The notes under the pieces were generated by a model that searched no databases, was not told the origin of the DNA, and worked only from the letters and a program-made list of their open reading frames with translations. 64,000 nucleotides of DNA, from positions 146,799 through 210,798 of the forward strand of contig JACNJL010000026.1 of NCBI GenBank assembly GCA_014382585.1, written 5' to 3'. The translations under genes were made by a program, and so were the position numbers. How positions within the stretch are numbered: the stretch's first letter is position 1; every line of letters begins with the position of its first letter. The DNA is from Limisphaerales bacterium (GTDB lineage Bacteria; Verrucomicrobiota; Verrucomicrobiia; Limisphaerales; UBA1100). Below are positions 1 through 64,000 of this stretch, piece after piece.

Positions 1-127
1 TTTTTTGTGAATCTTCAGACTTCGGTTGAGTTCGAGTAATTAGGACGCCCGGTGACGCTCAACAGTTACGAAAAATGTAACTTGGCGCGCACGAAAATCG
101 TCCGAGGGGAACAGGAAGTATCAAATA

Positions 128-1132
128 ATGAAACTCATCCCTCTCATTCTCACAGGGTTTTTTGCGGTGAATTTATGCGTCTTCACGTCTGCCGCGGCCG
201 ACAAAATTGCGTGGTTTGGCACGTGGCAGGGCGGCTTGGCTGAGGCGCAGCGCACGGGCAAACCGATCCTGCTCATCTCCGGCGCGCCGCAGTGCCAGAC
301 GGTGCCGGGTGTGTGGTGACCGGGCAAAACGAGCATGGACGGGAGTTTCCTGTCCCACAAATCAGTAGTCGCCGCCTCGCGCAAGTTTGTGTGCATTCGC
401 TTGGCCACTTATGAAAATGCCGCGGAAAACGAAGTGCTCAAGGGCATCTTCGCCCGCGGTGGCCAGTTGCAAAACACCGTGTTCGGCATCCTGACGCCCG
501 ATGGGAAAACATCCATTGTCCGCGCCGGCCGGAGTCCGGCATGGGCGTTTGGGGGCCAAGCTGGGCCAGGCATCCACACGCAGCCCGAGGCGGTGTTGGC
601 GAAGATGGGGGACACGATGGAGGCGATTGCCTTGGCCTATCCCGGCAAAGACAAAGCGGCCGGCACGCCGCCCGTGCCGTATCTGGCGGACCTGCGGCTG
701 GCCTTGAATGTGGCCGCAGCGGATCGCCAGCCATTGGTGGCGCTGTATTCAGCGGATCCCAAGCAGCGCGCTGCTATGGAAACCAAGCTCGCCGCGCTGG
801 CGTGGTCGGATGATTTCATCGGGCGGGCGCAATACGTTCGGGTGGGCCAATCGGATGAACTCAAGGCGATCGAAGGGCTGACGGTCAAGGCGGGCATCAT
901 TGTGATTCAGCCGGGGACATTTGGGCTGACGGGAAAGGTAATCCGGGAGATTGGGTTGGACCTGCCGTTGACTCGGTTGAAAGGACATTTTGCCTTGGGC
1001 CTGAACCAACATCAGCCCAATCAATTAAGCTATCAGGAACACCGCGCCGCGGGCGTCCGCGCCGGCAAACGCTGGGAAAGCAAGACGCCCAACACCGACA
1101 ACTCCGGCCCGCGCAACCGCCGCCGGCGTTAA
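128..1132 (+). CDS. Candidate selenoprotein, secreted thioredoxin-like (in-frame TGA read as Sec64)
   Basis: Two open stretches (128-316 and 320-1132) lie in the same frame, separated by a single TGA at 317-319. Read through, they give a 334-residue protein. The first part has a signal peptide (residues 1-23, cleavage near SAAA-D) and the start of a thioredoxin-fold strand (KPILLISGAP, 45-54). The TGA follows GVW and precedes PGKTS. Aligned by eye to thioredoxin_7-type proteins (WCxxC, then F-L, then V eleven to seventeen residues on), TGA sits exactly at the first Cys of the motif. The second Cys is replaced by Lys (W-U-P-G-K). Other Cys are C17 (in the signal peptide), C56 and C89. A SECIS-like hairpin lies at 337-355. 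Upstream AGGA at 113-116 is a weak ribosome site. The C-terminal half (about 170-334) is unrecognised and ends in a basic tail. Alternatives are a TGG/TGC-to-TGA nonsense mutation (pseudogene) or a sequencing error. The thioredoxin-like assignment is inference from a short motif. Confidence 0.7.
337..355 (+). promoter_or_regulatory. Putative bacterial SECIS stem-loop downstream of the in-frame TGA
   Basis: GGACGGG (337-343) pairs with CCTGTCC (349-355) over 7 bp, including one G-U pair, closing a 5-nt loop AGTTT. The loop begins 25 nt after the TGA at 317-319 and has G as its second base. As I recall the bacterial SECIS consensus, the apical loop lies 16-37 nt from UGA with a G in the first two loop positions, so this fits. 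The element would be read by SelB-tRNA(Sec); neither selB nor selC is in this window. Confidence 0.55.
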
Positions 1133-1169
1133 AGGGTCGGCTCCACGCTTCCGCTGCTCTGCGTGAGAG

Positions 1170-3695
1170 TTACTTTCCTTTCGCTTTTAACAACGCACGA
1201 ATCTTGGCGGGGTCCTGTCGGCCCAACGGTAGCGGCCAACCGAGAGTGTCTTTGTTGGGCTGGAATCCGTTGCCGTCGGTGTCCACCCAAATGGGGTTGA
1301 TGTAGGCGCAGGGTTTGAGACTGGCGTTGGTGCTGGTGCCGTAGCCGGTTTTGAGATCGGCGTTTTCGCCCATGGCCACGACGATGAGGTGGGCGTCTTC
1401 CTTGAGGTCCACGGTGAAGGTGGTCTCAAACACAGCGGGTGCGCTGTTGAACATCTTCGGATTTTTCTTGGCGGTGATGTTGAGGTTCGGGTCCTGCCGG
1501 CCATTGACGAGAACCTGCACGCGGTTGATGTGGACCCAGTCGGTACATTGGATTTTTACCTTCAATTTGACCTGGCCGTCCTTGACGGTGATTTCGCTTC
1601 CGGGCAGGGCGCCGTTAGCGGTTACTTCCAGAAACGGACCGGTGGTGAGCATCAGCCGGCCGGCCTTGGCGTTGCGGATGATCTCGTCCGGATCAATCTT
1701 GGCCGGCGCATCGGTGCTGCTGGGGATGTAGGTGCGCCAGCCGCCGACGCCGTTGCCGTACACGGAATGGGCGTCGGCCACGGCAATGGCCCGCGTGCGG
1801 TAGCCTTGGTTGAGCATCTGCAGCCAGATAAACTCGCGAACTTCGCGCACCCTTTCTTGCGTGCCGCGCCGGTAAAGGGTCCACGGGGCGGTGGCTAGAA
1901 TGTTGTTGCCCCGGAAGTTCTGAGACTCAAAGGCGTCGATGTATTGTTCGTACCCGGCAAAACCGCCGTCGGCCTTGCCATCCAGATTGCGGTCCCAGAA
2001 TTTCTCAGTGAGGTTGGGATGGTTGATGTGCACCCAGCGGTTGGGATTCCAACCGCCGTGGTTTTGCAGGACGATGGCATTGAGCCGCGGGTCGTTCTGG
2101 AACACGGGCGCGCCGCCGTCCTGCGCATAAGGCTGGGGCGCGGGCAAGGGAAAGGCGTTGTGATGCGAGCCGGCACCACCACCGGTGAGCTCGAGCCCGA
2201 CGATGGTGCGGAGATGCTCGGTGAGCCCGAGTTTTTTGATGTGCGGCGTCCAGTCGTAGAGGCGATTGTGCTCGGTGGTGGGCGCAAATTCGATGTGCTC
2301 GGCGGCGAGATTGATCAGGCGGTCGTCGGTGCCACACTGGTTATCGCCGCTGGGGGTGGAGTGGTTGTGGAAATCCGTGCTCACCCAGCCGACGGTGTTG
2401 ACCAACCGCTTGAGGCTACCGGTCACCGCCGCAAATTCACCGGACTTCACGGTGAGTTCGCGCACGAGATGGCTGTGCTCAATGCCGCGCGTGATGACCA
2501 ATCGATACGTCCCCGGATCAAGCGGCACGTTAAACTTGCCGGTCTCCGAGTGCCATTGGTCCACGCAACCGTGTGCGCGGTTTTGCGGGCCGAGATTGGG
2601 GGTCGCTGTGCCGTTGAGACCGCTGAACTGCACCTTGCAGGGGATCGAGTTGCCGCCGGTATCGGTGATGTTCAACGCGACCCCGGAAAGGGCGCTGAGC
2701 TTCTCGTTGAGCACCGAAGCTTGATTGCCCTTCAGGGGCACCTTGCGCTCTACGGGTGTTCGGCCGCGGGCGGTGATGCGCACGCCGTATTCCCCGTCGG
2801 GCAGGTACACGACAAACTTTCCTTGGCCCAAGGGATAACCCGGCAGCGTTTCATTGCCGTGGCGGATTTCGAAAGTGGCGTCATTCACGGGTTGTCCGAC
2901 CGGGTCTTTCAGTTCGCCGACCAGCAGGTTTTTAGCGGATGAGGCGTACACCAAGGCTTCACTTACCGCGGCGGCGGGTGAATTGGCCACGGCAAGGAAG
3001 CGCGTGTACGTCGCCGTCTCGCCTGGCTTGAGGGACAGGGATCCCGGATTTGGCGCGATGCCGCTGCGGCGTTGGCCGTTAACCCAGACAGCGGCGTAGC
3101 TGCCGCGATCGGCCGGGTCCACGGCATCAATCCAGCGCACGCCCTGGAACGTGCCGCGTTTGCCGGAGGGTTTCCAGTAGTCGTCCACACTTCCGCGGCG
3201 GGCTTCCTTGGAATCGTTGCGGTAGGTGGTGGTGATCGATACGCCACGGGACATGGCGTCCAGCCGGTACACATGTTTTTTGAAAAGCCCCTTGTTGCGT
3301 TCGGCGGCCACCACCACCTCAATCTCCGCCACGGCGTCGGCTCCGGATCCGCCAGCTTGGGTAATGCGGATGTGCGAGATGTCGCCGCGCTGGCTGCCGG
3401 GGGCAAAGATGGTGAGCTGGTCGTTTTGGCGTTTGTTTAGAGTGAGGTCATAAAGACACCCGGGTGTGATGCCGCCGGTGCCGTAAAAGGTACTCATGTT
3501 GGCCCGGCGCAGGGGTTGGTTGCCGGAAATGACGGCGGTGACGTGGTCATTGCGCAATATGAAATCGCCAATGATGCCGTCGGCTTCCTTGCCTTTGGGC
3601 AGTTGATCGGTATTGCCCGGGCCGACCTCGAACGCGGTCACGGCGGCTTGGGAGAGGAGGGGATTAAGGAATAGGAGAATGAGGAATTTCTTCAT
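1170..3695 (-). CDS. Secreted PHP-domain metal-dependent hydrolase, CehA/McbA family
   Basis: An 841-residue protein starting at the ATG 3695, chosen over an upstream in-frame ATG (3785) because it opens directly with a signal peptide (MKKFLILLFLNPLLSQAAV). Residues about 20-430 look like beta-rich modules, including a carboxypeptidase-regulatory-like stretch (DGEYGVRITARG). The PHP-type metal site begins near residue 443 with FHNHSTPSGD, followed by TTEHNR (about 473), INHPN and VADAHSVYGNGVGG near 660; these His/Asp residues are the expected metal ligands. The family includes phosphoesterases and the carbaryl hydrolase CehA, but the substrate here cannot be told. It is likely periplasmic or secreted. 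It is divergent from the pyruvate carboxylase gene and convergent with the candidate selenoprotein gene. Confidence 0.85.
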   Translation of the reverse strand: MKKFLILLFLNPLLSQAAVTAFEVGPGNTDQLPKGKEADGIIGDFILRNDHVTAVISGNQPLRRANMSTFYGTGGITPGCLYDLTLNKRQNDQLTIFAPGSQRGDISHIRITQAGGSGADAVAEIEVVVAAERNKGLFKKHVYRLDAMSRGVSITTTYRNDSKEARRGSVDDYWKPSGKRGTFQGVRWIDAVDPADRGSYAAVWVNGQRRSGIAPNPGSLSLKPGETATYTRFLAVANSPAAAVSEALVYASSAKNLLVGELKDPVGQPVNDATFEIRHGNETLPGYPLGQGKFVVYLPDGEYGVRITARGRTPVERKVPLKGNQASVLNEKLSALSGVALNITDTGGNSIPCKVQFSGLNGTATPNLGPQNRAHGCVDQWHSETGKFNVPLDPGTYRLVITRGIEHSHLVRELTVKSGEFAAVTGSLKRLVNTVGWVSTDFHNHSTPSGDNQCGTDDRLINLAAEHIEFAPTTEHNRLYDWTPHIKKLGLTEHLRTIVGLELTGGGAGSHHNAFPLPAPQPYAQDGGAPVFQNDPRLNAIVLQNHGGWNPNRWVHINHPNLTEKFWDRNLDGKADGGFAGYEQYIDAFESQNFRGNNILATAPWTLYRRGTQERVREVREFIWLQMLNQGYRTRAIAVADAHSVYGNGVGGWRTYIPSSTDAPAKIDPDEIIRNAKAGRLMLTTGPFLEVTANGALPGSEITVKDGQVKLKVKIQCTDWVHINRVQVLVNGRQDPNLNITAKKNPKMFNSAPAVFETTFTVDLKEDAHLIVVAMGENADLKTGYGTSTNASLKPCAYINPIWVDTDGNGFQPNKDTLGWPLPLGRQDPAKIRALLKAKGK

Positions 3696-3817
3696 AGCGT
3701 TGAGGGCATTGTGGCGGGGAGCAATCTGGTGGCAAGTGAATTCATTATCTCGGGCACAACGGTGAGCGTACCCCGGACTTTTCATTTCACTGGATTTTTG
3801 CTAAAAGCCTCGCGTTC

Positions 3818-6800
3818 ATGGCGAGGAAAACTAAATCAAACGCGTCGGCGCCTCTCGCGCCGGTGAAGTTATTGGCGGCCAATCGCAGCGAAATTGCAAT
3901 CCGCATCTTTCGCGCGGCCACGGAAATGGATCTGCGCACGGTGGCCATTTACGCGCAGGAAGACCGGCTGGCGGTGCATCGGTTTAAGGCCGATGAGGCG
4001 TATATGGTGGGCGTGGGCAAGGGGCCGGTGGGCGCGTATCTCGATATTGAAGGCATCGTCGGGATGGCTTCCGAGCGCGGGGTCAATCTGGTGCATCCCG
4101 GCTACGGATTTTTGGCTGAGAATGCGGATTTTGCCGAGGCGTGCGCCAAGGCGGGAATGACGTTTGTGGGGCCGCGCCCGGAGTTGCTGCGCCAAATGGG
4201 AGACAAAACCGAAGCGCGTGCGCTGGCGAAGGCCGCCGGCGTGCCGGTGTTGCCCGGCACGGATGACGCCATCAAGACTCGCGCCAAGGCGGTGAAGGTT
4301 GCCAAGCAAATCGGGTTTCCGCTCATTATTAAAGCTGCCTTCGGCGGTGGCGGGCGCGGGATGCGGGTGGTGCATCAAGCCAAGGATTTGGAGCGGTTGC
4401 TCGATGAAGCGCGTGGCGAGGCGGATCGTGCGTTTGGGAATCCGGCGGTGTTCCTCGAAAAGTATGTGCAAAATGCCAAGCACATTGAGGTGCAAATCCT
4501 GGGCGATCAACACGGCAACGTTTTGCATTTGCACGAACGCGATTGCTCGGTGCAGCGGCGTTATCAAAAGGTGGTGGAGATCGCCCCAAGTGTGGCGCTT
4601 GACGAAACGGTGCGGAACGAACTCTGCGCGGCATCGTTGCAATTGGCCAAGCACATCCGATACGACAACGCGGGTACGATGGAATTTCTGTACGATATGG
4701 ATTCCAAGGCGTGGTATTTCATTGAGATGAATCCGCGCATTCAAGTGGAGCACACGGTTACAGAAGTGGTGACAGGCATTGACCTCGTGCGCTCGCAGAT
4801 TCAAGTGGCACAAGGGCACGCGTTGCACGGCGACATGATGCAGCTGCCCAAGCAGAAAAATGTGAAGTGCGTCGGTCACGCTGTGCAATGCCGCGTGACG
4901 ACTGAAGATCCTGCCAACAATTTCACGCCCGATTATGGGCGCATTATCGCCTATCGCTCGGCGGCTGGTTTTGGACTTCGGCTCGATGGCGGGCAGGGCG
5001 ATGCGGGCAGTGTGATCACGCCTTTTTACGATTCGTTGCTGGTGAAAATCACCGCGAGCGGGATGAGCTTTCCGCTTGCGCTGGATCGGATGAAGCGCGC
5101 GTTGAAGGAATTTCGAATTCGCGGCGTGCAGACGAATATTCCGTTTCTTGAGAACGTGATCAAAAACGAAACGTTTCGTAGCGGGCAAGCGAGCACGGCC
5201 TTGATCGATAACACGCCGGGATTGTTTGCCTTCAAGCGTCGGCGCGATCGGGCGAACCGGTTGCTCAATTACATCGGCGACGTGGCGGTGAATGGAAATC
5301 CACAGACGAAAGGCTTTGAAGTGAAGGAGCCTTTTAAAGCGATTGCGCCGCCGAAACACAATGGCGACACCGAGCCGCCTGCGGGCACGCGGCAGATTTT
5401 ACTCGAACAAGGCCCTGAAAAATTCGCCGAGTGGACGCGCAAACAAAAGCGGTTGCTTGTCACCGACACCACCCTGCGCGATGCGCACCAAAGCCTCTTT
5501 GCGACCCGAATGCGCACGGCGGATATGCTGCGCATCGCCGACGCCGTCGCGCATCGCGCGGCCGGACTATTCAGCCTCGAGATGTGGGGGGGCGCGACGT
5601 TCGACACCGCAATGCGTTTTCTGCGCGAAGACCCTTGGCAACGCCTGCGCCAACTGCGCGAGGCGGTTCCTAATATCTGTTTCCAAATGCTCTTTCGCGG
5701 ATCCAATGCCGTGGGCTATTCGGATTATCCCGACAACGTCGTGCGGGCGTTTGTCAAACACGCTGCTGAAAGTGGCATGGATATTTTCCGAATTTTTGAT
5801 TCGCTCAATTACCTTCCCAACCTCAAGGCCGCGATGGAGGCGGTGCAGCACACGCACGCGGTGTGCGAGGGCACCATTTGTTACACCGGCAATATTCTCG
5901 ACGGCCGGCGCGACAAGTATCCGCTGGAGTACTACGTGAAACTCGCGAAGGAACTCGAGAAAATGGGCGCGCACACGCTCTGTATTAAAGATATGGCGGG
6001 CTTGTGCCGTCCGTATGCCGCGCACAAGCTGGTGAAAACTTTGCGTGGTGAAGTGGGGTTGCCGATTCATTTTCACACGCACGACACCAGCGGCGTGAAT
6101 GCTGCATCGGTGCTCAAGGCGTCGGAAGCCGGCGTGGATATTGTTGACCTCGCGGTTGCGTCGCTCTCCGGTTCCACCAGTCAGCCAAACCTGAACAGCG
6201 TGGTGGCCGCGCTGGATCATACGCCGCGCGAGACGGGTTTGGATCTGAGCACGTTAAATGAATTTTCCGATTACTGGGAGCAAGTGCGCAAAGTATACGC
6301 GCCGTTCGACACCGGCCCGCGCAGTGGCATTGGCGATATTTACGAGCACGAAATGCCCGGCGGCCAATACACGAATCTGCGTGAACAAGCGGAGAGCATG
6401 GGCCTCGGCGCGCGTTGGAAGGAAGTGGCGCGCACGTACGCGGAGGTGAACGATTTGTTTGGCGACATCGTGAAAGTGACGCCGTCCAGCAAAGTGGTGG
6501 GCGATATGACGATGTTTTTGGTCACGCGCGGCATCAAGCCGGCGGACGTGGTGAACCTTGAGCCGGGATCCACGCCTTTCCCGCAATCAGTGATTGATAT
6601 GATGAGAGGCCGGCTTGGTAAACCCCTCGGCGGTTGGCCGCGCCAAGTGCAGCGAGTGGTGCTCGGAAAACAAAAACCGCTCAAGGGTCGCCCCGGTGCG
6701 GACTTGAAGCCGCTCAACCTCGAGCGCACGCGCAAAAAACTGGAAGGCGAAATCCATCGCAAAGCCGGCGACGATGCGTTGTTGAGTTTCCTGATGTATC

Positions 6801-7303
6801 CCGACGTGTTTCGGGAATACAACAAATTCCGGCGCGAGTATGGCGATGTCTCCGTGCTGCCGAGTTCCACATATTTTTATGGGCTCAATCCCGGCGAGGA
6901 AATCGCCGTGGACATTGAAGAGGGCAAGACGCTTTACATCAAGCTCATCAACATCAGCGCGCCGGACGAAGATGGATTGCGCACGCTGACCTTCGAGCTG
7001 AACGGTTACCCGCGCGAAGTGGAGATTGCCGATGCCTCGCTCAACGTGCAGGAAAAAGCCCAAGCCCAAGCCGATCCCGGCAATGATCTGCACGTGGGCG
7101 CGCCCATCCCCGGGATCATCACCGAGCTGGCCGTGGGCGTGGGCGCCAAAGTTTCGAAGGGCGACAAACTGATCACGATGGAGGCAATGAAAATGCAAAC
7201 CACGGTTTACGCCGCGGCCGATGGGGTGGTGGGCGTCATCCACGTTGGCATTGGCGAATCGGTAGAGGCAAAAGATCTCGTAATGGAATTGCGCGAAGGT
7301 TAG
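3818..7303 (+). CDS. pyc: Pyruvate carboxylase
   Basis: An 1161-residue single-chain biotin enzyme that carboxylates pyruvate to oxaloacetate (anaplerosis) in the cytoplasm. The order is biotin carboxylase (about 15-470), with glycine-rich ATP loop GGGGRGM near 176 and EMNPRIQVEHTVTE near 305; carboxyltransferase (about 545-815), opening with TTLRDAHQSLFATRMR and with the metal-site HFHTHDTSG; a PYC/OADA domain; and a C-terminal biotinyl domain with EAMKM, where K1125 is the biotin attachment site. The length is normal for the four-domain alpha4 enzyme. The start ATG at 3818 is followed by a short basic lead. It stands alone, with the next gene convergent 11 bp away. Confidence 0.96.
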   Translation: MARKTKSNASAPLAPVKLLAANRSEIAIRIFRAATEMDLRTVAIYAQEDRLAVHRFKADEAYMVGVGKGPVGAYLDIEGIVGMASERGVNLVHPGYGFLAENADFAEACAKAGMTFVGPRPELLRQMGDKTEARALAKAAGVPVLPGTDDAIKTRAKAVKVAKQIGFPLIIKAAFGGGGRGMRVVHQAKDLERLLDEARGEADRAFGNPAVFLEKYVQNAKHIEVQILGDQHGNVLHLHERDCSVQRRYQKVVEIAPSVALDETVRNELCAASLQLAKHIRYDNAGTMEFLYDMDSKAWYFIEMNPRIQVEHTVTEVVTGIDLVRSQIQVAQGHALHGDMMQLPKQKNVKCVGHAVQCRVTTEDPANNFTPDYGRIIAYRSAAGFGLRLDGGQGDAGSVITPFYDSLLVKITASGMSFPLALDRMKRALKEFRIRGVQTNIPFLENVIKNETFRSGQASTALIDNTPGLFAFKRRRDRANRLLNYIGDVAVNGNPQTKGFEVKEPFKAIAPPKHNGDTEPPAGTRQILLEQGPEKFAEWTRKQKRLLVTDTTLRDAHQSLFATRMRTADMLRIADAVAHRAAGLFSLEMWGGATFDTAMRFLREDPWQRLRQLREAVPNICFQMLFRGSNAVGYSDYPDNVVRAFVKHAAESGMDIFRIFDSLNYLPNLKAAMEAVQHTHAVCEGTICYTGNILDGRRDKYPLEYYVKLAKELEKMGAHTLCIKDMAGLCRPYAAHKLVKTLRGEVGLPIHFHTHDTSGVNAASVLKASEAGVDIVDLAVASLSGSTSQPNLNSVVAALDHTPRETGLDLSTLNEFSDYWEQVRKVYAPFDTGPRSGIGDIYEHEMPGGQYTNLREQAESMGLGARWKEVARTYAEVNDLFGDIVKVTPSSKVVGDMTMFLVTRGIKPADVVNLEPGSTPFPQSVIDMMRGRLGKPLGGWPRQVQRVVLGKQKPLKGRPGADLKPLNLERTRKKLEGEIHRKAGDDALLSFLMYPDVFREYNKFRREYGDVSVLPSSTYFYGLNPGEEIAVDIEEGKTLYIKLINISAPDEDGLRTLTFELNGYPREVEIADASLNVQEKAQAQADPGNDLHVGAPIPGIITELAVGVGAKVSKGDKLITMEAMKMQTTVYAAADGVVGVIHVGIGESVEAKDLVMELREG

Positions 7304-7314
7304 GAGAGGTCTTC

Positions 7315-8340
7315 CTACTTTGGGGTGAAATTCAAATACCGCGGACGGGCGAAAGCGGGTTCAGACGGGGTTTCCAGATTTACTTCAAAAAGGCGTTCGA
7401 GATTATTGCCGGCGAGATCTTCAAGTTCCCAGCCCACTTTCAAACGGAAGCCGTTGTCCGCCCAAGGTTTGGTTGGGCGGAAACGCCAGACGGTTTCGTG
7501 GTGGGAGACTTCGATGTTGCCATCGACCCTTTGGTCTTGCGCATCGAGCACGGTGAGCATCGTGTGCAGCAGCGCCCAATCGAGCGGGTGCGGGAGGGTG
7601 ATCATGAGCGGGTCGCGCGTGTTGGCTTTGGGCGGGGTGATTTCCCAGAACTCGAGATCGGGCTGTGCGCGGTCTGCTTTGGTGGTGGCAAAGGATTTTC
7701 GGAATGAATTTTTCAGGGGCACGCCGGCTTCGGATTGCCATTTTCCAGATATTTCCAGCACGTATCGCTGGTGGGGGTTCAGTGCCGGGCCGAATTCGAG
7801 GTTCAGGTTCACCCCGGTCTTTTGCCGGCCCGGATGGAGCCACAGCGTGAGGCGTTTTCCGTCAGCGCTCCAAAGCTCGGTTTCGCGGAAGGGCTCGTCG
7901 ACGGGTTTGCCGGTGGTGAGGTTGATGAGTTGGAAGTGCTGAAAAATGTTCCCGCGCTGCATGGGTTCGGTGAAGTGGAGGTAAAATTTTAAATGATTGG
8001 CAGGCAGTATTCCGCCGCCGGGATACACGGCGGAAACGCGCGGCGCTGCGGCGCGGATGGCAAAGGTGTGCTCGATGGAGGTGCGTTGGCCATTGGAATC
8101 GGTGTGCACCGCTTCGTAAACTTGACCGGCAAGAAATGGAAAGCGCGGAGTGAATTGAATTTGTCCTGAAACCGTTTGGGTTTTCCCCAACAGAGGTTCC
8201 CCCCCTTTGGGTCGCACGGTGAGGGTGCCGTTGCCGATCGCCACCACCGCGTCTGCCTCGAAATGCAAAGTGGGTTTCGGCAGGCAACAGCCGGTGACCC
8301 AGAGGGCGAACAGCATCAAAAATAGTGCGGACCGGCGCAT
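7315..8340 (-). CDS. Lipoprotein with Ig-like (SbsA-type) domain
   Basis: A 341-residue protein with an N-terminal lipoprotein signal (MRRSALFLMLFALWVTGCC, lipobox VTGC, acylated Cys18). Residues about 95-210 resemble bacterial Ig-like_5/SbsA modules (VSAVYPGGGILPANHLKFYL, then FTEPM and a WSADGKRLTLWLHPGRQKTG stretch), and a second, weaker module follows. There are no catalytic motifs. It probably sits in the periplasm or outer membrane as a structural or binding protein. The gene is divergent from the secretion operon at 8630 and convergent with pyc. Confidence 0.7.
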   Translation of the reverse strand: MRRSALFLMLFALWVTGCCLPKPTLHFEADAVVAIGNGTLTVRPKGGEPLLGKTQTVSGQIQFTPRFPFLAGQVYEAVHTDSNGQRTSIEHTFAIRAAAPRVSAVYPGGGILPANHLKFYLHFTEPMQRGNIFQHFQLINLTTGKPVDEPFRETELWSADGKRLTLWLHPGRQKTGVNLNLEFGPALNPHQRYVLEISGKWQSEAGVPLKNSFRKSFATTKADRAQPDLEFWEITPPKANTRDPLMITLPHPLDWALLHTMLTVLDAQDQRVDGNIEVSHHETVWRFRPTKPWADNGFRLKVGWELEDLAGNNLERLFEVNLETPSEPAFARPRYLNFTPK

Positions 8341-8571
8341 TCCCCAGTCAAGGGATCGCGCGCGGTGGCGGCAAGATTAATCCGGAGTGATCCACGGTAA
8401 CGTTCTGTGCAAGGGAGCGTCTCCAATGTGAAATCACATCATCGAAGAGGGCTTGTTTCCCCCTTGTTTTAGTCGATTTAGGCGCGATATGTGAGGATAA
8501 GTAGCACCGTTTTAGGCTTGCCGATACCGCCAAATGTGGTAGTTTTTCACCGGGCCACAATATCTTGTGGC

Positions 8572-8588
8572 TGCCAATTTGATTGGCA
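8572..8588 (+). promoter_or_regulatory. Perfect stem-loop in the leader of the secretion operon
   Basis: TGCCAAT (8572-8578) and ATTGGCA (8582-8588) form a 7-bp stem with loop TTG, 41 nt before the ATG at 8630. If translation began at the in-frame GTG 8567 the hairpin would be coding, so its position mildly favours the ATG start. The 289 bp between 8341 and 8629 otherwise holds the divergent promoters, which I could not place with confidence. Confidence 0.35.
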
Positions 8589-8629
8589 AAAGGGGTAAAT
8601 GGGCGCCTGGAAACGGGCGGGGTGTAGGG

Positions 8630-10375
8630 ATGGCATATACTTCATTCAGGGACTTTTGTGTCGCCGCGCAATTAGCGGAGCCGGATCAGTTTGACCAATG
8701 GCAGTCGGATTGGCGTGCGGAGCGTGTTGGCGGCACGGAGGCGGGCACCTTGCCGGAATTTCTTTGTAAACGCAGTGGTAAGACTGAAGCTGATTTTCTC
8801 TCGCGAGTGGCTGAGGCTTACGATTGGCAGCGCGTTGAATTGGTTGACGTAAAGCCCACCGCCGAGGCGCGCCGCCGTATCTCTTCCAAGATCGCTTCGC
8901 AATATCGCGTAGTCCCAATCAGCGTGGAGGAAGGGGTGTTGTTAGTGGCGGTGTCCGACCCGTTCAACACGGATTTATTGAACGCGGTTCGTTTTGCCGC
9001 GATGGGGCCGGTGCGATTTGTGTTGTCCTCTTCAGAAGAAATCGAAAAGAGCTACGAGAAATATTACGGTGTGGGCGCAGAGACGATTGATGAATTGGCG
9101 CAGGACGAGGTGGGGGATGAGGATGATTTGGAGCTGATGTTTGGCGATGAAAAGGAAATCGCCGAAGGGGATCAGGAAGCGAGCATCATTAAATTTGTGA
9201 ATCAGGTCATCTGGCAGGCTTACAAGAGCCGGGCAACAGACATCCACTTTGAACCGCACGAGGATGAGCTGCAAATCCGCCATCGCATTGATGGTATTTT
9301 GCATCAGATGCCCTTGCCGGCGGCGCTTAAAGTTTTGCAGGCGGCATTGATCTCGCGCATCAAAGTGATGAGCGGCATGAACATCGCCGAGAAACGCATG
9401 CCGCAGGACGGTCGGATCAACGTGCGCGTCAAAGGTGAGGAGATTGATATTCGTGTTTCCACCGTGCCCACGGTGTACGGCGAGAGCGTGTCGCTCCGTC
9501 TGCTCACACGTGGCAGCGTGCTCAAGGGGATGGACAGCCTCGGGATGACCGGCCGCATCGAGCAGGGTATCCGCGAAATCATCACCAAGCCGCATGGCAT
9601 CATGCTGGTCACCGGGCCCACCGGCTCGGGTAAGTCCACTTCGCTTTATTCCTTCCTCAACACCATTAACTCCATCGATAAGCGCATCATGACGGTGGAG
9701 GATCCGGTGGAGTATGAAATGAAGGGCATTAACCAAGTGTCGGTTAAAAACGATATTGGGCGCTCCTTTGCGCACGTGCTGCGGCATTTTTTGCGACAGG
9801 ATCCGGATGTGATAATGGTCGGTGAGATTCGTGATGGCGAGACGGCGGAGATTGCGATTCAAGCCGCCAATACTGGCCACCTCGTGTTTAGTACGCTGCA
9901 CACCAACGATGCGCCCAGCGCCTATACGCGGCTCATCGATATGGGCACGGAACCCTTTCTGGTGGCCGACGCTATCGAGGCGATCATGGCTCAGCGGTTG
10001 GTGCGGACATTGTGCCCGGAATGCCGGGTTGAGCAACAGGTGGCGAAGGAATACCTGTTGAAAGTAGAATTCCCGCCCGCCCAGATTTCGCAGGCGCAGT
10101 TTTGGCATGGGGCCGGATGCGATGCGTGTGGCGGTCGGGGGTATCAGGGACGTACGGGCATCTACGAATTATTGGTGGCGAGCGAGGCGATTCAGCAACT
10201 GGTCATTGATCGCGCGGCGGCTTCACTAATCGCCGCTCAGGCGCGAGCGGAAGGGATGGTTACCCTTCGCGAATACGGCTGGGGCCAAACGTTGGCGGGC
10301 AAGACATCGATCGAAGAAGTGTTGCGCGTCACCCAGTCGCCCGATTCGGGTAACGAACCTCAGGAGAATTTTTAG
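8630..10375 (+). CDS. gspE: Type II secretion / type IV pilus assembly ATPase (GspE/PilB)
   Basis: A 581-residue cytoplasmic hexameric ATPase that powers pseudopilus or pilus assembly. N-terminal GspE-N-like domain (about 1-140), then the ATPase core. Walker A GPTGSGKST begins at residue 329, the Asp box VEDPVEYEM follows, Walker B is in IMVGEIRDGETAE, and the His box is FSTLHTNDAPSA. A zinc-binding tetracysteine is present: CPEC at 462-465 and CDAC at 497-500, typical of GspE and PilB. I chose ATG 8630 over the in-frame GTG 8567 because family members begin just before the FRDFC-like helix. Its stop TAG shares a base with the GTG start of the next gene, so the two are translationally coupled. 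Confidence 0.9.
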   Translation: MAYTSFRDFCVAAQLAEPDQFDQWQSDWRAERVGGTEAGTLPEFLCKRSGKTEADFLSRVAEAYDWQRVELVDVKPTAEARRRISSKIASQYRVVPISVEEGVLLVAVSDPFNTDLLNAVRFAAMGPVRFVLSSSEEIEKSYEKYYGVGAETIDELAQDEVGDEDDLELMFGDEKEIAEGDQEASIIKFVNQVIWQAYKSRATDIHFEPHEDELQIRHRIDGILHQMPLPAALKVLQAALISRIKVMSGMNIAEKRMPQDGRINVRVKGEEIDIRVSTVPTVYGESVSLRLLTRGSVLKGMDSLGMTGRIEQGIREIITKPHGIMLVTGPTGSGKSTSLYSFLNTINSIDKRIMTVEDPVEYEMKGINQVSVKNDIGRSFAHVLRHFLRQDPDVIMVGEIRDGETAEIAIQAANTGHLVFSTLHTNDAPSAYTRLIDMGTEPFLVADAIEAIMAQRLVRTLCPECRVEQQVAKEYLLKVEFPPAQISQAQFWHGAGCDACGGRGYQGRTGIYELLVASEAIQQLVIDRAAASLIAAQARAEGMVTLREYGWGQTLAGKTSIEEVLRVTQSPDSGNEPQENF

Positions 10376-11859
10376 TGGCCGATTCCAACGATACACCGAA
10401 GCCGAAGCCCCGGGCCAAAGCACAAGCTGCTGAAGCGTTGCCTGCTGCGTGCAATGTGGTGGATTGTTCCTCGGGTCGACAGCAGTTCTGGCGGTTTTCT
10501 AATAGTAAAAACCAGATGAAGCTGGTGGACGTTCGTGAATCCGAGTCGGCCGAGCAAATTCCGATCAAGCATTTAGATCGCAATGCCAGCCAAATGTGGA
10601 GCCCGCATTGTCAAAATGACGCGTGGTTGCCGGCGGACAAAGTGTTTTTCCGCGTCTTGCATTTGCCTCTGTGCGAGGCACGCGAATTGCCGGGCATGGT
10701 GGAGCTGCAATTGGACAAAGTTTCGCCGCTGCCGTTGGGGCGCGCGGTGTGGTCATTCGAAGTGGTCCCGATGCACCGTGCGGATCGTGAGCAGCAAACG
10801 GTGGTAGTCATGTTAGCCGAGCGCACGGTGGTGGAAGAATGCGTGGGCGAACTGGAAGCGGCCGGTTATTTTCCCGACCGACTAGAAGTGGCGGTTATGC
10901 ATCAGGTGTTGGCCACGCCGCAGGGTGGCGACCGCCCCGATGGAGCCTGGATTTACCCGCGTTTCATTGAGGGGCGCGTGGTGTGCACGGTGGCTTGGTG
11001 GGATGAAGGCGTGTTGCAAAACATCACCCAAATCATCTTGTCCTCCGCCGAACATCTAAATGAATTGACCGAGCAACTCACCGCCACCACTTGGGCCGGC
11101 GAGATGGAAGGGTGGCTCACCGGCAGCACCCATTGGCATTTGGTGATCGCAGCGGAGCACGGAGAGCAATGGTTGCCCATCCTTAACGAATGGGCGGGGA
11201 AAGGGGTTCAGGTGGAGGCCCCGCCTGATGCCAGCGCATTGGCCGCTGCCTGCGCCGCACGCGCCGCTCGCCCACTTCAACAGGGAAATCTCATCCCTCC
11301 CGAACGTCGGGCGAGCTATCACCGACAGGATGTGGATCGCGTGCTCAGCAGCATTCTGACATGGATGCTGTTATTATACGTGATGCTGGTGGCGGGATAT
11401 TTTGTGTTGAATGCGCAAACCGCCACGCGAAAGGAGGCGAAGTATCAGCAATTGAAAAAAATGAAGGCGATGGAGAAGGAAGTTGAGATCCTTGTGGCCA
11501 AACGCAATTTGTTGGTGATGCAGCGAAACAGCAGATTGACTGCCCTGCAAGTGCTTAAGGAGGTGGCCGAACAAATGCCCGAACAACTCTCACTCGGATT
11601 TATTAACTCAGTGGAGGTGCGGGGTGAAGGGAATAACATTACCCTCACCGGCCAGGTGGAATCCGGGGAAGGCAGGCGGGTGGATATTTATCGGAATAAT
11701 CTCGCAAGCATTATGGTTACCGATCCGGTTTCAAAACAATCACGCAAATTATTCCACGAGGTCAGTACCATCAATTCGCGTGAAGGGGCCGCCGGCGCAG
11801 ATGGTCCGGGGCGGTGGACGATCGTTTGCATGATCCGGCCAAACGAACAATTGAAATGA
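10375..11859 (+). CDS. GspL/PilM-PilN-like inner-membrane assembly protein
   Basis: A 494-residue protein starting at GTG 10375, overlapping the gspE stop by one base. The long cytoplasmic part (1-320) includes LPLCEARELPGMVELQLDKV, a stretch like the actin-fold cytoplasmic domain of GspL/PilM. One transmembrane helix lies at about 325-346 (ILTWMLLLYVMLVAGYFVLN), followed by a coiled-coil (350-385) and a PilN/GspL-like periplasmic ferredoxin-fold region. This corresponds to a single-protein version of PilM plus PilN. It should recruit the ATPase GspE to the membrane platform. The gene ends in a 4-nt ATGA overlap with the next one. Sequence conservation is low, so the assignment leans on topology and gene order. 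Confidence 0.7.
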   Translation: MADSNDTPKPKPRAKAQAAEALPAACNVVDCSSGRQQFWRFSNSKNQMKLVDVRESESAEQIPIKHLDRNASQMWSPHCQNDAWLPADKVFFRVLHLPLCEARELPGMVELQLDKVSPLPLGRAVWSFEVVPMHRADREQQTVVVMLAERTVVEECVGELEAAGYFPDRLEVAVMHQVLATPQGGDRPDGAWIYPRFIEGRVVCTVAWWDEGVLQNITQIILSSAEHLNELTEQLTATTWAGEMEGWLTGSTHWHLVIAAEHGEQWLPILNEWAGKGVQVEAPPDASALAAACAARAARPLQQGNLIPPERRASYHRQDVDRVLSSILTWMLLLYVMLVAGYFVLNAQTATRKEAKYQQLKKMKAMEKEVEILVAKRNLLVMQRNSRLTALQVLKEVAEQMPEQLSLGFINSVEVRGEGNNITLTGQVESGEGRRVDIYRNNLASIMVTDPVSKQSRKLFHEVSTINSREGAAGADGPGRWTIVCMIRPNEQLK

Positions 11860-12440
11860 TCGCAATATTAAACATGCTGAATGTGAAGGCGGAAGAACGC
11901 CGCGCGGTGAATATTTTCCTGATGTGTGCGCTGGTGGGGGGCAATCTGTTGTGGTTTTCGATGGGGCCGGAACTGTTAAGGCTTCGTGCTCAACTGAGTG
12001 AACATCAATCAGAATTACAGCGGGAAAAAATCGTTCAAGCGAATCATCAGGATTACACAAAAAAAGTGGCCGAGCTGAACCCCAATGCCAGTGTGGCCAG
12101 TGGCAGTGAACAAGCTGCCAAAGTGCTTGAAACGCTGCGCCGGGAAGCAGAGGGAAACGGGATCACGCTTACCCGAAATGACCTTGCCCGTTCGGGCACC
12201 CGCAAGGATAACCCCTTCGAGGAGCACAAACGCAGTGTTGCGTTTGAAACTAGCCTGATTAATTTTGTGAAATTCCTACAGGATGTGGCTGGCAAAGAAG
12301 ATTCCATGATCCGTGTGAGTGATTACAAAATCAGCCCGACTGCGGATCGCCAACGCATTCAGGTGCAAATGTCATTTGTCGCCAGCTATCCAAAGCCCAA
12401 TTTTGGTGAAAATAAATCCAAGAAAAAAAAGAAACGTTAA
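11856..12440 (+). CDS. GspM/PilO-like secretion system membrane protein
   Basis: A 194-residue protein starting at ATG 11856, in ATGA overlap with the preceding stop; a further upstream in-frame ATG at 11814 lies inside the previous gene and was rejected. One transmembrane helix is at about 20-38 (FLMCALVGGNLLWFSMG), then a heptad-rich segment (about 42-75) and a small periplasmic domain, with a strongly basic Lys-rich tail. This is the usual architecture of GspM/PilO, which pairs with GspL/PilN. The function is inferred mainly from position between the GspL-like gene and the secretin gene. Confidence 0.6.
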   Translation: MIAILNMLNVKAEERRAVNIFLMCALVGGNLLWFSMGPELLRLRAQLSEHQSELQREKIVQANHQDYTKKVAELNPNASVASGSEQAAKVLETLRREAEGNGITLTRNDLARSGTRKDNPFEEHKRSVAFETSLINFVKFLQDVAGKEDSMIRVSDYKISPTADRQRIQVQMSFVASYPKPNFGENKSKKKKKR

Positions 12441-12500
12441 TCCGATTCAATCCGTTTATTTTACGATCCAACTCAACCTAGCGAAAGAAAGATCAAGCGT

Positions 12501-14504
12501 ATGAAAAAAACCATAATGACCCTCGCACTGCTGGCGGCCCTCGGCCCGGCTCGCGCTCAACAAGCCCCGCCCGCGCCACAGCCGCCGGTGGCAGAACCCA
12601 TTGTGCTGCACAAGGGGCACATCATGCAGGGCATTGACCTCGAGGCGTTGCTGGAGGAATACAGCGAAATGACCGGCAAAACCGTGATCACGGGTATGAA
12701 TGTGCCGAAGGTGACGTTTTCCTTCCGCACCAAAAACGACTTCACCGCTCGTGAGGCCAAGACGTTTTACGAAACGCTGATGTCCACCCGGGGAATCGCC
12801 ATTGTGGTGGTAAACGACAAGGTGGTTCAAGCTATCCCAGCCTCTGAAGTGGTGAAAACTCCGCCGCCCATTACCGTGTTGCGAAAGGAAGAATTGCCCG
12901 AGGGCGAAGTGTACATCAACTATGTGCACCAGCTCAAACATGTGAAAGCTTCAGACACAGTGGATTTGCTTACCGCGTTTGCTAAATCACCTCAGGCAGT
13001 GCAGGCCATTGAGAGCACCAAAACACTTGTGCTTCGCGATTTCTCCAACAACGTGCGCCGGATGTTAGATATGTTAGAATTCATTGATGTGGAGGAAAAA
13101 AATGAACAGGAAATCGCCGTGGTAAAAATCAAGTACGCCCTCTCGGCGGATATCGCCGCGGCGATCGGTTCGTACACCACAAACCCCACGGGGTCAGCCG
13201 CTGCCAATACGCGCCCTGGCAGCACCAGCCGCACCGGTGGCAGCACCAGTCGGACGGGAGGCACCACCAGTCGAACCAACAGCAGCAGCTCTCCCGCCGG
13301 CGGCAGCAATACGGCCGGCAGTTCACAGCGGGGAGGATTGCAGCAACGCCTTTCGCAGGTGGTGCAGGGCGCGGCCTTCAGCGGCACGGGCGCGGCCATC
13401 CTTGGCGAAACATCCATCATCTCATGGGAACGCGGCAACGAAGTCATTATCGTAGGCACTCCCGCGAAAGTGGAGCAGGCCAAGAATCTCATCACCAAGC
13501 TGGATCGAGTCCAACCTCAGGTGCTCATCGAGGCAATTATTATGGATGTGGCTCTCGGCGATGATGCCACATTCGGGGTGTCGATTCGCGAGCAACAGGA
13601 AGGGATTGGCAATGATTCCGGAGCCGCGAATCAGGGTGGCTTTTCCAGCGCATTGGCTTCGGCACTCGGGCCGGCGGCGTTTGCCACCAACTCCGTTGGA
13701 GGATCCGGTGCCGGGTTCAATTACTGGGGCAAGTTTGGCCTGAACTGGGAGGTGGCACTCGAGGCGATCAACAATGATACCCGCGTGGAAATCCTTTCGC
13801 GGCCGCGCATCCAAACCACTCATGCATCATTGGCCGAGCTGTTCATCGGTGACACGCGACCGGTGGTCACCGGCTCCATTCGCGATATCAATGGCGGCAC
13901 CAGTTCGCAGTATCAAATGCAAAAAATCGGGATCACGCTGGAAGTGCTGCCTTTCATTAATGACGAAGGCGTGGTGTCCATGGAAATTAACCAGCAAATT
14001 CAGGACATCGTTGGCTCACAAATCATCGACGGCAACGCCGTGCCCATCACCACCGATCGTTCGGCCAACGCCAAGGTGAATGTGCGTGATGGGGAGATGG
14101 TGGTGCTCGGCGGGTTTATCAAAACCAAGGTCACCGAAACACAAAGCAGCGTTCCCGTGTTAAGCGACGTCCCGGTTTTGGGCGCATTATTCCGGCGTAC
14201 CGTGGATGTTAACGAACGTAACGAGCTGATCGTGATGATGCGGCCCACCGTGTTGGCTTCGCCCGAGGCAGCTTACACAAAAGCGCTGAGCGAGCTGGAA
14301 GGCAAACCGGGCTTGAAAGCGGCGCAGTTTAACGAACGCTTGCTGACCAATAAATGGGAGGTTTTTTTGGATGAAGATCGCAAGCGCAAGGAGAAAATTA
14401 TGCGCGAGCGGCATGGCATCGACTTGAATCAACCCGATGAGAAACCGTTAGCCGAACCACGGCGGCTCAATGGTTTGGATCAATTGCGGCGTCAACAGCG
14501 CTAA
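12501..14504 (+). CDS. gspD: Type II/IV secretin (GspD/PilQ family)
   Basis: A 667-residue outer-membrane secretin. The signal peptide is 1-20 (MKKTIMTLALLAALGPARAQ). N-domains follow: an N0-like STN region (about 40-110) and N1/N2-type modules (about 130-330, with NNVRRMLDMLEFIDV and VGTPAKVEQAKNLITKLD). The C-terminal secretin domain (about 340-590) carries VPVLSDVPVLGALFRR and ELIVMMRP, hallmark secretin strands. A Gly/Ser/Thr-rich insert (about 235-280) contains three 7-residue repeats. It forms the multimeric exit pore for the ATPase-driven system encoded upstream. It lies 60 bp after the GspM-like gene and is convergent with the glycosyltransferase gene (2 bp between stops). Confidence 0.93.
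   Translation: MKKTIMTLALLAALGPARAQQAPPAPQPPVAEPIVLHKGHIMQGIDLEALLEEYSEMTGKTVITGMNVPKVTFSFRTKNDFTAREAKTFYETLMSTRGIAIVVVNDKVVQAIPASEVVKTPPPITVLRKEELPEGEVYINYVHQLKHVKASDTVDLLTAFAKSPQAVQAIESTKTLVLRDFSNNVRRMLDMLEFIDVEEKNEQEIAVVKIKYALSADIAAAIGSYTTNPTGSAAANTRPGSTSRTGGSTSRTGGTTSRTNSSSSPAGGSNTAGSSQRGGLQQRLSQVVQGAAFSGTGAAILGETSIISWERGNEVIIVGTPAKVEQAKNLITKLDRVQPQVLIEAIIMDVALGDDATFGVSIREQQEGIGNDSGAANQGGFSSALASALGPAAFATNSVGGSGAGFNYWGKFGLNWEVALEAINNDTRVEILSRPRIQTTHASLAELFIGDTRPVVTGSIRDINGGTSSQYQMQKIGITLEVLPFINDEGVVSMEINQQIQDIVGSQIIDGNAVPITTDRSANAKVNVRDGEMVVLGGFIKTKVTETQSSVPVLSDVPVLGALFRRTVDVNERNELIVMMRPTVLASPEAAYTKALSELEGKPGLKAAQFNERLLTNKWEVFLDEDRKRKEKIMRERHGIDLNQPDEKPLAEPRRLNGLDQLRRQQR
13218..13280 (+). 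repeat. Three 21-nt tandem repeats in the secretin gene
   Basis: Three successive 21-nt units encode GSTSRTG, GSTSRTG and GTTSRTN (secretin residues 240-260). The third-base differences between units show they are diverged rather than fresh. The stretch lies in a flexible linker between N-domains. Confidence 0.8.
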
Positions 14505-14506
14505 GC

Positions 14507-15232
14507 TTAACGCCGGCCGTCGTACCACCAGTTGCACGTTTCGCGCCGGCGAAGGTTGACGCCTGCCGTGAAGGTGGAGCGGAGCATAAATCCCATCAGG
14601 CGGAATGGGGAATACATGATCATCCGGCGGTTGGAGGAAAGCAGTGGCGGATGGCAAATGATGCGCACCCGCTGCCGCCGTCGGCGGGCAAGCCGCTTGA
14701 GGCGGTGATCGAATTCAATTTCCTCGGCTGCATACAGTTTATGGCTGAAGCCTTCCAACTCGCGAAACGCTTCCGCGCGGCAGAAAATATACGAGCCGGC
14801 GGGCCAACGAAATACGCGACTGATTAAGTTCCAAATTCCCAGCCCCATGCGCGCCCACCACGGCATCGCTTTCATCCGGATCACCGCGCCACCGCCGAGG
14901 GTGTTTTCCTCTTCCATCCATTCCGCCGTGGCAGCGAAGAGCCCCTCGCAGGGTGTGGAATCCGCATCAAGAAAAATAATCCAATCCCCGCGCGCGGCAT
15001 TCCCCGCCGCATTCCGCGATCGGGAGATTTGGTTTTGTGCTTCAAACACCACTCGCGCTCCGGCTGCCTCCGCGATCGCGGCGGTGCGGTCGGTCGAGTT
15101 ATTATCACAAACCACCACCTCCATTTCCCAACCCCGAGCGCGAAAGGTCTCGCCGGCGGCATCCACTGCCGCCAAGGTTTCGCCCAACAGTTTCTCCTCG
15201 TTAAACGCAGGAATAGCAACGGAGATCAACAC
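14507..15232 (-). CDS. Glycosyltransferase family 2
   Basis: A 241-residue GT-A fold enzyme. N-terminal ISVAIPAFNEEKLLGETL is the classic family 2 start, VVVCDNNSTDRTAAIAE follows, and the metal-binding DxD is in IIFLDADSTP. Residues about 100-240 carry the acceptor part, including an amphipathic segment (WWARMGLGIWNLISRVFRWP) suggesting membrane association. The sugar and acceptor cannot be told. It is divergent from the AsmA-like gene and nothing adjacent on the same strand helps to define a pathway. Confidence 0.88.
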   Translation of the reverse strand: MLISVAIPAFNEEKLLGETLAAVDAAGETFRARGWEMEVVVCDNNSTDRTAAIAEAAGARVVFEAQNQISRSRNAAGNAARGDWIIFLDADSTPCEGLFAATAEWMEEENTLGGGAVIRMKAMPWWARMGLGIWNLISRVFRWPAGSYIFCRAEAFRELEGFSHKLYAAEEIEFDHRLKRLARRRRQRVRIICHPPLLSSNRRMIMYSPFRLMGFMLRSTFTAGVNLRRRETCNWWYDGRR

Positions 15233-15338
15233 GCCGCACTATGCTCCGAACGGCGGGAAACTGAAAGTCGGGAAAATTTACGAGGGTTGATGCCCAGGCC
15301 CAAGGAAACGCGGTAACTTGGAACGCGGGCATTGGTCA

Positions 15339-15367
15339 TTGAGACTTCCTTTTCCCTCTGATACTTT
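15339..15367 (+). promoter_or_regulatory. Possible sigma-70 promoter of the AsmA-like operon
   Basis: TTGAGA (15339-15344), a 17-nt spacer and TACTTT (15362-15367), 27 nt before the ATG at 15395. Matches to TTGACA/TATAAT are 5/6 and 4/6. Unsupported beyond the sequence match. Confidence 0.35.
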
Positions 15368-15394
15368 TGTTCCTCGGTTTTTAACGGCAACGCA

Positions 15395-18300
15395 ATGGAG
15401 AGTTTTCCCAAAAAAAAGGTGGCCACCCCGCGTAAGCCGGGCCGATGGCGGCGCCGTTTGGTGTGGGGTGTGGGCATCGTGTTGCTGCTGCTCATCGTGG
15501 GTTGGTCTGTGCTGAGCAGCAACTGGTTCATGCGCGCGGTATTGCTTCCCAAACTAAACCACGCCCTTAACTCAACCGTACAATTTGAACACTCGCGTTG
15601 GTCGTTCGGTAGCCAACTTCAGTTGGAAGGCGTCACGCTCCACACCATCGGCGAGCGGCCTCTCCTCAAAGCCTCCCGCGTGCAAATCAATTATCAATGG
15701 CGCGATTTGTTCGCGGGCCGCATGGCGTTCGGGAAAATTGAATGCGACGAACCTGAACTATTTCTACACATCGACCGGAACGGCCAAGCCAACTATGCCC
15801 CCTTGCTTGAGCGCCCTCGTTCAAATCGCCCCGGGAAACCGTTCCAAATTAAACAAATGTCAATCCACGGCGCGCGGGTGGAGTATCGATGTGACCATCA
15901 AAGTGGCACCACCGAATCCGTGCAATTATCCGGCGTGACCATTACCTCCAACGAATTTGCTTCCGGCCGATCCAGCGAGCTCACCGTGAACGGTCGCGCC
16001 GGGTACTCCTTGAAACCGCTCCAGCAACCCGGCCAAGGATTGGCTGGTGAGTTTCAGGTGAAATTCACACACCAACTTGATGAACATTTGCTCCTCACGC
16101 GGCTCAAAAGCGAAGGTCATTTTCAAGTGGCTCTGGCTACCGGACAATTTGCATTTGCCACGGGGCTGAACACTGAATTGGACGCCGAAGTCACCGCAGA
16201 AACGTTGCAACGATTCGCCCTGCACTTTACGCACGCGGGCACTGCGTTGGGCAAGATCGAGGCCAGCGGTGCCTTGCAGCCCGGCACCGGCGCGGCAAAT
16301 CTTACGGTGGCATTGCATGGGGTGAATCAACGGGTCCTGAATTTTCTGGGTCGGCCGGTAGGGCTGGATTTTCATTCCACGGTGCTAGACTCAACCAACC
16401 ACGTTCGCGTGGCGGGATTCGGCAAAACGCTGGAAGTGCGCGGGACCCTGCAGGCGCAGCCATTCCATCTCAGCTCCAGCGAATTCACCACGCCGCCGCT
16501 GGAACGTGGCGGAGGAGAATATGCGTTCGCCATCGACACGGCCGCCCGCACCGCTCGGCTCGACACACTGGTAGTGAACGCCGCGCATGAGGGCACTCCT
16601 TTGCTCGTTGGGCATCTCGATCGCCCCATGCAATTTGACTGGAGCACCCGCGCCGCACCCTTGGGCGAATCGTTATTTTCGCTCTCTGCGCAAGATATCA
16701 ATCTTGCCGATTGGCCTTCGTTGCTGGGGCAATACGCTGTGGAAGGCCACGTGGCTGCCGGTGTGAATATTCATTTTCAGGAAGCCGGCCGTCGCATTGG
16801 CTTTGCCCTTGCGGCCGAAGGTGCCGGCTTGCGGTTGCAGAAAGGCGATCCCATTCTCTTACCTGCCAGCCTGCGCGCGGATGGGACACTGCAGGATTTT
16901 CGCCAGTTAACGCTATCCAAATATTCATTGCGCCTCGGCAGCACCAACGCCCCGGCGTTTCTCGCCTCCGGCAACCATGTGCTTTGTGATTTACGCGAAC
17001 GCACAGCCAGCGGGCAAACCACGGTGCGGGCCGATTTGGCGCGCGTACGTCCGTGGATATCCAAAGCGCCCAATTCACTGAGCGGAATATTTGATTTTAA
17101 CGGGACCATGACCGCGGGCCTGCGCGCTCCGCAATTTCAGTCCGTTAAGGGCCAACTAAATCTGGCCAATTTCAATGTTCAGGCGGGGCAACACGGAATC
17201 ACTAACCTGTTCACACGGGCCAATGTTGACCTGCGCCTCGACGGCGGTCACCGGCTCAAGGTGAATGGCCTTGGCGCGCGCGTAGCGTTGCGCGGCTTTG
17301 AAATTGCACCGCACCTCACCGCCAAAGGCGACTGGGATTTGCGCTCGGGCCATCTGAATTTTCAGGAAATAGTGTTGAAGGATTTCCGGCTCGCTCGGTT
17401 TGCTGCCCAAACCGGCATCACGCAGTTGACCAATGGCGTGCTAGCGGCCACCGTTTCGGTGAATCACATTCCCGGCCGGCACACTCAAGTGAACGGTCAA
17501 GCGACCTTCACCGACGTCCGCCAACCCGGTTGGCGCGCGCCGATGACGTTTTCCGCCAGTGGGAAATTGACGCTGGACGAAAGCCGCATAGCACGGTGGC
17601 CGGTGTCAGTGGCCGGCATGCGGGTAGAATTTCCGCGCGCCGATGTGCTCGATGGCGAACTGCAACTCACCGGCGGCTGGCATCCGCACACCGGTGCCGC
17701 CGCCTTCACCCTGGACGACGCCGAGCTGGATCATCGCTTGCTCGCACCGTGGTTGGCCGACAACGGTGGAGCGCTGACGTGGACCGGCGGCAAACTTAAA
17801 TGGATTGGGAAAACCGAGGTCAACCTTGACGGTCACGGTGGTGGAACCCTGCGCGGCATCGTTCACGCCAGCGGGGTGCTCGCCGAGGCGCGGGGTTTTG
17901 ATTGGCCGAAGGTGCCGATGAACGCCGAGCTTTACCTTGATTGTTCGCGTGCAATTCCTGAGGACGGCCAACCGGTCAATACGATTCGGGATGCAAACCT
18001 CAAAATAATGTTGCCCGATAAAACCGCCGCCCGTTTGCGCTTCAGTGGCCAGCATCACCCCGGCACCCATCGGTGGCGCGTGGTGTTTCAACCGCCGGCG
18101 GAAAAGGAAAAGAGCTTCATCAACCATCATTTGCTACAGCCCTTGCTCAGTAAAAAACTTGCCCCGCGCAAACTCACCCAAGGCGTGCTGCAGCTCCCGG
18201 GCCAATTGGAGATTACCAGTGGCGGCCAAGGTGAGTTTCAATTGAAAGGCGATGTAGAACTCGCCAGCGTTCGGATGGACGATCCAAGCAAGCAATGGCC

Positions 18301-19969
18301 CGATAAAATCCTTAGCGCCACCGCCTCACTCGACCTCGCCCGACAAACTATGCCCGGAACCGGCGAATGGCGACTCCGCTCCAGCGGCACCCGCGGGTTT
18401 ATTTTCATCAACAATAAACACAGCGGCACTTTCAGCGTAAAAGGTGATTTCAATCCCTTCCGTAGTCATGGAAATCTGGAATTGGACTGCCGGGACTTGG
18501 ACCAGCTTGTCCTTGCCCCCGTGTCCGATTTGCTCGGCGGCCCCGCATTCCAAACGATCCGCGTTAAAATGCTCAAAGGCTTGGTGCGCATTGATGGGGC
18601 AGGTAGCGGCCAGGTGGATGCCCTTCTTCATTTGGATCGCGTGCGGTTGACGGGGGATCCCGAGCGTGCGCCTGCCCGTGCTTTGCTGCTCAATTTCAAG
18701 GGCGGTGTGACCAATCACGTTTATCACTTCGATAATTGCGCTGCGACATTAACGGCCACCAATGCGTTTACCGGGGAATCCAGTTTGAAAGTGGCGGGCC
18801 GTTTGGATTTTTCCCGGCGCGCGAATCCTTCGGGGCATCTGAAGGTTAAGTCTAAGTCGCTCGACATCACGGCACTGGAGGGAATGTTTGAACAATTTAG
18901 CAAACCCAAGCCCGCCGCATTCCCGGTTGCGCCCATCGCACCCACTGCACCTGCGGTGACGCGCTCGGTGTTCCATAATTTCCAGTGGGATTTTGATGTG
19001 AAACAAATGCACTGGTTTGGCCTCACCGGTACGAATGTGTTGGGAAGCATCGTGCTCGATGGCGACGAAGTGCATTTGAAACCGCTGGAAATGAAACTCT
19101 TCGGGACCCCCGTGATGGCCGAAGGCTGGTTTATTCCGCAGGGAAATCGCACGCGTTATGCAATGAATATTTCCTGTGAACAGCTTCCGCTGAATCAGCT
19201 GAATGATTACTTCAAAATTAAACGCGCGCACAATTACGGATTGCTCGATGCCCGATTCCATGTGGCCGCCAATGCGTTGAGCGGGCCTGAATTTCAAAAG
19301 AGTTTTTTGCTGCGCGGCATTGATAACGGCCCGGCCCATTTTACAACCACCAAAGCGCATTGGGCTTTTTTTCGCGATGGCAAAATGCCCAAGCCCAATG
19401 TCATCCCATCCGCGGTGACCAGCATTATCCAAATTGTTCCCGGCCTGTCATTACCCATGAATCAAGTGTCAGGCGCTTTAGGAAATATCGCGTCTCTATT
19501 GGGTGACAAGGAATTGGGGGCCAGCCATTTGGATCAGGGAGAGTTGGAAATTTCTGTGAGCAAAGGGCTCATTTCACATGATTTCACAGTGGCCGGACCA
19601 CTCGTACGGGCAAATATTCAGGGTGAGTTTAAGCTGGCAAATCATTGGGACAAGTCGCTCATCAACGAAACACTCACCATCGAATTCGCCCCCAATTTAG
19701 CAAACAAATATAGTCCGGCCGCGTTTGTTTTCCCGAATAACAAGTTTGTGAAAATTCCCCCCTGTCTTTCGATTTCAGGCCCGTTAAATGATATAGTTTT
19801 TAAGCCAAACGAATTGGGTTTGTCACTGATGGTGGGCAGGCAATTGACGGCCACCCCCGGCAGATTATTTCGCAAACTGCCCATTCCGTTGCTCAACAAG
19901 GAAGAGGACATGATCGTGAATCCATTGGGCCTTCTGCGGTGGCTCATTCCCGGCGGGAACGAGGATTGA
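15395..19969 (+). CDS. Large AsmA-like/TamB-related envelope protein
   Basis: A 1524-residue protein. A basic cytoplasmic lead (1-25) is followed by one transmembrane helix (about 26-46, LVWGVGIVLLLLIVGWSVL), then an AsmA-type start (FMRAVLLPKLNHALNSTVQFEHSRW in two segments) and a very long repetitive beta-strand region as in AsmA/YhdP/TamB proteins that form periplasmic lipid-transfer grooves. A Pro/Ala linker (APIAPTAPAV) lies near 1180. No catalytic residues are evident. It is likely an inner-membrane-anchored periplasmic bridge affecting lipid transport. It begins the run of five closely spaced plus-strand genes, with 32 bp to the dipeptidase. Confidence 0.8.
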   Translation: MESFPKKKVATPRKPGRWRRRLVWGVGIVLLLLIVGWSVLSSNWFMRAVLLPKLNHALNSTVQFEHSRWSFGSQLQLEGVTLHTIGERPLLKASRVQINYQWRDLFAGRMAFGKIECDEPELFLHIDRNGQANYAPLLERPRSNRPGKPFQIKQMSIHGARVEYRCDHQSGTTESVQLSGVTITSNEFASGRSSELTVNGRAGYSLKPLQQPGQGLAGEFQVKFTHQLDEHLLLTRLKSEGHFQVALATGQFAFATGLNTELDAEVTAETLQRFALHFTHAGTALGKIEASGALQPGTGAANLTVALHGVNQRVLNFLGRPVGLDFHSTVLDSTNHVRVAGFGKTLEVRGTLQAQPFHLSSSEFTTPPLERGGGEYAFAIDTAARTARLDTLVVNAAHEGTPLLVGHLDRPMQFDWSTRAAPLGESLFSLSAQDINLADWPSLLGQYAVEGHVAAGVNIHFQEAGRRIGFALAAEGAGLRLQKGDPILLPASLRADGTLQDFRQLTLSKYSLRLGSTNAPAFLASGNHVLCDLRERTASGQTTVRADLARVRPWISKAPNSLSGIFDFNGTMTAGLRAPQFQSVKGQLNLANFNVQAGQHGITNLFTRANVDLRLDGGHRLKVNGLGARVALRGFEIAPHLTAKGDWDLRSGHLNFQEIVLKDFRLARFAAQTGITQLTNGVLAATVSVNHIPGRHTQVNGQATFTDVRQPGWRAPMTFSASGKLTLDESRIARWPVSVAGMRVEFPRADVLDGELQLTGGWHPHTGAAAFTLDDAELDHRLLAPWLADNGGALTWTGGKLKWIGKTEVNLDGHGGGTLRGIVHASGVLAEARGFDWPKVPMNAELYLDCSRAIPEDGQPVNTIRDANLKIMLPDKTAARLRFSGQHHPGTHRWRVVFQPPAEKEKSFINHHLLQPLLSKKLAPRKLTQGVLQLPGQLEITSGGQGEFQLKGDVELASVRMDDPSKQWPDKILSATASLDLARQTMPGTGEWRLRSSGTRGFIFINNKHSGTFSVKGDFNPFRSHGNLELDCRDLDQLVLAPVSDLLGGPAFQTIRVKMLKGLVRIDGAGSGQVDALLHLDRVRLTGDPERAPARALLLNFKGGVTNHVYHFDNCAATLTATNAFTGESSLKVAGRLDFSRRANPSGHLKVKSKSLDITALEGMFEQFSKPKPAAFPVAPIAPTAPAVTRSVFHNFQWDFDVKQMHWFGLTGTNVLGSIVLDGDEVHLKPLEMKLFGTPVMAEGWFIPQGNRTRYAMNISCEQLPLNQLNDYFKIKRAHNYGLLDARFHVAANALSGPEFQKSFLLRGIDNGPAHFTTTKAHWAFFRDGKMPKPNVIPSAVTSIIQIVPGLSLPMNQVSGALGNIASLLGDKELGASHLDQGELEISVSKGLISHDFTVAGPLVRANIQGEFKLANHWDKSLINETLTIEFAPNLANKYSPAAFVFPNNKFVKIPPCLSISGPLNDIVFKPNELGLSLMVGRQLTATPGRLFRKLPIPLLNKEEDMIVNPLGLLRWLIPGGNED

Positions 19970-20001
19970 TTGAGTGCCCCTATTTGGTACACTCCGCGCG
20001 C

Positions 20002-21375
20002 ATGCAACCGGTTTTTGATTACCTCCAAGCCCACCGTGGCCACTTTGAAGAGGAGCTCTGCGAATACCTTCGCTTGCCCAGTGTTTCTGCCCAGAGCAAA
20101 CACGCCAAAGACGTGCGCGCCACGGCAGATTGGGTGGTGAATCACTGTCGCGCCATCGGGCTCAAGGCAAAGAAACACGCCACGGATTTTCATCCAATCG
20201 TGACAGCGACCACCCCCAAGCGGCCGGGCAAACGTCCTCACTTTTTGGTTTACGGCCATTATGATGTACAGCCGCCGGAGCCGCTACACGAATGGAACTC
20301 ACCGCCCTTCGAGCCCATCATTCGCAATGGCGCGGTGTACGCACGCGGAGCCACGGATAATAAAGGACAGCATTTTGCGCATCTCAAAGCGGTGGAAGCG
20401 TTTTTGAAAACCGGCACTGAATTGCCGTGCGATCTCACGTTTGTGATCGAGGGCGAAGAGGAAGTGGGAAGCGAAAGCCTGACGACATTTCTGCGCCAAA
20501 AGAAAAAAGAATTGAAATGCGACACTGTGGTCGTTTCCGACACCGGCATGCCATCCAAAAAACATCCCGCGCTCACCTACGCCCTGCGCGGCGTGGCGGC
20601 GATGGAGGTGACCGTGCGCGGGCCGAAGGCGGATTTGCATTCAGGAATTTACGGCGGCAGCGTGCAAAATCCCGCGATGGCGCTGAGCCAAATGTTGGCG
20701 GCATTGCTCGACAACAAAGGGCGCATTGCCGTACCCGGATTTTACGACAAAGTGCAAAACCTTTCCGCCCACGAACGAAAGCAATTCAAACGGCTCCCGT
20801 ACAGTGAGGCGGGCTACAAAAAACTCCTCGGGGTGAACGGTCTCTACGGCGAGGCAGGCTTCACCGCCATCGAACAACGGAGCGCGCGGCCCACGTTGGA
20901 AATCAACGGTCTCACCAGCGGCTATCAGGGCGAGGGCAGCAAGACAATTGTCCCCTCATGGGCACGCGTGAAGATTACCTGCCGTATCGTGCCCGACCAG
21001 CAGCCACGTGAAATATTGCGGCTACTGAAAAAGCAGTTGAAACGGCTTTGCCCGCCCGGCGTACGATTGGAAATCGAAGAAGGCCACGGCGCAGAGCCAT
21101 ATTTGGTGTCGCCCACCGGCCCGCGGGCGCAGGCGGCATTGGGTGCGTTACGCGAAGCGTTCGGACACGAACCGGTTATTTTGCGTGAAGGCGGATCCAT
21201 TCCGATTATCACCGAATTTAAAAAAGTGCTGGGCGCGGATTCACTGCTGCTCGGGTTGGCGTTGCCGGACGATAATCTCCATTCGCCCAATGAAAAATTT
21301 GACCTCACCTGTTTCCATAACGGCGCGGCTATGAGCGCCCGTCTTTGGCCGGCCTTGGCCGCCGCATCATCGTGA
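20002..21375 (+). CDS. M20 family dipeptidase/metallopeptidase
   Basis: A 457-residue dinuclear zinc peptidase. I chose ATG 20002 (MQPVFDYLQ) because earlier in-frame codons overlap the AsmA-like gene and lack homology. Metal and catalytic motifs are VYGHYDVQPPEP (His and Asp), RGATDNKGQ (bridging Asp), and the VIEGEEEVGSE pair with catalytic Glu followed by a metal-binding Glu. The lid/dimerisation domain (about 190-340) contains VRGPKADLHSGIYGG, as in CNDP/DapE-like dipeptidases. It probably hydrolyses di- or tripeptides in the cytoplasm. The stop overlaps the GTG start of the next gene by 4 nt. Confidence 0.92.
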   Translation: MQPVFDYLQAHRGHFEEELCEYLRLPSVSAQSKHAKDVRATADWVVNHCRAIGLKAKKHATDFHPIVTATTPKRPGKRPHFLVYGHYDVQPPEPLHEWNSPPFEPIIRNGAVYARGATDNKGQHFAHLKAVEAFLKTGTELPCDLTFVIEGEEEVGSESLTTFLRQKKKELKCDTVVVSDTGMPSKKHPALTYALRGVAAMEVTVRGPKADLHSGIYGGSVQNPAMALSQMLAALLDNKGRIAVPGFYDKVQNLSAHERKQFKRLPYSEAGYKKLLGVNGLYGEAGFTAIEQRSARPTLEINGLTSGYQGEGSKTIVPSWARVKITCRIVPDQQPREILRLLKKQLKRLCPPGVRLEIEEGHGAEPYLVSPTGPRAQAALGALREAFGHEPVILREGGSIPIITEFKKVLGADSLLLGLALPDDNLHSPNEKFDLTCFHNGAAMSARLWPALAAASS

Positions 21376-23087
21376 ACGAATCCAAAAAAACCTCCATCAA
21401 GGCCGAGCCCGCGGAATTATCCGCTGGGCTGCGGCGATTTTTATACTTTACCGCCACCATCACGGGCGCGGTAATTCTCATCGTGGAAATCCTTGGCGCG
21501 AAAATGCTTTCGCCTTTTCTCGGGACTTCGCATTTTGTGTGGACGGCTCAAATCGCGGTCACGTTGGTCGCGCTTTCCGCGGGTTATTTTGTGGGGGGCT
21601 GGATGGTAGACCGCTCGCCGCGTTTGAATTTTCTTTATTATTCTATTCTGGGTGCCGCGGTGTATCTCGTCGGCACGGTGTCGATGGTGCGGCCGATTTG
21701 TTTCAAACTCTTGAAGCTCCCGCTCGAGTGGGCGTCGCTATTTGCCTCGGCGTTTTTGTTTCTCGTGCCGTTGGCGTTGCTGTCAATGACCGGCCCTTTC
21801 CTCGTGCGCGTGCTCACGCAATCAGTTGAAAAAGTGGGAGGCAACATGGGCCGACTTACTGCCATTAGCACTCTCGGCAGCGTGGCGGGGGCGGTGTTGA
21901 TTGGGTATGTGCTCATCCCAAATTTCCCAAACTCGGTGACGATGCTGATTACTGCGGGCGTCTTGGTTGCGTTAGTGGCGGTTTACTTTATGGTGTGGGG
22001 GCGTAGCGAGTCGGCGGTTACCGGGTTGGTGGTGGCGGGGTTGCTTGCGGCCGGCCTGGGCCACAGCGGTTTGCGCGGGGAATTTGCGGACACGATGAAA
22101 TATGGCGGGCTAACCTGGGATGTGCTTTATCGCGGTAACTCGAATTATGGCGAGTTGCTGGTCATCGAATATCGTGACGGGGAGAATGTGGAGCGCCGAT
22201 ATCTCAACGATCAACTCATTCAAAACACGTACGATCCTAAAACGGGTCAGAGCCGCGCGCTTTTTTCCGGGGCGTTGCGGTGGTTCGCGCATGCTTACAC
22301 GCCTCAGCTGGATAACGCGCTTTGCATCGGTATGGGCGTGGGCATTGTGCCAATGCAACTGGCGGCTGATGGCGTGGCGGTGGATGTCGTGGAAATTAAC
22401 GGCGCGGTGATCCCGATGGCTGAGCAATATTTTGGGTTTGATTCCAGCAAGGTCAACGTGATCGTCTCCGATGGGCGACAGTTTCTCAATCAATCGGATA
22501 AGCAATACGACGCGATTATTTTGGATGCGTTCCTTGGGGATTCCACTCCCAGCCATCTCATGACGCAGGAAGCCTTCACCTCCATCCGCGAACATCTTTC
22601 GCCTACGGGTGTGCTGGTGATTAACTGTTTTGGGGAGTCCACGGATAAACGCCAGTTTTTTGCTGCTTCGCTGGACAAGACCCTGCGCTCGGTTTTTGTC
22701 GGCGAACACAGCGTCACCGTTCATGCCTCGGGACAGGGCAATGTGTTTTTTGTGGCCACGGCCGCGGGCAAGCTTGTGAAGCACCGCCCGCCCGCCGCCC
22801 CCAACGCCGAGGCTCGCGAACGGATGGCGGCGTTGGTTGAGGATAGCGCCATCCGGACGGAGTGGGTCACTTGGTGGCAAGAGGCCAATGGCACGGGACC
22901 GTTTTTTTCTGAACATTTCCAGATGCAGGAAGAGCTCGGATTGGCGTGGAAAAAAGAGCGAGTGTATGATCCCAACGTGGGGAGCATTCTGCTGGATGAT
23001 TTCAATCCCGTGGAATTTTACGACGCCCACAACCGTGAAGCAAATCGGCGTGGGTTAATGGATTTCATCCAATCCACTGATGGCTGA
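21372..23087 (+). CDS. Membrane-fused spermidine synthase-like protein 1
   Basis: A 571-residue protein starting at GTG 21372 (GTGA overlap with the dipeptidase stop); an upstream ATG at 21345 would extend into that gene. The N-terminal half holds about seven transmembrane helices (about 15-235). The C-terminal half is a Rossmann methyltransferase-like domain of the SpeE family: CIGMGVGIVPMQLA (nucleotide loop), VDVVEIN, IVSDGRQFL and IILDAFLGDSTPSHL, which retains the Asp used by aminopropyltransferases. The loop GMGVG differs from GGGDG of true SpeE, so the real substrate is unknown. This is the 'fused MFS/spermidine synthase' type. It overlaps the next, paralogous gene by 8 nt. Confidence 0.82.
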   Translation: MNESKKTSIKAEPAELSAGLRRFLYFTATITGAVILIVEILGAKMLSPFLGTSHFVWTAQIAVTLVALSAGYFVGGWMVDRSPRLNFLYYSILGAAVYLVGTVSMVRPICFKLLKLPLEWASLFASAFLFLVPLALLSMTGPFLVRVLTQSVEKVGGNMGRLTAISTLGSVAGAVLIGYVLIPNFPNSVTMLITAGVLVALVAVYFMVWGRSESAVTGLVVAGLLAAGLGHSGLRGEFADTMKYGGLTWDVLYRGNSNYGELLVIEYRDGENVERRYLNDQLIQNTYDPKTGQSRALFSGALRWFAHAYTPQLDNALCIGMGVGIVPMQLAADGVAVDVVEINGAVIPMAEQYFGFDSSKVNVIVSDGRQFLNQSDKQYDAIILDAFLGDSTPSHLMTQEAFTSIREHLSPTGVLVINCFGESTDKRQFFAASLDKTLRSVFVGEHSVTVHASGQGNVFFVATAAGKLVKHRPPAAPNAEARERMAALVEDSAIRTEWVTWWQEANGTGPFFSEHFQMQEELGLAWKKERVYDPNVGSILLDDFNPVEFYDAHNREANRRGLMDFIQSTDG

Positions 23088-25647
23088 AAGCGAAACAAAA
23101 GCCTCCGCAGTGGGGCTCCCGCTATTCGCGGTGACCATTTTCTGGGGTGCGTTTCTGCTGTTTCTCGTGCAGCCGCTGATCGGCAAATACATCCTCCCGT
23201 GGTTTGGCGGCACGCCCGGCGTATGGACGACGTGCCTGTTATTTTTCCAATGCCTGCTGCTGGGCGGCTATGCTTACGCGCATTGTCTCAACCACTTTTT
23301 CCCGCTGCGCAAACAGGTGATTATTCACGGGGTGTTGCTGGCGCTGGCGGTGATCACCTTGCCCATCACGCCCAGTGAAAGTCTCAAACCGGTGGGAGGA
23401 GAATCGCCCACACTGCAAATCCTGCTGTTGCTTGCCTTGAGCATCGGGTTGCCCTATCTCGTGCTCTCCGCCACGGGGCCGCTGGTGCAGGCGTGGTTCG
23501 CGCGCACGCACCCGGGGCGTTCGCCGTATCGTTTGTATGCGCTTTCCAATGTGGGTTCCTTACTGGCGTTGGTTGGGTATCCGTTCCTTGTGGAACCGTG
23601 GAGCTCACGGACTTCGCAAGTGAATGGCTGGTCGTGGGGCATGCTATTTTATGGTGCCGCGTGTGGTTGGCTGGCGTGGCGTTTGTATCGCGCCAAGGAT
23701 GTTGGCAAAGTAGAGCTGGAGGAATCCACCGAGGAATCCCCACTTTCCAAAGCCATGCGCTGGCTACTGTGGCTGGCGCTGCCCGCCTGTGGGACGGCGC
23801 TGCTGATGGCCACCACCAACAAGCTTTGCCTTGATGTGGCCGTCGTGCCCTTCCTGTGGGTGCTGCCACTGGCGCTTTATCTGATTACCTTTATCATTTG
23901 CTTCGACAACCCTCGTTGGTACGTGCGCGAATATTTTGTGCCGTTGCTGGTGCCGCTATGGGTGGGAGTTATCTGGGCGTTAAAGGAGGGGGTGGATATG
24001 GGCATCCTCACGCAGGTAGGCCTTCTCTGTGGCGCGCTGTTTGTCAGCTGTATGGTTTGCCACGGAGAACTCTATCGACTACGGCCGGAGCCGGCGCGGT
24101 TGACGCAATATTTTCTTGGCATTTCGGGTGGCGGTGCGCTGGGAGGATTGTTTGTGGCGGTGCTGGCGCCGCTTTGGTTTGATGGCTATTGGGAATTCCA
24201 TATTTCATTGTGGACGGTCGGATTGCTTTTTTTTGTGGCGTGTTGTGTGCGGCGTGAAGATTGGCGGGTGACCAAGTGGCATCTGCGACTGATCTTATTG
24301 GGGTGTTGGTTGACGGTTTGTTTGGCGCTGTTGAAGGATTCCAGCTTAAACGGAAAATGGCGCGCACTCTCGGTGATGGTGCCTTTTGTGGTGGCCTGTT
24401 TGTTAACGCGCTTGGTGTACCAGCAATGGTGGGGACCATTGCGGCGAACAGAATCGCGTGAATTATATGCGGGAATCATCGGTGCGTTTGGTGCATTAAC
24501 ATTAACGCTGGTGGCATTGGTAATTGCTGGAGATAGTTTGGTTAACAGTAAATTTCATTATCTCAACCAATTTCATCCCGGCATTTGGGTGGTCACCGCG
24601 TTGTTGGCGTTAAATGCATTCGTTTGGAACAGTGTGCGTACTTGGCGTGGATGGCGCATCCAATGGGGCTGGGCTGCGGGCGGTTGGGTGCCGGTGCTGG
24701 TGGCGTTGGCGGTGGGGCTGATCATCCAAGCCCGCGACGGGCGTGGCGATGCGATTTATCGTGAGCGCGGATTTTATGGGATTTTGAAAATATCAGAATT
24801 CTCACTTGGCGATGACGAGTTTCGTTTGTTGCTAAACGGCCGCATTACACATGGCTACCAATTTACCGGAACCGAGGCCAGTAAACGGGTGACAACATAT
24901 TATGGCCCGCCAACAGGTGTGGGAATCGCAGTACAACATTTTCCGATTGATGCAAATTCCACCCAAGGGTTGCGCGTGGGCGTAGTGGGCCTCGGCGTGG
25001 GAACCTTGGCCGGCTATGCAGAGCAGGGCGATTATTATCGAATGTACGAGATCAACCCGCAAGTGGTGAAGTTATCCGCGTTGGAGGTGGGCACGTTTAC
25101 CTATTTGCTGCAGGCAAAAGATCGCGGGGCTGAGGTCGAGGTGGTGCTGGGCGATGCGCGGTTGTCGATGGAGGCAGAGTTGCGCGCGGGCAAGCCTCAG
25201 GGATTTCACGTGCTGGCGCTGGACGCATTTAGCAGTGATTCCATTCCGGTGCATTTATTGACGCGGGAAGCGGTGGCGATTTACCTGAAACACCTTGATC
25301 CAAAAGGGGTGTTGGCCGTTCACATTTCAAATCGGTATCTGGATTTGGAACCTGTGGTGCGGCGCTTGGCTCGGGAATTCGGGCTTACAATGATGGTGGT
25401 AAATAACCTTGATGGCGGCATAGATGAAGAATGGGTTTATGGGTCCGCTTGGGTGCTCTTGGGTCGTGACCCGGAATTTTTTGAAACCGCCGCACTGTTT
25501 GGCTATCCGTTTGCGGATCTTACAGAGGACGAAGATTCGCCGCTGTGGTCTGATGATTATGCGAGCATTTTCCGGATCATGTATAAACCCGATTGGTGGT
25601 ATCGTTGGGGCGATCGCTGGAAACGGTTAACGGGGCAAGCGCAATGA
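23080..25647 (+). CDS. Membrane-fused spermidine synthase-like protein 2
   Basis: An 855-residue paralogue of the preceding protein with a larger membrane part (about 13-14 predicted hydrophobic helices in residues 10-560). The C-terminal SpeE-like domain (about 600-830) has VGVVGLGVGTLAGYA, YRMYEINPQVV, VVLGDARLSME and VLALDAFSSDSIPVHLLTREA, again keeping the catalytic-type Asp. The start ATG at 23080 overlaps the previous gene by 8 nt, which implies translational coupling. It is likely an integral inner-membrane enzyme or scaffold; aminopropyl transfer is unproven for this family. Confidence 0.82.
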   Translation: MAESETKASAVGLPLFAVTIFWGAFLLFLVQPLIGKYILPWFGGTPGVWTTCLLFFQCLLLGGYAYAHCLNHFFPLRKQVIIHGVLLALAVITLPITPSESLKPVGGESPTLQILLLLALSIGLPYLVLSATGPLVQAWFARTHPGRSPYRLYALSNVGSLLALVGYPFLVEPWSSRTSQVNGWSWGMLFYGAACGWLAWRLYRAKDVGKVELEESTEESPLSKAMRWLLWLALPACGTALLMATTNKLCLDVAVVPFLWVLPLALYLITFIICFDNPRWYVREYFVPLLVPLWVGVIWALKEGVDMGILTQVGLLCGALFVSCMVCHGELYRLRPEPARLTQYFLGISGGGALGGLFVAVLAPLWFDGYWEFHISLWTVGLLFFVACCVRREDWRVTKWHLRLILLGCWLTVCLALLKDSSLNGKWRALSVMVPFVVACLLTRLVYQQWWGPLRRTESRELYAGIIGAFGALTLTLVALVIAGDSLVNSKFHYLNQFHPGIWVVTALLALNAFVWNSVRTWRGWRIQWGWAAGGWVPVLVALAVGLIIQARDGRGDAIYRERGFYGILKISEFSLGDDEFRLLLNGRITHGYQFTGTEASKRVTTYYGPPTGVGIAVQHFPIDANSTQGLRVGVVGLGVGTLAGYAEQGDYYRMYEINPQVVKLSALEVGTFTYLLQAKDRGAEVEVVLGDARLSMEAELRAGKPQGFHVLALDAFSSDSIPVHLLTREAVAIYLKHLDPKGVLAVHISNRYLDLEPVVRRLAREFGLTMMVVNNLDGGIDEEWVYGSAWVLLGRDPEFFETAALFGYPFADLTEDEDSPLWSDDYASIFRIMYKPDWWYRWGDRWKRLTGQAQ

Positions 25648-26435
25648 CCTCGGGCGAACAACCGACGTGGCTCTCTTTATTTCCGGACCACGATTTTGAG
25701 TTTCGCTTTGGCGCACGCCCGGGCAATGCAGCGAGCTTTTTCGCTGATACATTGGACCACTCCACCCTCATGGACGGGCGCCAAAACGCCTTGGAGGAAG
25801 CCACGACACAATGTGTATTTGAGGAATCATCCGCGGCCGAAGCTGTTGCCGAATGCCTCGCTTGGGCTGGATTGGACGGGGGAGGGTGCCGCGAACTGGC
25901 GCTGCATTGGGAGCCGGATTTTCTGATTTTATTGCCGGACGAAAAGGGGCGGTTCACTTTTCGAGCGGGGGCGGTCTGTTTCCCGTCATCTTGGCGGCCG
26001 GAAGAAAAAATCGGGCTGCCGGTACACGCCATCCATTCGCCGGTGCCCACGCTCAACGAATCCCTCGGCGCGCGCCTCGATAAATTCCTTGCTCATCTCG
26101 AACCGGGCAAGGCATGGGAGCGCTCCAATTGGGGGCTGAGCCGCTCGCCGGAACTCAACCAACATCCCACCCGAGACACCCCGCGCCTCACGCCGCCATT
26201 TACTGATGCCGAGGTGTGGATTCGGATTGAAGATCAAGTGCTTTTCAGGCTGCCGCAAACACAAGCGTTGCTCTTTGGCATTCGTTTGGTGAATGTGTTA
26301 CTGGCAGAACTCAAAAAATTCCCCGAAGCTCAAGCCGGTTTGTACCGCGCCATCGCCACGATGCCAGAAGATGTTGCCGATTACAAAAACGTCACCGATG
26401 GACGCGAGCAGTTGCTTGAGCTACTCCGTTCGTAA
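25644..26435 (+). CDS. DUF3445 protein, heme-dependent oxidative N-demethylase-like
   Basis: A 263-residue protein starting at ATG 25644, in ATGA overlap with the preceding stop; the earlier in-frame ATG 25593 was rejected. Family-typical blocks are AVCFPSSWRPEEKIGLPVHAIH, given here as CFPSSW, KIGLP and IHSPVP, followed by NWGLSRSPELNQH and IRIEDQVLFRLPQTQALLFG. DUF3445 proteins include heme enzymes that oxidatively remove methyl groups from secondary or tertiary amines. The link to two spermidine-synthase-like neighbours is suggestive of amine chemistry, but this is inference. It is convergent with the MFS gene, 10 bp apart. Confidence 0.75.
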   Translation: MTSGEQPTWLSLFPDHDFEFRFGARPGNAASFFADTLDHSTLMDGRQNALEEATTQCVFEESSAAEAVAECLAWAGLDGGGCRELALHWEPDFLILLPDEKGRFTFRAGAVCFPSSWRPEEKIGLPVHAIHSPVPTLNESLGARLDKFLAHLEPGKAWERSNWGLSRSPELNQHPTRDTPRLTPPFTDAEVWIRIEDQVLFRLPQTQALLFGIRLVNVLLAELKKFPEAQAGLYRAIATMPEDVADYKNVTDGREQLLELLRS

Positions 26436-26445
26436 TCATAAATCA

Positions 26446-27705
26446 TCAATCGGAAATTTCTTCGGTAAGCGCCGCGCCGCGCCGCGCTTTTTCGCCGGAA
26501 GGGTAATTCGAAAGCAACGCGACGCTGGAGGCGATGATAAGCCCGGCGCTGAAAAGGCTGAGGTTGCTGGCGGGCATCAAGCCGATCAGCCAAAAGCCGA
26601 GGAAGGGAGAAATGAAATTGCGGATGCCATTGAAAAACAGGTGCACGCTCATATAATCGGCTACGTGTTTCGCGGGCGCAAATTTGGTAACCCAAAGGCT
26701 CCAGGCCACTTCGCCGCCCGCGTTGGCTACTCCGAAAAGTCCCGATGCGATGCACAGTCCGGTCATTGAAGTGCTGTGAAAAAAGAGTGCCAGCGATACC
26801 GCAAAGAAAAGATTCAGAATCACTCGCAACACAAAAAAATTCATTTTGTCAAAGAGGCCTCCCCAAAGCGGACTGAAGATCAGCTTCACGATGTTGGGGA
26901 TGAAAACAAGGATCAGCGCAATGCGGGCGGGAGTGGGCTCAAACCCCAGCGTGTAGACGTCCGCGTATTCGCCTGCATTGGCAAGATATTCCACGCGCAA
27001 CGGGAAAAGCATCAGATTTCCAATCCCAAAGATCATCCAGCAAATGAGGATGTGCCGGAACAATTTGTCCTCTTTTACAAATCGCAGCGAGCGGAAGGGA
27101 TGTGTGCCTTCCGCGCCCGTGAGTGTCTTGCCGGGGAGACGCGAAAAACAGAAGGCCGCCCACGCGAATGCGAATGCAAATATCAACATCAATCCCCAGG
27201 GAAAGTGGGAAAGTTTTTGGCTGTCGTTGCCGTTGGTTAAAATCCAGCCTACTAGCAAGCCAAACGATGCCGCGCTGATGATGCGAATCATGGCTGACCG
27301 CGAAAAATATTTTCCGCGCTGTTTAGCTGGATAATTTTCCTGATAAATTTGGGTGACCATCGGGATAGTCGCTGTACCCAAAGTGGTGGCCACAATAATG
27401 CCGCAAATGAAAATCCAGCGATCATTCACTGCCGCCAGTAATGCGAAGCACCCCGCCGCGCCCAGCGCCAGACGCGAGGCTGCCTGCGCAGTGGTCCAGC
27501 CCAAGTCCGCCACACGCGAAACCACCACCGGCCCCAGCATAAACCCGAGCGCCCCCGCCGCCGCGATCGTCGCTTTCGCCGTTGCCCCGAAGTCAAACCA
27601 TTGCACTGCGATTAACAACAGGAAAGCCGTGAACGCCGTTTCCAGAATCCCCGAAGCCACCGCCCGAAGGCGTTCGTAGCGGTAAGTGAGGGCTGTCCGG
27701 TTCAA
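26446..27705 (-). CDS. Major facilitator superfamily transporter
   Basis: A 419-residue integral membrane protein with about 12 hydrophobic helices and the usual cytoplasmic basic loops between helices (for example PAKQRGKYFSRSAMIR). The N-terminus (MNRTALTYRYERLRAVASG) leads straight into the first helix. There are no substrate-specific motifs. The gene starts 12 bp after the stop of the carB fragment gene on the same strand, so the two may be co-transcribed. Confidence 0.8.
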   Translation of the reverse strand: MNRTALTYRYERLRAVASGILETAFTAFLLLIAVQWFDFGATAKATIAAAGALGFMLGPVVVSRVADLGWTTAQAASRLALGAAGCFALLAAVNDRWIFICGIIVATTLGTATIPMVTQIYQENYPAKQRGKYFSRSAMIRIISAASFGLLVGWILTNGNDSQKLSHFPWGLMLIFAFAFAWAAFCFSRLPGKTLTGAEGTHPFRSLRFVKEDKLFRHILICWMIFGIGNLMLFPLRVEYLANAGEYADVYTLGFEPTPARIALILVFIPNIVKLIFSPLWGGLFDKMNFFVLRVILNLFFAVSLALFFHSTSMTGLCIASGLFGVANAGGEVAWSLWVTKFAPAKHVADYMSVHLFFNGIRNFISPFLGFWLIGLMPASNLSLFSAGLIIASSVALLSNYPSGEKARRGAALTEEISD

Positions 27706-27717
27706 GGGCCGGAAAGA

Positions 27718-29229
27718 TTAAGCTGAATTATCAGCTGAAGCGAGTTCCTCTTCGCAGTCGACGATTTGCTGGATTTGGGTGAGGAACCAGCGGTCGATTT
27801 TGGAGAGCTCGAAGATTTCGTCGACGGTCAGGCCAGCCCGGAGGGCGTGGCGGAGGTAGAAGACGCGTTCGGCGTTGGGGGTGGTAAGTTTCTGGGTGAT
27901 GAGATCGCGCGGCAGGATGTCGCGGTCGCCATAGACGGTGTCGCCCACGCGCCAGCCTTTGCCATCGCCACCGAGGCCGGCCCGGCCGATCTCCATGGAG
28001 CGCAGGCATTTTTGCAGGCTCTCCTTAAACGTGCGGCCGATGGCCATGGCTTCGCCGACGCTTTTCATTTGAGTATTGAGCGTGGGATCGGCCTGTTGAA
28101 ATTTCTCGAAGGCGAATCGCGGGATCTTGGTGACGACGTAGTCGATGGTGGGCTCGAAGCTGGCGGGGGTTTCGCGGGTGATGTCGTTGGGGATCTCGTC
28201 GAGGGTGTAGCCGACGGCGAGTTTGGCGGCGATCTTCGCAATCGGAAATCCGGTGGCCTTGGAGGCGAGGGCGGAGCTGCGGCTCACGCGCGGGTTCATT
28301 TCGATGACGATCATCCGGCCGTTGTCCGGGTTGACGGAGAACTGGATGTTCGAGCCGCCGGTTTCCACGCCCACAGCGCGGATGATAGCGAAACTCGCGT
28401 CGCGCATGATTTGGAATTCCTTATCCGTGAGCGTCTGGATGGGGGCGACGGTGATGCTGTCGCCGGTGTGCACGCCCATTGGATCAAAGTTTTCGATGGA
28501 GCAAATGATCACGCAGTTGTCGGCCTTGTCGCGCATGACTTCCATCTCGTATTCCTTCCAGCCGATGAGTGATTCCTCGATGAGGATTTCATTCACGGGC
28601 GAAAGGTCGATGCCTTTCTTGGTCAGTTCCTCGTATTCATCGCGGTTATAGGCGATGCCGCCGCCGGTGCCGCCGAGCGTGTAGGCGGGCCGGATGATGA
28701 GGGGAAATTTTCCAATGCGGTCGGCAATGGCCCAAGCATCTTCCATGTTGTGGGCGATGCCGCTCACGGGCACGTCCAAGCCGATCTCGAGCATCAATTC
28801 CTTGAAACGCTCGCGGTCCTCGCCACGCTCGATGGCGTCGGCCTTGGCGCCGATCATTTCCACACCGTGCTTTTCCAAAACGCCGGTTCGGAAAAGCTCC
28901 ATCGCAGTGTTGAGGCCGGTCTGCCCGCCGAGCGTGGGGAGCAAAGCAAGCTGACCTTCGGCCCCGAGCGACTTCATCTCGGCCAATTCGCGCCCGATAA
29001 TTTTCTCAACCGCTTCGGGCGTGACCGGCTCGATGTAGGTGCGGTCGGCAAATTCCGGGTCGGTCATAATCGTGGCCGGATTGGAATTCACCAGCACCAC
29101 ACGATAGCCCTCCTCCTTGAGCGCCTTACAGGCCTGCGTTCCCGAATAATCAAACTCACACGCCTGCCCAATAATAATCGGGCCAGCGCCGATAATCAGA
29201 ACCGAATGAATGTCGTCTCGTCGTGGCAT
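27718..29229 (-). CDS. carB: Carbamoyl-phosphate synthase large chain, N-terminal half only
   Basis: A 503-residue protein covering the carboxyphosphate synthetase ATP-grasp domain and part of the oligomerisation domain of CarB. Motifs are [52 protein letters not shown] and [20 protein letters not shown]. It ends just after [12 protein letters not shown] with a clean stop, whereas usual bacterial CarB is about 1070 residues and continues into a second ATP-grasp half. The next gene downstream (MFS) starts 12 bp on, so no C-terminal half follows here. Split CarB (two genes) is known in some archaea and Aquifex. A separate C-terminal gene elsewhere would be needed for function; it is not in this window. 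Confidence 0.9.
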
Positions 29230-29292
29230 AAACCGCCGGAGGGATACCGGAAAACGGCGCGCGTGGACAGAGATTTTTGGGGGAACCGGATT

Positions 29293-29322
29293 TTACCACA
29301 GAGGCACAGATGAACGCAGATT
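29293..29322. repeat. Copy of an ACCACAGAGGCACAGA dispersed repeat
   Basis: TTACCACAGAGGCACAGATG lies between carB and the DUF4143 ATPase gene. Related strings occur at 32380-32402, 58507-58522 and in both arms of the element at 60258-60380, usually next to stop or start codons. Confidence 0.5.
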
Positions 29323-29342
29323 CAAAATCTGAGACTAAAGGC

Positions 29343-30476
29343 TCAACCTATTTCCTTGCGCAGCCAGTCTGCCGGAATGAACTTCACGGGCAATCCACTT
29401 GGTTTTCGCGAGTAGGGCGTGACCACTTGTGGGCTGACAACGAAATTCCGCCCTTTCGGATAATTCGCCCGAAAAGCCTTCAGTCCGCGCGTCTCAAAAT
29501 TATCCGTGGACCATTTGCACTCAATGGCATCGACCGTGCCGCGTCCGCGCGGGATAACAAAATCAACCTCGCGTTGCTGCTTGTCGCGCCAATAGTGAAT
29601 CTTGGTAACTGGAATGGAAAGCAGCGTATCGAGCACCAAGTGCTCCCAAAGCAATCCGCAATCTTCCGGTCGCAGTTCGCCCCAGCCCCGGGCATAGCAG
29701 ACGAAGCCGGTGTCAAAAGCATACACCTTTGGTTGCCCCACCAATTCACGCCGGCCCCCTGCGGAATAGGGCCTCAACAAACGCGCAGCGTGGGTGATTT
29801 GAAAAACATCCAGCCAGTTCATCACCGTGGGTCGCGTGGCGCCGCAGTGTTTGGCCAGCGACGTCACCTCAACCTGCCCGCCGCTCTGTCGCAAAACCAA
29901 CTCCAGCAGTTTCAAGAAACTGGCGCGCTTGCCAATGCCAAATAATTCCTGCACGTCGCGCGCGAAGTACGAGTCAAACCACTCCCCATAAAATTCAGGC
30001 TCCCAGTTTTCCGCGAGCAGAGCGGGGGGCAATCCGCCGCGCAACAGCCGTTCGCGCAAATCCACGACGCCAAATGCCGGCAACTCCTCCACCAACACCG
30101 GCGTCAACACCACGTCCCGTTTGCGGCCCGTGAGGCTGTCGCGGAATTTTTTCGTGGCCTGCAGCGTTGATGAACCCGTTGCCAGCACCTTCAATTTCGG
30201 GAACGCATCGGCAGCAATTTTCAGCAGCCGGCTTGGGTCAGGCAGTTGATGCACCTCGTCGAACACCACCACCTTCTTTTTCACCGACCGGAAAAACCCC
30301 TCCGCGTCCCGCAGCCGCTCCGCCGTGCTCGGCAGGTCGCAGTTCAAAAACTCAACCTCGCCCAACGACTGCGCCAACACCGTCTTGCCCACGCGCCGCA
30401 CGCCCGTCAGCCAGGCAATTGGCACCTTCCGCCAAGCCCGCTGCAATCGGGACTGCCATGGAGTCCGTTCAATCAT
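29343..30476 (-). CDS. AAA ATPase with C-terminal DUF4143 domain
   Basis: A 377-residue protein. AAA_14 domain (about 15-150) with P-loop GVRRVGKT, Walker B VVVFDEVHQL and sensor-like LATGSSTL. The C-terminal DUF4143 (about 180-330) contains YFARDVQELFGIGKR and a restriction-nuclease-like end HYWRDKQQREVDFVI...AIECKWS (given in parts), with the D/E-x-K pattern of the PD-(D/E)xK fold. The family is common, patchily distributed and of unknown function. The gene separates carB from ruvB on the same strand. A near-perfect palindrome at 30485-30514 ends 8 bp before its start codon and may be an operator. Confidence 0.85.
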   Translation of the reverse strand: MIERTPWQSRLQRAWRKVPIAWLTGVRRVGKTVLAQSLGEVEFLNCDLPSTAERLRDAEGFFRSVKKKVVVFDEVHQLPDPSRLLKIAADAFPKLKVLATGSSTLQATKKFRDSLTGRKRDVVLTPVLVEELPAFGVVDLRERLLRGGLPPALLAENWEPEFYGEWFDSYFARDVQELFGIGKRASFLKLLELVLRQSGGQVEVTSLAKHCGATRPTVMNWLDVFQITHAARLLRPYSAGGRRELVGQPKVYAFDTGFVCYARGWGELRPEDCGLLWEHLVLDTLLSIPVTKIHYWRDKQQREVDFVIPRGRGTVDAIECKWSTDNFETRGLKAFRANYPKGRNFVVSPQVVTPYSRKPSGLPVKFIPADWLRKEIG

Positions 30477-30484
30477 GAAAGTAA

Positions 30485-30514
30485 ACTTTACATATAGACG
30501 TCCATATGTAAAGT
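30485..30514. promoter_or_regulatory. Near-perfect 30-bp palindrome at the start of the DUF4143 ATPase gene
   Basis: Arms ACTTTACATAT (30485-30495) and ATATGTAAAGT (30504-30514) are exact inverted repeats of 11 bp. The 8-nt centre holds GACGTC, itself palindromic, so only one base pair breaks the dyad symmetry. It is AT-rich within a GC-rich region and sits just upstream of the ATG (30476, minus strand). This is the expected geometry for a repressor operator. Confidence 0.7.
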
Positions 30515-30556
30515 AGGGTTTCAGAGATTTTTCATAACCCGCTGATTTAGAGCAAT

Positions 30557-31573
30557 TTAAAGCAAACTCTGCTGCTTTCCGCCGTCGGGGTTCAGGCCCA
30601 GTCGTTGATGGCCCAGTTCGGTGGCGGTGCGGCCTTGGGGGGTGCGTTGGAGATAGCCTTCCATGATCAGAAAGGGCTCGTAGACTTCCTCCAGCGTATC
30701 GGCCTCCTCGCCGACGGCGGCGGCGATGGAGTTCACGCCCACGGGGCCGCCGTTGAATTTCACGATGATGGTCTCGAGGATACGCTTGTCCATCTCGTCG
30801 AGGCCGTGGCCATCAATCTCCAGCATGGCGAGCGCAGCGTCGGCAATGGCGTTGGTGATGGTGCCGTCGGCCTTCACTTGAGCATAATCGCGGACGCGCC
30901 GGAGGAGGTTGTTGGCAATGCGCGGGGTGCCGCGGCTGCGGCGTGCGATTTCGGTTGCGCCTTGTTCGTCGATGTCGACCTCCAACAAACCCGCCGAGCG
31001 TGTGACGATGCGGGTCATGTGGTCGGCGGCGTAATAGTTGAGGCGTTCGCGAATGGGAAAGCGCGTGAGGAGTGGCGCGGTGAGCAGTCCGCTGCGGGTG
31101 GTGGCGCCAATCAAAGTAAATCGCGGGAGGTTGAGCCGTACGCTGCGGGCGTTCGGGCCTTGGTCGATGATGATGTCCAGTTGGTAATCTTCCATCGCGG
31201 GGTAGAGATATTCCTCCACAGTTTTTTGCATGCGATGAATTTCATCGATGAAGAGCACATCGCCTTCCTCGAGGTTGGTGAGCAAGCCCGCGAGGTCGGC
31301 GGCTTTTTCAATAGTCGGCCCGCTGGTGGCGCGCAGGTTGCCGCCCATCGCTTTGGCAATGATGTTGGCCAGCGTGGTCTTGCCCAGTCCGGGCGGGCCG
31401 GAAAGCAGGAGATGATCGATCGGCTCCTTGCGCTGTTGGGCGGCGGTGACCGCAATCTCCAGCCGCTCGCGCACTTTGTCTTGTCCGCCAAACTCCGCAA
31501 AAGCCACCGGCCGCAGCGACGATTCAAACGCCGCATCCGCTTCCCCCAATTCATCAGTCACCCGCGTGGCCAT
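30557..31573 (-). CDS. ruvB: Holliday junction branch migration ATPase RuvB
   Basis: A 338-residue AAA+ motor that with RuvA drives branch migration in recombination. Walker [10 protein letters not shown], Walker [11 protein letters not shown], sensor 1 LIGATTRSG, the arginine finger region RFPIRERL and the C-terminal winged-helix domain ([19 protein letters not shown] in part) are all present. The N-terminus has [15 protein letters not shown], normal for RuvB. The length matches the family. ruvA and ruvC are not adjacent. The gene is 80 bp upstream of the DUF4143 ATPase gene on the same strand. Confidence 0.97.
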
Positions 31574-31635
31574 TGGGTTGAGAGTGGGGGAGAGGGCGAG
31601 GGCGGGACAAGGCGATTCGATTCACAGGGGGGGAT

Positions 31636-31737
31636 GGGAATGCCCAAAGGCGAAATCCCAAGTCCCAAGGAATGATCAACCCACAATACCCAATTTGGAG
31701 TTTGGGTGTGTGGATTTCCTTGGTCATTTGGCATTCT
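31636..31737. repeat. Hairpin repeat, family 1 (CCAAGGAA / TTCCTTGG), copy A
   Basis: Left arm GGAATGCCCAAAGG...CCCAAGGAA and right arm TTTCCTTGGTCATTTGGCATT are imperfect inverted repeats flanking an inner hairpin CCCAAATT...TTTGGG type (31689-31706). It lies between divergent ruvB and the gene at 31756. Related copies are at 56624-56762 and 62356-62467. Confidence 0.65.
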
Positions 31738-31755
31738 CTCGATACTCTTGCGGCG

Positions 31756-32370
31756 ATGGCGGAGCGCGATGAAAATGAGCCTTTTGAGGAATCCGATGAA
31801 TCGTCGGAGGCAGAGTTTTGGCCGAATTATATTCCGGTGCCGCCGCAGTTTCATTCATTTATGGAGGAAGGGCCATTTGCCAAATGCACTTTGTGCGATG
31901 AGGCGTTGTTGCAGGATGGCACGTCGTATTTGATTCACAAGGCGTTTCATCGCGAGGAAGTCATTTTTGAATACGCGATGTGCCTGCCGTGCCGCGCGAA
32001 AATGCAGGAGGAACTTTCGGTGGAATCCATTGAGGCGATCAACCAATATATGGAGCAGTATGAAATTGAGGATCGCACGGGGCCGATGATGGAGGCGCAC
32101 GGCACGGATGTTTCGCGCTGGCTCTCGCATTGTCTCGTCACCGGCGCGCCCATTGCCGAGGCGGAGGAGTATCATTACTACGCCTTTTGCGACGGGCCGG
32201 ATTTGGTGTTCAACGGCTTGCCGATTGCGCTCGCGGGCAACGTGGATGAAGAACTCAACGAGCTGCTTTCCCAAAAAACCCGCGACCGGCTGGATGGCTT
32301 TGTGGATGAACAATTTGGTTTGCCACCGGAATTGCGAAATCCAATTAAAGGAAGTCCGGTTTTTATTTAG
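31756..32370 (+). CDS. Hypothetical protein with two CxxC pairs
   Basis: A 204-residue acidic protein starting at ATG 31756 (MAERDENEP); an upstream in-frame ATG (31672) lies inside the hairpin repeat and was rejected. Two Cys pairs, CTLC near residue 39 and CLPC near 76, bracket an aromatic and His-containing segment (HKAFHREEVIFEYAM), and so may bind zinc. The rest is helical and acidic with no catalytic motif; near the C-terminus is DGFVDEQFGLPPELRNP. I do not recognise the family. It is flanked by ruvB (divergent) and a DUF1501 gene (same strand, 82 bp away). Confidence 0.65.
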   Translation: MAERDENEPFEESDESSEAEFWPNYIPVPPQFHSFMEEGPFAKCTLCDEALLQDGTSYLIHKAFHREEVIFEYAMCLPCRAKMQEELSVESIEAINQYMEQYEIEDRTGPMMEAHGTDVSRWLSHCLVTGAPIAEAEEYHYYAFCDGPDLVFNGLPIALAGNVDEELNELLSQKTRDRLDGFVDEQFGLPPELRNPIKGSPVFI

Positions 32371-32380
32371 CTGTTTTATA

Positions 32381-32403
32381 CCACAGAGGTTGCCCTTGTG
32401 GTG
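32381..32403 (+). terminator. Hairpin after the CxxC hypothetical gene
   Basis: ACCACA near 32380 pairs with TGTGGT near 32402, closing GAGGTTGCCCT. The sequence also matches the ACCACAGAGG dispersed repeat. It sits 10 bp after the stop at 32370, followed by a short T-containing stretch; terminator activity is only possible. Confidence 0.35.
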
Positions 32404-32452
32404 ATTCTTTCCTTGAACAAATCCCCCCTCCGCGGCAGTCTAAATCTCATTG

Positions 32453-33853
32453 ATGCTGGATTTCATCGGCAATAAGGTAACGCACTGTGATGGTGTTACT
32501 CGGCGCAGCTTTCTGCGTGCTGGCGCGTTGGGCGTGGGCGGGTTGACGCTGACGGATGTGCTGCGCGCAGAGGCCACGAGCGGCAAATCACACAAAGCCG
32601 TCATCAACATTCATCTCGATGGTGGGCCGCCGCAGATGGATATGATCGATCCCAAGCCAGAAGCCCCCGCGGAATTACGCGGCGAGTTCTCGTCCCTCAA
32701 AACTAAAATTCCCGGCGTGCATCTCACCGAGTTGATGCCCCAAGTGGCGGCTGCGGCGGATAAATTTGTGTTCCTGCGTTCGCTGGTGGGCAGTGCCGGT
32801 CGGCATGATGGGTTTCAGTGCCAAAGCGGGTATCACATCAAAGACCTCGCCAACATCGGCGGGCGTCCTGCGATGGGATGTGTGGTGGATAAATTGCTCG
32901 GCGCCCACGGCAATGGGCCGGCGTTTGTGGATCTTATGCAGGGTCGGCCATTGGCGCGTAATAGCGCGCGCGCAGGTTTTCTCGGGCCGGCGTTCAAACC
33001 ATTTCGTCCGGATATTTCGCACCTATTCCGGCGCGAACTGGAGCAAGGGATGAAGGGCGAGCTGGCGCGGCTCGGCAAGGATCATCAAGTCAACCTCAAA
33101 CTCATCGCGGGTCTCAACGCTAAACGCCTCGATGATCGCGTCGGTTTGCTGCGCCAATTCGATGGCGTCCGCCACGCTATCGATCAAAGCGCCACGGTGG
33201 CTGCGATGGATCGATTCAATCAACAAGCCGTTGGCATTCTTACTTCAGGCAAGTTTGCCGACGCGATGGATTTGGAAAAGGAAGATCCAACAATGCTTGC
33301 GCGCTACACGCCGCGTCACAAAGAAGAAGGTGTGCGCGGCACGACCGCCGATGGTTACAACGCCTCGCGCAAACTACTGCTCGCCCGTCGCCTCATCGAA
33401 GCCGGCGTACGCGTCGTCAGTGTTTCCTTCAGCGATTTCGATACGCACTCCAGCAACTTCAACCGAATGCGCCATCTCGTGCCCGTGGTGGATCACGCCC
33501 TCGCCGCGCTCGTTGCCGATCTTGGTGAACGCGGAATGCTCGATGATGTGCTGATCGTTGCGTGGGGCGAATTCGGGCGCACGCCCAAGGTCAACGCCAA
33601 GGGCGGGCGCGATCATTGGCCGCGCGTCTCGCCGGGGTTGATGGCCGGCGGCGGCATCCGCACCGGCCAAGTCATCGGCACCACCGACAAAATTGCCGCC
33701 GAACCCATAGAACGCCCCGTGCATTATCAGGACGTGATGGCCACGATGTACCAACACCTCGGCTTGGATCCGAACGCCACCACCGTGAACGACACCACCG
33801 GCCGCCCGCAATACCTCTGCGACACCGGCCGGCCGATTCGGGAGTTAGTGTAG
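32453..33853 (+). CDS. Tat-exported DUF1501 protein
   Basis: A 466-residue protein with a twin-arginine signal: TRRSFLRAGALGVGGLTL at about residues 16-33, then LRAEA as the likely cleavage region. The body is DUF1501, which adopts an alkaline-phosphatase/sulfatase-like fold: VINIHLDGGPPQMDMIDPKP near the start, VSVSFSDFDTHSSNF, LIVAWGEFGRTPKVN and GGRDHWPR with conserved metal-ligand-type Asp/His. In PVC bacteria, DUF1501 genes are usually paired with DUF1549/1553 cytochrome-like genes, but none is adjacent here. The catalytic activity is unknown. The start is ATG 32453; a TTG just before it is also possible. Confidence 0.9.
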   Translation: MLDFIGNKVTHCDGVTRRSFLRAGALGVGGLTLTDVLRAEATSGKSHKAVINIHLDGGPPQMDMIDPKPEAPAELRGEFSSLKTKIPGVHLTELMPQVAAAADKFVFLRSLVGSAGRHDGFQCQSGYHIKDLANIGGRPAMGCVVDKLLGAHGNGPAFVDLMQGRPLARNSARAGFLGPAFKPFRPDISHLFRRELEQGMKGELARLGKDHQVNLKLIAGLNAKRLDDRVGLLRQFDGVRHAIDQSATVAAMDRFNQQAVGILTSGKFADAMDLEKEDPTMLARYTPRHKEEGVRGTTADGYNASRKLLLARRLIEAGVRVVSVSFSDFDTHSSNFNRMRHLVPVVDHALAALVADLGERGMLDDVLIVAWGEFGRTPKVNAKGGRDHWPRVSPGLMAGGGIRTGQVIGTTDKIAAEPIERPVHYQDVMATMYQHLGLDPNATTVNDTTGRPQYLCDTGRPIRELV

Positions 33854-33855
33854 TC

Positions 33856-33875
33856 TAGCCCACCGGCTCGGGCTA
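33856..33875. terminator. Stem-loop between convergent genes
   Basis: TAGCCC (33856-33861) pairs with GGGCTA (33870-33875) around an 8-nt loop ACCGGCTC. It lies in the 25-bp gap between the DUF1501 stop (33853) and the cysE stop (33879), so could terminate both. No long T-run is present. Confidence 0.4.
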
Positions 33876-33878
33876 CGA

Positions 33879-34790
33879 TCACATTCGAAAATCTTCGGCC
33901 TTCTTCTTCTCCTGTTTGTTCAGCACGCGCATATCGAGGCCGTCGTAGATGACGAGTGATTTGGGGGCGACGCTGTCCATAATGAACACGTTGCCGCCGA
34001 TGGTGCTGTGGGCGCCGATAACGGTGCTGCCGCCGAGGATGGTGGCGCCGGGATAAATGGTGACGTGATCTTCAATGGTGGGATGGCGTTTTTTGCCGCG
34101 CAGCCCTTGGCCGGCGGAAGTGGAGCGCGCGCCGAGCGTGACGCCGTGATACATCTTCACGTGATCGCCAATGATCGTCGTTTCGCCCACCACGCAGCCG
34201 GTGCCGTGATCGATGAAAAAGTGATGGCCGATGGTCGCGCCGGGGTGGAGATCCATCCCGGTGCGTGCGTGCGCCCATTCGGTCATAATGCGTGGGAGGA
34301 GTGCGACGTCTTTTTCGTAAAGCACGTGGGCCAACCGCTGCACGGCGATGGCTTCGATGAAGGGATAGCTCACGATAATTTCCTCGTGGCTCTTGGCGGC
34401 GGGATCGCCATTGAACGCAGCCTCCACATCGGTGCTGAGAACTTTCCGCACGGCCGGAAGACTGCCCAGTAAATGCATTGTCAACTCGCGAGCAGCTTCG
34501 CGGGGGTTTCTCGTAGAGGCTTCGGTGGGGGGAGAATGTGCAATGCTCTTGAGGAGTTCATCCTCCAGCCGACCGGCTACGGCATCCATCAGCAGAGCTG
34601 TTTCCGTTTTTAACTCAGAGGAATGGGTGACTTTATTGTCAAAAAAACCCGGAAACAGCAGCGTCAACAAATCCGAGGTGAGATCTACCATGCTGCTCTT
34701 GGAAGGTAGATTGGTGCCGTCCAAATGGTTGATGCCCCCCACACTGGCGTAGGAGGCGATCAATCGATCCGTTAGCTCGGTAATTTTCAC
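33879..34790 (-). CDS. cysE: Serine O-acetyltransferase (EpsC-type)
   Basis: A 303-residue enzyme that acetylates L-serine for cysteine synthesis. The C-terminal half is a left-handed beta-helix of hexapeptide repeats: HPGATIGHHFFIDHGTGCVV, GETTIIGDHVKMYHGVTLGA and GATILGGSTVIGAHSTIGG. The catalytic-type Asp/His of CysE are in FIDHG. The N-terminal helical domain is the longer version found in EpsC/SrpH relatives. I chose GTG 34790 because an upstream ATG (34901) would run into waaF and add 37 residues without similarity; GTGAGG lies 12 nt before it. It sits 43 bp after waaF on the same strand, so may share its transcript. Confidence 0.88.
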   Translation of the reverse strand: MKITELTDRLIASYASVGGINHLDGTNLPSKSSMVDLTSDLLTLLFPGFFDNKVTHSSELKTETALLMDAVAGRLEDELLKSIAHSPPTEASTRNPREAARELTMHLLGSLPAVRKVLSTDVEAAFNGDPAAKSHEEIIVSYPFIEAIAVQRLAHVLYEKDVALLPRIMTEWAHARTGMDLHPGATIGHHFFIDHGTGCVVGETTIIGDHVKMYHGVTLGARSTSAGQGLRGKKRHPTIEDHVTIYPGATILGGSTVIGAHSTIGGNVFIMDSVAPKSLVIYDGLDMRVLNKQEKKKAEDFRM

Positions 34791-34833
34791 GCGGCGAGTA
34801 AACCTCACACGGCGGAGCGGCGCAAGGATGGAG

Positions 34834-35892
34834 CTACAACACCCGTGACACCGCAGCGGCGGCTTGGGCGGGGGAGATGTCACGAAGGCAACGCAAATCA
34901 ATGGGGCATTTTTTTAGAAAACAAGGCGAGCAGGGGGCGGTGGTGCGGAGAAATTGATGTGTATCGCCACCGGGTAAACCGGGCGCGGTGAGTTCAGGGC
35001 TGGTGCTTCCGAAGGGGACGATGACCGGCGTGCCGACGGCGGCCGCAACGTGCATCGGGCCGGTGTCGTTGGTGAGTACGGCGTTGCATCCGGCGAGGGT
35101 GGTGACCAATTCGCCGAGGGTGGTTTTGTCGGTCAGGTTGGTAGTGTGTTCCGCGGGGAGCGCATGAGCGATTTCAGTGGCGGTTTCCGCATCGCCTTGG
35201 CCGCCGAGCAGGAGCAAGTGGGCTTGGTGGGTTTCGATGAGGATTTTGCCGGCTTCGATAAAATGTGCGGTGGGCCAGCGTTTGGCGGGGCCGTATTCGG
35301 CTCCGGCGATGAGGCCGATTTTTGGGGTGCCGGTATTTTTTGAAGGCGATGTTTTCAGGTGCAGTATGGGGGCCTTGGGCTTGTCACTGGCGCCGAGTTG
35401 TTTGGCAAGGTGCAGGTATTGATGAATGTGATGGGCGTGTTCGGGATATTTTTCGGGCGGAAGATCGTTGGTGATGCGGTATTCGATATCCAGCGGCAGA
35501 CGTTTGTGCATCGGCACGGCGTGAGGGTGGGGGGCGATGGCGTCGGTGAGAAACCACTTGCGCCAGCGGCTGGCGTAGCCGATGCGGCGGGGGATATTCG
35601 CGTGCCAACACTCGAGGGCGCTGCGGGGGGAATTGGGCAGGATGAGGGCGGTGTCGAAACGATGTTCACGCAGTCGTTGGCCGATGGTGAAGGGAGATTC
35701 GCCCTTTGCAAAAGTGTGTACTTCGTCAAAGTGGTCGGTGCCGCTCCAAAGACCGGCGAGTTTTTCGTGGGTGAGGAGTGTCAGTCGCGCTTCGGGGTGC
35801 GCTTCTCGCAATCGATCAATGGCGGGCAGGGACATAATGGCATCGCCCAGCCAGTTGACGCTGCGGATGAGAATGGATTGCGGCGTGTTCAT
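34834..35892 (-). CDS. waaF: Lipopolysaccharide heptosyltransferase (GT9 family)
   Basis: A 352-residue GT-B enzyme that adds heptose to the LPS inner core at the cytoplasmic face. The N-terminal ILIRSVNWLGDAIMSLPA and HEKLAGLW are characteristic of WaaF; the C-terminal donor site is TNDTGPMHVAAAVGTPVIV followed by FGSTSPELTAPG. I chose ATG 35892, which overlaps the previous gene's stop by 4 nt (ATGA); an ORF extension to 36060 has no similarity. The WaaF rather than WaaC call is by motif and not certain. It forms a unit with lpxK and the acyltransferase. Confidence 0.85.
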   Translation of the reverse strand: MNTPQSILIRSVNWLGDAIMSLPAIDRLREAHPEARLTLLTHEKLAGLWSGTDHFDEVHTFAKGESPFTIGQRLREHRFDTALILPNSPRSALECWHANIPRRIGYASRWRKWFLTDAIAPHPHAVPMHKRLPLDIEYRITNDLPPEKYPEHAHHIHQYLHLAKQLGASDKPKAPILHLKTSPSKNTGTPKIGLIAGAEYGPAKRWPTAHFIEAGKILIETHQAHLLLLGGQGDAETATEIAHALPAEHTTNLTDKTTLGELVTTLAGCNAVLTNDTGPMHVAAAVGTPVIVPFGSTSPELTAPGLPGGDTHQFLRTTAPCSPCFLKKCPIDLRCLRDISPAQAAAAVSRVL

Positions 35893-36776
35893 TTGGATTT
35901 GGGGCGGGGTTTCCAGCGGTTGTGCACCCAAAACCAATTCGCGGGGTCGCGGCGGATGTAGTTTTCCTGTGCGGCGATGATGTCGCGAGTGACGGCTTCG
36001 GTGGTGCGGCGCTTGCCGTTTTCGCGAAGTGGGATTTCTTCGCCAAGTTCTAGTTTCCACTTTCCAAGAGCGGTGCGGAAACAGGCCGACGGAAAAAGGC
36101 GGCAGCCATAACGCTTGGCCATCACGGCGGGCGCGGCACTGACGGAGGCTTCGCGCCCAAATACCGGCAATCGCAGGCCCCCATCGCCGGCATGTTGATC
36201 AGCCAAAAGGCCGAGCAATATGGAGGGCTGTTTCATCGTTTCCTTGAGCTGGGGGCCTTCTTCGCGACGCTCGAAGTAGAGGCAGCCGGAGGCTTTGCGG
36301 AGAGCGAGCATCAGCTCGGTTAATTTCCGCTGGCGGAGGCCGCGGTAGGTGGTGGCGATTTTGCCGGAGGGCACGGCGAGTTTCATCCACGAAAAGAGTT
36401 CAAAATTCCCAAAATGGCCGATGGCAAGCAGGATGCGTGCGTTGGGGTTCGCTTGCAGGATTTTTTCCAGTTGCGAGTACCCTTCGATGTCTAGAATTTT
36501 TGAAATCAATTCGGCGTTCATTGCACCGGTCTTGAGGATGCTGAGGTAGGTTTCGCCAAGGCGCCGGAAATTTTCTTTAGCGAGTGCGCGGATTTCGTTG
36601 GTGGGTTTTTCCGGAAAACTGGCGGCCAAATTGTTCAGCGCCATTTGGCGGTGGCGTCGATCAAGGTGCCACGCCAACGCGCCGGCGCAGCGGCCGAGGC
36701 GGGCGAGGCCTCGAATGGGCAGGTATCGGGCGATGGTAACGGCTGTGCGGGCAAAAATATAAAGCAGAGTTTCCAT
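35889..36776 (-). CDS. Lipid A acyltransferase (LpxL/HtrB family)
   Basis: A 295-residue membrane-associated acyltransferase. An N-terminal hydrophobic segment (about 2-20) is followed by the family motif GHFGNFE, an HX4E catalytic pair, then ATTYRGL and the LADQHAGDGG block. The C-terminal end has RRDPANWFWVHNRWK, a hallmark of the LpxL/M group (usually PEQWLWVHRRWK-like). It probably adds a secondary acyl chain to lipid A. ATG 36776 is preferred; a GTG at 36779 is immediately upstream. It starts 8 bp after lpxK stops and its own stop overlaps the waaF start. Confidence 0.88.
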   Translation of the reverse strand: METLLYIFARTAVTIARYLPIRGLARLGRCAGALAWHLDRRHRQMALNNLAASFPEKPTNEIRALAKENFRRLGETYLSILKTGAMNAELISKILDIEGYSQLEKILQANPNARILLAIGHFGNFELFSWMKLAVPSGKIATTYRGLRQRKLTELMLALRKASGCLYFERREEGPQLKETMKQPSILLGLLADQHAGDGGLRLPVFGREASVSAAPAVMAKRYGCRLFPSACFRTALGKWKLELGEEIPLRENGKRRTTEAVTRDIIAAQENYIRRDPANWFWVHNRWKPRPKSK

Positions 36777-36784
36777 CACGCCGG

Positions 36785-37960
36785 TTAACGGAAACGAATT
36801 TTGCGGACGCAGTCGTCGAAATCTTTTGCGCCGGTGAGGATTTTGATCTCCACGCGCATATAATAAATGGGGAGATCCACACGGTCGAGTTTAGGGAAGC
36901 GCACGGCGTCTTTTTGGGTGGTGATGATAACTTCGGCGCGGCGTTTCTTGGCGCGGTTAATCGTGTTGAGTAATTCCTGTTGAGTGAAGCGGTGATGATC
37001 GGCGAAGCGTTTGGTGTACACCAGCTCGGCACCCTGATCGGCGAGACTGTTTTCAAAACTCTCCGGCTGCGCAATTCCGCTCAGCGTGGCCACCTTGCGG
37101 CCTTTCAGCCATCCGATTTCTTCGCGTTGATCGGGATTGAACACGTCTTGGAAAAAAAGTGGCCAGTGGACGCATTCGATGATGCCCGCCTGCGGATTAT
37201 GTTTGCGAATGCGGGCGCGGAGCGAGGCGGTGTCGCCATTGCTTTTGGTGATGAAAATGGTGTCGGCGCGTTTAAGATTTTGGATGGGCTCGCGCAGGGT
37301 GCCGCGGGGGAGGAGTTGCTCGTTGCCGAACGGGAGCTGTGCGTCGATGAGCACAATGTCGCGCCGGCGGCCGGCGAGTTTCCAGTATTGGAACCCATCA
37401 TCGAGCAGCAGCGTGTCGCAGCCGAATTTCTCAATGGCGTAGCGCCCGGATTTCACGCGGTCTTTGTCCACCAGCACAACGACGTCTTTGAGATTGGAGG
37501 CAAGCATATACGGCTCGTCGCCGGCGTCCTCAGAATTGAGCAGCAGGTTTTTGGCATCGGAAACCACGCGAGGCGGCGTGGTGTCATCCTGAAACAGAAG
37601 TTTGTTACGCAAACGCTGCAAAAAGGGCGGTGGTTTGGAGCGATATCCGCGCGATAAAATGGCGACTTTGCGGCCGTGATCCTGTAGCACGCGGGCAAAT
37701 TTTTCGACGACTGGCGTTTTGCCTGTGCCGCCGACGGTGAGGTTGCCGACGGTGATGACCTGCACGCCAAGGGGATGATCGCGAATGATGCGGGCCTCGT
37801 AAAGCCAACGGCGGCCTTTCACGCCCACGAGGAAAATCTTGGAGAGACAAAAAAGCAGTCCGCGCAAAGCCGTGGCGCGTTTGCCGCGGCGCTCGTTGAA
37901 AATCACCTCCAGCGCGAAGGTTTCAAATTGTTCCTGCCAGGCACGGAGCGTTTCGCGCAT
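36785..37960 (-). CDS. lpxK: Tetraacyldisaccharide 4'-kinase
   Basis: A 391-residue inner-membrane-associated kinase that phosphorylates the lipid A precursor at the 4' position. The P-loop [13 protein letters not shown] spans about 71-83, followed by the ILSRGYRSK block typical of LpxK, then [14 protein letters not shown] with the DDGFQ motif and a later region [10 protein letters not shown] near the C-terminus. The length is slightly over the usual 330-350. It heads the lpxK-acyltransferase-waaF-cysE set on the minus strand. Confidence 0.95.
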
Positions 37961-38022
37961 TGGGGGAAGTGTGCTGGAGATTTAGCCGCAGTTCAAGCTA
38001 ACGAAAAAGAAGCCAACGAACG

Positions 38023-38628
38023 TCAGGCGGTAGCGGCCCGATTTGGGGCGGTAGAATTGGGCGGATTGGGTGGCGTGGCCGATGGGCCTCCGGGGTCCGT
38101 GTTTGGCTGGGGTGAGCGTGGGCTATTGGTGCGGGGTAAACCGGGGTGGGGACGAAGTGGGCGGCCGCTACCGGGACCACCGGGCCGGCCGGGTTCGGGG
38201 TTGATTCGAAAGTGCGGCAGGCGATCAAATGTCCGCGCTTGTTCAGGGGTGAGGAGGGCACGGATTTCTTGTCGAATGCGTTTGTCCTCAACGATAATTT
38301 GTTCGCGGAAGGGTTTGCCAAATTCGCGCACGCGGTCGTGGCCCGCCTTACGGATTTTGAGCATCTGTATTTTTTGCTCATCGGTGAGCTTGAGGTGATT
38401 ATTTAGATATCCGTGCGAGCGAAACATCATCGGGCGCGCGGGTGATTGCGGGAACTCCTTGGGGCCTTTGGAATTAGCCGGTGAAAACTTGCTGTTCGGA
38501 TTGATCGGATTCGCTGGGGAGGCCGGATTCAGCGTATCAGAGGGATTGCGGCGGTTGAGTAAATGCCCCGTGCCCACACCGCTGCCGAAAATCAGCACGG
38601 TGGCCAGAATGACCTTCCATTGATGCAT
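38023..38628 (-). CDS. Membrane-anchored periplasmic protein with LTxxQ/CpxP-like region
   Basis: A 201-residue protein. The N-terminus (about 5-24, WKVILATVLIFGSGVGTGHL) is a signal anchor. A helical middle, HLKLTDEQKIQMLKIRKAG...IRALLTPEQARTF (about 78-135), carries two LTxEQ-type motifs like those of periplasmic Spy/CpxP/ZraP and CnrR-type metal sensors. A Pro/Gly/Asn-rich tail (about 140-201) is probably disordered. It lies 16 bp after a small membrane-protein gene and downstream of an ECF sigma gene, so is likely part of a sigma/anti-sigma regulatory set. The sensing role is inferred. Confidence 0.6.
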   Translation of the reverse strand: MHQWKVILATVLIFGSGVGTGHLLNRRNPSDTLNPASPANPINPNSKFSPANSKGPKEFPQSPARPMMFRSHGYLNNHLKLTDEQKIQMLKIRKAGHDRVREFGKPFREQIIVEDKRIRQEIRALLTPEQARTFDRLPHFRINPEPGRPGGPGSGRPLRPHPGLPRTNSPRSPQPNTDPGGPSATPPNPPNSTAPNRAATA

Positions 38629-38644
38629 CAGAAATTATTCGCCG

Positions 38645-39001
38645 TTATTCACCGTTAGAATCCGGATCAATGGCCAGCATCACAATGCTTTCTAAATCCT
38701 CTTCACCGGGAGCTTCAAAATTTGCAATTGCCGGAGCGGCGTTGCCTTGCGGTGTGGTGGCACCGGAGCCATCGGTGGGGGCTTTCATCCACACGGCCAC
38801 CATCACCAAAACGGCGAGGCAGGGCACCACGGCTTTCCAAAGTGACTGCGCCCAAACTGACCACGCATCAGCTAAAGCGACGGGGGCCTCTTTAATGTGC
38901 GCCATAATGCGCTTCTCGAAGGCGTACGGCACCCGGTCATTTGCGGGAATCCCCCGTGTTTCCGTGAGCAATCTCTCTAAAATGTCCTCTGTCTTCTTCA
39001 T
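38645..39001 (-). CDS. Small single-pass membrane protein, possible anti-sigma factor
   Basis: A 118-residue protein: helical N-terminus (MKKTEDILERLLTETRGIP), one transmembrane helix (about 52-72, SLWKAVVPCLAVLVMVAVWM) and an acidic periplasmic tail ending LAIDPDSNGE. It has no recognisable zinc-binding anti-sigma motif. Its position, 36 bp after the ECF sigma gene and 16 bp before an LTxxQ-like gene, is what suggests an anti-sigma role. Confidence 0.5.
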   Translation of the reverse strand: MKKTEDILERLLTETRGIPANDRVPYAFEKRIMAHIKEAPVALADAWSVWAQSLWKAVVPCLAVLVMVAVWMKAPTDGSGATTPQGNAAPAIANFEAPGEEDLESIVMLAIDPDSNGE

Positions 39002-39037
39002 CGTTCTATTATGCAGACGGCCTGTTTGCGGACGCGG

Positions 39038-39622
39038 TTACAGGTACTTTTCCGGGGTCAGCGTGGCGAGGATTTTTTTCATTTTATCCCGTGCGCGATG
39101 GGCCCGCACTTTCACGTTTGACTCCGTAAAATCAGTCAATTTCGAGATTTCTTTCACCGTTTTCTGCTCGATATCGAGCATCGTAATAATCATCCGATCA
39201 TCCGGTTTCAGCCCCTCCAGCAGGCGATCGACCAACGTCTTTGCGGCCGATTGATGGGCCTCTTTTTCGCTGTTATCCTCACCCACATTTTCCAGCCATT
39301 CATTTTCTTCAGTGGATAAATCGGTGGCATTCCACTCGCGATTGCGCTGGTGTTTGCGCAAAAAATCATAGCACGTAAACGTCGCCGTCCGCATCAGCCA
39401 ATGCTCAAAAGGCGCATCGCCCCGGTAACTCGACAGCTTGCTGTACGCCTTCATAAACACCGTTTGCACGATGTCCTCCACCTCATCCTCGCGCCGCGCA
39501 TAACGGCGCGCAATGGCGAACACGCGCGGCTGATACTTCACCACCAACGGTTCAAAACTATCCGAATTGCCTTCCAGCACCTCCGCGATCAGTTCTTTGT
39601 CCGTTGCACTCGTCGCATCCAT
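39038..39622 (-). CDS. ECF sigma factor (RpoE-like)
   Basis: A 194-residue sigma-70 family factor. Region 2 (about 20-90) contains QPRVFAIARRYARREDEVED and IVQTVFMKAYSKLSSYRGDA, with WLMRTATFTCYDFLRKH for promoter melting. Region 4 (about 130-185) has DRMIITMLDIEQKTVKEISK and TDFTESNVKVRAHRARDKMKK as the helix-turn-helix. An acidic linker of about 25 residues joins them. It probably responds to envelope signals through the two downstream genes. The gene lies 87 bp from the EF-hand gene upstream on the same strand. Confidence 0.92.
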   Translation of the reverse strand: MDATSATDKELIAEVLEGNSDSFEPLVVKYQPRVFAIARRYARREDEVEDIVQTVFMKAYSKLSSYRGDAPFEHWLMRTATFTCYDFLRKHQRNREWNATDLSTEENEWLENVGEDNSEKEAHQSAAKTLVDRLLEGLKPDDRMIITMLDIEQKTVKEISKLTDFTESNVKVRAHRARDKMKKILATLTPEKYL

Positions 39623-39709
39623 CGCGCTATTGATAACAGAGCCAGTGATTCAACCCACGAAAAAAGCCACCGAGGTTATCCCCGATGGCCTGTGGAATTG
39701 GTTTTAAAA

Positions 39710-40984
39710 CTAACGCCCACGCGGACCACGATCACCACCGCGTTGCGGGCCGTGTCCTTTTGGACCACGATCACCGCCGCGTTGAGGGCCGTGTCCTTGA
39801 GGGCCGCGAGCGCCACCACGTTGTGGGCCGTGGCCTTGAGGGCCGCGAATGCCACCGCGTTGTGGGCCGTGGCCTTGAGGGCCAAACTTTGCTTGGGGCG
39901 CGGGGCCGCGTTTGCAATGCGGGCACACTCCGGAAGGCTTGCCTTGCTGCGGGCCACGAGGGCCGCGTTGGCTTTGAGCCATCCGTTGGCGCATTTGGAT
40001 GATGCCGTGTCCCGGGCCTTGTTGGGGAGCGCGACTTTGGCCGAAGCGTTGTGGGCTCATTTGCTGGCGAGCTTGGGCGAATTGCTTGATGCGTTCGCCG
40101 ATGGCCTTGCGGATGTCATCGCCCGAAGGTCGATGCTGTTGCGAGTTGCGGCCCCAGTTTCCTTGGGCCGATTGGGCGCGCGCTTCCTGATATTTTTTCA
40201 TGCGCTCGGCCCATGCTTTGCGGGCGTCGTCACCTCGTGAGGAAGGCTTGCGGGTTTGGGGTTTGCGATCGCTATCGCGTCCTTGGGCTGCTTTGGCGCG
40301 CGCTTCCTGATATTTTTTCATCCGCTCGGCCCATGCTTTTCGTGCTTCATCACTTCGAGAGGAAGGCTGGAGGGTTTGGGGTTTGCGGTCGCTATCGCGA
40401 TGATTATTTTGGGCCGCTCGGCTGGTGATTTTGGAATGCAGTGCCATGAACTCTTTTTTGTCGATAAAACCATCGCGGTTCGAATCAATCTTTGTAAAGC
40501 CGATCCCTGAGGTCATCCGCTCGGGAGCTTCTTTTACGGAGATTTTTCCGTCTTTGTTTTTGTCGTTTGCCATGAAAATCATCAACGGGTTTGCTCCGGT
40601 GGAGGCGCCATCGCGCCGAGGCACATCGGGCCGCGGGGGCCGTGAAGTTGGGGCATCGGATTTTCTGGAACTTTGTGCCCGCGACGCGTTGTGGCGCTCG
40701 ATGGCTTGGCGCGCCCAATCGGCATCGCGGTTGTTGTTTTGCGCGTTTTTCTGTTGGTTATCTGAGAAAAATGCGCGTCGATAAGCCGCTCGGCCTTGCT
40801 CATCGAGGCTGCGGAGGAATGTCATTTTCTCCCGATAATCCAGCGTTCCATCGCCGTTTCGGTCAAATTTTTTGGTGATTTCGCTTTTTGACAGGGTTTT
40901 CGGGCCGGATTGATCATCGGCATTGCCTGAAATCACCGCAATTCCAGCGGTTAACAAGGCGAAGGTAAGTTTACAATTTTTCAT
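39710..40984 (-). CDS. Secreted EF-hand protein with repetitive basic tail
   Basis: A 424-residue protein with a signal peptide (1-22, cleavage near SGNA-D). Three EF-hand calcium loops are visible: DRNGDGTLDYRE (41-52), DKNKDGKISVKE (141-152) and DSNRDGFIDKKE (167-178). Residues 197-276 are two 40-residue repeats containing ARKAWAERMKKYQEARA. A CPHC pair lies at 354-357. The tail is four 13-residue repeats of the GPQGHGPQRGGxR type and is extremely Gly/Arg/Gln-rich. It is likely exported and calcium-binding, with a sticky low-complexity end. I do not recognise a specific function. Confidence 0.75.
   Translation of the reverse strand: MKNCKLTFALLTAGIAVISGNADDQSGPKTLSKSEITKKFDRNGDGTLDYREKMTFLRSLDEQGRAAYRRAFFSDNQQKNAQNNNRDADWARQAIERHNASRAQSSRKSDAPTSRPPRPDVPRRDGASTGANPLMIFMANDKNKDGKISVKEAPERMTSGIGFTKIDSNRDGFIDKKEFMALHSKITSRAAQNNHRDSDRKPQTLQPSSRSDEARKAWAERMKKYQEARAKAAQGRDSDRKPQTRKPSSRGDDARKAWAERMKKYQEARAQSAQGNWGRNSQQHRPSGDDIRKAIGERIKQFAQARQQMSPQRFGQSRAPQQGPGHGIIQMRQRMAQSQRGPRGPQQGKPSGVCPHCKRGPAPQAKFGPQGHGPQRGGIRGPQGHGPQRGGARGPQGHGPQRGGDRGPKGHGPQRGGDRGPRGR
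39728..39883 (-). repeat. Four 39-nt tandem repeats (GPQGHGPQRGGxR)
   Basis: Four contiguous 39-nt units encode 13-residue repeats at EF-hand protein residues 368-419, differing mainly at positions 3 and 12. Seen directly in the coding sequence. Confidence 0.9.
40157..40396 (-). repeat. Two 120-nt tandem repeats in the EF-hand gene
   Basis: Residues 197-236 and 237-276 are duplicates beginning DSDRKPQT and containing ARKAWAERMKKYQEARA. They are nearly identical at DNA level too, so the duplication is recent or under homogenisation. Confidence 0.9.
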
Positions 40985-41096
40985 TTTTTTCGTGTTTTCT
41001 TTAGTTTTGAGGGAAAACTGGAGCGATTCCCACCTCGGTTGTTTTGGAAGACGTCATTTGGGGGTAGTCGTTACACAATTTTGAAGGCGGTTGGAA

Positions 41097-41124
41097 TTGA
41101 CACAATTGCTGTCTTTGCTATTGT
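41097..41124 (+). promoter_or_regulatory. Probable sigma-70 promoter of rpsU
   Basis: A perfect -35 TTGACA (41097-41102), 16-nt spacer and TATTGT (41119-41124, 4/6 match). It lies 63 nt upstream of the rpsU start, leaving a leader with CCCCG...CGGGG pairing (about 41131-41157) and the ribosome site GGAGGT at 41170-41175. This is the only strong hexamer pair in the 203-bp gap 40985-41187. Confidence 0.55.
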
Positions 41125-41187
41125 CCCCGTCCCCGAGGGCCAAAAACCAGCGGGGCAACCTAACGGTTTGGAGGTGAATTTAGGTTA

Positions 41188-41385
41188 ATGACAGAAATTA
41201 AACTGAAAAAAGGCGAACCCGTCGAGCGCGCGCTGCGGCGTATGAAGAAGAAGCTCGATCGTGAGGGCACCATCAAGGACATCCGTAACCGGCGTGCCTT
41301 CGAGAAGCCCAGCGCGAAGAAGCGCCGCAAAATGAAAGTGGCGAAGTTCTCCGCGATGCTCGCCGCGCGTTATGCGGAGTATTAG
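41188..41385 (+). CDS. rpsU: 30S ribosomal protein bS21
   Basis: A 65-residue basic protein of the small ribosomal subunit. MTEIKLKKGEPVERALRRMK and EGTIKDIRNRRAFEKPSAKKR match bS21, which has the pattern KKGE..ERALRRFKR...FEKPS..RRRK. The length is typical. GGAGGT at 41170-41175 precedes the ATG by 12 nt. It is followed by an intrinsic terminator at 41420-41444, then the nucleotidyltransferase gene. Confidence 0.93.
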   Translation: MTEIKLKKGEPVERALRRMKKKLDREGTIKDIRNRRAFEKPSAKKRRKMKVAKFSAMLAARYAEY

Positions 41386-41419
41386 GCCCTGAATTTCACG
41401 GACCTTTGAATTGAACAAG

Positions 41420-41444
41420 TGCGCCTGCGGGCGCATTTTTTTTT
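41420..41444 (+). terminator. Intrinsic terminator of rpsU
   Basis: TGCGCC (41420-41425), loop TGCG, GGCGCA (41430-41435), then nine T (41436-41444). It ends 6 nt before the ATG of the next gene at 41451, so that gene may be expressed mostly by read-through or its own promoter. Confidence 0.85.
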
Positions 41445-41450
41445 GCCACA

Positions 41451-42773
41451 ATGAATTCACGCGAAATCGCCATCCGCATTCTCCGCACGCTGCACACCGC
41501 CGGTCACGAAGCGTGGTTGGTGGGCGGCTGCGTGCGCGATGAATTGCGCGGCACCGCGCCCAAGGATTACGACATCGCCACCGACGCGCGGCCCGGACAG
41601 GTTGAGGCGCTCTTTCCCAAAACCATCGGCGTGGGCAAAAGCTTTGGCGTGATGCTTGTGCTCGAAGGCGGAGGGCAATTTGAAGTCGCCACCTTCCGCG
41701 CCGAGAGTGGTTACACTGATGGACGTCGGCCAGATGACGTTACCTTCGGCGATGCCAAGGCCGATGCGCTCCGGCGCGATTTCACGATCAACGGTCTTTT
41801 CCTCAATCCCATCACTAACGAGCTACGCGATTGGGTGGGTGGCGAGGCGGATCTCAAGGCAGGCGTGCTGCGCACCATCGGTGATCCCGCCGAGCGGTTT
41901 GGCGAAGATCATTTGCGCCTTCTGCGCGCGGTGCGTTTTGCCGCGCAACTGGAATTCCAAATCGATCCCGCCACCTTCGCCGCCGTACAAACGCACGCGG
42001 AGAAAATCACCAAAGTCAGCGCCGAACGCATTCGCGATGAACTACTCAAACTCTTTCGCCCGCCACACGCCGCGCGCGGCTTGGATTTGCTGCGCGACAG
42101 CGGTTTGCTCGAGCACGTGTTGCCCGAAATGATGCTCACCATCGGCTGCGAGCAATCGCCCGAATATCATCCCGAAGGCGACGTGTATAAACACATCCGT
42201 TTGATGCTCGATTCGATGCCCGCCGAGGCGGTTGCGGAATTGCCGTGGACGATCCTCCTTCACGACATCGCCAAACCCGCCACCGCCACCGTAGGCGAAG
42301 ATGGTCGCATCCATCATTACGGCCACGACAAACTCGGCGCGGAGATGGCCGAAGTCATTCTCGTGCGCCTGAAATTTCCGCGCAAACAAATCGACGAAAT
42401 CGTGTTCACCGTGCGCGAGCATATGCACCTCGCCGTCGCCCCCAAAATGCGCAAAGCCAAACTCCGCCGAATACTGCTGCGTCCCACGTTTGAACTCGAA
42501 CTCGAACAACACCGCATCGATTGCCTCGGCTCGCACGCCAAGCTGGATATTTACGATTTCCTGCGCGCCGAACAAGCCGCCCTCAACGAACAACCCGCGC
42601 TCATCGAGCCTTTGGTGAGTGGCCGCGATTTGATGGAAATCGGCATCAAACCCGGCCCGCCTTTGGGAAAACTGCTCAACGAAATCCGCGACCGCCAACT
42701 CGCCGAGGAATTTTCCACCCGCGCCGAAGCACTCGCATGGGTGAATGATGCCAAGAAAAAAACTGCCCAATGA
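41451..42773 (+). CDS. CCA-adding / poly(A) polymerase family nucleotidyltransferase with HD domain
   Basis: A 440-residue enzyme with the class II tRNA nucleotidyltransferase head. AWLVGGCVRDELRG (about 20-33), KDYDIATDARP carrying the catalytic Asp pair, FEVATFRAE, RRDFTINGLF and FGEDHLRLLRAVRFAAQLEF are all present. An HD phosphohydrolase-like region follows from about 240, with LLHDIAKP and HHYGHDKLGAEMA. It probably adds or repairs the 3' CCA of tRNAs; poly(A) polymerases share the same core, so the choice is open. Confidence 0.88.
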   Translation: MNSREIAIRILRTLHTAGHEAWLVGGCVRDELRGTAPKDYDIATDARPGQVEALFPKTIGVGKSFGVMLVLEGGGQFEVATFRAESGYTDGRRPDDVTFGDAKADALRRDFTINGLFLNPITNELRDWVGGEADLKAGVLRTIGDPAERFGEDHLRLLRAVRFAAQLEFQIDPATFAAVQTHAEKITKVSAERIRDELLKLFRPPHAARGLDLLRDSGLLEHVLPEMMLTIGCEQSPEYHPEGDVYKHIRLMLDSMPAEAVAELPWTILLHDIAKPATATVGEDGRIHHYGHDKLGAEMAEVILVRLKFPRKQIDEIVFTVREHMHLAVAPKMRKAKLRRILLRPTFELELEQHRIDCLGSHAKLDIYDFLRAEQAALNEQPALIEPLVSGRDLMEIGIKPGPPLGKLLNEIRDRQLAEEFSTRAEALAWVNDAKKKTAQ

Positions 42774-42804
42774 AACTGCCCTCCGCTATCCTGCGCGCAC
42801 ATTG

Positions 42805-44223
42805 ATGGATAAATTGCTGCTCATCGACGACGAAGCGGACGTGCGCTATTCTTTTGAGCGCATCTTCGGGCAGGAAGCTGGCCTCGAGCTGCACACCGCC
42901 GGCAGTGGCGAGGAAGCGCTCGAGCTGATCCCGCAATTGCGGCCGGACCTCGTCATTATGGACGTCCGAATGGGCGGCCTCACCGGCATCGAAACGCTGC
43001 AACGCCTGCGTGAGTTTGATTCTAAAACGCCGGTTATTTTGATGACCGCATTCGGCACCACCCAAACCGCCATCGCCGCGATGAAACACGGCGCGTTCGA
43101 TTACGTGCTCAAACCCTTCGACGTGCCCAAGCTCAAGGAGCTTGTCGCCAACGCCCTCGCCGCCGCGCGCGCGATGAAGCAGGTCGTGTCGTACGAGCCG
43201 CTGCTGGAAAAAGAAGATTACGATCTGGGCATCATCGGCCAAAGCCCCGCGATGCAGGAGGTTTTCAAAACCATCGGCCAACTCGCCGCCAGCGATGCCA
43301 CCGCGCTGATCACCGGCGAAAGCGGCACCGGCAAAGAACTCGTCGCGCGCGCCATTTACAGCCACAGCCAACGCAGCGACCGCCCCTTTCTCGCCATCAA
43401 CTGCGCCGCGATTCCGGAGCATTTGCTGGAGAGCGAACTCTTCGGACACGAAAAAGGCGCGTTCACCGGTGCACATACCCAACGGATCGGCAAGTTTGAG
43501 CAATGCGATGGCGGTACAATTTTTCTCGATGAAATTGGCGATATGACTGCGCCGACGCAAACGAAAATGCTGCGCGTGCTGCAGAGCGGCGCCTTTGAGC
43601 GCGTGGGCGGCAACACGTCCGTGAAAACCGATGTGCGCATCATCGCAGCCACCAATCGACCGCTGGAAAAAGCCGTGGCCGCGCGCGAATTCCGCGAGGA
43701 TTTATTTTATCGCCTCAACGTCGTTCGCATTCAACTCCCCGCGCTGCGCGATCGTACGGGCGACATTCCGCAACTCGTCGATTATTTCCTCACCAAAAAT
43801 TCCCCCAACCCGCGGCGCCCCAAAACGCTCCAGCCCGACGCCCTCGCGCAGCTTAAATCTCACGATTGGCCCGGCAACGTTCGTGAACTGGAAAACGCCA
43901 TCCAACGCGCACTCGTGATGACCAAAGGCGACGCCATTTTGCTCGAAGATTTGCCACCCGAAATTTTTCAAGCCGCCCCCGATGCCACCCCGCAAGCCGG
44001 CGACGACAATCTTGCCAGCCTTTCCACCAAACTCTTCCAATGGGCGCGCGCGGATAAAACATTGAAGATCATCCCCGCCGTCGAACGCGAACTCATCATC
44101 AACGCCCTCAAAGAAACCAACGGCAACCAAGTCCAAGCCGCCAAACTCCTGGGCATCACCAGAGCGACGCTGCGCAAGCGGATTGAGAAATTTGAGATAA
44201 GACGTGAGTTGACGGTGGAGTAG
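42805..44223 (+). CDS. Sigma-54-dependent response regulator (NtrC family)
   Basis: A 472-residue transcription activator starting at ATG 42805; a 20-residue upstream extension overlaps the previous gene. The receiver domain (1-120) has LLIDDEADV and phosphorylatable D53 in LVIMDVRMG. The AAA+ domain (about 145-375) has Walker A GESGTGKE near 171 and the sigma-54 contact loop GAFTGA near 218. A Fis-type helix-turn-helix sits at the C-terminus (GNQVQAAKLLGITRATLRKR). No sensor kinase gene is adjacent, so it is an orphan in this window. Tandem hairpins follow the stop. Confidence 0.93.
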   Translation: MDKLLLIDDEADVRYSFERIFGQEAGLELHTAGSGEEALELIPQLRPDLVIMDVRMGGLTGIETLQRLREFDSKTPVILMTAFGTTQTAIAAMKHGAFDYVLKPFDVPKLKELVANALAAARAMKQVVSYEPLLEKEDYDLGIIGQSPAMQEVFKTIGQLAASDATALITGESGTGKELVARAIYSHSQRSDRPFLAINCAAIPEHLLESELFGHEKGAFTGAHTQRIGKFEQCDGGTIFLDEIGDMTAPTQTKMLRVLQSGAFERVGGNTSVKTDVRIIAATNRPLEKAVAAREFREDLFYRLNVVRIQLPALRDRTGDIPQLVDYFLTKNSPNPRRPKTLQPDALAQLKSHDWPGNVRELENAIQRALVMTKGDAILLEDLPPEIFQAAPDATPQAGDDNLASLSTKLFQWARADKTLKIIPAVERELIINALKETNGNQVQAAKLLGITRATLRKRIEKFEIRRELTVE

Positions 44224-44244
44224 GTTGGTTGATGGATGATGTAG

Positions 44245-44288
44245 CCCGGGCCGGTGGCCCGGGTGGTAGGGACGCGCTTTGCGCGTCC
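44245..44288. terminator. Tandem GC-rich hairpins between convergent genes (GTAGGG-type)
   Basis: Hairpin 1: CCCGGGCC (44245-44252), loop GGT, GGCCCGGG (44256-44263). Hairpin 2: GGACGCGC (44270-44277), loop TTT, GCGCGTCC (44281-44288). Both have 8-bp perfect stems with 3-nt loops, joined by a GGTAGGG linker like that in the repeats at 58451 and 60291. They lie between the response regulator stop (44223) and the apbE stop (44318). They may act as a bidirectional terminator or be a mobile-type repeat. Confidence 0.6.
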
Positions 44289-44317
44289 GTGGACACGCGA
44301 AGAACGTCCCAACCATT

Positions 44318-45373
44318 TCATCGAGGGAAGCGATCCGTCATCAACACTCGCAATCCCCCGCTTTCATCCATCAACACAAATCGCATTCCAAAACGTTCGC
44401 CTAATTTCTCTTGGCTCTTTTTTACGCCCATTACGGAGGCGGCGGTGGCGTAGGCGTCGGATTCAAAACAGGTGGGCGCAGTGAGGGTGCAGGCGGCGAT
44501 GCCTTGGATGGGTTTGCCGGTGCGGGGGTCGAGCAAATGCCCGTAGCGTTTGCCATCGATGATCATAAAGTTTTCGTATTGGCCCGAGGTGCTCATTGCG
44601 CCCGAACGTAGTTTTACGGGGGTGCGCTGGCCTTTTTTTTCGGGGTCTTCGAGCCGGATGATCCAGTGTTTTTTGCCGGGTGGGAGTCCGATCACACGGA
44701 GGTCGCCGCCGGCTTTGACCTTTGCATTTTGGATGCCATGGCGTTGCAGCGCGGCGATGGCGCGGTCCACGGCGTAGCCTTTGCCGAAGCCGCCGGGGTC
44801 GATGGTCATATCGTGCGCGCCTTTGATAAAGTGATTTTCTTTTATTTCTATGTGACGAAAATTCACTTTGGTGAGCACGATGCGTAATTCTCTTTCGGTG
44901 GGCATTCGATAGCCTTCTTTTTTGATGAAGCCCCACAGATCGGCGAGCGGGCGGATGGTGGGATCAAATGCGCCGTCGGTTTCTTTGGCGATGTCGAGGG
45001 CGCGTTGGATGACGGGGGTGAGTTCGGGGCTTAGATCGCCGCTGTCATTGGCGCGGGCGAGGGCGCTGTCGGGGCGATGGATGCTGAGGAGTTTGTCGGC
45101 GCCGCGAAATTCATCGAAAGCAGCGGCGATGGCGGGCTGCGCCTTGGCGGCATCGGCATAAACGGTGATGGAAACAAACGTGCCGAGGTGCGGCTGAACG
45201 CGCGTGACCGGGGCAATGGCTTCCGCGTTAGCGGGCGGCCAGCTTTGGCAGCCGCTTAGCAGACACCAGAGCAGGGCGCAGCACCAACTGCCAAGTATGG
45301 CACACGCGCCGGACGCCTTCGGTGACGTTGCGGCACGAGATGGTGGCACCGGCGATGTTGGCGATATCGTCAT
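44318..45373 (-). CDS. apbE: FAD:protein FMN transferase, probable lipoprotein
   Basis: About 351 residues; it flavinylates proteins by moving FMN from FAD to a Ser/Thr. LGTFVSITVYADA is the family opening, followed by SIHRPDSAL, DGAFDPTIRPLADLWGF, TIDPGGFGKGYAVD, AKVKAGGDLRVIG and GHLLDPRTGKP, ending with TCFESDAYATAASVMG for metal binding. A CCALLWCLLSGC stretch indicates a lipoprotein signal with lipobox LSGC. The start is uncertain: ATG 45373 gives a long n-region, and no better ATG is closer. It overlaps the upstream FMN-binding protein gene by about 146 nt if so. Confidence 0.85.
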   Translation of the reverse strand: MTISPTSPVPPSRAATSPKASGACAILGSWCCALLWCLLSGCQSWPPANAEAIAPVTRVQPHLGTFVSITVYADAAKAQPAIAAAFDEFRGADKLLSIHRPDSALARANDSGDLSPELTPVIQRALDIAKETDGAFDPTIRPLADLWGFIKKEGYRMPTERELRIVLTKVNFRHIEIKENHFIKGAHDMTIDPGGFGKGYAVDRAIAALQRHGIQNAKVKAGGDLRVIGLPPGKKHWIIRLEDPEKKGQRTPVKLRSGAMSTSGQYENFMIIDGKRYGHLLDPRTGKPIQGIAACTLTAPTCFESDAYATAASVMGVKKSQEKLGERFGMRFVLMDESGGLRVLMTDRFPR

Positions 45374-45827
45374 TGAGTTTGAGTTTGGAGCGGTTGTCTT
45401 TGGCTTGAAACTGATTGCGCCAACCGGCACGCCGCACTTCATCGCCGATGCTTTCGCGGTATTCAAGAATTTCAATGCAGCGCACTTTGCCCACGGCATC
45501 GAGCGCGACCGCGAAGTCGATGGCTTCGTGTTTGCCTTTGACGCGATCGATTATCACCGCGCCGATTACTTGGCCATCTTTCATCGCGATGGCGTACCAC
45601 GCGCCGGGGAGTTTCAAGGGCACACCGGAAGCCTTTTGGATTTGGGCCGCTTCGGCGGCGGTGAATTTGCGCTGTTGCCATTCAAATTTGTCGGCTTCGG
45701 GGAAACACAGTTTTTGCGCCTGCATCGGCGTAAGATAGCGCATCGCCTGCGTGGGCAGGGCGGTTAGCAACAATACCGCCGCGAGGGCGAGCCAAGTGAG
45801 CTGTGTTTGCTGTATGTTGCGTTTCAT
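45228..45827 (-). CDS. Secreted FMN-binding-domain protein, likely ApbE substrate
   Basis: A 199-residue protein with a signal peptide (MKRNIQQTQLTWLALAAVLL, cleavage near PTQA-M). The FMN-bind region (about 75-175) has WYAIAMKDGQVIGAVII and ends in AGATISCRNVTEGVRR. The GAT-x-S element (159-164) matches the [S/T]GAT-x-[S/T] acceptor of flavinylated proteins such as NqrC/RnfG, with T162 as the putative FMN attachment site; the first position is Ala rather than Ser/Thr. The ApbE enzyme is encoded immediately downstream. It likely acts as a periplasmic electron carrier. A start at 45839 is also possible. Confidence 0.8.
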   Translation of the reverse strand: MKRNIQQTQLTWLALAAVLLLTALPTQAMRYLTPMQAQKLCFPEADKFEWQQRKFTAAEAAQIQKASGVPLKLPGAWYAIAMKDGQVIGAVIIDRVKGKHEAIDFAVALDAVGKVRCIEILEYRESIGDEVRRAGWRNQFQAKDNRSKLKLNDDIANIAGATISCRNVTEGVRRVCHTWQLVLRPALVSAKRLPKLAAR

Positions 45828-45840
45828 TTTTTGCGGCAAA

Positions 45841-45866
45841 TCGACGCCCGTGAAAACGGGCGTCGA
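45841..45866. terminator. Strong stem-loop after the porin gene
   Basis: TCGACGCCCGT (45841-45851), loop GAAA, ACGGGCGTCGA (45856-45866): 11-bp perfect stem with a 4-nt loop. It lies in the 80-bp gap between the porin stop (45908) and the FMN-binding gene start (45827). On the minus strand it is followed by TTTGCC, a weak T-run, so may be an attenuating or processing hairpin rather than a full terminator. Confidence 0.5.
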
Positions 45867-45907
45867 TGGTGCAGTGGTTAACCGATCCTATTTTTTGCTC
45901 CGGGAAC

Positions 45908-47158
45908 CTAAAATTGGTAGCCAACGCCGATGGAAAATTCGGTGTTGTCGACGTCATCCATTGACTGCCGCACGGCGGCTTTCAATTCCATATGGCGGTT
46001 GAGCTGGTAGTAAACGCCGTAAGTGAGGTAATTGCTTGAGCCGGTGTCGGTAAAGGCGTTGCTGTCTTTGCTGCCTTCAGAGGTGTCGTAGCCTTCCAAT
46101 CGAAAGAAGGGGATGAGTTCCTGATCGCCTTCGAGCACGTGGTGGTAGGCCAGCTCGAGGCGGTAGCCGAACATTCGGTCGCCCACATTCGCATCGGCAA
46201 TGGCGTCGGGGCTGGCGAAGTGCCATTGCGCGTAGTCACCGATCAGCTCAAAGTTGTTCATAAACCCGCTGTGCCACCGGTACTTGGCCTCGATGTCCCA
46301 CAGATAAACATCGGTGTCGGTGGTTGTGGTTTCCTGATAGTTGCCGAAGTAACTGGAGGCGCTGCCGGAAAGGCCTTTGAGCCAGTCGGTGTCGGATGAA
46401 GCACCGTCGTATTCCAGACGCATCGTGTAAGCGAGCTGGCGGTTGTCGCCTTTGGCGTTGAGGTTGGGCCGTGCATCGCGCACACCTTTGGAGCCGTCAG
46501 CAAACGTGCCGTTTTCAGACGATAAACCCTGCGACACGAGGAAGAACCAACTCAAGCCTTCCACCTGCGGCACGTCGCCAAAAAGGCCCATCGAACCTTC
46601 CATCCACGTGGAGGGGACGATGTACTTATACATGATGGGCCGATGCACGGAATAAAACTGATCCGGTTCGTGATGGAGGTTGATGCTGCCAACGGGAATA
46701 AGGCTTACGCCGAGCGAACGCCAGTTGAGCCAGTCGTTGATTTTTACGTCGGAATAAAACTGCTCGATTTCAACTTCACCGCGGAAGCGGCTGTCATCTT
46801 TGTCATCCACACCGCCGTGTTCAATTTCGATTTCGGAATTAAAGTAAGCGTTGTCGCTCAGCTTGAAACCCGGGATGAGCACGAAGCGATGCGGGTCAAA
46901 ATAATTCCCGTTGCTCCCCTTTGTCATATTATACTTGGCCTCACCATAAAAACCGATGGTCAACCCCTTGCCGTGCACCTGATCCAGCCATTCGGGCGGG
47001 CGGTTGGCGGCATCGGCTTCTTTGATTGCATCCAACCGCTGCTGCATCGCGCGGATTTGGTTTTCGAGGGCATCAATGCGGTCATCATCCTGGGCGGCAC
47101 CATTCAATGCGCTCGCCAAAATGGCTGCCGTGCAGGCGAATTTCAGTAGTTCACTCAT
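45908..47158 (-). CDS. Outer membrane porin with N-terminal coiled coil
   Basis: A 416-residue beta-barrel protein. Signal peptide 1-22 (MSELLKFACTAAILASALNGAA), then a short heptad stretch (RIDALENQIRAMQQRLDAIKEAD, about 27-48, in parts), then alternating-strand sequence rich in aromatic and Gly residues, ending in GVGYQF with the C-terminal Phe expected of a BAM-recognised barrel. The architecture resembles OprO/OprP-like and similar porins; substrate unknown. The promoter overlaps a Fur-like box, so iron control is likely. Confidence 0.78.
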   Translation of the reverse strand: MSELLKFACTAAILASALNGAAQDDDRIDALENQIRAMQQRLDAIKEADAANRPPEWLDQVHGKGLTIGFYGEAKYNMTKGSNGNYFDPHRFVLIPGFKLSDNAYFNSEIEIEHGGVDDKDDSRFRGEVEIEQFYSDVKINDWLNWRSLGVSLIPVGSINLHHEPDQFYSVHRPIMYKYIVPSTWMEGSMGLFGDVPQVEGLSWFFLVSQGLSSENGTFADGSKGVRDARPNLNAKGDNRQLAYTMRLEYDGASSDTDWLKGLSGSASSYFGNYQETTTTDTDVYLWDIEAKYRWHSGFMNNFELIGDYAQWHFASPDAIADANVGDRMFGYRLELAYHHVLEGDQELIPFFRLEGYDTSEGSKDSNAFTDTGSSNYLTYGVYYQLNRHMELKAAVRQSMDDVDNTEFSIGVGYQF

Positions 47159-47174
47159 CGGGTTCTTCCTGCAA

Positions 47175-47191
47175 TTGAGACTCGGTCTCGA
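47175..47191. promoter_or_regulatory. Second imperfect inverted repeat before the porin
   Basis: TTGAGAC (47175-47181), 3-nt centre TCG, GTCTCGA (47185-47191): six of seven bases of the dyad match. It lies 17 bp upstream of the porin ATG, near the ribosome site. It resembles the Fur-like box at 47211 and may be a secondary site. Confidence 0.4.
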
Positions 47192-47203
47192 CTTGCTGGG
47201 CCG

Positions 47204-47232
47204 AAGGTAATGAGACTGGTTCTCATCGTCAA
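47204..47232 (-). promoter_or_regulatory. Porin promoter with Fur-like box in the -35/-10 spacer
   Basis: On the minus strand TTGACG (47227-47232), a 17-nt spacer and TACCTT (47204-47209; weak -10). The spacer is the dyad TGAGACTGGTTCTCA (47211-47225), matching the TGAnAnTnnTTnTCA pattern of Fur boxes. Binding there would block RNA polymerase. The fur gene lies immediately upstream at 47295. Confidence 0.6.
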
Positions 47233-47294
47233 GGTCTTTTTTGGAAAAAGTTTTAAACAGGTGAGGAGTGCGTTTTATCCCACAAAAACAGAGT

Positions 47295-47768
47295 TTAATG
47301 GTCTTTGTTTTTGCACGCGCCGAGCTTTTTCATCTCTTCGCAGGAGGCGTTAATTCGCAATTGCTGCGATTTCACGGAGAAACCCAGTTTGCTGGAAATC
47401 TCAGTTTCCAACGCATCGAGTTTGTCGCTCTCGAATTCCACAATCTTGTCGCAATCATCGCAAATGATGTGATTATGATTCGGATGATCCGCGTAGTTGG
47501 GGTCGTAAATTTTGTAATCCTTGCCGAAATCCATCTCATGCACGAGGCCGCTCTCAGTGAGCAGCGGCAGCGTGCGATACACCGTGGCGCGGCTGACGCT
47601 TGAGTCGCGTTCGCGGGACCAATCCAGCAATTGCTCAGCGGTAAAATGTTGGTCGGTGCTAAATACGGTCTCCACAATCACCCGGCGCTGCGTGGTGATT
47701 CGCAGATTTTTCTCCTCAAGAAAAGCGATGAACGCTTCCTTCGCTGCCTTCCTGTCCGGTGTGGGCAT
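47295..47768 (-). CDS. fur: Fur family metal-responsive repressor
   Basis: A 157-residue winged-helix repressor. The DNA-binding domain includes TTQRRVIVETVF and SVSRATVYRTLPLLTESGLV. The metal/dimer domain includes HNHIICDDCDKIVEFE, with the CxxC structural zinc pair, and a further C-terminal Cys pair (ASCEEMKKLGAC). Overall it fits Fur better than Zur or PerR by eye, but the subfamily is not certain. It is divergent from cinA (80 bp) and lies upstream of the porin on the same strand. Confidence 0.85.
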   Translation of the reverse strand: MPTPDRKAAKEAFIAFLEEKNLRITTQRRVIVETVFSTDQHFTAEQLLDWSRERDSSVSRATVYRTLPLLTESGLVHEMDFGKDYKIYDPNYADHPNHNHIICDDCDKIVEFESDKLDALETEISSKLGFSVKSQQLRINASCEEMKKLGACKNKDH

Positions 47769-47800
47769 AGGGCAGCTTACTCAATTAGCCCGCCTCAAGT

Positions 47801-47816
47801 CAATGCCCCGGCATTG
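47801..47816. promoter_or_regulatory. Palindrome in the fur-cinA divergent gap
   Basis: CAATGCC (47801-47807), CC, GGCATTG (47810-47816): a perfect 7-bp dyad in the 80-bp gap between divergent fur and cinA starts. A candidate operator for one or both genes; no known consensus recognised. Confidence 0.35.
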
Positions 47817-47848
47817 CGCGTTATCCACCGGCGTGGCACTCTCCGTCC

Positions 47849-49084
47849 GTGCGCGTGGAACTCATCAACACCGGCAGCGAACTCCTGCTCGGCAACGTCC
47901 TCAACACCCATCACCATTGGCTCGCCCAACAACTCACGCGTGCCGGCTACACGCTTGCTCATCAGCAAACCGTCCCCGATACCGGCGAAGCTATCCAAGC
48001 CGCCGCCCGCGAAGCGATTGCCCGCGCTGAACTCGTCCTCATCACCGGCGGCCTTGGCCCCACCGGTGATGATCTCACCCGCCAACTCATTGCCGGGCTT
48101 CTTGATCTGTCGCTCGAAGAAGACGCCGAAACGCGTGACCGCATCACCACGCATTTTGCAAACCGAAACCGACCGATGTCTGAAGCCGTGCTCATTCAAG
48201 CCCAAGTGCCTACGGGCGCCAACGTGCTGCGCAATGACCACGGCACCGCGCCCGGCCTCGCGCTGCCCACGCCCCGCGGGTGGCTCATTTTGCTTCCCGG
48301 ACCGCCGCGTGAGTTGCGGCCGATGTTCACTGCATCGGTCGAGCCATTGCTCGCCGAAAAATTGCCGCCGGAAAATCCTGTCACCATCCGCACGCTCAAA
48401 ACTTTTGGTGTGGGCGAAACGACGGTGGAAGAAAGCATCACGCCAACCTTGGCAGAATTCATCAGTGGCGGATTGGAAATCGGTTACTGCGCCCGCGCCG
48501 GCGAAGTGGACGTCCGCTTCACCGCAAGCGGGAAAGGCGCAGTTGATTGCATCGCCCAAGCTGAAGCCCTGGTCCGCGAAAAATTAGGCCCGCAAATTTA
48601 TGGCGTCGATGACGAGTTGATGGAAGACATCATCATCCGCCAACTCACCGTGAGCGGTAAAACCCTCGCCGTGGCCGAATCGTGCACCGGCGGATTGCTC
48701 GCCCATCACCTTACCAATGTCCCCGGCGCATCGGCTGTTTTCCTCGCGGGTCATTGCACGTACAGCAATGAAGCCAAGCAAACCACCCTCGGTGTGAAGC
48801 CCGAAACGCTCGCCGAACACGGTGCGGTGAGCGAAATTGTCGCCCGCCAAATGGCCGAAGGCGCGCGCGCCACGCACGGGGCGGATTATGCGCTAGCCAC
48901 CACCGGCATCGCCGGCCCTGATGGCGGCACACCGGAGAAACCCGTCGGCACCGTCTTCATCGCCTGCGCCACGCCCAATAGCACGGAGGTGGTAAGCGCC
49001 CGCATCGCCACTGATCGCGAGACGTTCAAACAATTGGTGGTGCAACGGGCGATGAATCTTTTACGGTTGGCGCAATCACCGTAA
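47849..49084 (+). CDS. cinA: CinA family protein (nicotinamide-nucleotide amidase)
   Basis: A 411-residue two-domain protein starting at GTG 47849. The N-terminal MoCF/COG1058 domain has VELINTGSELLLGNVLNTH and LITGGLGPTGDDLTRQ. The C-terminal CinA domain (about 250-405) has VAESCTGGLLAHHLTNVPGAS, FLAGHCTYSNEAKQ and ATTGIAGPDGGTPEKPVGTV, typical of NMN deamidase activity used in NAD salvage. The full two-domain length is normal. Confidence 0.93.
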   Translation: MRVELINTGSELLLGNVLNTHHHWLAQQLTRAGYTLAHQQTVPDTGEAIQAAAREAIARAELVLITGGLGPTGDDLTRQLIAGLLDLSLEEDAETRDRITTHFANRNRPMSEAVLIQAQVPTGANVLRNDHGTAPGLALPTPRGWLILLPGPPRELRPMFTASVEPLLAEKLPPENPVTIRTLKTFGVGETTVEESITPTLAEFISGGLEIGYCARAGEVDVRFTASGKGAVDCIAQAEALVREKLGPQIYGVDDELMEDIIIRQLTVSGKTLAVAESCTGGLLAHHLTNVPGASAVFLAGHCTYSNEAKQTTLGVKPETLAEHGAVSEIVARQMAEGARATHGADYALATTGIAGPDGGTPEKPVGTVFIACATPNSTEVVSARIATDRETFKQLVVQRAMNLLRLAQSP

Positions 49085-49094
49085 TCACAAAAAT

Positions 49095-49112
49095 AGCCCG
49101 CTTGTGCGGGCT
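49095..49112. terminator. Bidirectional hairpin between cinA and ferredoxin genes
   Basis: AGCCCGC (49095-49101), loop TTGT, GCGGGCT (49106-49112), a 7-bp perfect stem. On the minus strand it is followed by ATTTTTG, the better T-run, so it mainly serves the ferredoxin gene. Confidence 0.65.
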
Positions 49113-49141
49113 GGGAATTTTGAAGCAATTCCTCGGTCGCC

Positions 49142-49381
49142 TTAGTCGTCCGCGCCATCGCTGCCGATGGCTTCCACGGGGCAACCTTCCATCGCTTCGT
49201 CGCACAACGCCTGTTCTTCCTCATTCTCGGGTTGTTTGTAAACGAATGAGTAGCCGCCGTCTTCATTGCGTTTGAAATTCTCCGGTGCAGTCTCACGGCA
49301 CAAGTCACAGTCAATGCATTCTTCGTCGCAGTAGTACTTGCCCGCGGCGTTGTCTTCGTATTTGTTCTCTTTTTCAGCCAT
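49142..49381 (-). CDS. Small 4Fe-4S ferredoxin
   Basis: A 79-residue acidic ferredoxin. Cys at 18, 22, 25, 28, 60 and 67: the CxxCxxC set C22-C25-C28 plus C67 (followed by Pro, GCPVEAIG) ligate one 4Fe-4S cluster, and C18/C60 could form a disulfide as in some single-cluster ferredoxins. Electron transfer in the cytoplasm is expected; no partner gene is adjacent. The acidic tail is typical. Confidence 0.85.
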   Translation of the reverse strand: MAEKENKYEDNAAGKYYCDEECIDCDLCRETAPENFKRNEDGGYSFVYKQPENEEEQALCDEAMEGCPVEAIGSDGADD

Positions 49382-49495
49382 AATCCAATTTTATCCGCGC
49401 GGAAGCTACGCGCATTTTATTGCCGAATCAAGGTTATACGGCGAATTACGGCGTATATTCTCGCTTAATGACACATCCAACCCCAATCTCCGCCG

Positions 49496-50908
49496 ATGCA
49501 AAGTACGCGGCAGACACGGATTTTGGCCACCCTCGGGCCGGTTACACAAACGGAAGAATCCATCGGCGCGCTGCTTGATGCCGGCGCGAATATGTTTCGC
49601 CTCAACATGTCGCACGCCAAACAGGATTGGGTGCGAAGTGTCACGGGGCATATTCGTGCTGCCGCCGTCACGCGCGGTTGTGTAGCGGGGATCGTGATGG
49701 ATTTGCAGGGGCCGGCCATTCGCACCGGCGATTTGCCCGCGCCGGTGTGTTTGGAAACAGGCGACCGCTTTGATTTTACCGTGGACGCTGCTGCTGAGAG
49801 CGAGCGTTGTGTGAGCGTCAATTACCCGGATTTTCTTAATGACATCGAGGAAGGCGCCACCATCCTCATCGACAGCGGACTCATCCGGATGCGCGTGCTA
49901 CGCCTGACCGATCACGTGGCCGAGTGCGAAGTGGAAGTCGGAGGCGAGCTCGGCAATCGACGTCACATCAATCTTCCCGGCACCAAAGTTAATCTTCCTG
50001 CGCTCACCGAGAAAGACCGCGCCGATGTCGCCATAGGATTGGAATTGGATGTCGATTACTTCGCGTTGTCCTTCGTGCGCGCTGCGGCGGATGTTGCTTT
50101 GTTGCAGGAACGGGTGGCCGGCCATCCGCGTCCGCCCAAGGTCATCGCCAAAGTTGAGGATCAACACGCCGTGAAACATATTGACGCCATCATCGCCCAA
50201 GCCGATGCCATCATGGTGGCGCGGGGCGATCTCGGTGTGGAATGCCCCTTTGAAGATCTGCCTATTTTGCAGCGTGAAATCGTGCGCGCCTGCCAAGCCG
50301 TTGGCAAACCCGTCATCGTCGCCACGCATATGCTCGAGAGTATGATTAACGAACCGATGCCCACGCGCGCCGAAGTCACCGACGTGGCCAATGCCGTTTT
50401 CGAGCAGACCGACGCCATTATGCTCAGCGGCGAAACCTCCGTTGGCGAGTTTCCGAATCTTTGCGTGGAAGCTATGGACCGCATCGCGCGCCGAATGGAA
50501 AGCGAACCCGCAGCACGCTTTCACGAACTCGCCACGCTCACCAACGAGCGCCAAAAACTCGCCAAGGCCGCCGTCCACATGGCCGATGATTTGGGCGCGC
50601 AGGCAATCATCGTGTTCACCCGGGCGGGCCGGTTGGCTCCCGAGGTGGCGTGGATGCGCCCGCGCAGCGCGCCGATTTTGGCGCTGTGTCTCGACGCATC
50701 GGTGGCGTCCCCGCTCGCACTTCTTCGCGGGGTGCGGCCGGTGGTATTACCGTGGGATGAAGTTGGATCTCATGAGGCGGTGAACCACGCGTTACAGGAA
50801 TTGGTTGCCAGATCATTATTGGATACGGGCGACATCGTTGTCGTGGTCAGCTCCAGTAGTGCGGTTGAAGAAATTGCTGACTCGGTGCAGATGTGCCGGG
50901 TGGGCTAA
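49496..50908 (+). CDS. pyk: Pyruvate kinase
   Basis: A 470-residue glycolytic enzyme converting PEP and ADP to pyruvate and ATP. Motifs are RILATLGPVTQ, NMFRLNMSHA, IVMDLQGPAIRTG, VIAKVEDQHAVKHIDAII with the catalytic Lys, IMVARGDLGVECP and ATHMLESMINEPMPTRAEVTD, AIMLSGETSVGEFP. The C-terminal regulatory domain (about 350-470) is present, with FTRAGRLAPEVAWMRPRSAP. Its stop overlaps that of the convergent nuoN by 2 bp. Confidence 0.95.
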   Translation: MQSTRQTRILATLGPVTQTEESIGALLDAGANMFRLNMSHAKQDWVRSVTGHIRAAAVTRGCVAGIVMDLQGPAIRTGDLPAPVCLETGDRFDFTVDAAAESERCVSVNYPDFLNDIEEGATILIDSGLIRMRVLRLTDHVAECEVEVGGELGNRRHINLPGTKVNLPALTEKDRADVAIGLELDVDYFALSFVRAAADVALLQERVAGHPRPPKVIAKVEDQHAVKHIDAIIAQADAIMVARGDLGVECPFEDLPILQREIVRACQAVGKPVIVATHMLESMINEPMPTRAEVTDVANAVFEQTDAIMLSGETSVGEFPNLCVEAMDRIARRMESEPAARFHELATLTNERQKLAKAAVHMADDLGAQAIIVFTRAGRLAPEVAWMRPRSAPILALCLDASVASPLALLRGVRPVVLPWDEVGSHEAVNHALQELVARSLLDTGDIVVVVSSSSAVEEIADSVQMCRVG

Positions 50909-52389
50909 TTTGCCAACCGTAACACCTGGACGGCGTCATTAGCCAATTTCAGCACGGGTTCCGGATAAACCCCCAGTGCCAGCATTCCCAGCAGGCACAC
51001 CCCCAGCACCACCACCTGCGAATCGGCGAGTTTGATAAGGGCGGTTTTCGGTGCTTTTTCCGCCCACCATTGGCCGCTGCCCCAGAAAATTTCCCGGATG
51101 ATTCCGAAGTAATAATACAGCGAGGCCACCACGCCGAGCAACGCCACGGCCACGAGCCACGGGAAAGTGGCGGCGGGTTCGATCACCGCGCGCAGCAAAA
51201 GAACTTTTCCCAAGAACCCCGCGAGCGGGGGAATGCCCGCCAGCGAAGCAACCGCCAGCGTGAGGGTCACCGCCATGAGTGGCGAGCGTTGATGGAGGTT
51301 GGCAAGGATGCTGAGGTCTTCGTCCTCGTCGTCGGGCGTGAGGATGGAAATCACGGTGAACGCCGCGATGACGGCGAACAAATATCCGGCAAGATAAACG
51401 AGTACCGCCGCCGCGCCGCGTTCATTGAGTGCCACGATGCCGAGCAAAACATAGCCCGCGCTGGCAATGCTTGCGTAGCCGAGCAGTCGTTTGAGATTGC
51501 GCTGGCGCAGCGCGCAGAGGCTGCCAAAAATAATTGTGGCCGCCGCCATCACCGAGAGCATTGTGGCGGGCTCCAACAAACGCGGGCCGTTGGGCTGTAC
51601 TTGGAGTGCGGTGTACAGCACGCGCAACAGCAGCACGAATCCCGCCGCCTTGGAGCCGATGGCGAGGAAGGCCGTCACCGGTGCAGGCGCGCCTTGGTAC
51701 ACATCGGGCGCCCAAATTTGGAAAGGCACGGCCGCAATTTTGAATGCCAGTCCGGCAAGCAACAGCAGCGCGCCGAGTTGGAACAACAGCAGTTGCTTCA
51801 TGTGTCCCGCGGCCAAGCCATCGGCGATGAGGTTAAACTGCAGCGTGTGGGTGCTGCCATAAATGAGCGCGATACCAAAGACCATTATCGCCGAGGCCGC
51901 TGCGCCGAGGATGAGATATTTGATGCCCGCTTCCAGCGAGCGGAGGCGATGGCTTTGTAAACTGGTGAGCACATAAAACGTAATCGTGATCAACTCGATG
52001 GCCACGAACAGCATTACAAAACTATTGGCCGACGCGGCAAAAAGCATCCCGCACAGCGCGAAGCAGTTGAGCGCGTACACCTCTGCGCCGCCGGTGCGGA
52101 GGCGATTGGCAAATCCCATCGTGAGCAGGGTCACCAAAATTCCCGCCAACAAGAACAGCGCCTTGAAAAACACCGCCAGCCCATCGCGCACAAAACCGCC
52201 GCTGGAGTCGGTGAGAGGCTCGGCGGTGAGCCCTTGTTTCACCAGCAGCGCCAGCATCACAGTGAGCCCGAGTGCGGTGCAGAAGCCCAACAGTGGCCGT
52301 CGATTGGGCGGTGTCCACAAGCCCGCCATCAACACCAACACACCGAGCAGCGCCACGCCGATTTCAAGGCTGATGAGGGAAAGATTCAT
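50905..52389 (-). CDS. nuoN: NADH-quinone oxidoreductase subunit N
   Basis: A 494-residue antiporter-like membrane subunit of complex I. About 14 transmembrane helices; the conserved Lys/Glu region FVMLFVAIELITITFYVLTS (TM5 Glu) and QLGALLLLAGLAFKIAAVPF are present. It overlaps nuoM by 4 nt at its start (ATGA) and ends the operon, convergent with pyk. Confidence 0.95.
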   Translation of the reverse strand: MNLSLISLEIGVALLGVLVLMAGLWTPPNRRPLLGFCTALGLTVMLALLVKQGLTAEPLTDSSGGFVRDGLAVFFKALFLLAGILVTLLTMGFANRLRTGGAEVYALNCFALCGMLFAASANSFVMLFVAIELITITFYVLTSLQSHRLRSLEAGIKYLILGAAASAIMVFGIALIYGSTHTLQFNLIADGLAAGHMKQLLLFQLGALLLLAGLAFKIAAVPFQIWAPDVYQGAPAPVTAFLAIGSKAAGFVLLLRVLYTALQVQPNGPRLLEPATMLSVMAAATIIFGSLCALRQRNLKRLLGYASIASAGYVLLGIVALNERGAAAVLVYLAGYLFAVIAAFTVISILTPDDEDEDLSILANLHQRSPLMAVTLTLAVASLAGIPPLAGFLGKVLLLRAVIEPAATFPWLVAVALLGVVASLYYYFGIIREIFWGSGQWWAEKAPKTALIKLADSQVVVLGVCLLGMLALGVYPEPVLKLANDAVQVLRLAN

Positions 52390-53894
52390 TTGCGGTTGTA
52401 CATCTCCACCACGTGCTCGAGGCTTTCGCGGGCGGTTTCAATTTTATGGGTCAACAGTTTTGGCGCGAAGCCAAAGAGCAACAGCCCGCCGAGCAGCAGA
52501 ATGAAAGGCAGCTTGTGCCAGCCGGGGATGTCCTCGGTATGCGGGGCGTCGTCCGCACGCGGGCCGTGCAGCAATTGGCGTGCGGCGCGCAACATATAAA
52601 CCGCGCCGATCACGAGCGCCGCCCACGCGGCGATGCCGGTGATGAGCGACAGCGTTTTCCACGCGCCGAAGAACACAGTGATTTCTCCGGCAAAATTTGC
52701 GAAGCCCGGCAAACCGCAACCGGCGAGCAGCGCCATTAACAACAGTGTGCCCCAGAACGGCATCACGGTGAGCAATCCGCCAAGTTTATCCATATCCAGC
52801 GTGCGGGCTTGTTGATGGAGATGCCCGCTGAGCGCGAAGGCCAGCGCGGCGAGCAGCCCGTGCGCCACCATCACCATCACTGCGCCGGTGAGGCCGATGA
52901 GCGACATACTCGCGATGCCGAGAAACACAAAGCCCATATGCGCCACGGAAGAGTTGCCGATGAGTCCGTTGAGGTCGCGTTGGCGCATCGCCACGAGGCC
53001 GCAGTAAAGGAGGTTGCCCAGACAAAGCCACGCGAGCACCGGCAGCCATTGTTGCGCGCCATCGGGCAGGATGGGGAGGGCGACACGGATGATCATAAAC
53101 AAGCCGAACTTTTTGATGACGCCCGCGTGCATCATTGCCGTGGCAGTGGGCGCGGCGCCGTAAGCCAGCGGGGCCCACGTGTGGAAGGGCCACAAGCCAA
53201 CGAGGATGCCGAGCCCGAACATTAACAGCGCAAAGATGAGCCCTTGTTGGCCGGTGGTCATCAAGTCGGGCTGGGTGGATTGAATGCGATGGATGATTTC
53301 CGGCAGGTTGAATGTTTCGTAGTGGAGGTAAATCATCATCAGCCCCACCAACGCGAGCAATGCGCCGAGACTGAGATAGAGGGTGGTTTTGTAGGCGGCG
53401 AATTCGCGGTTCTCGCCGCGGCCCCAGACGCCGATCATAATGAATGTGGGGATGAGTGCGAGTTCGTGCAGGAAATACATCAGGAAAATATCGAGCGCCA
53501 TAAACGCGCCGAGGATGCCGCCGGTCATCAGCAGCATCAGAATGGCAAATTCTTTTTCGCGCGCCTTGATGCCACCGGCGCAACAGGCGGCGGCAAACGC
53601 GACCAGTGCGGCCATGAGTACCAGTAGCACGCTGATGCCATCCACACCGACGTGAAAGCTGATGCCGAGGCTGGGAATCCACTGGGCGGATTGCACAAAA
53701 GCGTAGCCGTGGTTGACGGAGGTGAGGTCGGTGCTCGGTTCGAATTTAACGAACACAAACAGCGCCAGCACCAGTGAGCCGAGTGTGGCGAGGATGGTGC
53801 CCCAGCGAAACACGGCGCGGTTTTCACGCGGCACGGCCATCAGCACCAGCGCCATCAAAATCGGCCAACCAAAAATGTAAGTGAGTGGCGACAT
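52386..53894 (-). CDS. nuoM: NADH-quinone oxidoreductase subunit M
   Basis: A 502-residue antiporter-like subunit with about 14 helices. Recognisable: FMALDIFLMYFLHELALIPT (TM5 Glu), LVGLWPFHTWAPLAYGAAPT (TM7 Lys/His region) and RDLNGLIGNSSVAHMGFVFL. It starts one base after nuoL stops and overlaps nuoN by 4 nt. Confidence 0.96.
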   Translation of the reverse strand: MSPLTYIFGWPILMALVLMAVPRENRAVFRWGTILATLGSLVLALFVFVKFEPSTDLTSVNHGYAFVQSAQWIPSLGISFHVGVDGISVLLVLMAALVAFAAACCAGGIKAREKEFAILMLLMTGGILGAFMALDIFLMYFLHELALIPTFIMIGVWGRGENREFAAYKTTLYLSLGALLALVGLMMIYLHYETFNLPEIIHRIQSTQPDLMTTGQQGLIFALLMFGLGILVGLWPFHTWAPLAYGAAPTATAMMHAGVIKKFGLFMIIRVALPILPDGAQQWLPVLAWLCLGNLLYCGLVAMRQRDLNGLIGNSSVAHMGFVFLGIASMSLIGLTGAVMVMVAHGLLAALAFALSGHLHQQARTLDMDKLGGLLTVMPFWGTLLLMALLAGCGLPGFANFAGEITVFFGAWKTLSLITGIAAWAALVIGAVYMLRAARQLLHGPRADDAPHTEDIPGWHKLPFILLLGGLLLFGFAPKLLTHKIETARESLEHVVEMYNRK

Positions 53895-53895
53895 T

Positions 53896-55773
53896 TTAGA
53901 ATAGGAAAAAAGTGAGCATCACGAGCAAACCCAGTGCCAACAGCAGGGCGTAGGTTTGGAGGTTGCCCGATTGCACGAGGCGCAGGAGGCAACCGGTGAG
54001 ATCGATTGCACCGCTGGTGCCACGCACGCCAAGGCCGGCAATGATCCAGCGGTCAAACCAATCGGCATAACGCGCCAGGCGTTCTTGTGTCCATCGGTTG
54101 AGCCACACGTATAGTTCATCGAAGTAAAATTTGTCACGCATGCCGCGCGCCAGTGCGCCGAGCATTCCGGGGAGAGGATCCTGTTTCACCCCGCGATAGG
54201 CCACCCAGCCGAGCGCTAATCCCGCCAAGCTGGCGATCGTGCCAGAAACCATTGCTGCGAGATGGGCAGCGTGAGTCATTTCATTTGGAATTACCGCGCC
54301 GGTAATTTTTGTGCTCAGCCAAATATTTTTGTTTAATAGAAAATCGTTCAGTCCAAAAAAATGCCAGCCCAGGCCAATGCTGAGGATGGAGAGGAAGATT
54401 AATGGCCCGATCATTTCGCCCGGTGCCTCGTGAGCTTTCCGGGCTGCTTCGCCGCGCGGCTCGCCGTGGAAGGCGACCAGCACACAGCGCATCATATAAA
54501 ACGCCGTGAGCAACGCCACTGCCACGCCGAGGTAAAAGAGCGGTTGATTGGCCACATAGGCTTGCGCGAGAATGGCGTCTTTGCTGAAGAAGCCACTCAT
54601 CAACGGAAAGCCCGCCAGTGCGAGCGCGCCGGTGACAAATGAGCGGTAAGTGAGTGGCAGTTTTTTGCGAAGGCCGCCGAGTTTCCAAATATCCTGTTCG
54701 TGATGGCAGGAATAAATCACCGCGCCCGCGCCGAGAAACAGCAGCGCCTTGAACGCGGCGTGGGTGGTGAGATGGAACATACTCGCCGCTGGCCCCGCGC
54801 AGCCCACGGCCATGACCATATAGCCAAGCTGGGACAGTGTGGAATAGGCAAGGATGCGTTTGAGGTCGTTTTGCTGGATCGCCATCAGTGCCGCGAGCAG
54901 CGCGGTGATGCCGCCGATCCAACTGATGATGACCAGCGCGTCGGGCGTGAACAGGAAGAACAGTTTGCAAAGCATATAAACACCGGCGGCCACCATCGTG
55001 GCGGCATGGATGAGGGCGCTCACGGGCGTGGGGCCTTCCATCGCGTCCGGCAGCCACACGTGCAGCGGGAACTGTGCGCTCTTGCCAACAGCGCCGCAAA
55101 AAATTAACAAGCCCGCCGCCGTACCCACCGCGCCGATTTCTGCCAATGCAGTGATGTCGAGCGTGCCGTGAAGTTGCCATACGAACAGGATGCCGAGCAA
55201 AAATCCGAAGTCGCCAATGCGGTTGGTGATGAACGCTTTTTTGCCGGCATCGGCGGCGGTGGGTTTTTCAAACCAATGGCTGATGAGCAAATAGCTGGAG
55301 ACGCCGACGAGTTCCCAGAAGATAAACAGCAGTAAAAGGTTTGAGGCCAGCACGATGCCGAGCATCGAAAACAGGAAGAGGCTTAGGCCGCCGAAGTAGC
55401 GCGAATAGCCCGCGTCGGTTTTCATATAAGCCAGCGAAAAGATTTGCACCAGGGTGCCGACGGTGGTGACGATGAGCAGCATCAACAGGCTGAGCGGATC
55501 GATGAGCGCGGCGAAATCCACGGTGAAGCCATCCAGTTGGAGCCATTGTTCGCCGCCGATTGCGGTCAAGGGTTTCACAAGCGCGGCCGGTGCATCGTGG
55601 AATTTGATGAACAAGATGAGGCTGCAAACAAAGGCGAGGGTGGATGCCGCTAATGAAAGGCCTGCGCTGACTCCGCGCCACCGCCGCGCGCCGAGGCCAA
55701 TACCCACCGCCGCCAATAGTGGCAAAAACAGGATGACCATCGCGAAGGTCAATTTGAGTTCAGAGTCGGTCAT
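53896..55773 (-). CDS. nuoL: NADH-quinone oxidoreductase subunit L
   Basis: A 625-residue antiporter-like subunit with the extra C-terminal lateral helix. Typical blocks are FIFWELVGVSSYLLISHWFE, KAFITNRIGDFGFLLG, FPLHVWLPDAMEGPTPVSAL and LAYSTLSQLGYMVMAVG. The C-terminal part has a long amphipathic helix followed by one TM. It lies 3 bp after nuoK. Confidence 0.97.
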   Translation of the reverse strand: MTDSELKLTFAMVILFLPLLAAVGIGLGARRWRGVSAGLSLAASTLAFVCSLILFIKFHDAPAALVKPLTAIGGEQWLQLDGFTVDFAALIDPLSLLMLLIVTTVGTLVQIFSLAYMKTDAGYSRYFGGLSLFLFSMLGIVLASNLLLLFIFWELVGVSSYLLISHWFEKPTAADAGKKAFITNRIGDFGFLLGILFVWQLHGTLDITALAEIGAVGTAAGLLIFCGAVGKSAQFPLHVWLPDAMEGPTPVSALIHAATMVAAGVYMLCKLFFLFTPDALVIISWIGGITALLAALMAIQQNDLKRILAYSTLSQLGYMVMAVGCAGPAASMFHLTTHAAFKALLFLGAGAVIYSCHHEQDIWKLGGLRKKLPLTYRSFVTGALALAGFPLMSGFFSKDAILAQAYVANQPLFYLGVAVALLTAFYMMRCVLVAFHGEPRGEAARKAHEAPGEMIGPLIFLSILSIGLGWHFFGLNDFLLNKNIWLSTKITGAVIPNEMTHAAHLAAMVSGTIASLAGLALGWVAYRGVKQDPLPGMLGALARGMRDKFYFDELYVWLNRWTQERLARYADWFDRWIIAGLGVRGTSGAIDLTGCLLRLVQSGNLQTYALLLALGLLVMLTFFLF

Positions 55774-55776
55774 TGG

Positions 55777-56103
55777 TTAGAGTTTCATCGAGGTGAGATC
55801 GGCCACGTCGGTGGTTTGGCGTTTGCGGTAGAGCGCCACGATCAGCGCGAGGCCCACGGCTACTTCGGCGGCAGCGACGGTGATGATGAAAAACACCATG
55901 ATTTGCCCGTCCAACGGAGAGCCGTGGGGCGAGGGCGGTTGATGATGGGAAAAGGAAACCAACGCAAGGTTGGCGGCATTGAGCATCAGCTCGAGGCTCA
56001 TATACATGATGATGAGATTGCGGCGAATGACCACGCCCAACAGCCCAAGGCAAAACAGCGCCGCGCTGACGACGAGATAATGTTCGAGGCCGACGCCGGT
56101 CAT
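55777..56103 (-). CDS. nuoK: NADH-quinone oxidoreductase subunit K
   Basis: A 108-residue three-helix subunit. [20 protein letters not shown] and [20 protein letters not shown] contain the TM2 conserved Glu, and [18 protein letters not shown] the TM3 Glu. It overlaps the nuoJ stop by 4 nt. Confidence 0.96.
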
Positions 56104-56621
56104 TCGGTTTCCTCCTTGGGGTCTTCGGTGTCGGGGGCTTTGCTGAGTAAAATGCAGCCGACCATCGCCACCAAAAGCAGTAGTGAAACAATTTCAAAGG
56201 GTATCACGTAATTGGTAAAAAGCAATTCGCCGAGTGGTTTGGTTTCGCCCGCGTTGTCGGCGAGGCTGCGTTCATCCACGCGGGAGCCAGTTACGGTGGT
56301 CACCAAAATCCACGCCAACCCCGCCACGGCCGCCGCGCCGAGGAAGGTGCCGAATTTACGGAAGCGTTGCCGTTCTTCTTCCTTAATGTTCAGCAGCATA
56401 ATAACAAACAGGAACAATACGATCACTGCGCCGGCGTACACCAGGATTTGTACCGCCGCTAAAAAGAACGCTTTGAGCAAAACGAACAACCCCGACATAC
56501 AAATAATGGTGAGCACCAGAAACATCGCGCTGGTGACGGGGTTGCGGCTGAACGGATTAAACACCACCAGCGCCCCGCAAAGCAGGGTGAGCGCGCTGAA
56601 GATGTAAAAGAGGAGATCCAT
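56100..56621 (-). CDS. nuoJ: NADH-quinone oxidoreductase subunit J
   Basis: A 173-residue five-helix subunit. [20 protein letters not shown] and [20 protein letters not shown] are typical. I chose ATG 56621 ([11 protein letters not shown]). An in-frame ATG at 56639 would add six residues encoded by the hairpin repeat that begins just upstream, so it is unlikely to be the native start. It overlaps the nuoK start by 4 nt. Confidence 0.94.
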
Positions 56622-56623
56622 CA

Positions 56624-56762
56624 AATGACCAATGACCAATGACCAAGGCCCAAGGAATTATCAATGACCAATGAGCAAGGCCCAAACTCAGGGGGCGAGC
56701 TTGAGAATTGGGGTTTGGGGTTTCCTTGGGATTTGGTCATTGGGCCTTGGGGTTTTTCCCAA
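56624..56762. repeat. Hairpin repeat, family 1, copy B (between nuoI and nuoJ)
   Basis: Left arm repeats ATGACCAATGACCAAGGCCC and AATGACCAATGAGCAAGGCC; right arm GTTTCCTTGGGATTTGGTCA and TTGGGCCTTGGGG. They are imperfect inverted repeats over about 130 bp. The nuoI stop codon (56737-56739) and its last six or seven codons lie inside the right arm. Confidence 0.7.
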
Positions 56763-57387
56763 CGGGAAAGTTTTCCTGCGCCTTCGCATCCGCCGTTTTC
56801 TTTTCCCATTTCTTGATGCGATCGTGATGGGTGCCGCCGCGTTCGAGGAGTTTGTCTTTGTTGAAAATCATTTCCTTGCGGTTGCTGGCGGTGAGGGCGT
56901 AGTCGCGACGCATTTTGTTTTCGTCGTAGCCTTCGTAATAATCCTTGGCGAGGAAAATGGCTTCCTCGGGGCAAACTTCTTCACAATAGCCGCAGAAAAT
57001 GCAGCGGAGCATATCGATCTCGAATTCCTTGGGCATCTTTTCCGCGCCTTCGCGGTGGGCGGTTTCGCCATCCTCACCGGGCGGGGTGATGCGGATGGCT
57101 TTTGGCGGGCAAACAAATTCGCAAAGTTGGCAGCTCACGCATTTGGTGGCGGCATCCTGATCGCTCACCAAATACGGCGCGCCGCGAAAGCCGGGCGGCA
57201 CAGTCCAAAGCTCCTCGGGATAGCTCAGCGTGGTCTTGAATTGATTGTCTTTGTTTTTCTCTTCGTAGACTTTTGATTTTTTGAACGAAAGAAAATGGCC
57301 GAGCGTGACCTTGAATCCGTTCCACAAGGTGGGAATGAATAGGCGCTCCCAGAGACTCAATTTTACGCGTTGGACTTTGATGGCCAT
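56737..57387 (-). CDS. nuoI: NADH-quinone oxidoreductase subunit I (two 4Fe-4S clusters)
   Basis: A 216-residue ferredoxin-type subunit. CVSCQLCEFVCPPKAI and CIFCGYCEEVCPEEAI supply the ligands of clusters N6a and N6b. N-terminal amphipathic helix. The tail (GKNPKAQ) is encoded inside the adjacent hairpin repeat and so is probably not ancestral. One base separates it from nuoH. Confidence 0.95.
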   Translation of the reverse strand: MAIKVQRVKLSLWERLFIPTLWNGFKVTLGHFLSFKKSKVYEEKNKDNQFKTTLSYPEELWTVPPGFRGAPYLVSDQDAATKCVSCQLCEFVCPPKAIRITPPGEDGETAHREGAEKMPKEFEIDMLRCIFCGYCEEVCPEEAIFLAKDYYEGYDENKMRRDYALTASNRKEMIFNKDKLLERGGTHHDRIKKWEKKTADAKAQENFPVGKNPKAQ

Positions 57388-57388
57388 T

Positions 57389-58441
57389 TTATTTTCCGTG
57401 GGTCAAACACATGTAAATCGCCGTCACCACGATATTTGCCAGCGCCAGGGGCACGAAGCGTTTCCAGCCGATGTCCATTAGCTGATCGTAACGGAAACGC
57501 GGCAACATCCAGCGCACCCAAATGAACAGACCCATAAACAGCAGGAGTTTGCCAATGAAAATGCCGACTTGCAAGAGCCCCATTCCGAGTGACGTGGCCG
57601 TCTCGTTAAGGCCGGCGAAGGGAAGCGTCCAACCGCCGAGGAATAGCACCACCATCATCGCGCTCACGGCGATCATCGCCGCGTATTCGCCAAGGAAAAA
57701 CAGCGCGAACTTCATTGAGCTGTACTCCGTGTGATAGCCGCCCACCAATTCCGATTCCGCCTCCGGCATATCGAAGGGCAGCCGATTGGTTTCCGCAAAG
57801 GCCGCCACCAGAAAAATCACAAACGCAATCGGTTGCTTGAGGATCAGCCACGCGCCGCTTTTTTGATAATCGATCACGGCACTCAAATTCAGATCGCCCA
57901 CCAACATAAACACCGGCACCACGCTCATCCCCATTGCGATTTCGTACGAGATCATTTGCGCGCTGCTGCGGATGCCGCCGAGAAATGGAAACTTGGAGTT
58001 ACTCGCATAACCCGCCAGCACAATGCCGTATACGCTGAGGGACACGATGCCGAACGTGAACAAAATGCCGACGTTCAAATCCGCGATGACTGCTTTCTGT
58101 GAGCCGAGTTGCGAGCCGAACGGAATCACCGCGAGCGTCATTAGTGCCGGAACCATCGCCACCGCCGGCGCGAGCCAGAAATAAACCCTGCGCGCATAGG
58201 CCGGCGTGAAATCTTCTTTGAGGATAAACTTCAGTCCATCCGCTGCAGGTTGGAGCAGGCCAAACGGCCCCACGCGGTTGGGGCCGATGCGATCCTGAAT
58301 CCACGCCGATATGCGGCGTTCGGCAACCACCGAATAGGCCACCATCGGCAGCACGACCGCGAACACCGCGATCACAATTTTCAGCAAACTGAAAATCGCG
58401 AACTGCTCGTTTGGAGTGAGGTTGTTGAACCAGTCGGTCAT
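57389..58441 (-). CDS. nuoH: NADH-quinone oxidoreductase subunit H
   Basis: A 350-residue eight-helix subunit at the quinone channel. AWIQDRIGPNRVGPFGLLQ, FAETNRLPFDMPEAESELVG and GYHTEYSSMKFALFFLGEYA are diagnostic. Start ATG at 58441. The 93 bp upstream to nuoG hold a GTAGGG-type repeat. Confidence 0.97.
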   Translation of the reverse strand: MTDWFNNLTPNEQFAIFSLLKIVIAVFAVVLPMVAYSVVAERRISAWIQDRIGPNRVGPFGLLQPAADGLKFILKEDFTPAYARRVYFWLAPAVAMVPALMTLAVIPFGSQLGSQKAVIADLNVGILFTFGIVSLSVYGIVLAGYASNSKFPFLGGIRSSAQMISYEIAMGMSVVPVFMLVGDLNLSAVIDYQKSGAWLILKQPIAFVIFLVAAFAETNRLPFDMPEAESELVGGYHTEYSSMKFALFFLGEYAAMIAVSAMMVVLFLGGWTLPFAGLNETATSLGMGLLQVGIFIGKLLLFMGLFIWVRWMLPRFRYDQLMDIGWKRFVPLALANIVVTAIYMCLTHGK

Positions 58442-58450
58442 ACGGTTGCG

Positions 58451-58504
58451 GGTAGGGCGGTTTCTCCGAAACCGCCGCGGCGCGCTCGGAGAGCGCGCCC
58501 TACC
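58451..58504. repeat. GTAGGG-type hairpin repeat, family 2, copy 1 (between nuoG and nuoH)
   Basis: Outer arms GGTAGGGCG (58451-58459) and CGCCCTACC (58496-58504) pair perfectly. Inside are two hairpins: GGCGGTTTC/GAAACCGCC with loop TCC (58456-58476), and CGCGCTC/GAGCGCG with loop GGA (58481-58497). This can form a three-way junction. A near-identical copy is at 60291-60336. Confidence 0.85.
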
Positions 58505-58534
58505 ATTTTGTCTCTGTGGTTAAATTTCATTTCA

Positions 58535-60247
58535 TCAAATCTCCACTGTCACGCCCGTGTCGCCGAGTGCGGCCCAGTTCAGGTCTTTGGCTTTGAATGC
58601 GTCCACTTCGGTGGCCATTTGGTTGAACAACCCTTCGATGGTGCTGAAGCCGTTTTGGCCGGTCACGTTTTCCACGAGTTCGTGGAGCACTTCCCATTCG
58701 GCGCGGGCACTGCCGGGGGCGTCGAGGGCTTTCATAAATTTTTGCACTTGGCCTTTGGTGCTCGTGAACGTGCCGCGCTTCTCGGCATACGCGCAGCCGG
58801 GCAACAGATAATGCGCCTTGGTCGTGGTGGCATTTGGAAAAATATCGCTCACGATTAGCAACTCCAGTTTTTCCAAAAGCGTTTCGCTGATGCCGTGTTG
58901 CGTGACGTCTTCGCCGAAGACGATCAGCGTTTTGATCGTGCCACTCTCGATGCCTTCGGCGATCGCGGAGAGATTTGAGCCCAGCGTTTCGCCGGTGATG
59001 CCGATGAGTCGCGCGCCGTTGCTGTTTGGGTTTTTGTCGGCGTTCAATAATAGATGATCGCCCTCGCCATTGCGCGGCACGGAATCGGTGATGGCCTCAA
59101 ATTTGTCGGCCAGTTTTTTTAGCAAATAAAGTTCTTCATTCGTCTGGCGCGCCGACGCGACAATCGCCACCGAACCGGCTTCGGCCCCATCAAGCTTCCC
59201 GCTAATCTCCGCGATGACCGCATCCCAATTTCTGGCTTCTGAATTGGGACTCCTGATTTCCTTCAATCGTTTCTCGCTGCCGATCCATTTGTAATTCAAC
59301 CGGCCCGAGTCGCACATCCACGGGCCGTTGACGGCATCATTTTCGCGTGGCTCCTGCCGATACATTTTATTTTCGCGCGAGCCGATGACCGTGTTGCAGC
59401 CGGTGGCGCAGCCGGTGCAGAGGCTGTTGGTTTCCTTGAGAAACCACACGCGCATTTGGAAGCGGAAATCTTTGGAGGTCAACGCGCCGACCGGACAAAT
59501 GTCGGCAGTGTTCAACGTGTAATTATTGTCAAACGGTGCGCCGGGGAATGTTGCGATGGTATTATAACTGCCGCGATTCACAATGCCGAGCGCATCGTCG
59601 CCCGCGATGTCCGCGCTGAAGCGAATGCAGCGCGTGCACAAAACGCACCGCTCGGCATCAAGCACAATGCGCGGGCCGAGGTCGACAGCTTTGGGTTTGT
59701 GGACTTTGTGTTCGGCAAACTGGCTTTCGGCCTGGCCGTGTTCCACGCTGTACTCCTGCAGCTTGCACTCGCCGGCTTGATCGCAAATCGTGCAGTCGAG
59801 CGGGTGATTGATGAGCAAACTTTCCAGCACGGCCTCGCGCATTTCTTGGGTCTCCGGGCTGCTCGCGTAAATTTCCATTCCGGGAATCAAATTCGTCGCG
59901 CAGCCGATGACGCCTTTGGGCGTTTCGCGTTCGTAAGGCAGCACCATCGGGTCAATCTTCAGCGAGCCGTCATCATTCACCGGCGACTTGCCATCGGGCC
60001 CCGGTCGGCCCGGCATTCCCACGTGCACGAGACACATCCGGCAATTGCCCGCCACCGGTAGTTTGGGGTGATAACAATAATGCGGGATCTCGATACCCGC
60101 GTGTTTACAAGCCTGCAAAACCGTGGTGGGGATGAGCTTGCCCTGCCAATCCGGCGTGAGCTTGGGCACGGCGATTTCTTTGCCATCGACCGTTACGGAG
60201 ATGGTTTCGATCGTGGGCGGCTCTTCGGTTTTTGCTTCGTCGGGCAT
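58535..60247 (-). CDS. nuoG: NADH-quinone oxidoreductase subunit G, short form
   Basis: A 570-residue iron-sulfur subunit. The [2Fe-2S] site has CKHAGIEIPHYC and CRMC; N4/N5 ligands are in CTICDQAGEC and CVLCTRCIRF. A fourth set C-x2-C-x3-C-x27-C (starting CTGCATGC) matches the N7 cluster motif. The C-terminal part is a reduced molybdopterin-like domain, shorter than the roughly 700-900 residues usual elsewhere. I start at ATG 60247 (MPDEAKTEEPP); an upstream ATG (60340) begins inside a hairpin repeat. Confidence 0.93.
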   Translation of the reverse strand: MPDEAKTEEPPTIETISVTVDGKEIAVPKLTPDWQGKLIPTTVLQACKHAGIEIPHYCYHPKLPVAGNCRMCLVHVGMPGRPGPDGKSPVNDDGSLKIDPMVLPYERETPKGVIGCATNLIPGMEIYASSPETQEMREAVLESLLINHPLDCTICDQAGECKLQEYSVEHGQAESQFAEHKVHKPKAVDLGPRIVLDAERCVLCTRCIRFSADIAGDDALGIVNRGSYNTIATFPGAPFDNNYTLNTADICPVGALTSKDFRFQMRVWFLKETNSLCTGCATGCNTVIGSRENKMYRQEPRENDAVNGPWMCDSGRLNYKWIGSEKRLKEIRSPNSEARNWDAVIAEISGKLDGAEAGSVAIVASARQTNEELYLLKKLADKFEAITDSVPRNGEGDHLLLNADKNPNSNGARLIGITGETLGSNLSAIAEGIESGTIKTLIVFGEDVTQHGISETLLEKLELLIVSDIFPNATTTKAHYLLPGCAYAEKRGTFTSTKGQVQKFMKALDAPGSARAEWEVLHELVENVTGQNGFSTIEGLFNQMATEVDAFKAKDLNWAALGDTGVTVEI

Positions 60248-60257
60248 TTGTTTTTTT

Positions 60258-60380
60258 ACCAAAGAGACACAGAGGGCACAGAGGATGGGGTAGGGCGGTT
60301 TCTCCGAAACCGCCGTGGCGCGCTCGGAGAGCACACCCACCCGATTGCACGCTCTGCGCTCTCTGTGTCTTTGTGGTTAA
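60258..60380. repeat. Composite repeat between nuoF and nuoG (families 2 and 3)
   Basis: Outer arms ACCAAAGAGACACAGAGG (60259 on) and CTCTGTGTCTTTGTGGTTAA (60361-60380) are inverted copies of the ACCACAGAG repeat. Between them is TAGGGCGGTTTCTCCGAAAC (60291-60310) and onward a near-exact copy of the family 2 element seen at 58451. Confidence 0.8.
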
Positions 60381-60387
60381 TTTTCAT

Positions 60388-61704
60388 CTACTTCGCTTTC
60401 GCCTCAAATTCATCCCTAAATTTTTCTACAAAACTCAGCACCGGCCAGGCGCAGGCTTCGCCGAAGGCGCAGATGGTTCGGCCTTGGATGTTGTGCGCGA
60501 TGTGTTTTAGGTAATCGGCATCTTCGGCGCGGGCGTCGCCGTGGGTCATTCGGTGGAGGGCTTTGTTCATCCAGAGCGAGCCTTCGCGGCATGGGGTGCA
60601 TTGGCCGCAGCTTTCGTGCGCGTAAAACTCGGCGAGGTTGGCGAGGCACTCGACGATGTCGCGGCTGTCGTCGATGACAATGATCGCGCCGGAGCCGGAC
60701 ATTGTGCCGATCTTCATCAGCGTATCAAAATCGTACGGCACATCGAGCAAGTCGATTTTGTCTTCGCCTACATTAAACGATTCGCCCGCCTTGAGTACTT
60801 TGGAGGAGGATCCGCCGGGAATGATGGCTTGCAGTTTTCGCCCTTCGCGCAGGCCGCCGCCGAAATTTTCGTTGTGGATGAGTTCGCCCAGCGTGACTTT
60901 GCCGGTTTCGATTTCGAAATAGCCGGGTTGTTTTACATCACCGCTGAGGCTCACGAGGCGGGTGCCGGTGTTGTTGGGGGTGCCGAGTTTGGCGAAGGCT
61001 TCCGCGCCCATTTCCACAATGTGTTTCACATTGCAGAGCGTCTCCACGTTGTTAACTATGGTGGGGCACATATATAGCCCGAGCGCGGCGGGGAAGTACG
61101 GCGGTTTGATGCGCGGGTAAGCGCGCTTGCCTTCGAGGCTCTCGATGAGGCCGGTTTCTTCACCGCAAATGTACGCGCCGGCGCCGCGGTGCACGTGGAT
61201 TTCGAGGTCGTGCCCGCTGCCGAGGATGTCTTTGCCGAGGTAACCTTTGGCGCGCGCTTCGGCGAGGGCGGTGTTGAGAATCTTCGCGCCTTCGGTGAAT
61301 TCGCCGCGAATGTAAATGTAAGCAAGATTCACGTGGTTCGCCCAACAGGAAATGATCATCCCCTCGATAAGCTGATGCGGATCTTTGTAAATGATTTGGC
61401 GATCTTTAAATGTCCCCGGCTCGGATTCATCCGCGTTGCAAATGAGATAAACCGGCTTGGGATTCGGATGGCGCACGAAGCTCCATTTGAGTCCGCACGA
61501 AAAGCCCGCGCCGCCGCGTCCGCGCAGTCCGGAATCGAGCACGCTCTTGCGCAGTTGCGCTTGCGGCGTGGTGTCGCCCGCCGGTGCGATCGCCAACGCT
61601 TGGCGCAGCGCGGCGTAGCCGCCGTTGCGCTCGTAGCACTCGAGGTCATTCGAGTAGCCATCGGCGTCGGCGTGTTTCAACAGTAATTTGTATTCCTGCG
61701 GCAT
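60388..61704 (-). CDS. nuoF: NADH-quinone oxidoreductase subunit F
   Basis: A 438-residue NADH- and FMN-binding subunit. GLRGRGGAGFSCGLKWSFV is the NADH loop, ICNADESEPGTFKDRQI the FMN region, and SCGQCTPCREGS with a later Cys the N3 4Fe-4S ligands. ATG 61704. The 152 bp before it hold a tRNA-Gln gene on the other strand. Confidence 0.97.
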   Translation of the reverse strand: MPQEYKLLLKHADADGYSNDLECYERNGGYAALRQALAIAPAGDTTPQAQLRKSVLDSGLRGRGGAGFSCGLKWSFVRHPNPKPVYLICNADESEPGTFKDRQIIYKDPHQLIEGMIISCWANHVNLAYIYIRGEFTEGAKILNTALAEARAKGYLGKDILGSGHDLEIHVHRGAGAYICGEETGLIESLEGKRAYPRIKPPYFPAALGLYMCPTIVNNVETLCNVKHIVEMGAEAFAKLGTPNNTGTRLVSLSGDVKQPGYFEIETGKVTLGELIHNENFGGGLREGRKLQAIIPGGSSSKVLKAGESFNVGEDKIDLLDVPYDFDTLMKIGTMSGSGAIIVIDDSRDIVECLANLAEFYAHESCGQCTPCREGSLWMNKALHRMTHGDARAEDADYLKHIAHNIQGRTICAFGEACAWPVLSFVEKFRDEFEAKAK

Positions 61705-61748
61705 CTGCTTGACTGCACTCAGTTTTGCTCTAAATTCGCGGGCGCAGT

Positions 61749-61822
61749 TGCCCGATAGTGTAACGGTAGCACGACAGATTCTGATTCTGTTTGTCGGGGT
61801 TCAAATCCCTGTCGGGCAACCA
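61749..61822 (+). tRNA. tRNA-Gln (anticodon CUG)
   Basis: A 74-nt tRNA with encoded CCA. The acceptor stem TGCCCGA (61749-61755) pairs with TCGGGCA (61812-61818), discriminator A, CCA 61820-61822. The anticodon stem is ACAGA/TCTGT around TTCTGAT, giving anticodon CTG. The T-loop region is GGTTCAAATCC. It lies antisense to the nuo operon, between nuoE and nuoF. Confidence 0.95.
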
Positions 61823-61856
61823 TTTTTCGATTTTTGATTGTTGATTTTCGATTGGG

Positions 61857-62348
61857 TCATTCACAGCTCCCCAAAATTTCGTTGGCTTGTTCTTCCGTGA
61901 CCGCTTCGTGAAAATCATCGTTGCACATCATCACCGGGCCCGTGCCGCAACTGGCCAGGCATTCGGCAAACTCGATGCTGAATTTGCCGTCCGTCGTCGT
62001 TTGCAATCCGTGCGCCTTTGGGTCGAGCTTCAGTTTGTTGCACAATTTTTTGTGCAACTCCGTGCCACCGGCCATCGCGCAGCTGAGGGTGCGGCACACT
62101 TTTAGGACAAACTTGCCCGGCGGCTCCTCGCGCAGCATTGGGTAAAATGTCACGAGCTCGTACAGGTGCAGCGGCTTGACGCCGATCTCGGCCGCCGCCC
62201 ATTGCATCGCTTCGGCGCTGATGGAGCCCGCCTCGTCCTGAATGGCGTGCAGCACCATCAACGACGCACTGCGGCTTTCGCCTTCGGGGTAGTGGGTGAT
62301 GAGTTCCGCGACCTCGGTGCTGAGTTTTTCTGTGGGGGTGAAGGGCAT
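61857..62348 (-). CDS. nuoE: NADH-quinone oxidoreductase subunit E
   Basis: A 163-residue [2Fe-2S] (N1a) subunit. Ligands are in CRTLSCAMAGG and CLASCGTGPVM, C-x4-C and C-x3-C. The N-terminal helical part includes LHAIQDEAGSIS. ATG 62348. The 34 bp between the tRNA gene and its stop are AT-rich, with a TTTTCGATT-like direct repeat. Confidence 0.95.
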   Translation of the reverse strand: MPFTPTEKLSTEVAELITHYPEGESRSASLMVLHAIQDEAGSISAEAMQWAAAEIGVKPLHLYELVTFYPMLREEPPGKFVLKVCRTLSCAMAGGTELHKKLCNKLKLDPKAHGLQTTTDGKFSIEFAECLASCGTGPVMMCNDDFHEAVTEEQANEILGSCE

Positions 62349-62355
62349 TTTTTAA

Positions 62356-62467
62356 TTACCAATGACCAATGATCAAGTTCCAAGAAATGACCAATTTCCA
62401 AATGCCCAATTTTGGTGATTGGGTTTTGGGAATTCCTTGGTCATTGGGTTTTGGGTCTTGGTCATTA
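62356..62467. repeat. Hairpin repeat, family 1, copy C (between nuoD and nuoE)
   Basis: Left arm TACCAATGACCAATGATCAA and ATGACCAATTTCCAAATGCC; right arm TTGGGAATTCCTTGGTCATT and GGGTTTTGGGTCTTGGTCAT. The arms are imperfect inverted repeats. The nuoD stop codon (62465-62467) is at the outer edge of the right arm. Confidence 0.7.
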
Positions 62468-63712
62468 TCTGTCGCATTCTCCCATCACAAAATCCAGCGA
62501 GCCCAAAATCGCAACCACGTCGGCCACCGTGTGGCCGGGGAGGAGTTGCGAGAGGATGCTGAGGTTGACAAAAGATGGGGCGCGGATTTTCAGCCGGTGC
62601 GGGGTTCCGCCGCCGAGGCTGTGGATGTAAAAGCCAAGCTCGCCCTTGGGGTTTTCTGCGCCAAAATAAACTTCGCCCACCGGTGCATCCTGTCCCTGCG
62701 TGACGAGCATAAATTGGTGGATGAGTTCCTCCATATTCGTCATCACTTTTTCTTTGGGCGGCAGGACGATTTTGCCGTCGTCCACATTGATCGGGCCGTC
62801 GGGGATATCTGCGATGCACTGGCGCAGGATTTTTACGCTCTCGCGCATCTCGAGAATGCGGATGGCGTAGCGGTCGTAACAATCGCCGGTGGTGCCGACG
62901 GGCACATCGAAATCGAAGCGGTCGTAAATCATATAGGGCCGCGCCTTGCGCACGTCGTGCTCCACGCCGCTGCCGCGAAGGTTGGGGCCGGACAGGCCGA
63001 AGTCGATAGCTTCTTCACTGGTGATGACGCCTACGCCTTGGGTGCGGTCGAGGAAAATTGGATTGCGCGTGAGGAGCGTTTCCGTTTCGTCGAAGTTGAT
63101 TTCCACTTCGTCGAGAAATACGCTGAGTTCATCGAGCCAACCTTCCGGCAGATCGCGCGATAAACCGCCCACGCGCGTGTAGCTCGTGGTAAACCGCGCG
63201 CCGGCGAGTGATTCAATGAGATAATAAATTTTTTCGCGCTCGGTGAACGTGTGCAGAAACACCGTGAACGCGCCGGTGTCCATCGCAAACGCGCCGATCC
63301 CCAGCAAATGTGCCGATACGCGGGCGAGTTCGCAGCAAATGGTGCGGATGTATTGGCAGCGCTCGGGGAGGTCGTCGGTGATGCCCAATAATTTTTCCAC
63401 CGCCAAAACGTAGTGGACGTTGTTCGCCAATGGCGCGAGGTAGTCCAGCCGATCGGTGTACGGGATAAACTGGTTGTAGGTCATGTTCTCGGCGATTTTT
63501 TCATCGCCGCGATGGAGGTAGCCCACATCCGGTTCGGCTTTGGTGATGACCTCGCCATCCATCTCCAACCGCAGCCGCAACACCCCGTGCGTGGCGGGGT
63601 GCGAGGGGCCCATATTGAGCACCATTTTGTCGCCACTCACATCGGGCGATTCATCCGCTGCGGCCACCTTTGTGGCGGTGTCACGAATTGCGATGTCTTG
63701 CGTGGTGCTCAC
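62465..63712 (-). CDS. nuoD: NADH-quinone oxidoreductase subunit D
   Basis: A 415-residue 49-kDa-type subunit at the quinone site. NMGPSHPATHGVLRLRLEMD and VGYLHRGDEKIAENMTYNQF are diagnostic, along with SGPNLRGSGVEHDVR and GELGFYIHSLGG near the C-terminus. It starts at GTG 63712, which shares its G with the nuoC stop TAG; the longer in-frame extension to 63973 overlaps nuoC in another frame and was rejected. Confidence 0.96.
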   Translation of the reverse strand: MSTTQDIAIRDTATKVAAADESPDVSGDKMVLNMGPSHPATHGVLRLRLEMDGEVITKAEPDVGYLHRGDEKIAENMTYNQFIPYTDRLDYLAPLANNVHYVLAVEKLLGITDDLPERCQYIRTICCELARVSAHLLGIGAFAMDTGAFTVFLHTFTEREKIYYLIESLAGARFTTSYTRVGGLSRDLPEGWLDELSVFLDEVEINFDETETLLTRNPIFLDRTQGVGVITSEEAIDFGLSGPNLRGSGVEHDVRKARPYMIYDRFDFDVPVGTTGDCYDRYAIRILEMRESVKILRQCIADIPDGPINVDDGKIVLPPKEKVMTNMEELIHQFMLVTQGQDAPVGEVYFGAENPKGELGFYIHSLGGGTPHRLKIRAPSFVNLSILSQLLPGHTVADVVAILGSLDFVMGECDR

Positions 63713-64000
63713 TATTTTCCATCCTCCGGATTGCGACGCCGGGGTTCGCGGACGGTTGTGTTTTCGCTGCTGGCGAGTGTTACGAATGGGCCGCCTTCCA
63801 TTGGAGCGGTTTGGGTGAAGGCCACATCGGGCACTTCGGTAGGCTTGCCTTCGAGCGGGAAATCTTTGCGCAGCGGAAAGTGCGGATAGCCTTCCCACAT
63901 CAAAATGCGCGTGAGGTTTGGATGGCCGGTGAATTTTACGCCCATCATATCGTACGCCTCGCGTTCGTGCCAATCAGCGGTGCGCCACACGCCGGTGACG
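63712..64000 (-). CDS. nuoC: NADH-quinone oxidoreductase subunit C, C-terminal part (cut by window)
   Basis: The frame is open to the window edge, so only the last 95 residues are visible. [20 protein letters not shown] and [19 protein letters not shown] are the conserved end of the 30-kDa subunit. The start and most of the protein lie beyond 64000. Confidence 0.95.

Follow-up and report, generated by a model that had tools for sequence, protein, structure and literature searches.

A putative family of exported, two-domain thioredoxin-fold selenoproteins with a U-P-G-K active site in Verrucomicrobiota and Planctomycetota

The window analysed here, a stretch of 64,000 nucleotides from a Limisphaerales bacterium, carries on its plus strand, at positions 128-1132, a reading frame of 334 residues plus stop that is almost certainly one gene, with its single internal TGA (317-319) read through as selenocysteine 64 (Sec64). 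The explanation that we favour as a whole, and consider likely, is that this gene encodes an exported selenoprotein with a thiol/selenol redox role. On comparative grounds the insertion of Sec at position 64 is strongly supported, without biochemical or protein-level proof.

A single gene across an in-frame TGA

Frame 128-1132 contains no internal stop other than the TGA at 317-319. Read with Sec, it gives a hydrophobic leader followed by KIAWFGTW...KPILLISGAPQCQTVPGVW-U-PGKTSMDGSFLSHKSVVAASRKFVCIRLATYE. The signal peptide that the original prediction had placed upstream of the TGA was found again as a signal-peptide-like start behind ATG 128 (residues 1-24, MKLIPLILTGFFAVNLCVFTSAAA; 128-199), read off the sequence without a predictor and unstructured, with low confidence, in the AlphaFold2 model. 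Plausible coding sequence had likewise been claimed on both sides of the lone TGA, and substitution rates bore this out: against orthologues from the same bacterial family, dN/dS was 0.17-0.26 upstream and 0.08-0.17 downstream, ranges that comprise only the comparisons without saturation at silent sites. These values indicate purifying selection on both sides, and with so low a dN/dS after the TGA the downstream part is therefore not drifting, an outcome that would have refuted the prediction.

The family to which this gene belongs is a large one, widespread among planctomycetes and verrucomicrobia and for the most part planctomycetotal. Matches were found in 15 of 146 related genomes, with exactly one TGA in each matching gene, and in two further genomes of a phylum-wide Verrucomicrobiota sample. 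Among Planctomycetota, 70 of 392 genomes matched at E 1e-5, about 50 of them being clear members and the remainder weak matches to other thioredoxin-like proteins; the class of the genome that holds locus L026 gave matches in 43 of 398 genomes. Within the order to which the window belongs, 320 genomes yielded no additional family genomes, and a plasmid search returned no relatives. All these counts refer to sampled genomes of two phyla, beyond which the search consisted of one close-relative pattern scan and the plasmid search. One locus (L012, G002:C275) holds two tandem family copies, at 456-1490 and 1575-2603, with a TGA in both.

We compared codon 64 at the DNA level in 85 distinct members. 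It is TGA in 83, which come from Verrucomicrobiota and Planctomycetota and mostly from different genomes, and TGT (Cys) in two; homologues with TGA or Cys at this site are what the original prediction had called for, and the unrelated residue that would have spoken against it occurs in none of the 85. The two Cys forms, L155 (G1272) and L156 (G1097), read VSGMW-C-PGKG and retain only 3 of the 7 base pairs of the hairpin described below, with ACC and not AGT as loop codon, while their sisters L157, L158, L162 and L163 keep the TGA and 7/7 pairs. In a midpoint-rooted FastTree tree, L155 and L156 group together (support 0.998) inside a six-gene clade (support 1.0) whose remaining members all have TGA. 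Both Cys forms thus look derived, and the simplest reading is a single replacement of Sec by Cys in their lineage along with which the hairpin decayed. Their position inside a Sec clade and the loss of their hairpin make them a natural control that strongly favours Sec at the TGA. As far as examined, no other clear stop-free match covers codon 64: the clear match in G864, which has no stop, starts at a contig end just past this codon, and the one in G584 has its frame break downstream of an intact TGA piece.

Around the family genes, we observed in the window a convergent neighbour of 871 residues on the minus strand (1170-3785) with a CarboxypepD_reg domain (E 3e-8), whose second half resembles by eye a metal-dependent phosphoesterase (STDFHNHS, TTEHN). 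In L117-L119 the selenoprotein gene is followed at 4-76 bp, on its own strand, by a sulfatase-like gene bearing a C-S-P-T-R motif, and such a gene likewise follows it in L113 and L114; these loci represent one lineage, so we draw no function from this neighbour.

A conserved hairpin and the selenocysteine machinery

The original prediction had described, about 25 nt past the TGA, a stem-loop of 7 bp with G in the second loop position, and such a hairpin is located there: positions 337-343 pair with 349-355 around the loop AGUUU (344-348), the stem starting 17 nt and the loop 24 nt past the TGA. Across 44 distinct sequences, pairing was present in 91.2% of cells, compared with 30-55% in slid controls, and two-sided changes occurred in 41 cells against 11.7 in shuffles, with double changes in five of the seven stem pairs. 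Since the hairpin region is coding, we added synonymous-codon shuffles that preserve each gene's own usage. Native stems of the family form 6.4 of 7 pairs on average against 4.3 in these shuffles (mean folding z -2.95); the window gene forms 7/7 pairs against 5.1, at -12.0 against -5.1 kcal/mol, and none of its 300 shuffles was equally stable. Moreover, the Ser codon of the loop is AGT in 58/58 genes, in contrast to 119 of the 970 Ser codons (12%) elsewhere in them. A few TGA members (L080, L085, L087, L164) have an irregular hairpin. Taken together, covariation and synonymous-codon shuffles identify 337-355, at the level of sequence, as a real bacterial SECIS, which is how the stem-loop had been interpreted.

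The machinery that the original prediction had said to look for was found in the same genome, including the selB and tRNA-Sec whose absence would have refuted it: selB (332.7 bits), selA (471.9 bits), selD (428.9 bits) and a tRNA-Sec with anticodon TCA (67.4 bits) lie in a single cluster (C36:58230-63533), in the order tRNA-Sec, selD, selA, a transglutaminase-like gene and selB (L115 2219-7534, G000:C36). A transglutaminase-like gene is also located 5' of selB in L113 and L114, and PMC4807772 describes a transglut_core gene together with Sec-insertion genes in a Rhodopirellula-type planctomycete. In planctomycetote genomes, selB was detected in 39/40 with the family versus 24/40 without it (Fisher p = 2.6e-5), the search finding none in one family-positive genome, G813. 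It was detected as well in 15 of 17 other family-bearing genomes; the two in which it was not detected are 73% and 88% complete. In G015 and G018 the family gene follows immediately 3' of selB on the same strand. We consider it highly probable, from hairpin, machinery and codon comparison, that SelB and Sec-tRNA read UGA 317-319 as selenocysteine with the SECIS at 337-355 guiding them.

These observations also bear on other ways of explaining the stop. A lone in-frame TGA is typical of a sequencing error or of a pseudogene, but the same TGA recurs in 83 genes, most of them in different genomes, and dN/dS is well under 1 on both of its sides; comparison of independent genomes already refutes this explanation, to which we give practically no weight. 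Translation might instead insert another amino acid at the UGA, for example Trp by a near-cognate tRNA, or restart downstream, where an in-frame ATG is indeed available at 335. Family members do not, however, conserve the Met of this ATG, having for example QDEEFL or TDRSFL around it, two homologues carry Cys at the site itself, the hairpin is under selection and selB accompanies the family, which together leave decoding as another residue or a restart scarcely credible. Selenocysteine insertion remains the reading that we adopt, as none of the outcomes that would have refuted the original prediction occurred and its overall interpretation is supported.

Fold, active site and a proposed redox mechanism

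An AlphaFold2 model built with 13 sequences (pLDDT 85.7, pTM 0.84) predicts two tandem thioredoxin folds behind the signal-peptide-like leader. The first (residues 25-172; 200-643) contains Sec64 and matches thioredoxin-type structures, namely 3f9u (Z 11.2), DsbH 2ju5 (Z 10.7) and DsbD gamma (Z 10.3); the second (residues 181-293; 668-1006) is free of Cys, and residues 178-296 match thioredoxins with Z about 8.9. Among the matches listed, fold searches gave nothing beyond thioredoxin-type folds. Foldseek top matches cover both domains with low two-domain TM-scores (0.22-0.28), so an arrangement shared with PDI-like proteins is not shown; PDI and the QSOX1 oxidoreductase fragment (PDI-like, two-domain) resemble the family in their tandem thioredoxin folds but have no clear sequence kinship with it. 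Searching solved structures by sequence produced only weak AGR2/AGR3 matches, and a single-sequence model of a distant member reached pLDDT 32. Across the TGA, Thioredoxin_7 (PF13899) matches residues 29-97 with 24.4 bits, short of its gathering cut-off of 27, and the match is found at E < 0.01 in 11 of 13 aligned members. Additional stretches were noted in some relatives: in the Cys-form protein of L156 (G1097:C456), the thioredoxin part is preceded by an EF-hand-like stretch, LDVNHDQTLSAVEI...LDKNQDGALSQSEW, and the distant TGA members L022, L023, L041 and L042 have a C-terminal DRDGDGxID.

In the model, the helix that follows the first core strand begins at residue 65, which therefore places Sec64 at its start, like the first Cys of CxxC. 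An ungapped test of the downstream register against DsbD gamma scored +7.9 at offset 0 and -12.0 at the next best offset. The same test was less selective with two VPGUxxT proteins, offset 0 being best for L093 with +5 close behind, and offsets +1, 0 and -1 falling within 6 units for L094; hhalign and BLASTP against VPGUxxT proteins fix no exact column for Sec64. The assignment of Sec64 to the first-Cys place, as originally predicted, is thus supported by the downstream register and the model. With the register at offset 0, Lys67 falls at the second-Cys place and about 8 extra residues, including Cys56, precede the site. The protein contains no CxxC, UxxC or CxxU motif, and the site reads U-P-G-K (Y, F) in TGA members. 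We also considered Cys56 as the CxxC Cys, since Pfam, given the upstream half alone, places it near the Trx_7 active site; this assignment was rejected because the downstream register fits Sec64 and the model helix starts at 65.

Either Cys56 or Cys89 had been suggested as partner of Sec64. The conservation data favour Cys56 (TGC, 293-295), eight residues upstream of Sec64, as the best-conserved candidate for a resolving residue: it is Cys in 83/85 members, and the two exceptions, with site U-K-G-K, have a Cys slightly upstream in the same loop, which fits a need for Cys there. Cys89 (TGC, 392-394) is conserved less strictly, being Cys in 80/85 members and Ala in 4, among them L159 and L160 (FVAIRP), which retain Cys56 and the TGA. 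A bond between Cys56 and Sec64 is itself an inference, as is the monothiol or selenenyl chemistry suggested in the original prediction. Asn116 (473-475), at or adjoining the cis-proline place of thioredoxins as far as can be inferred from the sequence pattern, is Asn in 65/65 members that cover the position.

On this basis we propose that, once UGA 317-319 has been decoded by SelB with Sec-tRNA under guidance of the hairpin, the product would act, within the periplasm or on the surface of the cell, as a peroxidase or a thiol/selenol oxidoreductase. The selenolate of Sec64 would attack an oxidised substrate, which may be a disulfide, a peroxide or a sulfoxide. Cys56, which lies in the loop that immediately precedes the active site, would resolve the intermediate into a Cys56-Sec64 selenenylsulfide, and a thiol donor of the envelope would reduce the latter. 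The second, Cys-free thioredoxin fold may serve as a binding platform for a substrate or partner. The chain of Sec64 attack, resolution by Cys56, selenenylsulfide formation and extracytoplasmic redox action is inferred without activity or distance data, and we rate its chances as even. Our best guess for the substrate, in the absence of data on substrate or donor, is a peroxide or a disulfide.

Relation to known selenoproteins and significance

The closest known systems share the first domain only in part. VPGUxxT type 2 (NF041383; OS_HP5) is, like the studied family, an exported-looking Thioredoxin_7 protein whose first active-site position is Sec, and hhalign aligns the two over about 104 columns (probability 91.7%, E 7.6e-7). 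It keeps a UxxC site, however, VPGU-RTC and VPGU-GPC in L093 and L094, and its second half differs, being MsrA-like in L093, whereas the studied family combines C-x7-U-PG(K/Y) with a second thioredoxin fold. The Trx7/PDZ selenoprotein (NF041199), whose motif is CxxU and whose family name includes a PDZ domain (PMC13188914), is also a Thioredoxin_7 protein with Sec and matches weakly over residues 28-96. DsbD gamma and DsbH-type domains share the fold of residues 25-172 but use CxxC in place of U-P-G-K preceded by about 8 extra residues with Cys56, and other Sec thioredoxins have Sec at the same first active-site position of the thioredoxin fold (PMC13188914) but keep the resolving Cys of UxxC where the studied family has Lys or Tyr. 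Among the VPGUxxT type 2 genes, that of L093 (1456-2349, G632:C13) has two in-frame TGAs, the second within an MsrA-like motif, AMT-U-FW (PMSR Pfam E 9e-4), which suggests a double selenoprotein, thioredoxin and MsrA-like in one; where this second TGA stands, L094 has Cys. A separate minus-strand frame in the L093 genome (L108, G632:C49), FALG-U-FWGPDARFGSLPGV, looks like a Sec-containing MsrA.

Two further readings accept selenocysteine and dispute either the family or its chemistry. That the gene is merely a divergent VPGUxxT or Trx7/PDZ member, with no family of its own, could be argued from the alignable thioredoxin part and from the NCBIfam matches, yet these reach only 16.9 bits for NF041383 and 13.1 bits for NF041199, far under the cut-offs of 275 and 300; moreover, G632 and G386 bear the studied family and, as separate genes, the true VPGUxxT of L093 and L094, with VPGU-x-x-C and another second half. 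We hold this reading to be very improbable, and by its sequences the family is distinct from the VPGUxxT and Trx7/PDZ selenoproteins. Somewhat less remote, though still unlikely, is a true selenoprotein in which Sec64 does not undergo redox cycling and binds a metal or carries selenium: neither CxxC nor UxxC is present, Asn116 is near-invariant and Cys56 is conserved, and the lack of the CxxC Cys, together with an Asn close to the cis-Pro place, would make room for a ligand site to which Cys56 or Cys89 contributes. A three-ligand site would need Cys89, however, which is Ala in four members, and the point where the active-site helix begins, at which Sec64 sits, is the usual redox position in a thioredoxin fold. 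A redox role for Sec64 is accordingly the reading that we retain.

The window protein reached no curated cut-off in Pfam or NCBIfam, its motif and architecture do not appear among the 119 prokaryotic selenoprotein families tabulated in 2026 (PMC13188914), and in the literature searched, which did not cover the candidates of table S9 in PMC4807772, no paper was found that joins UPGK with selenocysteine. The family is thus missing from the published list that we checked, though neither this nor the literature search proves that it has gone unseen. Only two Cys forms were found, in contrast to the 155 Cys homologues of GOS_A (PMC2398784), and the authors of deep-Sep note that filtering may discard selenoproteins lacking Cys homologues (PMC12013277), a blind spot that this family illustrates. 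Gene callers that stop at the TGA split each family gene in two.

The active site departs from both UxxC and CxxU, so the family poses a testable question, namely how a thioredoxin fold operates when it has a single Sec and its Cys has moved elsewhere. A broader interpretation, which we put forward tentatively and hold slightly less probable than its opposite, is that this is a near-purely Sec family, missed through the reliance of search methods on Cys homologues, and that its unusual site would combine U-P-G-K, a resolving Cys eight residues upstream and an Asn in or adjoining the cis-proline place. If this were true, the family would carry out an envelope redox chemistry unlike that of other known selenoenzymes, and many planctomycetes and verrucomicrobia may keep their Sec machinery partly for it.

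Follow-up and report, generated by a model that had tools for sequence, protein, structure and literature searches.

A putative Fur-controlled porin, flavin carrier and ApbE cluster in a Limisphaerales bacterium: a possible reductive iron-assimilation system

Gene cluster and porin promoter

The DNA analysed here, referred to as the window, is a stretch of 64,000 nucleotides from the genome of a Limisphaerales bacterium (Verrucomicrobiota; assembly GCA_014382585.1). Its minus strand carries neighbouring genes for a Fur-family repressor, a porin, an FMN_bind protein and the FMN transferase ApbE, with the following features.

47295-47768, minus strand: fur, encoding a Fur-family repressor of 157 aa (PF01475, 6.2e-31)
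47227-47232, minus strand: −35 hexamer TTGACG of the porin promoter
47210-47226, minus strand: promoter spacer ATGAGAACCAGTCTCAT, exactly 17 nt and itself the dyad
47211-47225, minus strand: Fur-box-like dyad 1, TGAGAACCAGTCTCA, within the 17-nt spacer
47204-47209, minus strand: −10 hexamer TACCTT, weak (3/6 to consensus)
47176-47190, minus strand: Fur-box-like dyad 2, CGAGACCGAGTCTCA, just 3' of the expected transcription start
45908-47158, minus strand: porin of 416 aa with an N-terminal signal and a coiled coil (PF13505 barrel, 3.6e-7)
45840-45867, minus strand: 12-bp hairpin with a TTT tail, between the porin and FMN_bind genes
45228-45827, minus strand: FMN_bind protein of 199 aa, predicted to be secreted (PF04205, 6.4e-9); GATIS motif with T162 as the expected FMN attachment residue
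44318 to about 45313, minus strand: ApbE FMN transferase, a predicted lipoprotein (PF02424, 2.8e-75; lipobox LLSGC)

Both the coordinates and the domain matches agree with the initial annotation, which had described the order porin, FMN_bind protein with a GATxS site and ApbE, and had placed fur next to the porin promoter. A Fur-like dyad had also been assigned to the 17-nt spacer of this promoter, which it fits exactly; as dyad 1 forms the spacer, it covers the polymerase site. Dyad 2 was absent from the initial annotation. The promoter as a whole was missed by a generic promoter scan owing to its weak −10 hexamer. The lipobox of ApbE was recognised by reading the sequence, and the ApbE frame overlaps the end of the FMN_bind gene, with an uncertain start codon.

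Conservation of the gene order had been named as a check, and most loci of the window's family indeed keep the order cca, ntrC, apbE, FMN_bind, porin, fur, cinA and pyk. Exceptions are locus L025, which has other flanks and no fur alongside, and L032, in which FMN_bind occurs without apbE. Within the family, fur adjoins the cluster in three genera, that of the window and two others. Both genomes of one genus other than the window's encode an additional membrane protein, its gene placed between those for Fur and the porin. Scanning of one of these proteins gave matches to cytochrome b561 (4e-10) and, just under the cut-off, DUF4405 (1e-5).

The 12-bp hairpin between the porin and FMN_bind genes recurs in six of the nine family loci read, and in the other three (L021, L026 and L027) the two genes almost touch. 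Its stem letters vary between genera with the pairing preserved, which suggests that it may act as an attenuator, with the carrier then expressed at a lower level than the porin. It could also end transcription between the two genes, which would argue against a single transcript.

Candidate Fur boxes in the genome, the family and other phyla

In the genome from which the window derives (3.70 Mb, 95% complete), the dyad pattern GAGAN5TCTCA gave nine listed matches, corresponding to seven distinct sites, and the reversed pattern gave one match, a difference beyond what chance would give. Four of the seven sites lie within predicted ORFs. The three intergenic ones comprise the two at the porin promoter, 35 bp apart, and one located about 13 bp upstream of a feoA-like ORF, with feoB behind it. 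The porin promoter thus shares a Fur-box-like operator with feoAB, and this operator is conserved: all 11 family loci read, counting the window, carry both dyads at their porin promoters. The TTGAC of the −35 hexamer is likewise kept in 11/11 promoters (10/10 relatives), with a dyad in the 17-nt spacer in all ten relatives. The −10 hexamer reads TATCTT or TACCTT in seven of the ten and differs in L025, L026 and L027. At the feoB loci of the family, the best box-like match was found 265-275 bp before the FeoB domain in nine of 13 strong loci, including the window's own genome, and was missing from this common place in the remaining four (L120, L122, L123 and L140). Two further searches were discarded, as a wider dyad pattern applied to seven genomes matched mostly other things and a palindrome common to four genomes of the genus proved to be the start of a conserved ORF. 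The genome encodes three Fur-family proteins, so that it is from position that the neighbouring Fur is taken to bind these sites; another of the three genes adjoins what we take, by eye, to be a SufB-like ORF.

To look for related clusters beyond the family, the genome collection was searched with a profile built from 12 family FMN_bind proteins; of the 490 related stretches recovered, the best 80, all named, were kept. Several of these are contigs of family genomes already in the family set. By record title, 23 of the best 80 belong to Verrucomicrobiota and the remainder mostly to Betaproteobacteria, with a minority of Alpha- and Gammaproteobacteria and one Deltaproteobacterium. The 600 bp before each cluster were scored for a 7-1-7 Fur box (threshold ≥19.5), and seven of the 80 loci were excluded since their contigs end too soon. 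With a matrix that started from the Fur consensus and was relaxed to suit the window's box, 55/73 clusters had a site, compared to 41/614 other upstream regions, and 18/73 had none at this threshold. To remove the effect of this adjustment, the test was redone with the classical consensus (at least 11/14 letters) on non-verrucomicrobial loci only. Here, 20/55 clusters and 23/478 control regions contained a site, and the mirrored consensus matched in 0/55 and 3/478, respectively. The conserved dyads, the like dyad before feoAB and the Fur-box-like sites at clusters of other phyla all point to the iron control of the porin promoter that had been proposed for the window, and this promoter is probably a member of a Fur regulon.

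The putative flavin carrier and its partners

The FMN_bind protein is predicted to adopt the RnfG/NqrC fold (model pLDDT 83.9). Its N-terminus is hydrophobic in the sequence, forms a helix (residues 3-20) in the model and was interpreted as a secretion signal. Together with the FMN_bind domain, its GATxS/T motif and the adjacent apbE, this is the predicted composition of an ApbE-flavinylated carrier, in which ApbE would attach FMN covalently to T162. G160, A161, T162 and S164 are found in 80/80 of the best 80 of 490 proteins, as is Cys165, a conservation that is biased for these letters, since the seeds by which the best 80 were selected contain GAT[ILM]SC or K[LV]CFP. The fold is like that of RnfG/NqrC, but the Rnf/Nqr setting is missing around the window's protein, which reached 36 bits compared to an NCBIfam cut-off of 102. 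Since the genome encodes no other FMN_bind protein, this one is not the RnfG/NqrC subunit of a sodium pump. Two further ApbE genes of the genome lie apart from any FMN_bind gene.

Presence of partners was counted in the best 80 of 490 loci by profile annotation on the plus strand, over the whole locus, within 10 kb of the match. FMN_bind was annotated in 80, ApbE in 77, a four-His membrane protein in 62, the window's porin family in 50, DUF6662 in 38 and CCP_MauG in 19. FMN_bind and ApbE thus have an outer-membrane barrel for a neighbour, either the window's porin or DUF6662, and the coupling of a flavin carrier to a porin noted at the outset extends to a carrier-barrel pairing that is conserved across phyla. 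FeoB was found in 18 of the 80 loci and adjoins the cluster in 16, being about 5 kb upstream in the other two (L060 and L074). Fur was found in 11, next to the cluster in 10. In several loci, CCP_MauG heads the cluster behind Fur-box-like sites. This could indicate that the carrier serves some other periplasmic redox task, such as peroxide defence, and is only incidentally iron-regulated. We regard this as improbable, as 61 of the best 80 of 490 loci, like the window's cluster, have no CCP, and as the FeoB linkage and the feoAB box indicate iron supply.

The porins of the window's family and those of the wider set belong to one family over their full length (hhalign E 4.6e-90). DUF6662 appears separate from it so far as compared, with an hhalign probability of only 21% for homology. 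PF07396 (Porin_O_P) gave no match to the window's porin at E 0.1, while five of 16 homologues matched at E 0.01. The structural model of the porin is modest (mean pLDDT 61.6); with it, Foldseek ranked general porins first, and VIA, whose list does not exclude families missing from it, placed OprO/OprP on top (Z 21.4 to OprO) with general porins close behind. Among the 52 homologues given, 49 were readable, and E109, E111, H114, E132, Q133, H163 and E164 are invariant in 49/49. These acidic and histidine residues would suit a cation path. A different use of the barrel is also conceivable, in which the carrier docks in or under it and electrons cross the outer membrane to extracellular iron, comparable to porin-cytochrome complexes. 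The same carrier pairs with two barrel families of no detectable homology, and together with the cytochrome it would provide a relay leading to the outer membrane, both of which such a conduit would explain. Nevertheless, we consider it very improbable: the closest folds of the modelled porin are OprO/OprP and general porins, which are 16-stranded with a lumen too narrow for a 20-kDa domain, and the carrier has a single flavin motif.

In 14 aligned four-His membrane proteins, four histidines are invariant (H84, H102, H155 and H169), a pattern expected of a two-haem transmembrane cytochrome, which this protein presumably is. Its gene precedes the boxes in six of the nine verrucomicrobial-titled loci that have it. 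No such protein was found in the window's own genome, and its genus is without the gene. The sole PF01292-like match of the genome was rejected as a partner, since it is, as far as we recognise from its sequence, a fusion of cytochrome b with cytochrome c domains. PepSY_TM was likewise not found in the genome, which sets the window's cluster apart from PepSY-like Fur-repressed flavinylation clusters.

Fur control and a flavin carrier would also be accounted for if the flavinylated protein substituted for an iron-containing periplasmic carrier during starvation, as flavodoxin does for ferredoxin, with the porin as a general nutrient entry. Such iron sparing has been raised in the available text on flavinylation (PMC8238504), and a Fur-controlled flavodoxin is among the predictions in the available part of PMC545781. 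It is a rather unlikely explanation here, given that FeoB adjoins the cluster in those 16 of the best 80 of 490 loci, that an outer-membrane barrel is the usual neighbour and that the partner cytochrome, where present, would itself need haem iron.

Iron supply by ferric reduction or uptake, as had been suggested for the window, would fit these FeoB neighbours and also the lack of receptors for the usual route. TonB-receptor Plug domains numbered zero in the window's own genome and were found in 0/20 family genomes, ten of which are at least 90% complete; E. coli, Caulobacter and Bacteroides were among the controls that were positive in the same search. Strong FeoB places are present in 12 of the 20 family genomes. 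The other eight, several of them incomplete, had no strong FeoB, and weak matches were mostly to other GTPases.

A possible iron-assimilation module and known systems

We therefore favour, as the fairly probable explanation, a Fur-repressed, porin-fed and flavin-based ferric reduction module that supplies FeoB, and its iron intake would most likely proceed by reduction and not by the usual energy-driven receptors. The observations behind it are the genes and motifs, the boxes shared with feoAB, the gene order, the FeoB neighbours and the absence of TonB plugs; from these we infer flavinylation, electron transfer, ferric reduction and passage of iron through the porin. Under low iron, Fur would leave both boxes and the porin promoter would open. 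Small iron species, ferric or ferrous, would then cross the outer membrane through the porin. In the periplasm, the FMN_bind protein, with FMN attached to T162 by ApbE, would carry electrons and reduce Fe(III), and the resulting Fe(II) would enter the cytoplasm by way of the co-regulated FeoAB. In most relatives, the four-helix b-type cytochrome of the cluster may hand quinol electrons to the flavin; in the window's genus, which is without this gene, another donor must serve.

More tentatively, and with somewhat greater doubt than belief, it may be speculated that the clusters represent a cross-phylum form of TonB-free uptake, all under Fur, that combines an iron-dedicated porin with a pathway of invariant acidic and histidine residues, a flavinylated periplasmic ferric reductase, a four-His cytochrome as quinol link and FeoB, and that it is the main iron route in a family of Verrucomicrobiota free of TonB receptors. 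Should the favoured explanation hold, it would also give a likely role to DUF6662, of which no mention was found in the open-licence literature.

Several observations count against the favoured explanation, namely the donor that was not found in the window's own genome, the two other ApbE genes and the hairpin. Further points are the cytochrome gene that precedes the boxes (6/9), the clusters without a site (18/73) and the genomes without strong FeoB (8/20).

To our knowledge, ferric iron acquisition by Gram-negative bacteria without TonB receptors is poorly known, and a ferric reduction module of this kind would provide a compact answer: periplasmic reduction by a covalent flavin, a dedicated outer-membrane porin and a feed to FeoB. 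Its parts have precedents. A Fur-controlled porin, psp, was described in 2004 for Geobacter metallireducens and Desulfuromonas, with tandem boxes, weak similarity to PF07396 and a proposed function in iron entry (PMC545781). The Iron section of that paper mentions no flavin carrier or ApbE. Flavinylation was linked to iron reduction and assimilation in a proposal of 2021, the available text of which describes clusters with a secreted FMN_bind protein and ApbE, as in the window (PMC8238504). PepSY-like, VIT1 and P19 clusters are there proposed for iron reduction or assimilation, with Fur repression cited for the PepSY-like ones. The window differs from these in having no PepSY_TM, and the partners in the clusters described here are instead a barrel of the outer membrane, FeoB and a small cytochrome.

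Membrane cytochromes with conserved histidines that are encoded near apbE, DUF4405-like and FezC, were reported in 2024 in the available text of PMC11334425. The cytochrome of one scanned relative scored 26.1 bits to DUF4405, below the cut-off of 26.7, and 40.1 bits to PF01292. DUF4405 is given as a six-helix protein in that text, whereas the relatives described here carry their four invariant histidines in about 140-210 aa. The word porin is missing from the main text of both PMC8238504 and PMC11334425, and PMC5566968 mentions neither ApbE nor FMN. A DUF2271-ApbE cluster is induced by low iron according to the available part of PMC3751524; for the present cluster, term searches of the available parts of PMC6037834 and PMC3751524 found no iron-response data. 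Searches of the open-licence literature did not turn up the module as a whole, complete with Fur boxes and a choice of two barrels. If the favoured explanation is right, it would unite Fur-controlled porins, iron-linked flavinylation and small membrane cytochromes, which have so far been separate in the literature consulted.

Hairpin between the porin and FMN_bind genes

Window 45840-45867, minus strand: perfect 12-bp hairpin between the porin and FMN_bind genes

The same intergenic hairpin is also present in five relatives from the family (L020, L022, L024, L025 and L028). Across the window and these relatives, the letters of the stem differ from genus to genus with base pairing maintained, and the loop is conserved. 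The hairpin may possibly represent an attenuator or an RNA-processing site.

Cysteines of the FMN_bind protein

Window 45333-45335, minus strand: Cys165, immediately after the GATxS motif
Window 45705-45707, minus strand: Cys41

Cys165 directly follows GATxS in every collected relative (80/80, the best 80 of 490 profile matches), a figure biased by the search seeds, as the loci were picked with seeds containing GAT[ILM]SC or K[LV]CFP. Cys41 is retained in just 21 of these best 80 of 490.

Other features of the window and genome

Window 39710-40984, minus strand: EF-hand-like, repeat-rich ORF, recognised by eye
Window 39723-39884 and 40160-40399: 39-bp and 120-bp repeats inside this ORF

The genome itself encodes two additional ApbE genes (L150, L152), which lack an FMN_bind neighbour and adjoin dehydrogenase-like ORFs.

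Variant clusters

Methylocystis heyeri plasmid, L169 4270-9545: variant cluster

In Burkholderiales and relatives, the porin-FMN_bind-ApbE-cytochrome cluster starts with a CCP_MauG di-haem peroxidase, which was found at 19 of the best 80 of 490 loci (e.g. L057, L060, L083 and L086). The plasmid cluster comprises genes for a hypothetical protein, an FMN-binding protein, an FMN transferase and a small hypothetical protein; next come those for a multicopper oxidase and a ferritin-like protein.
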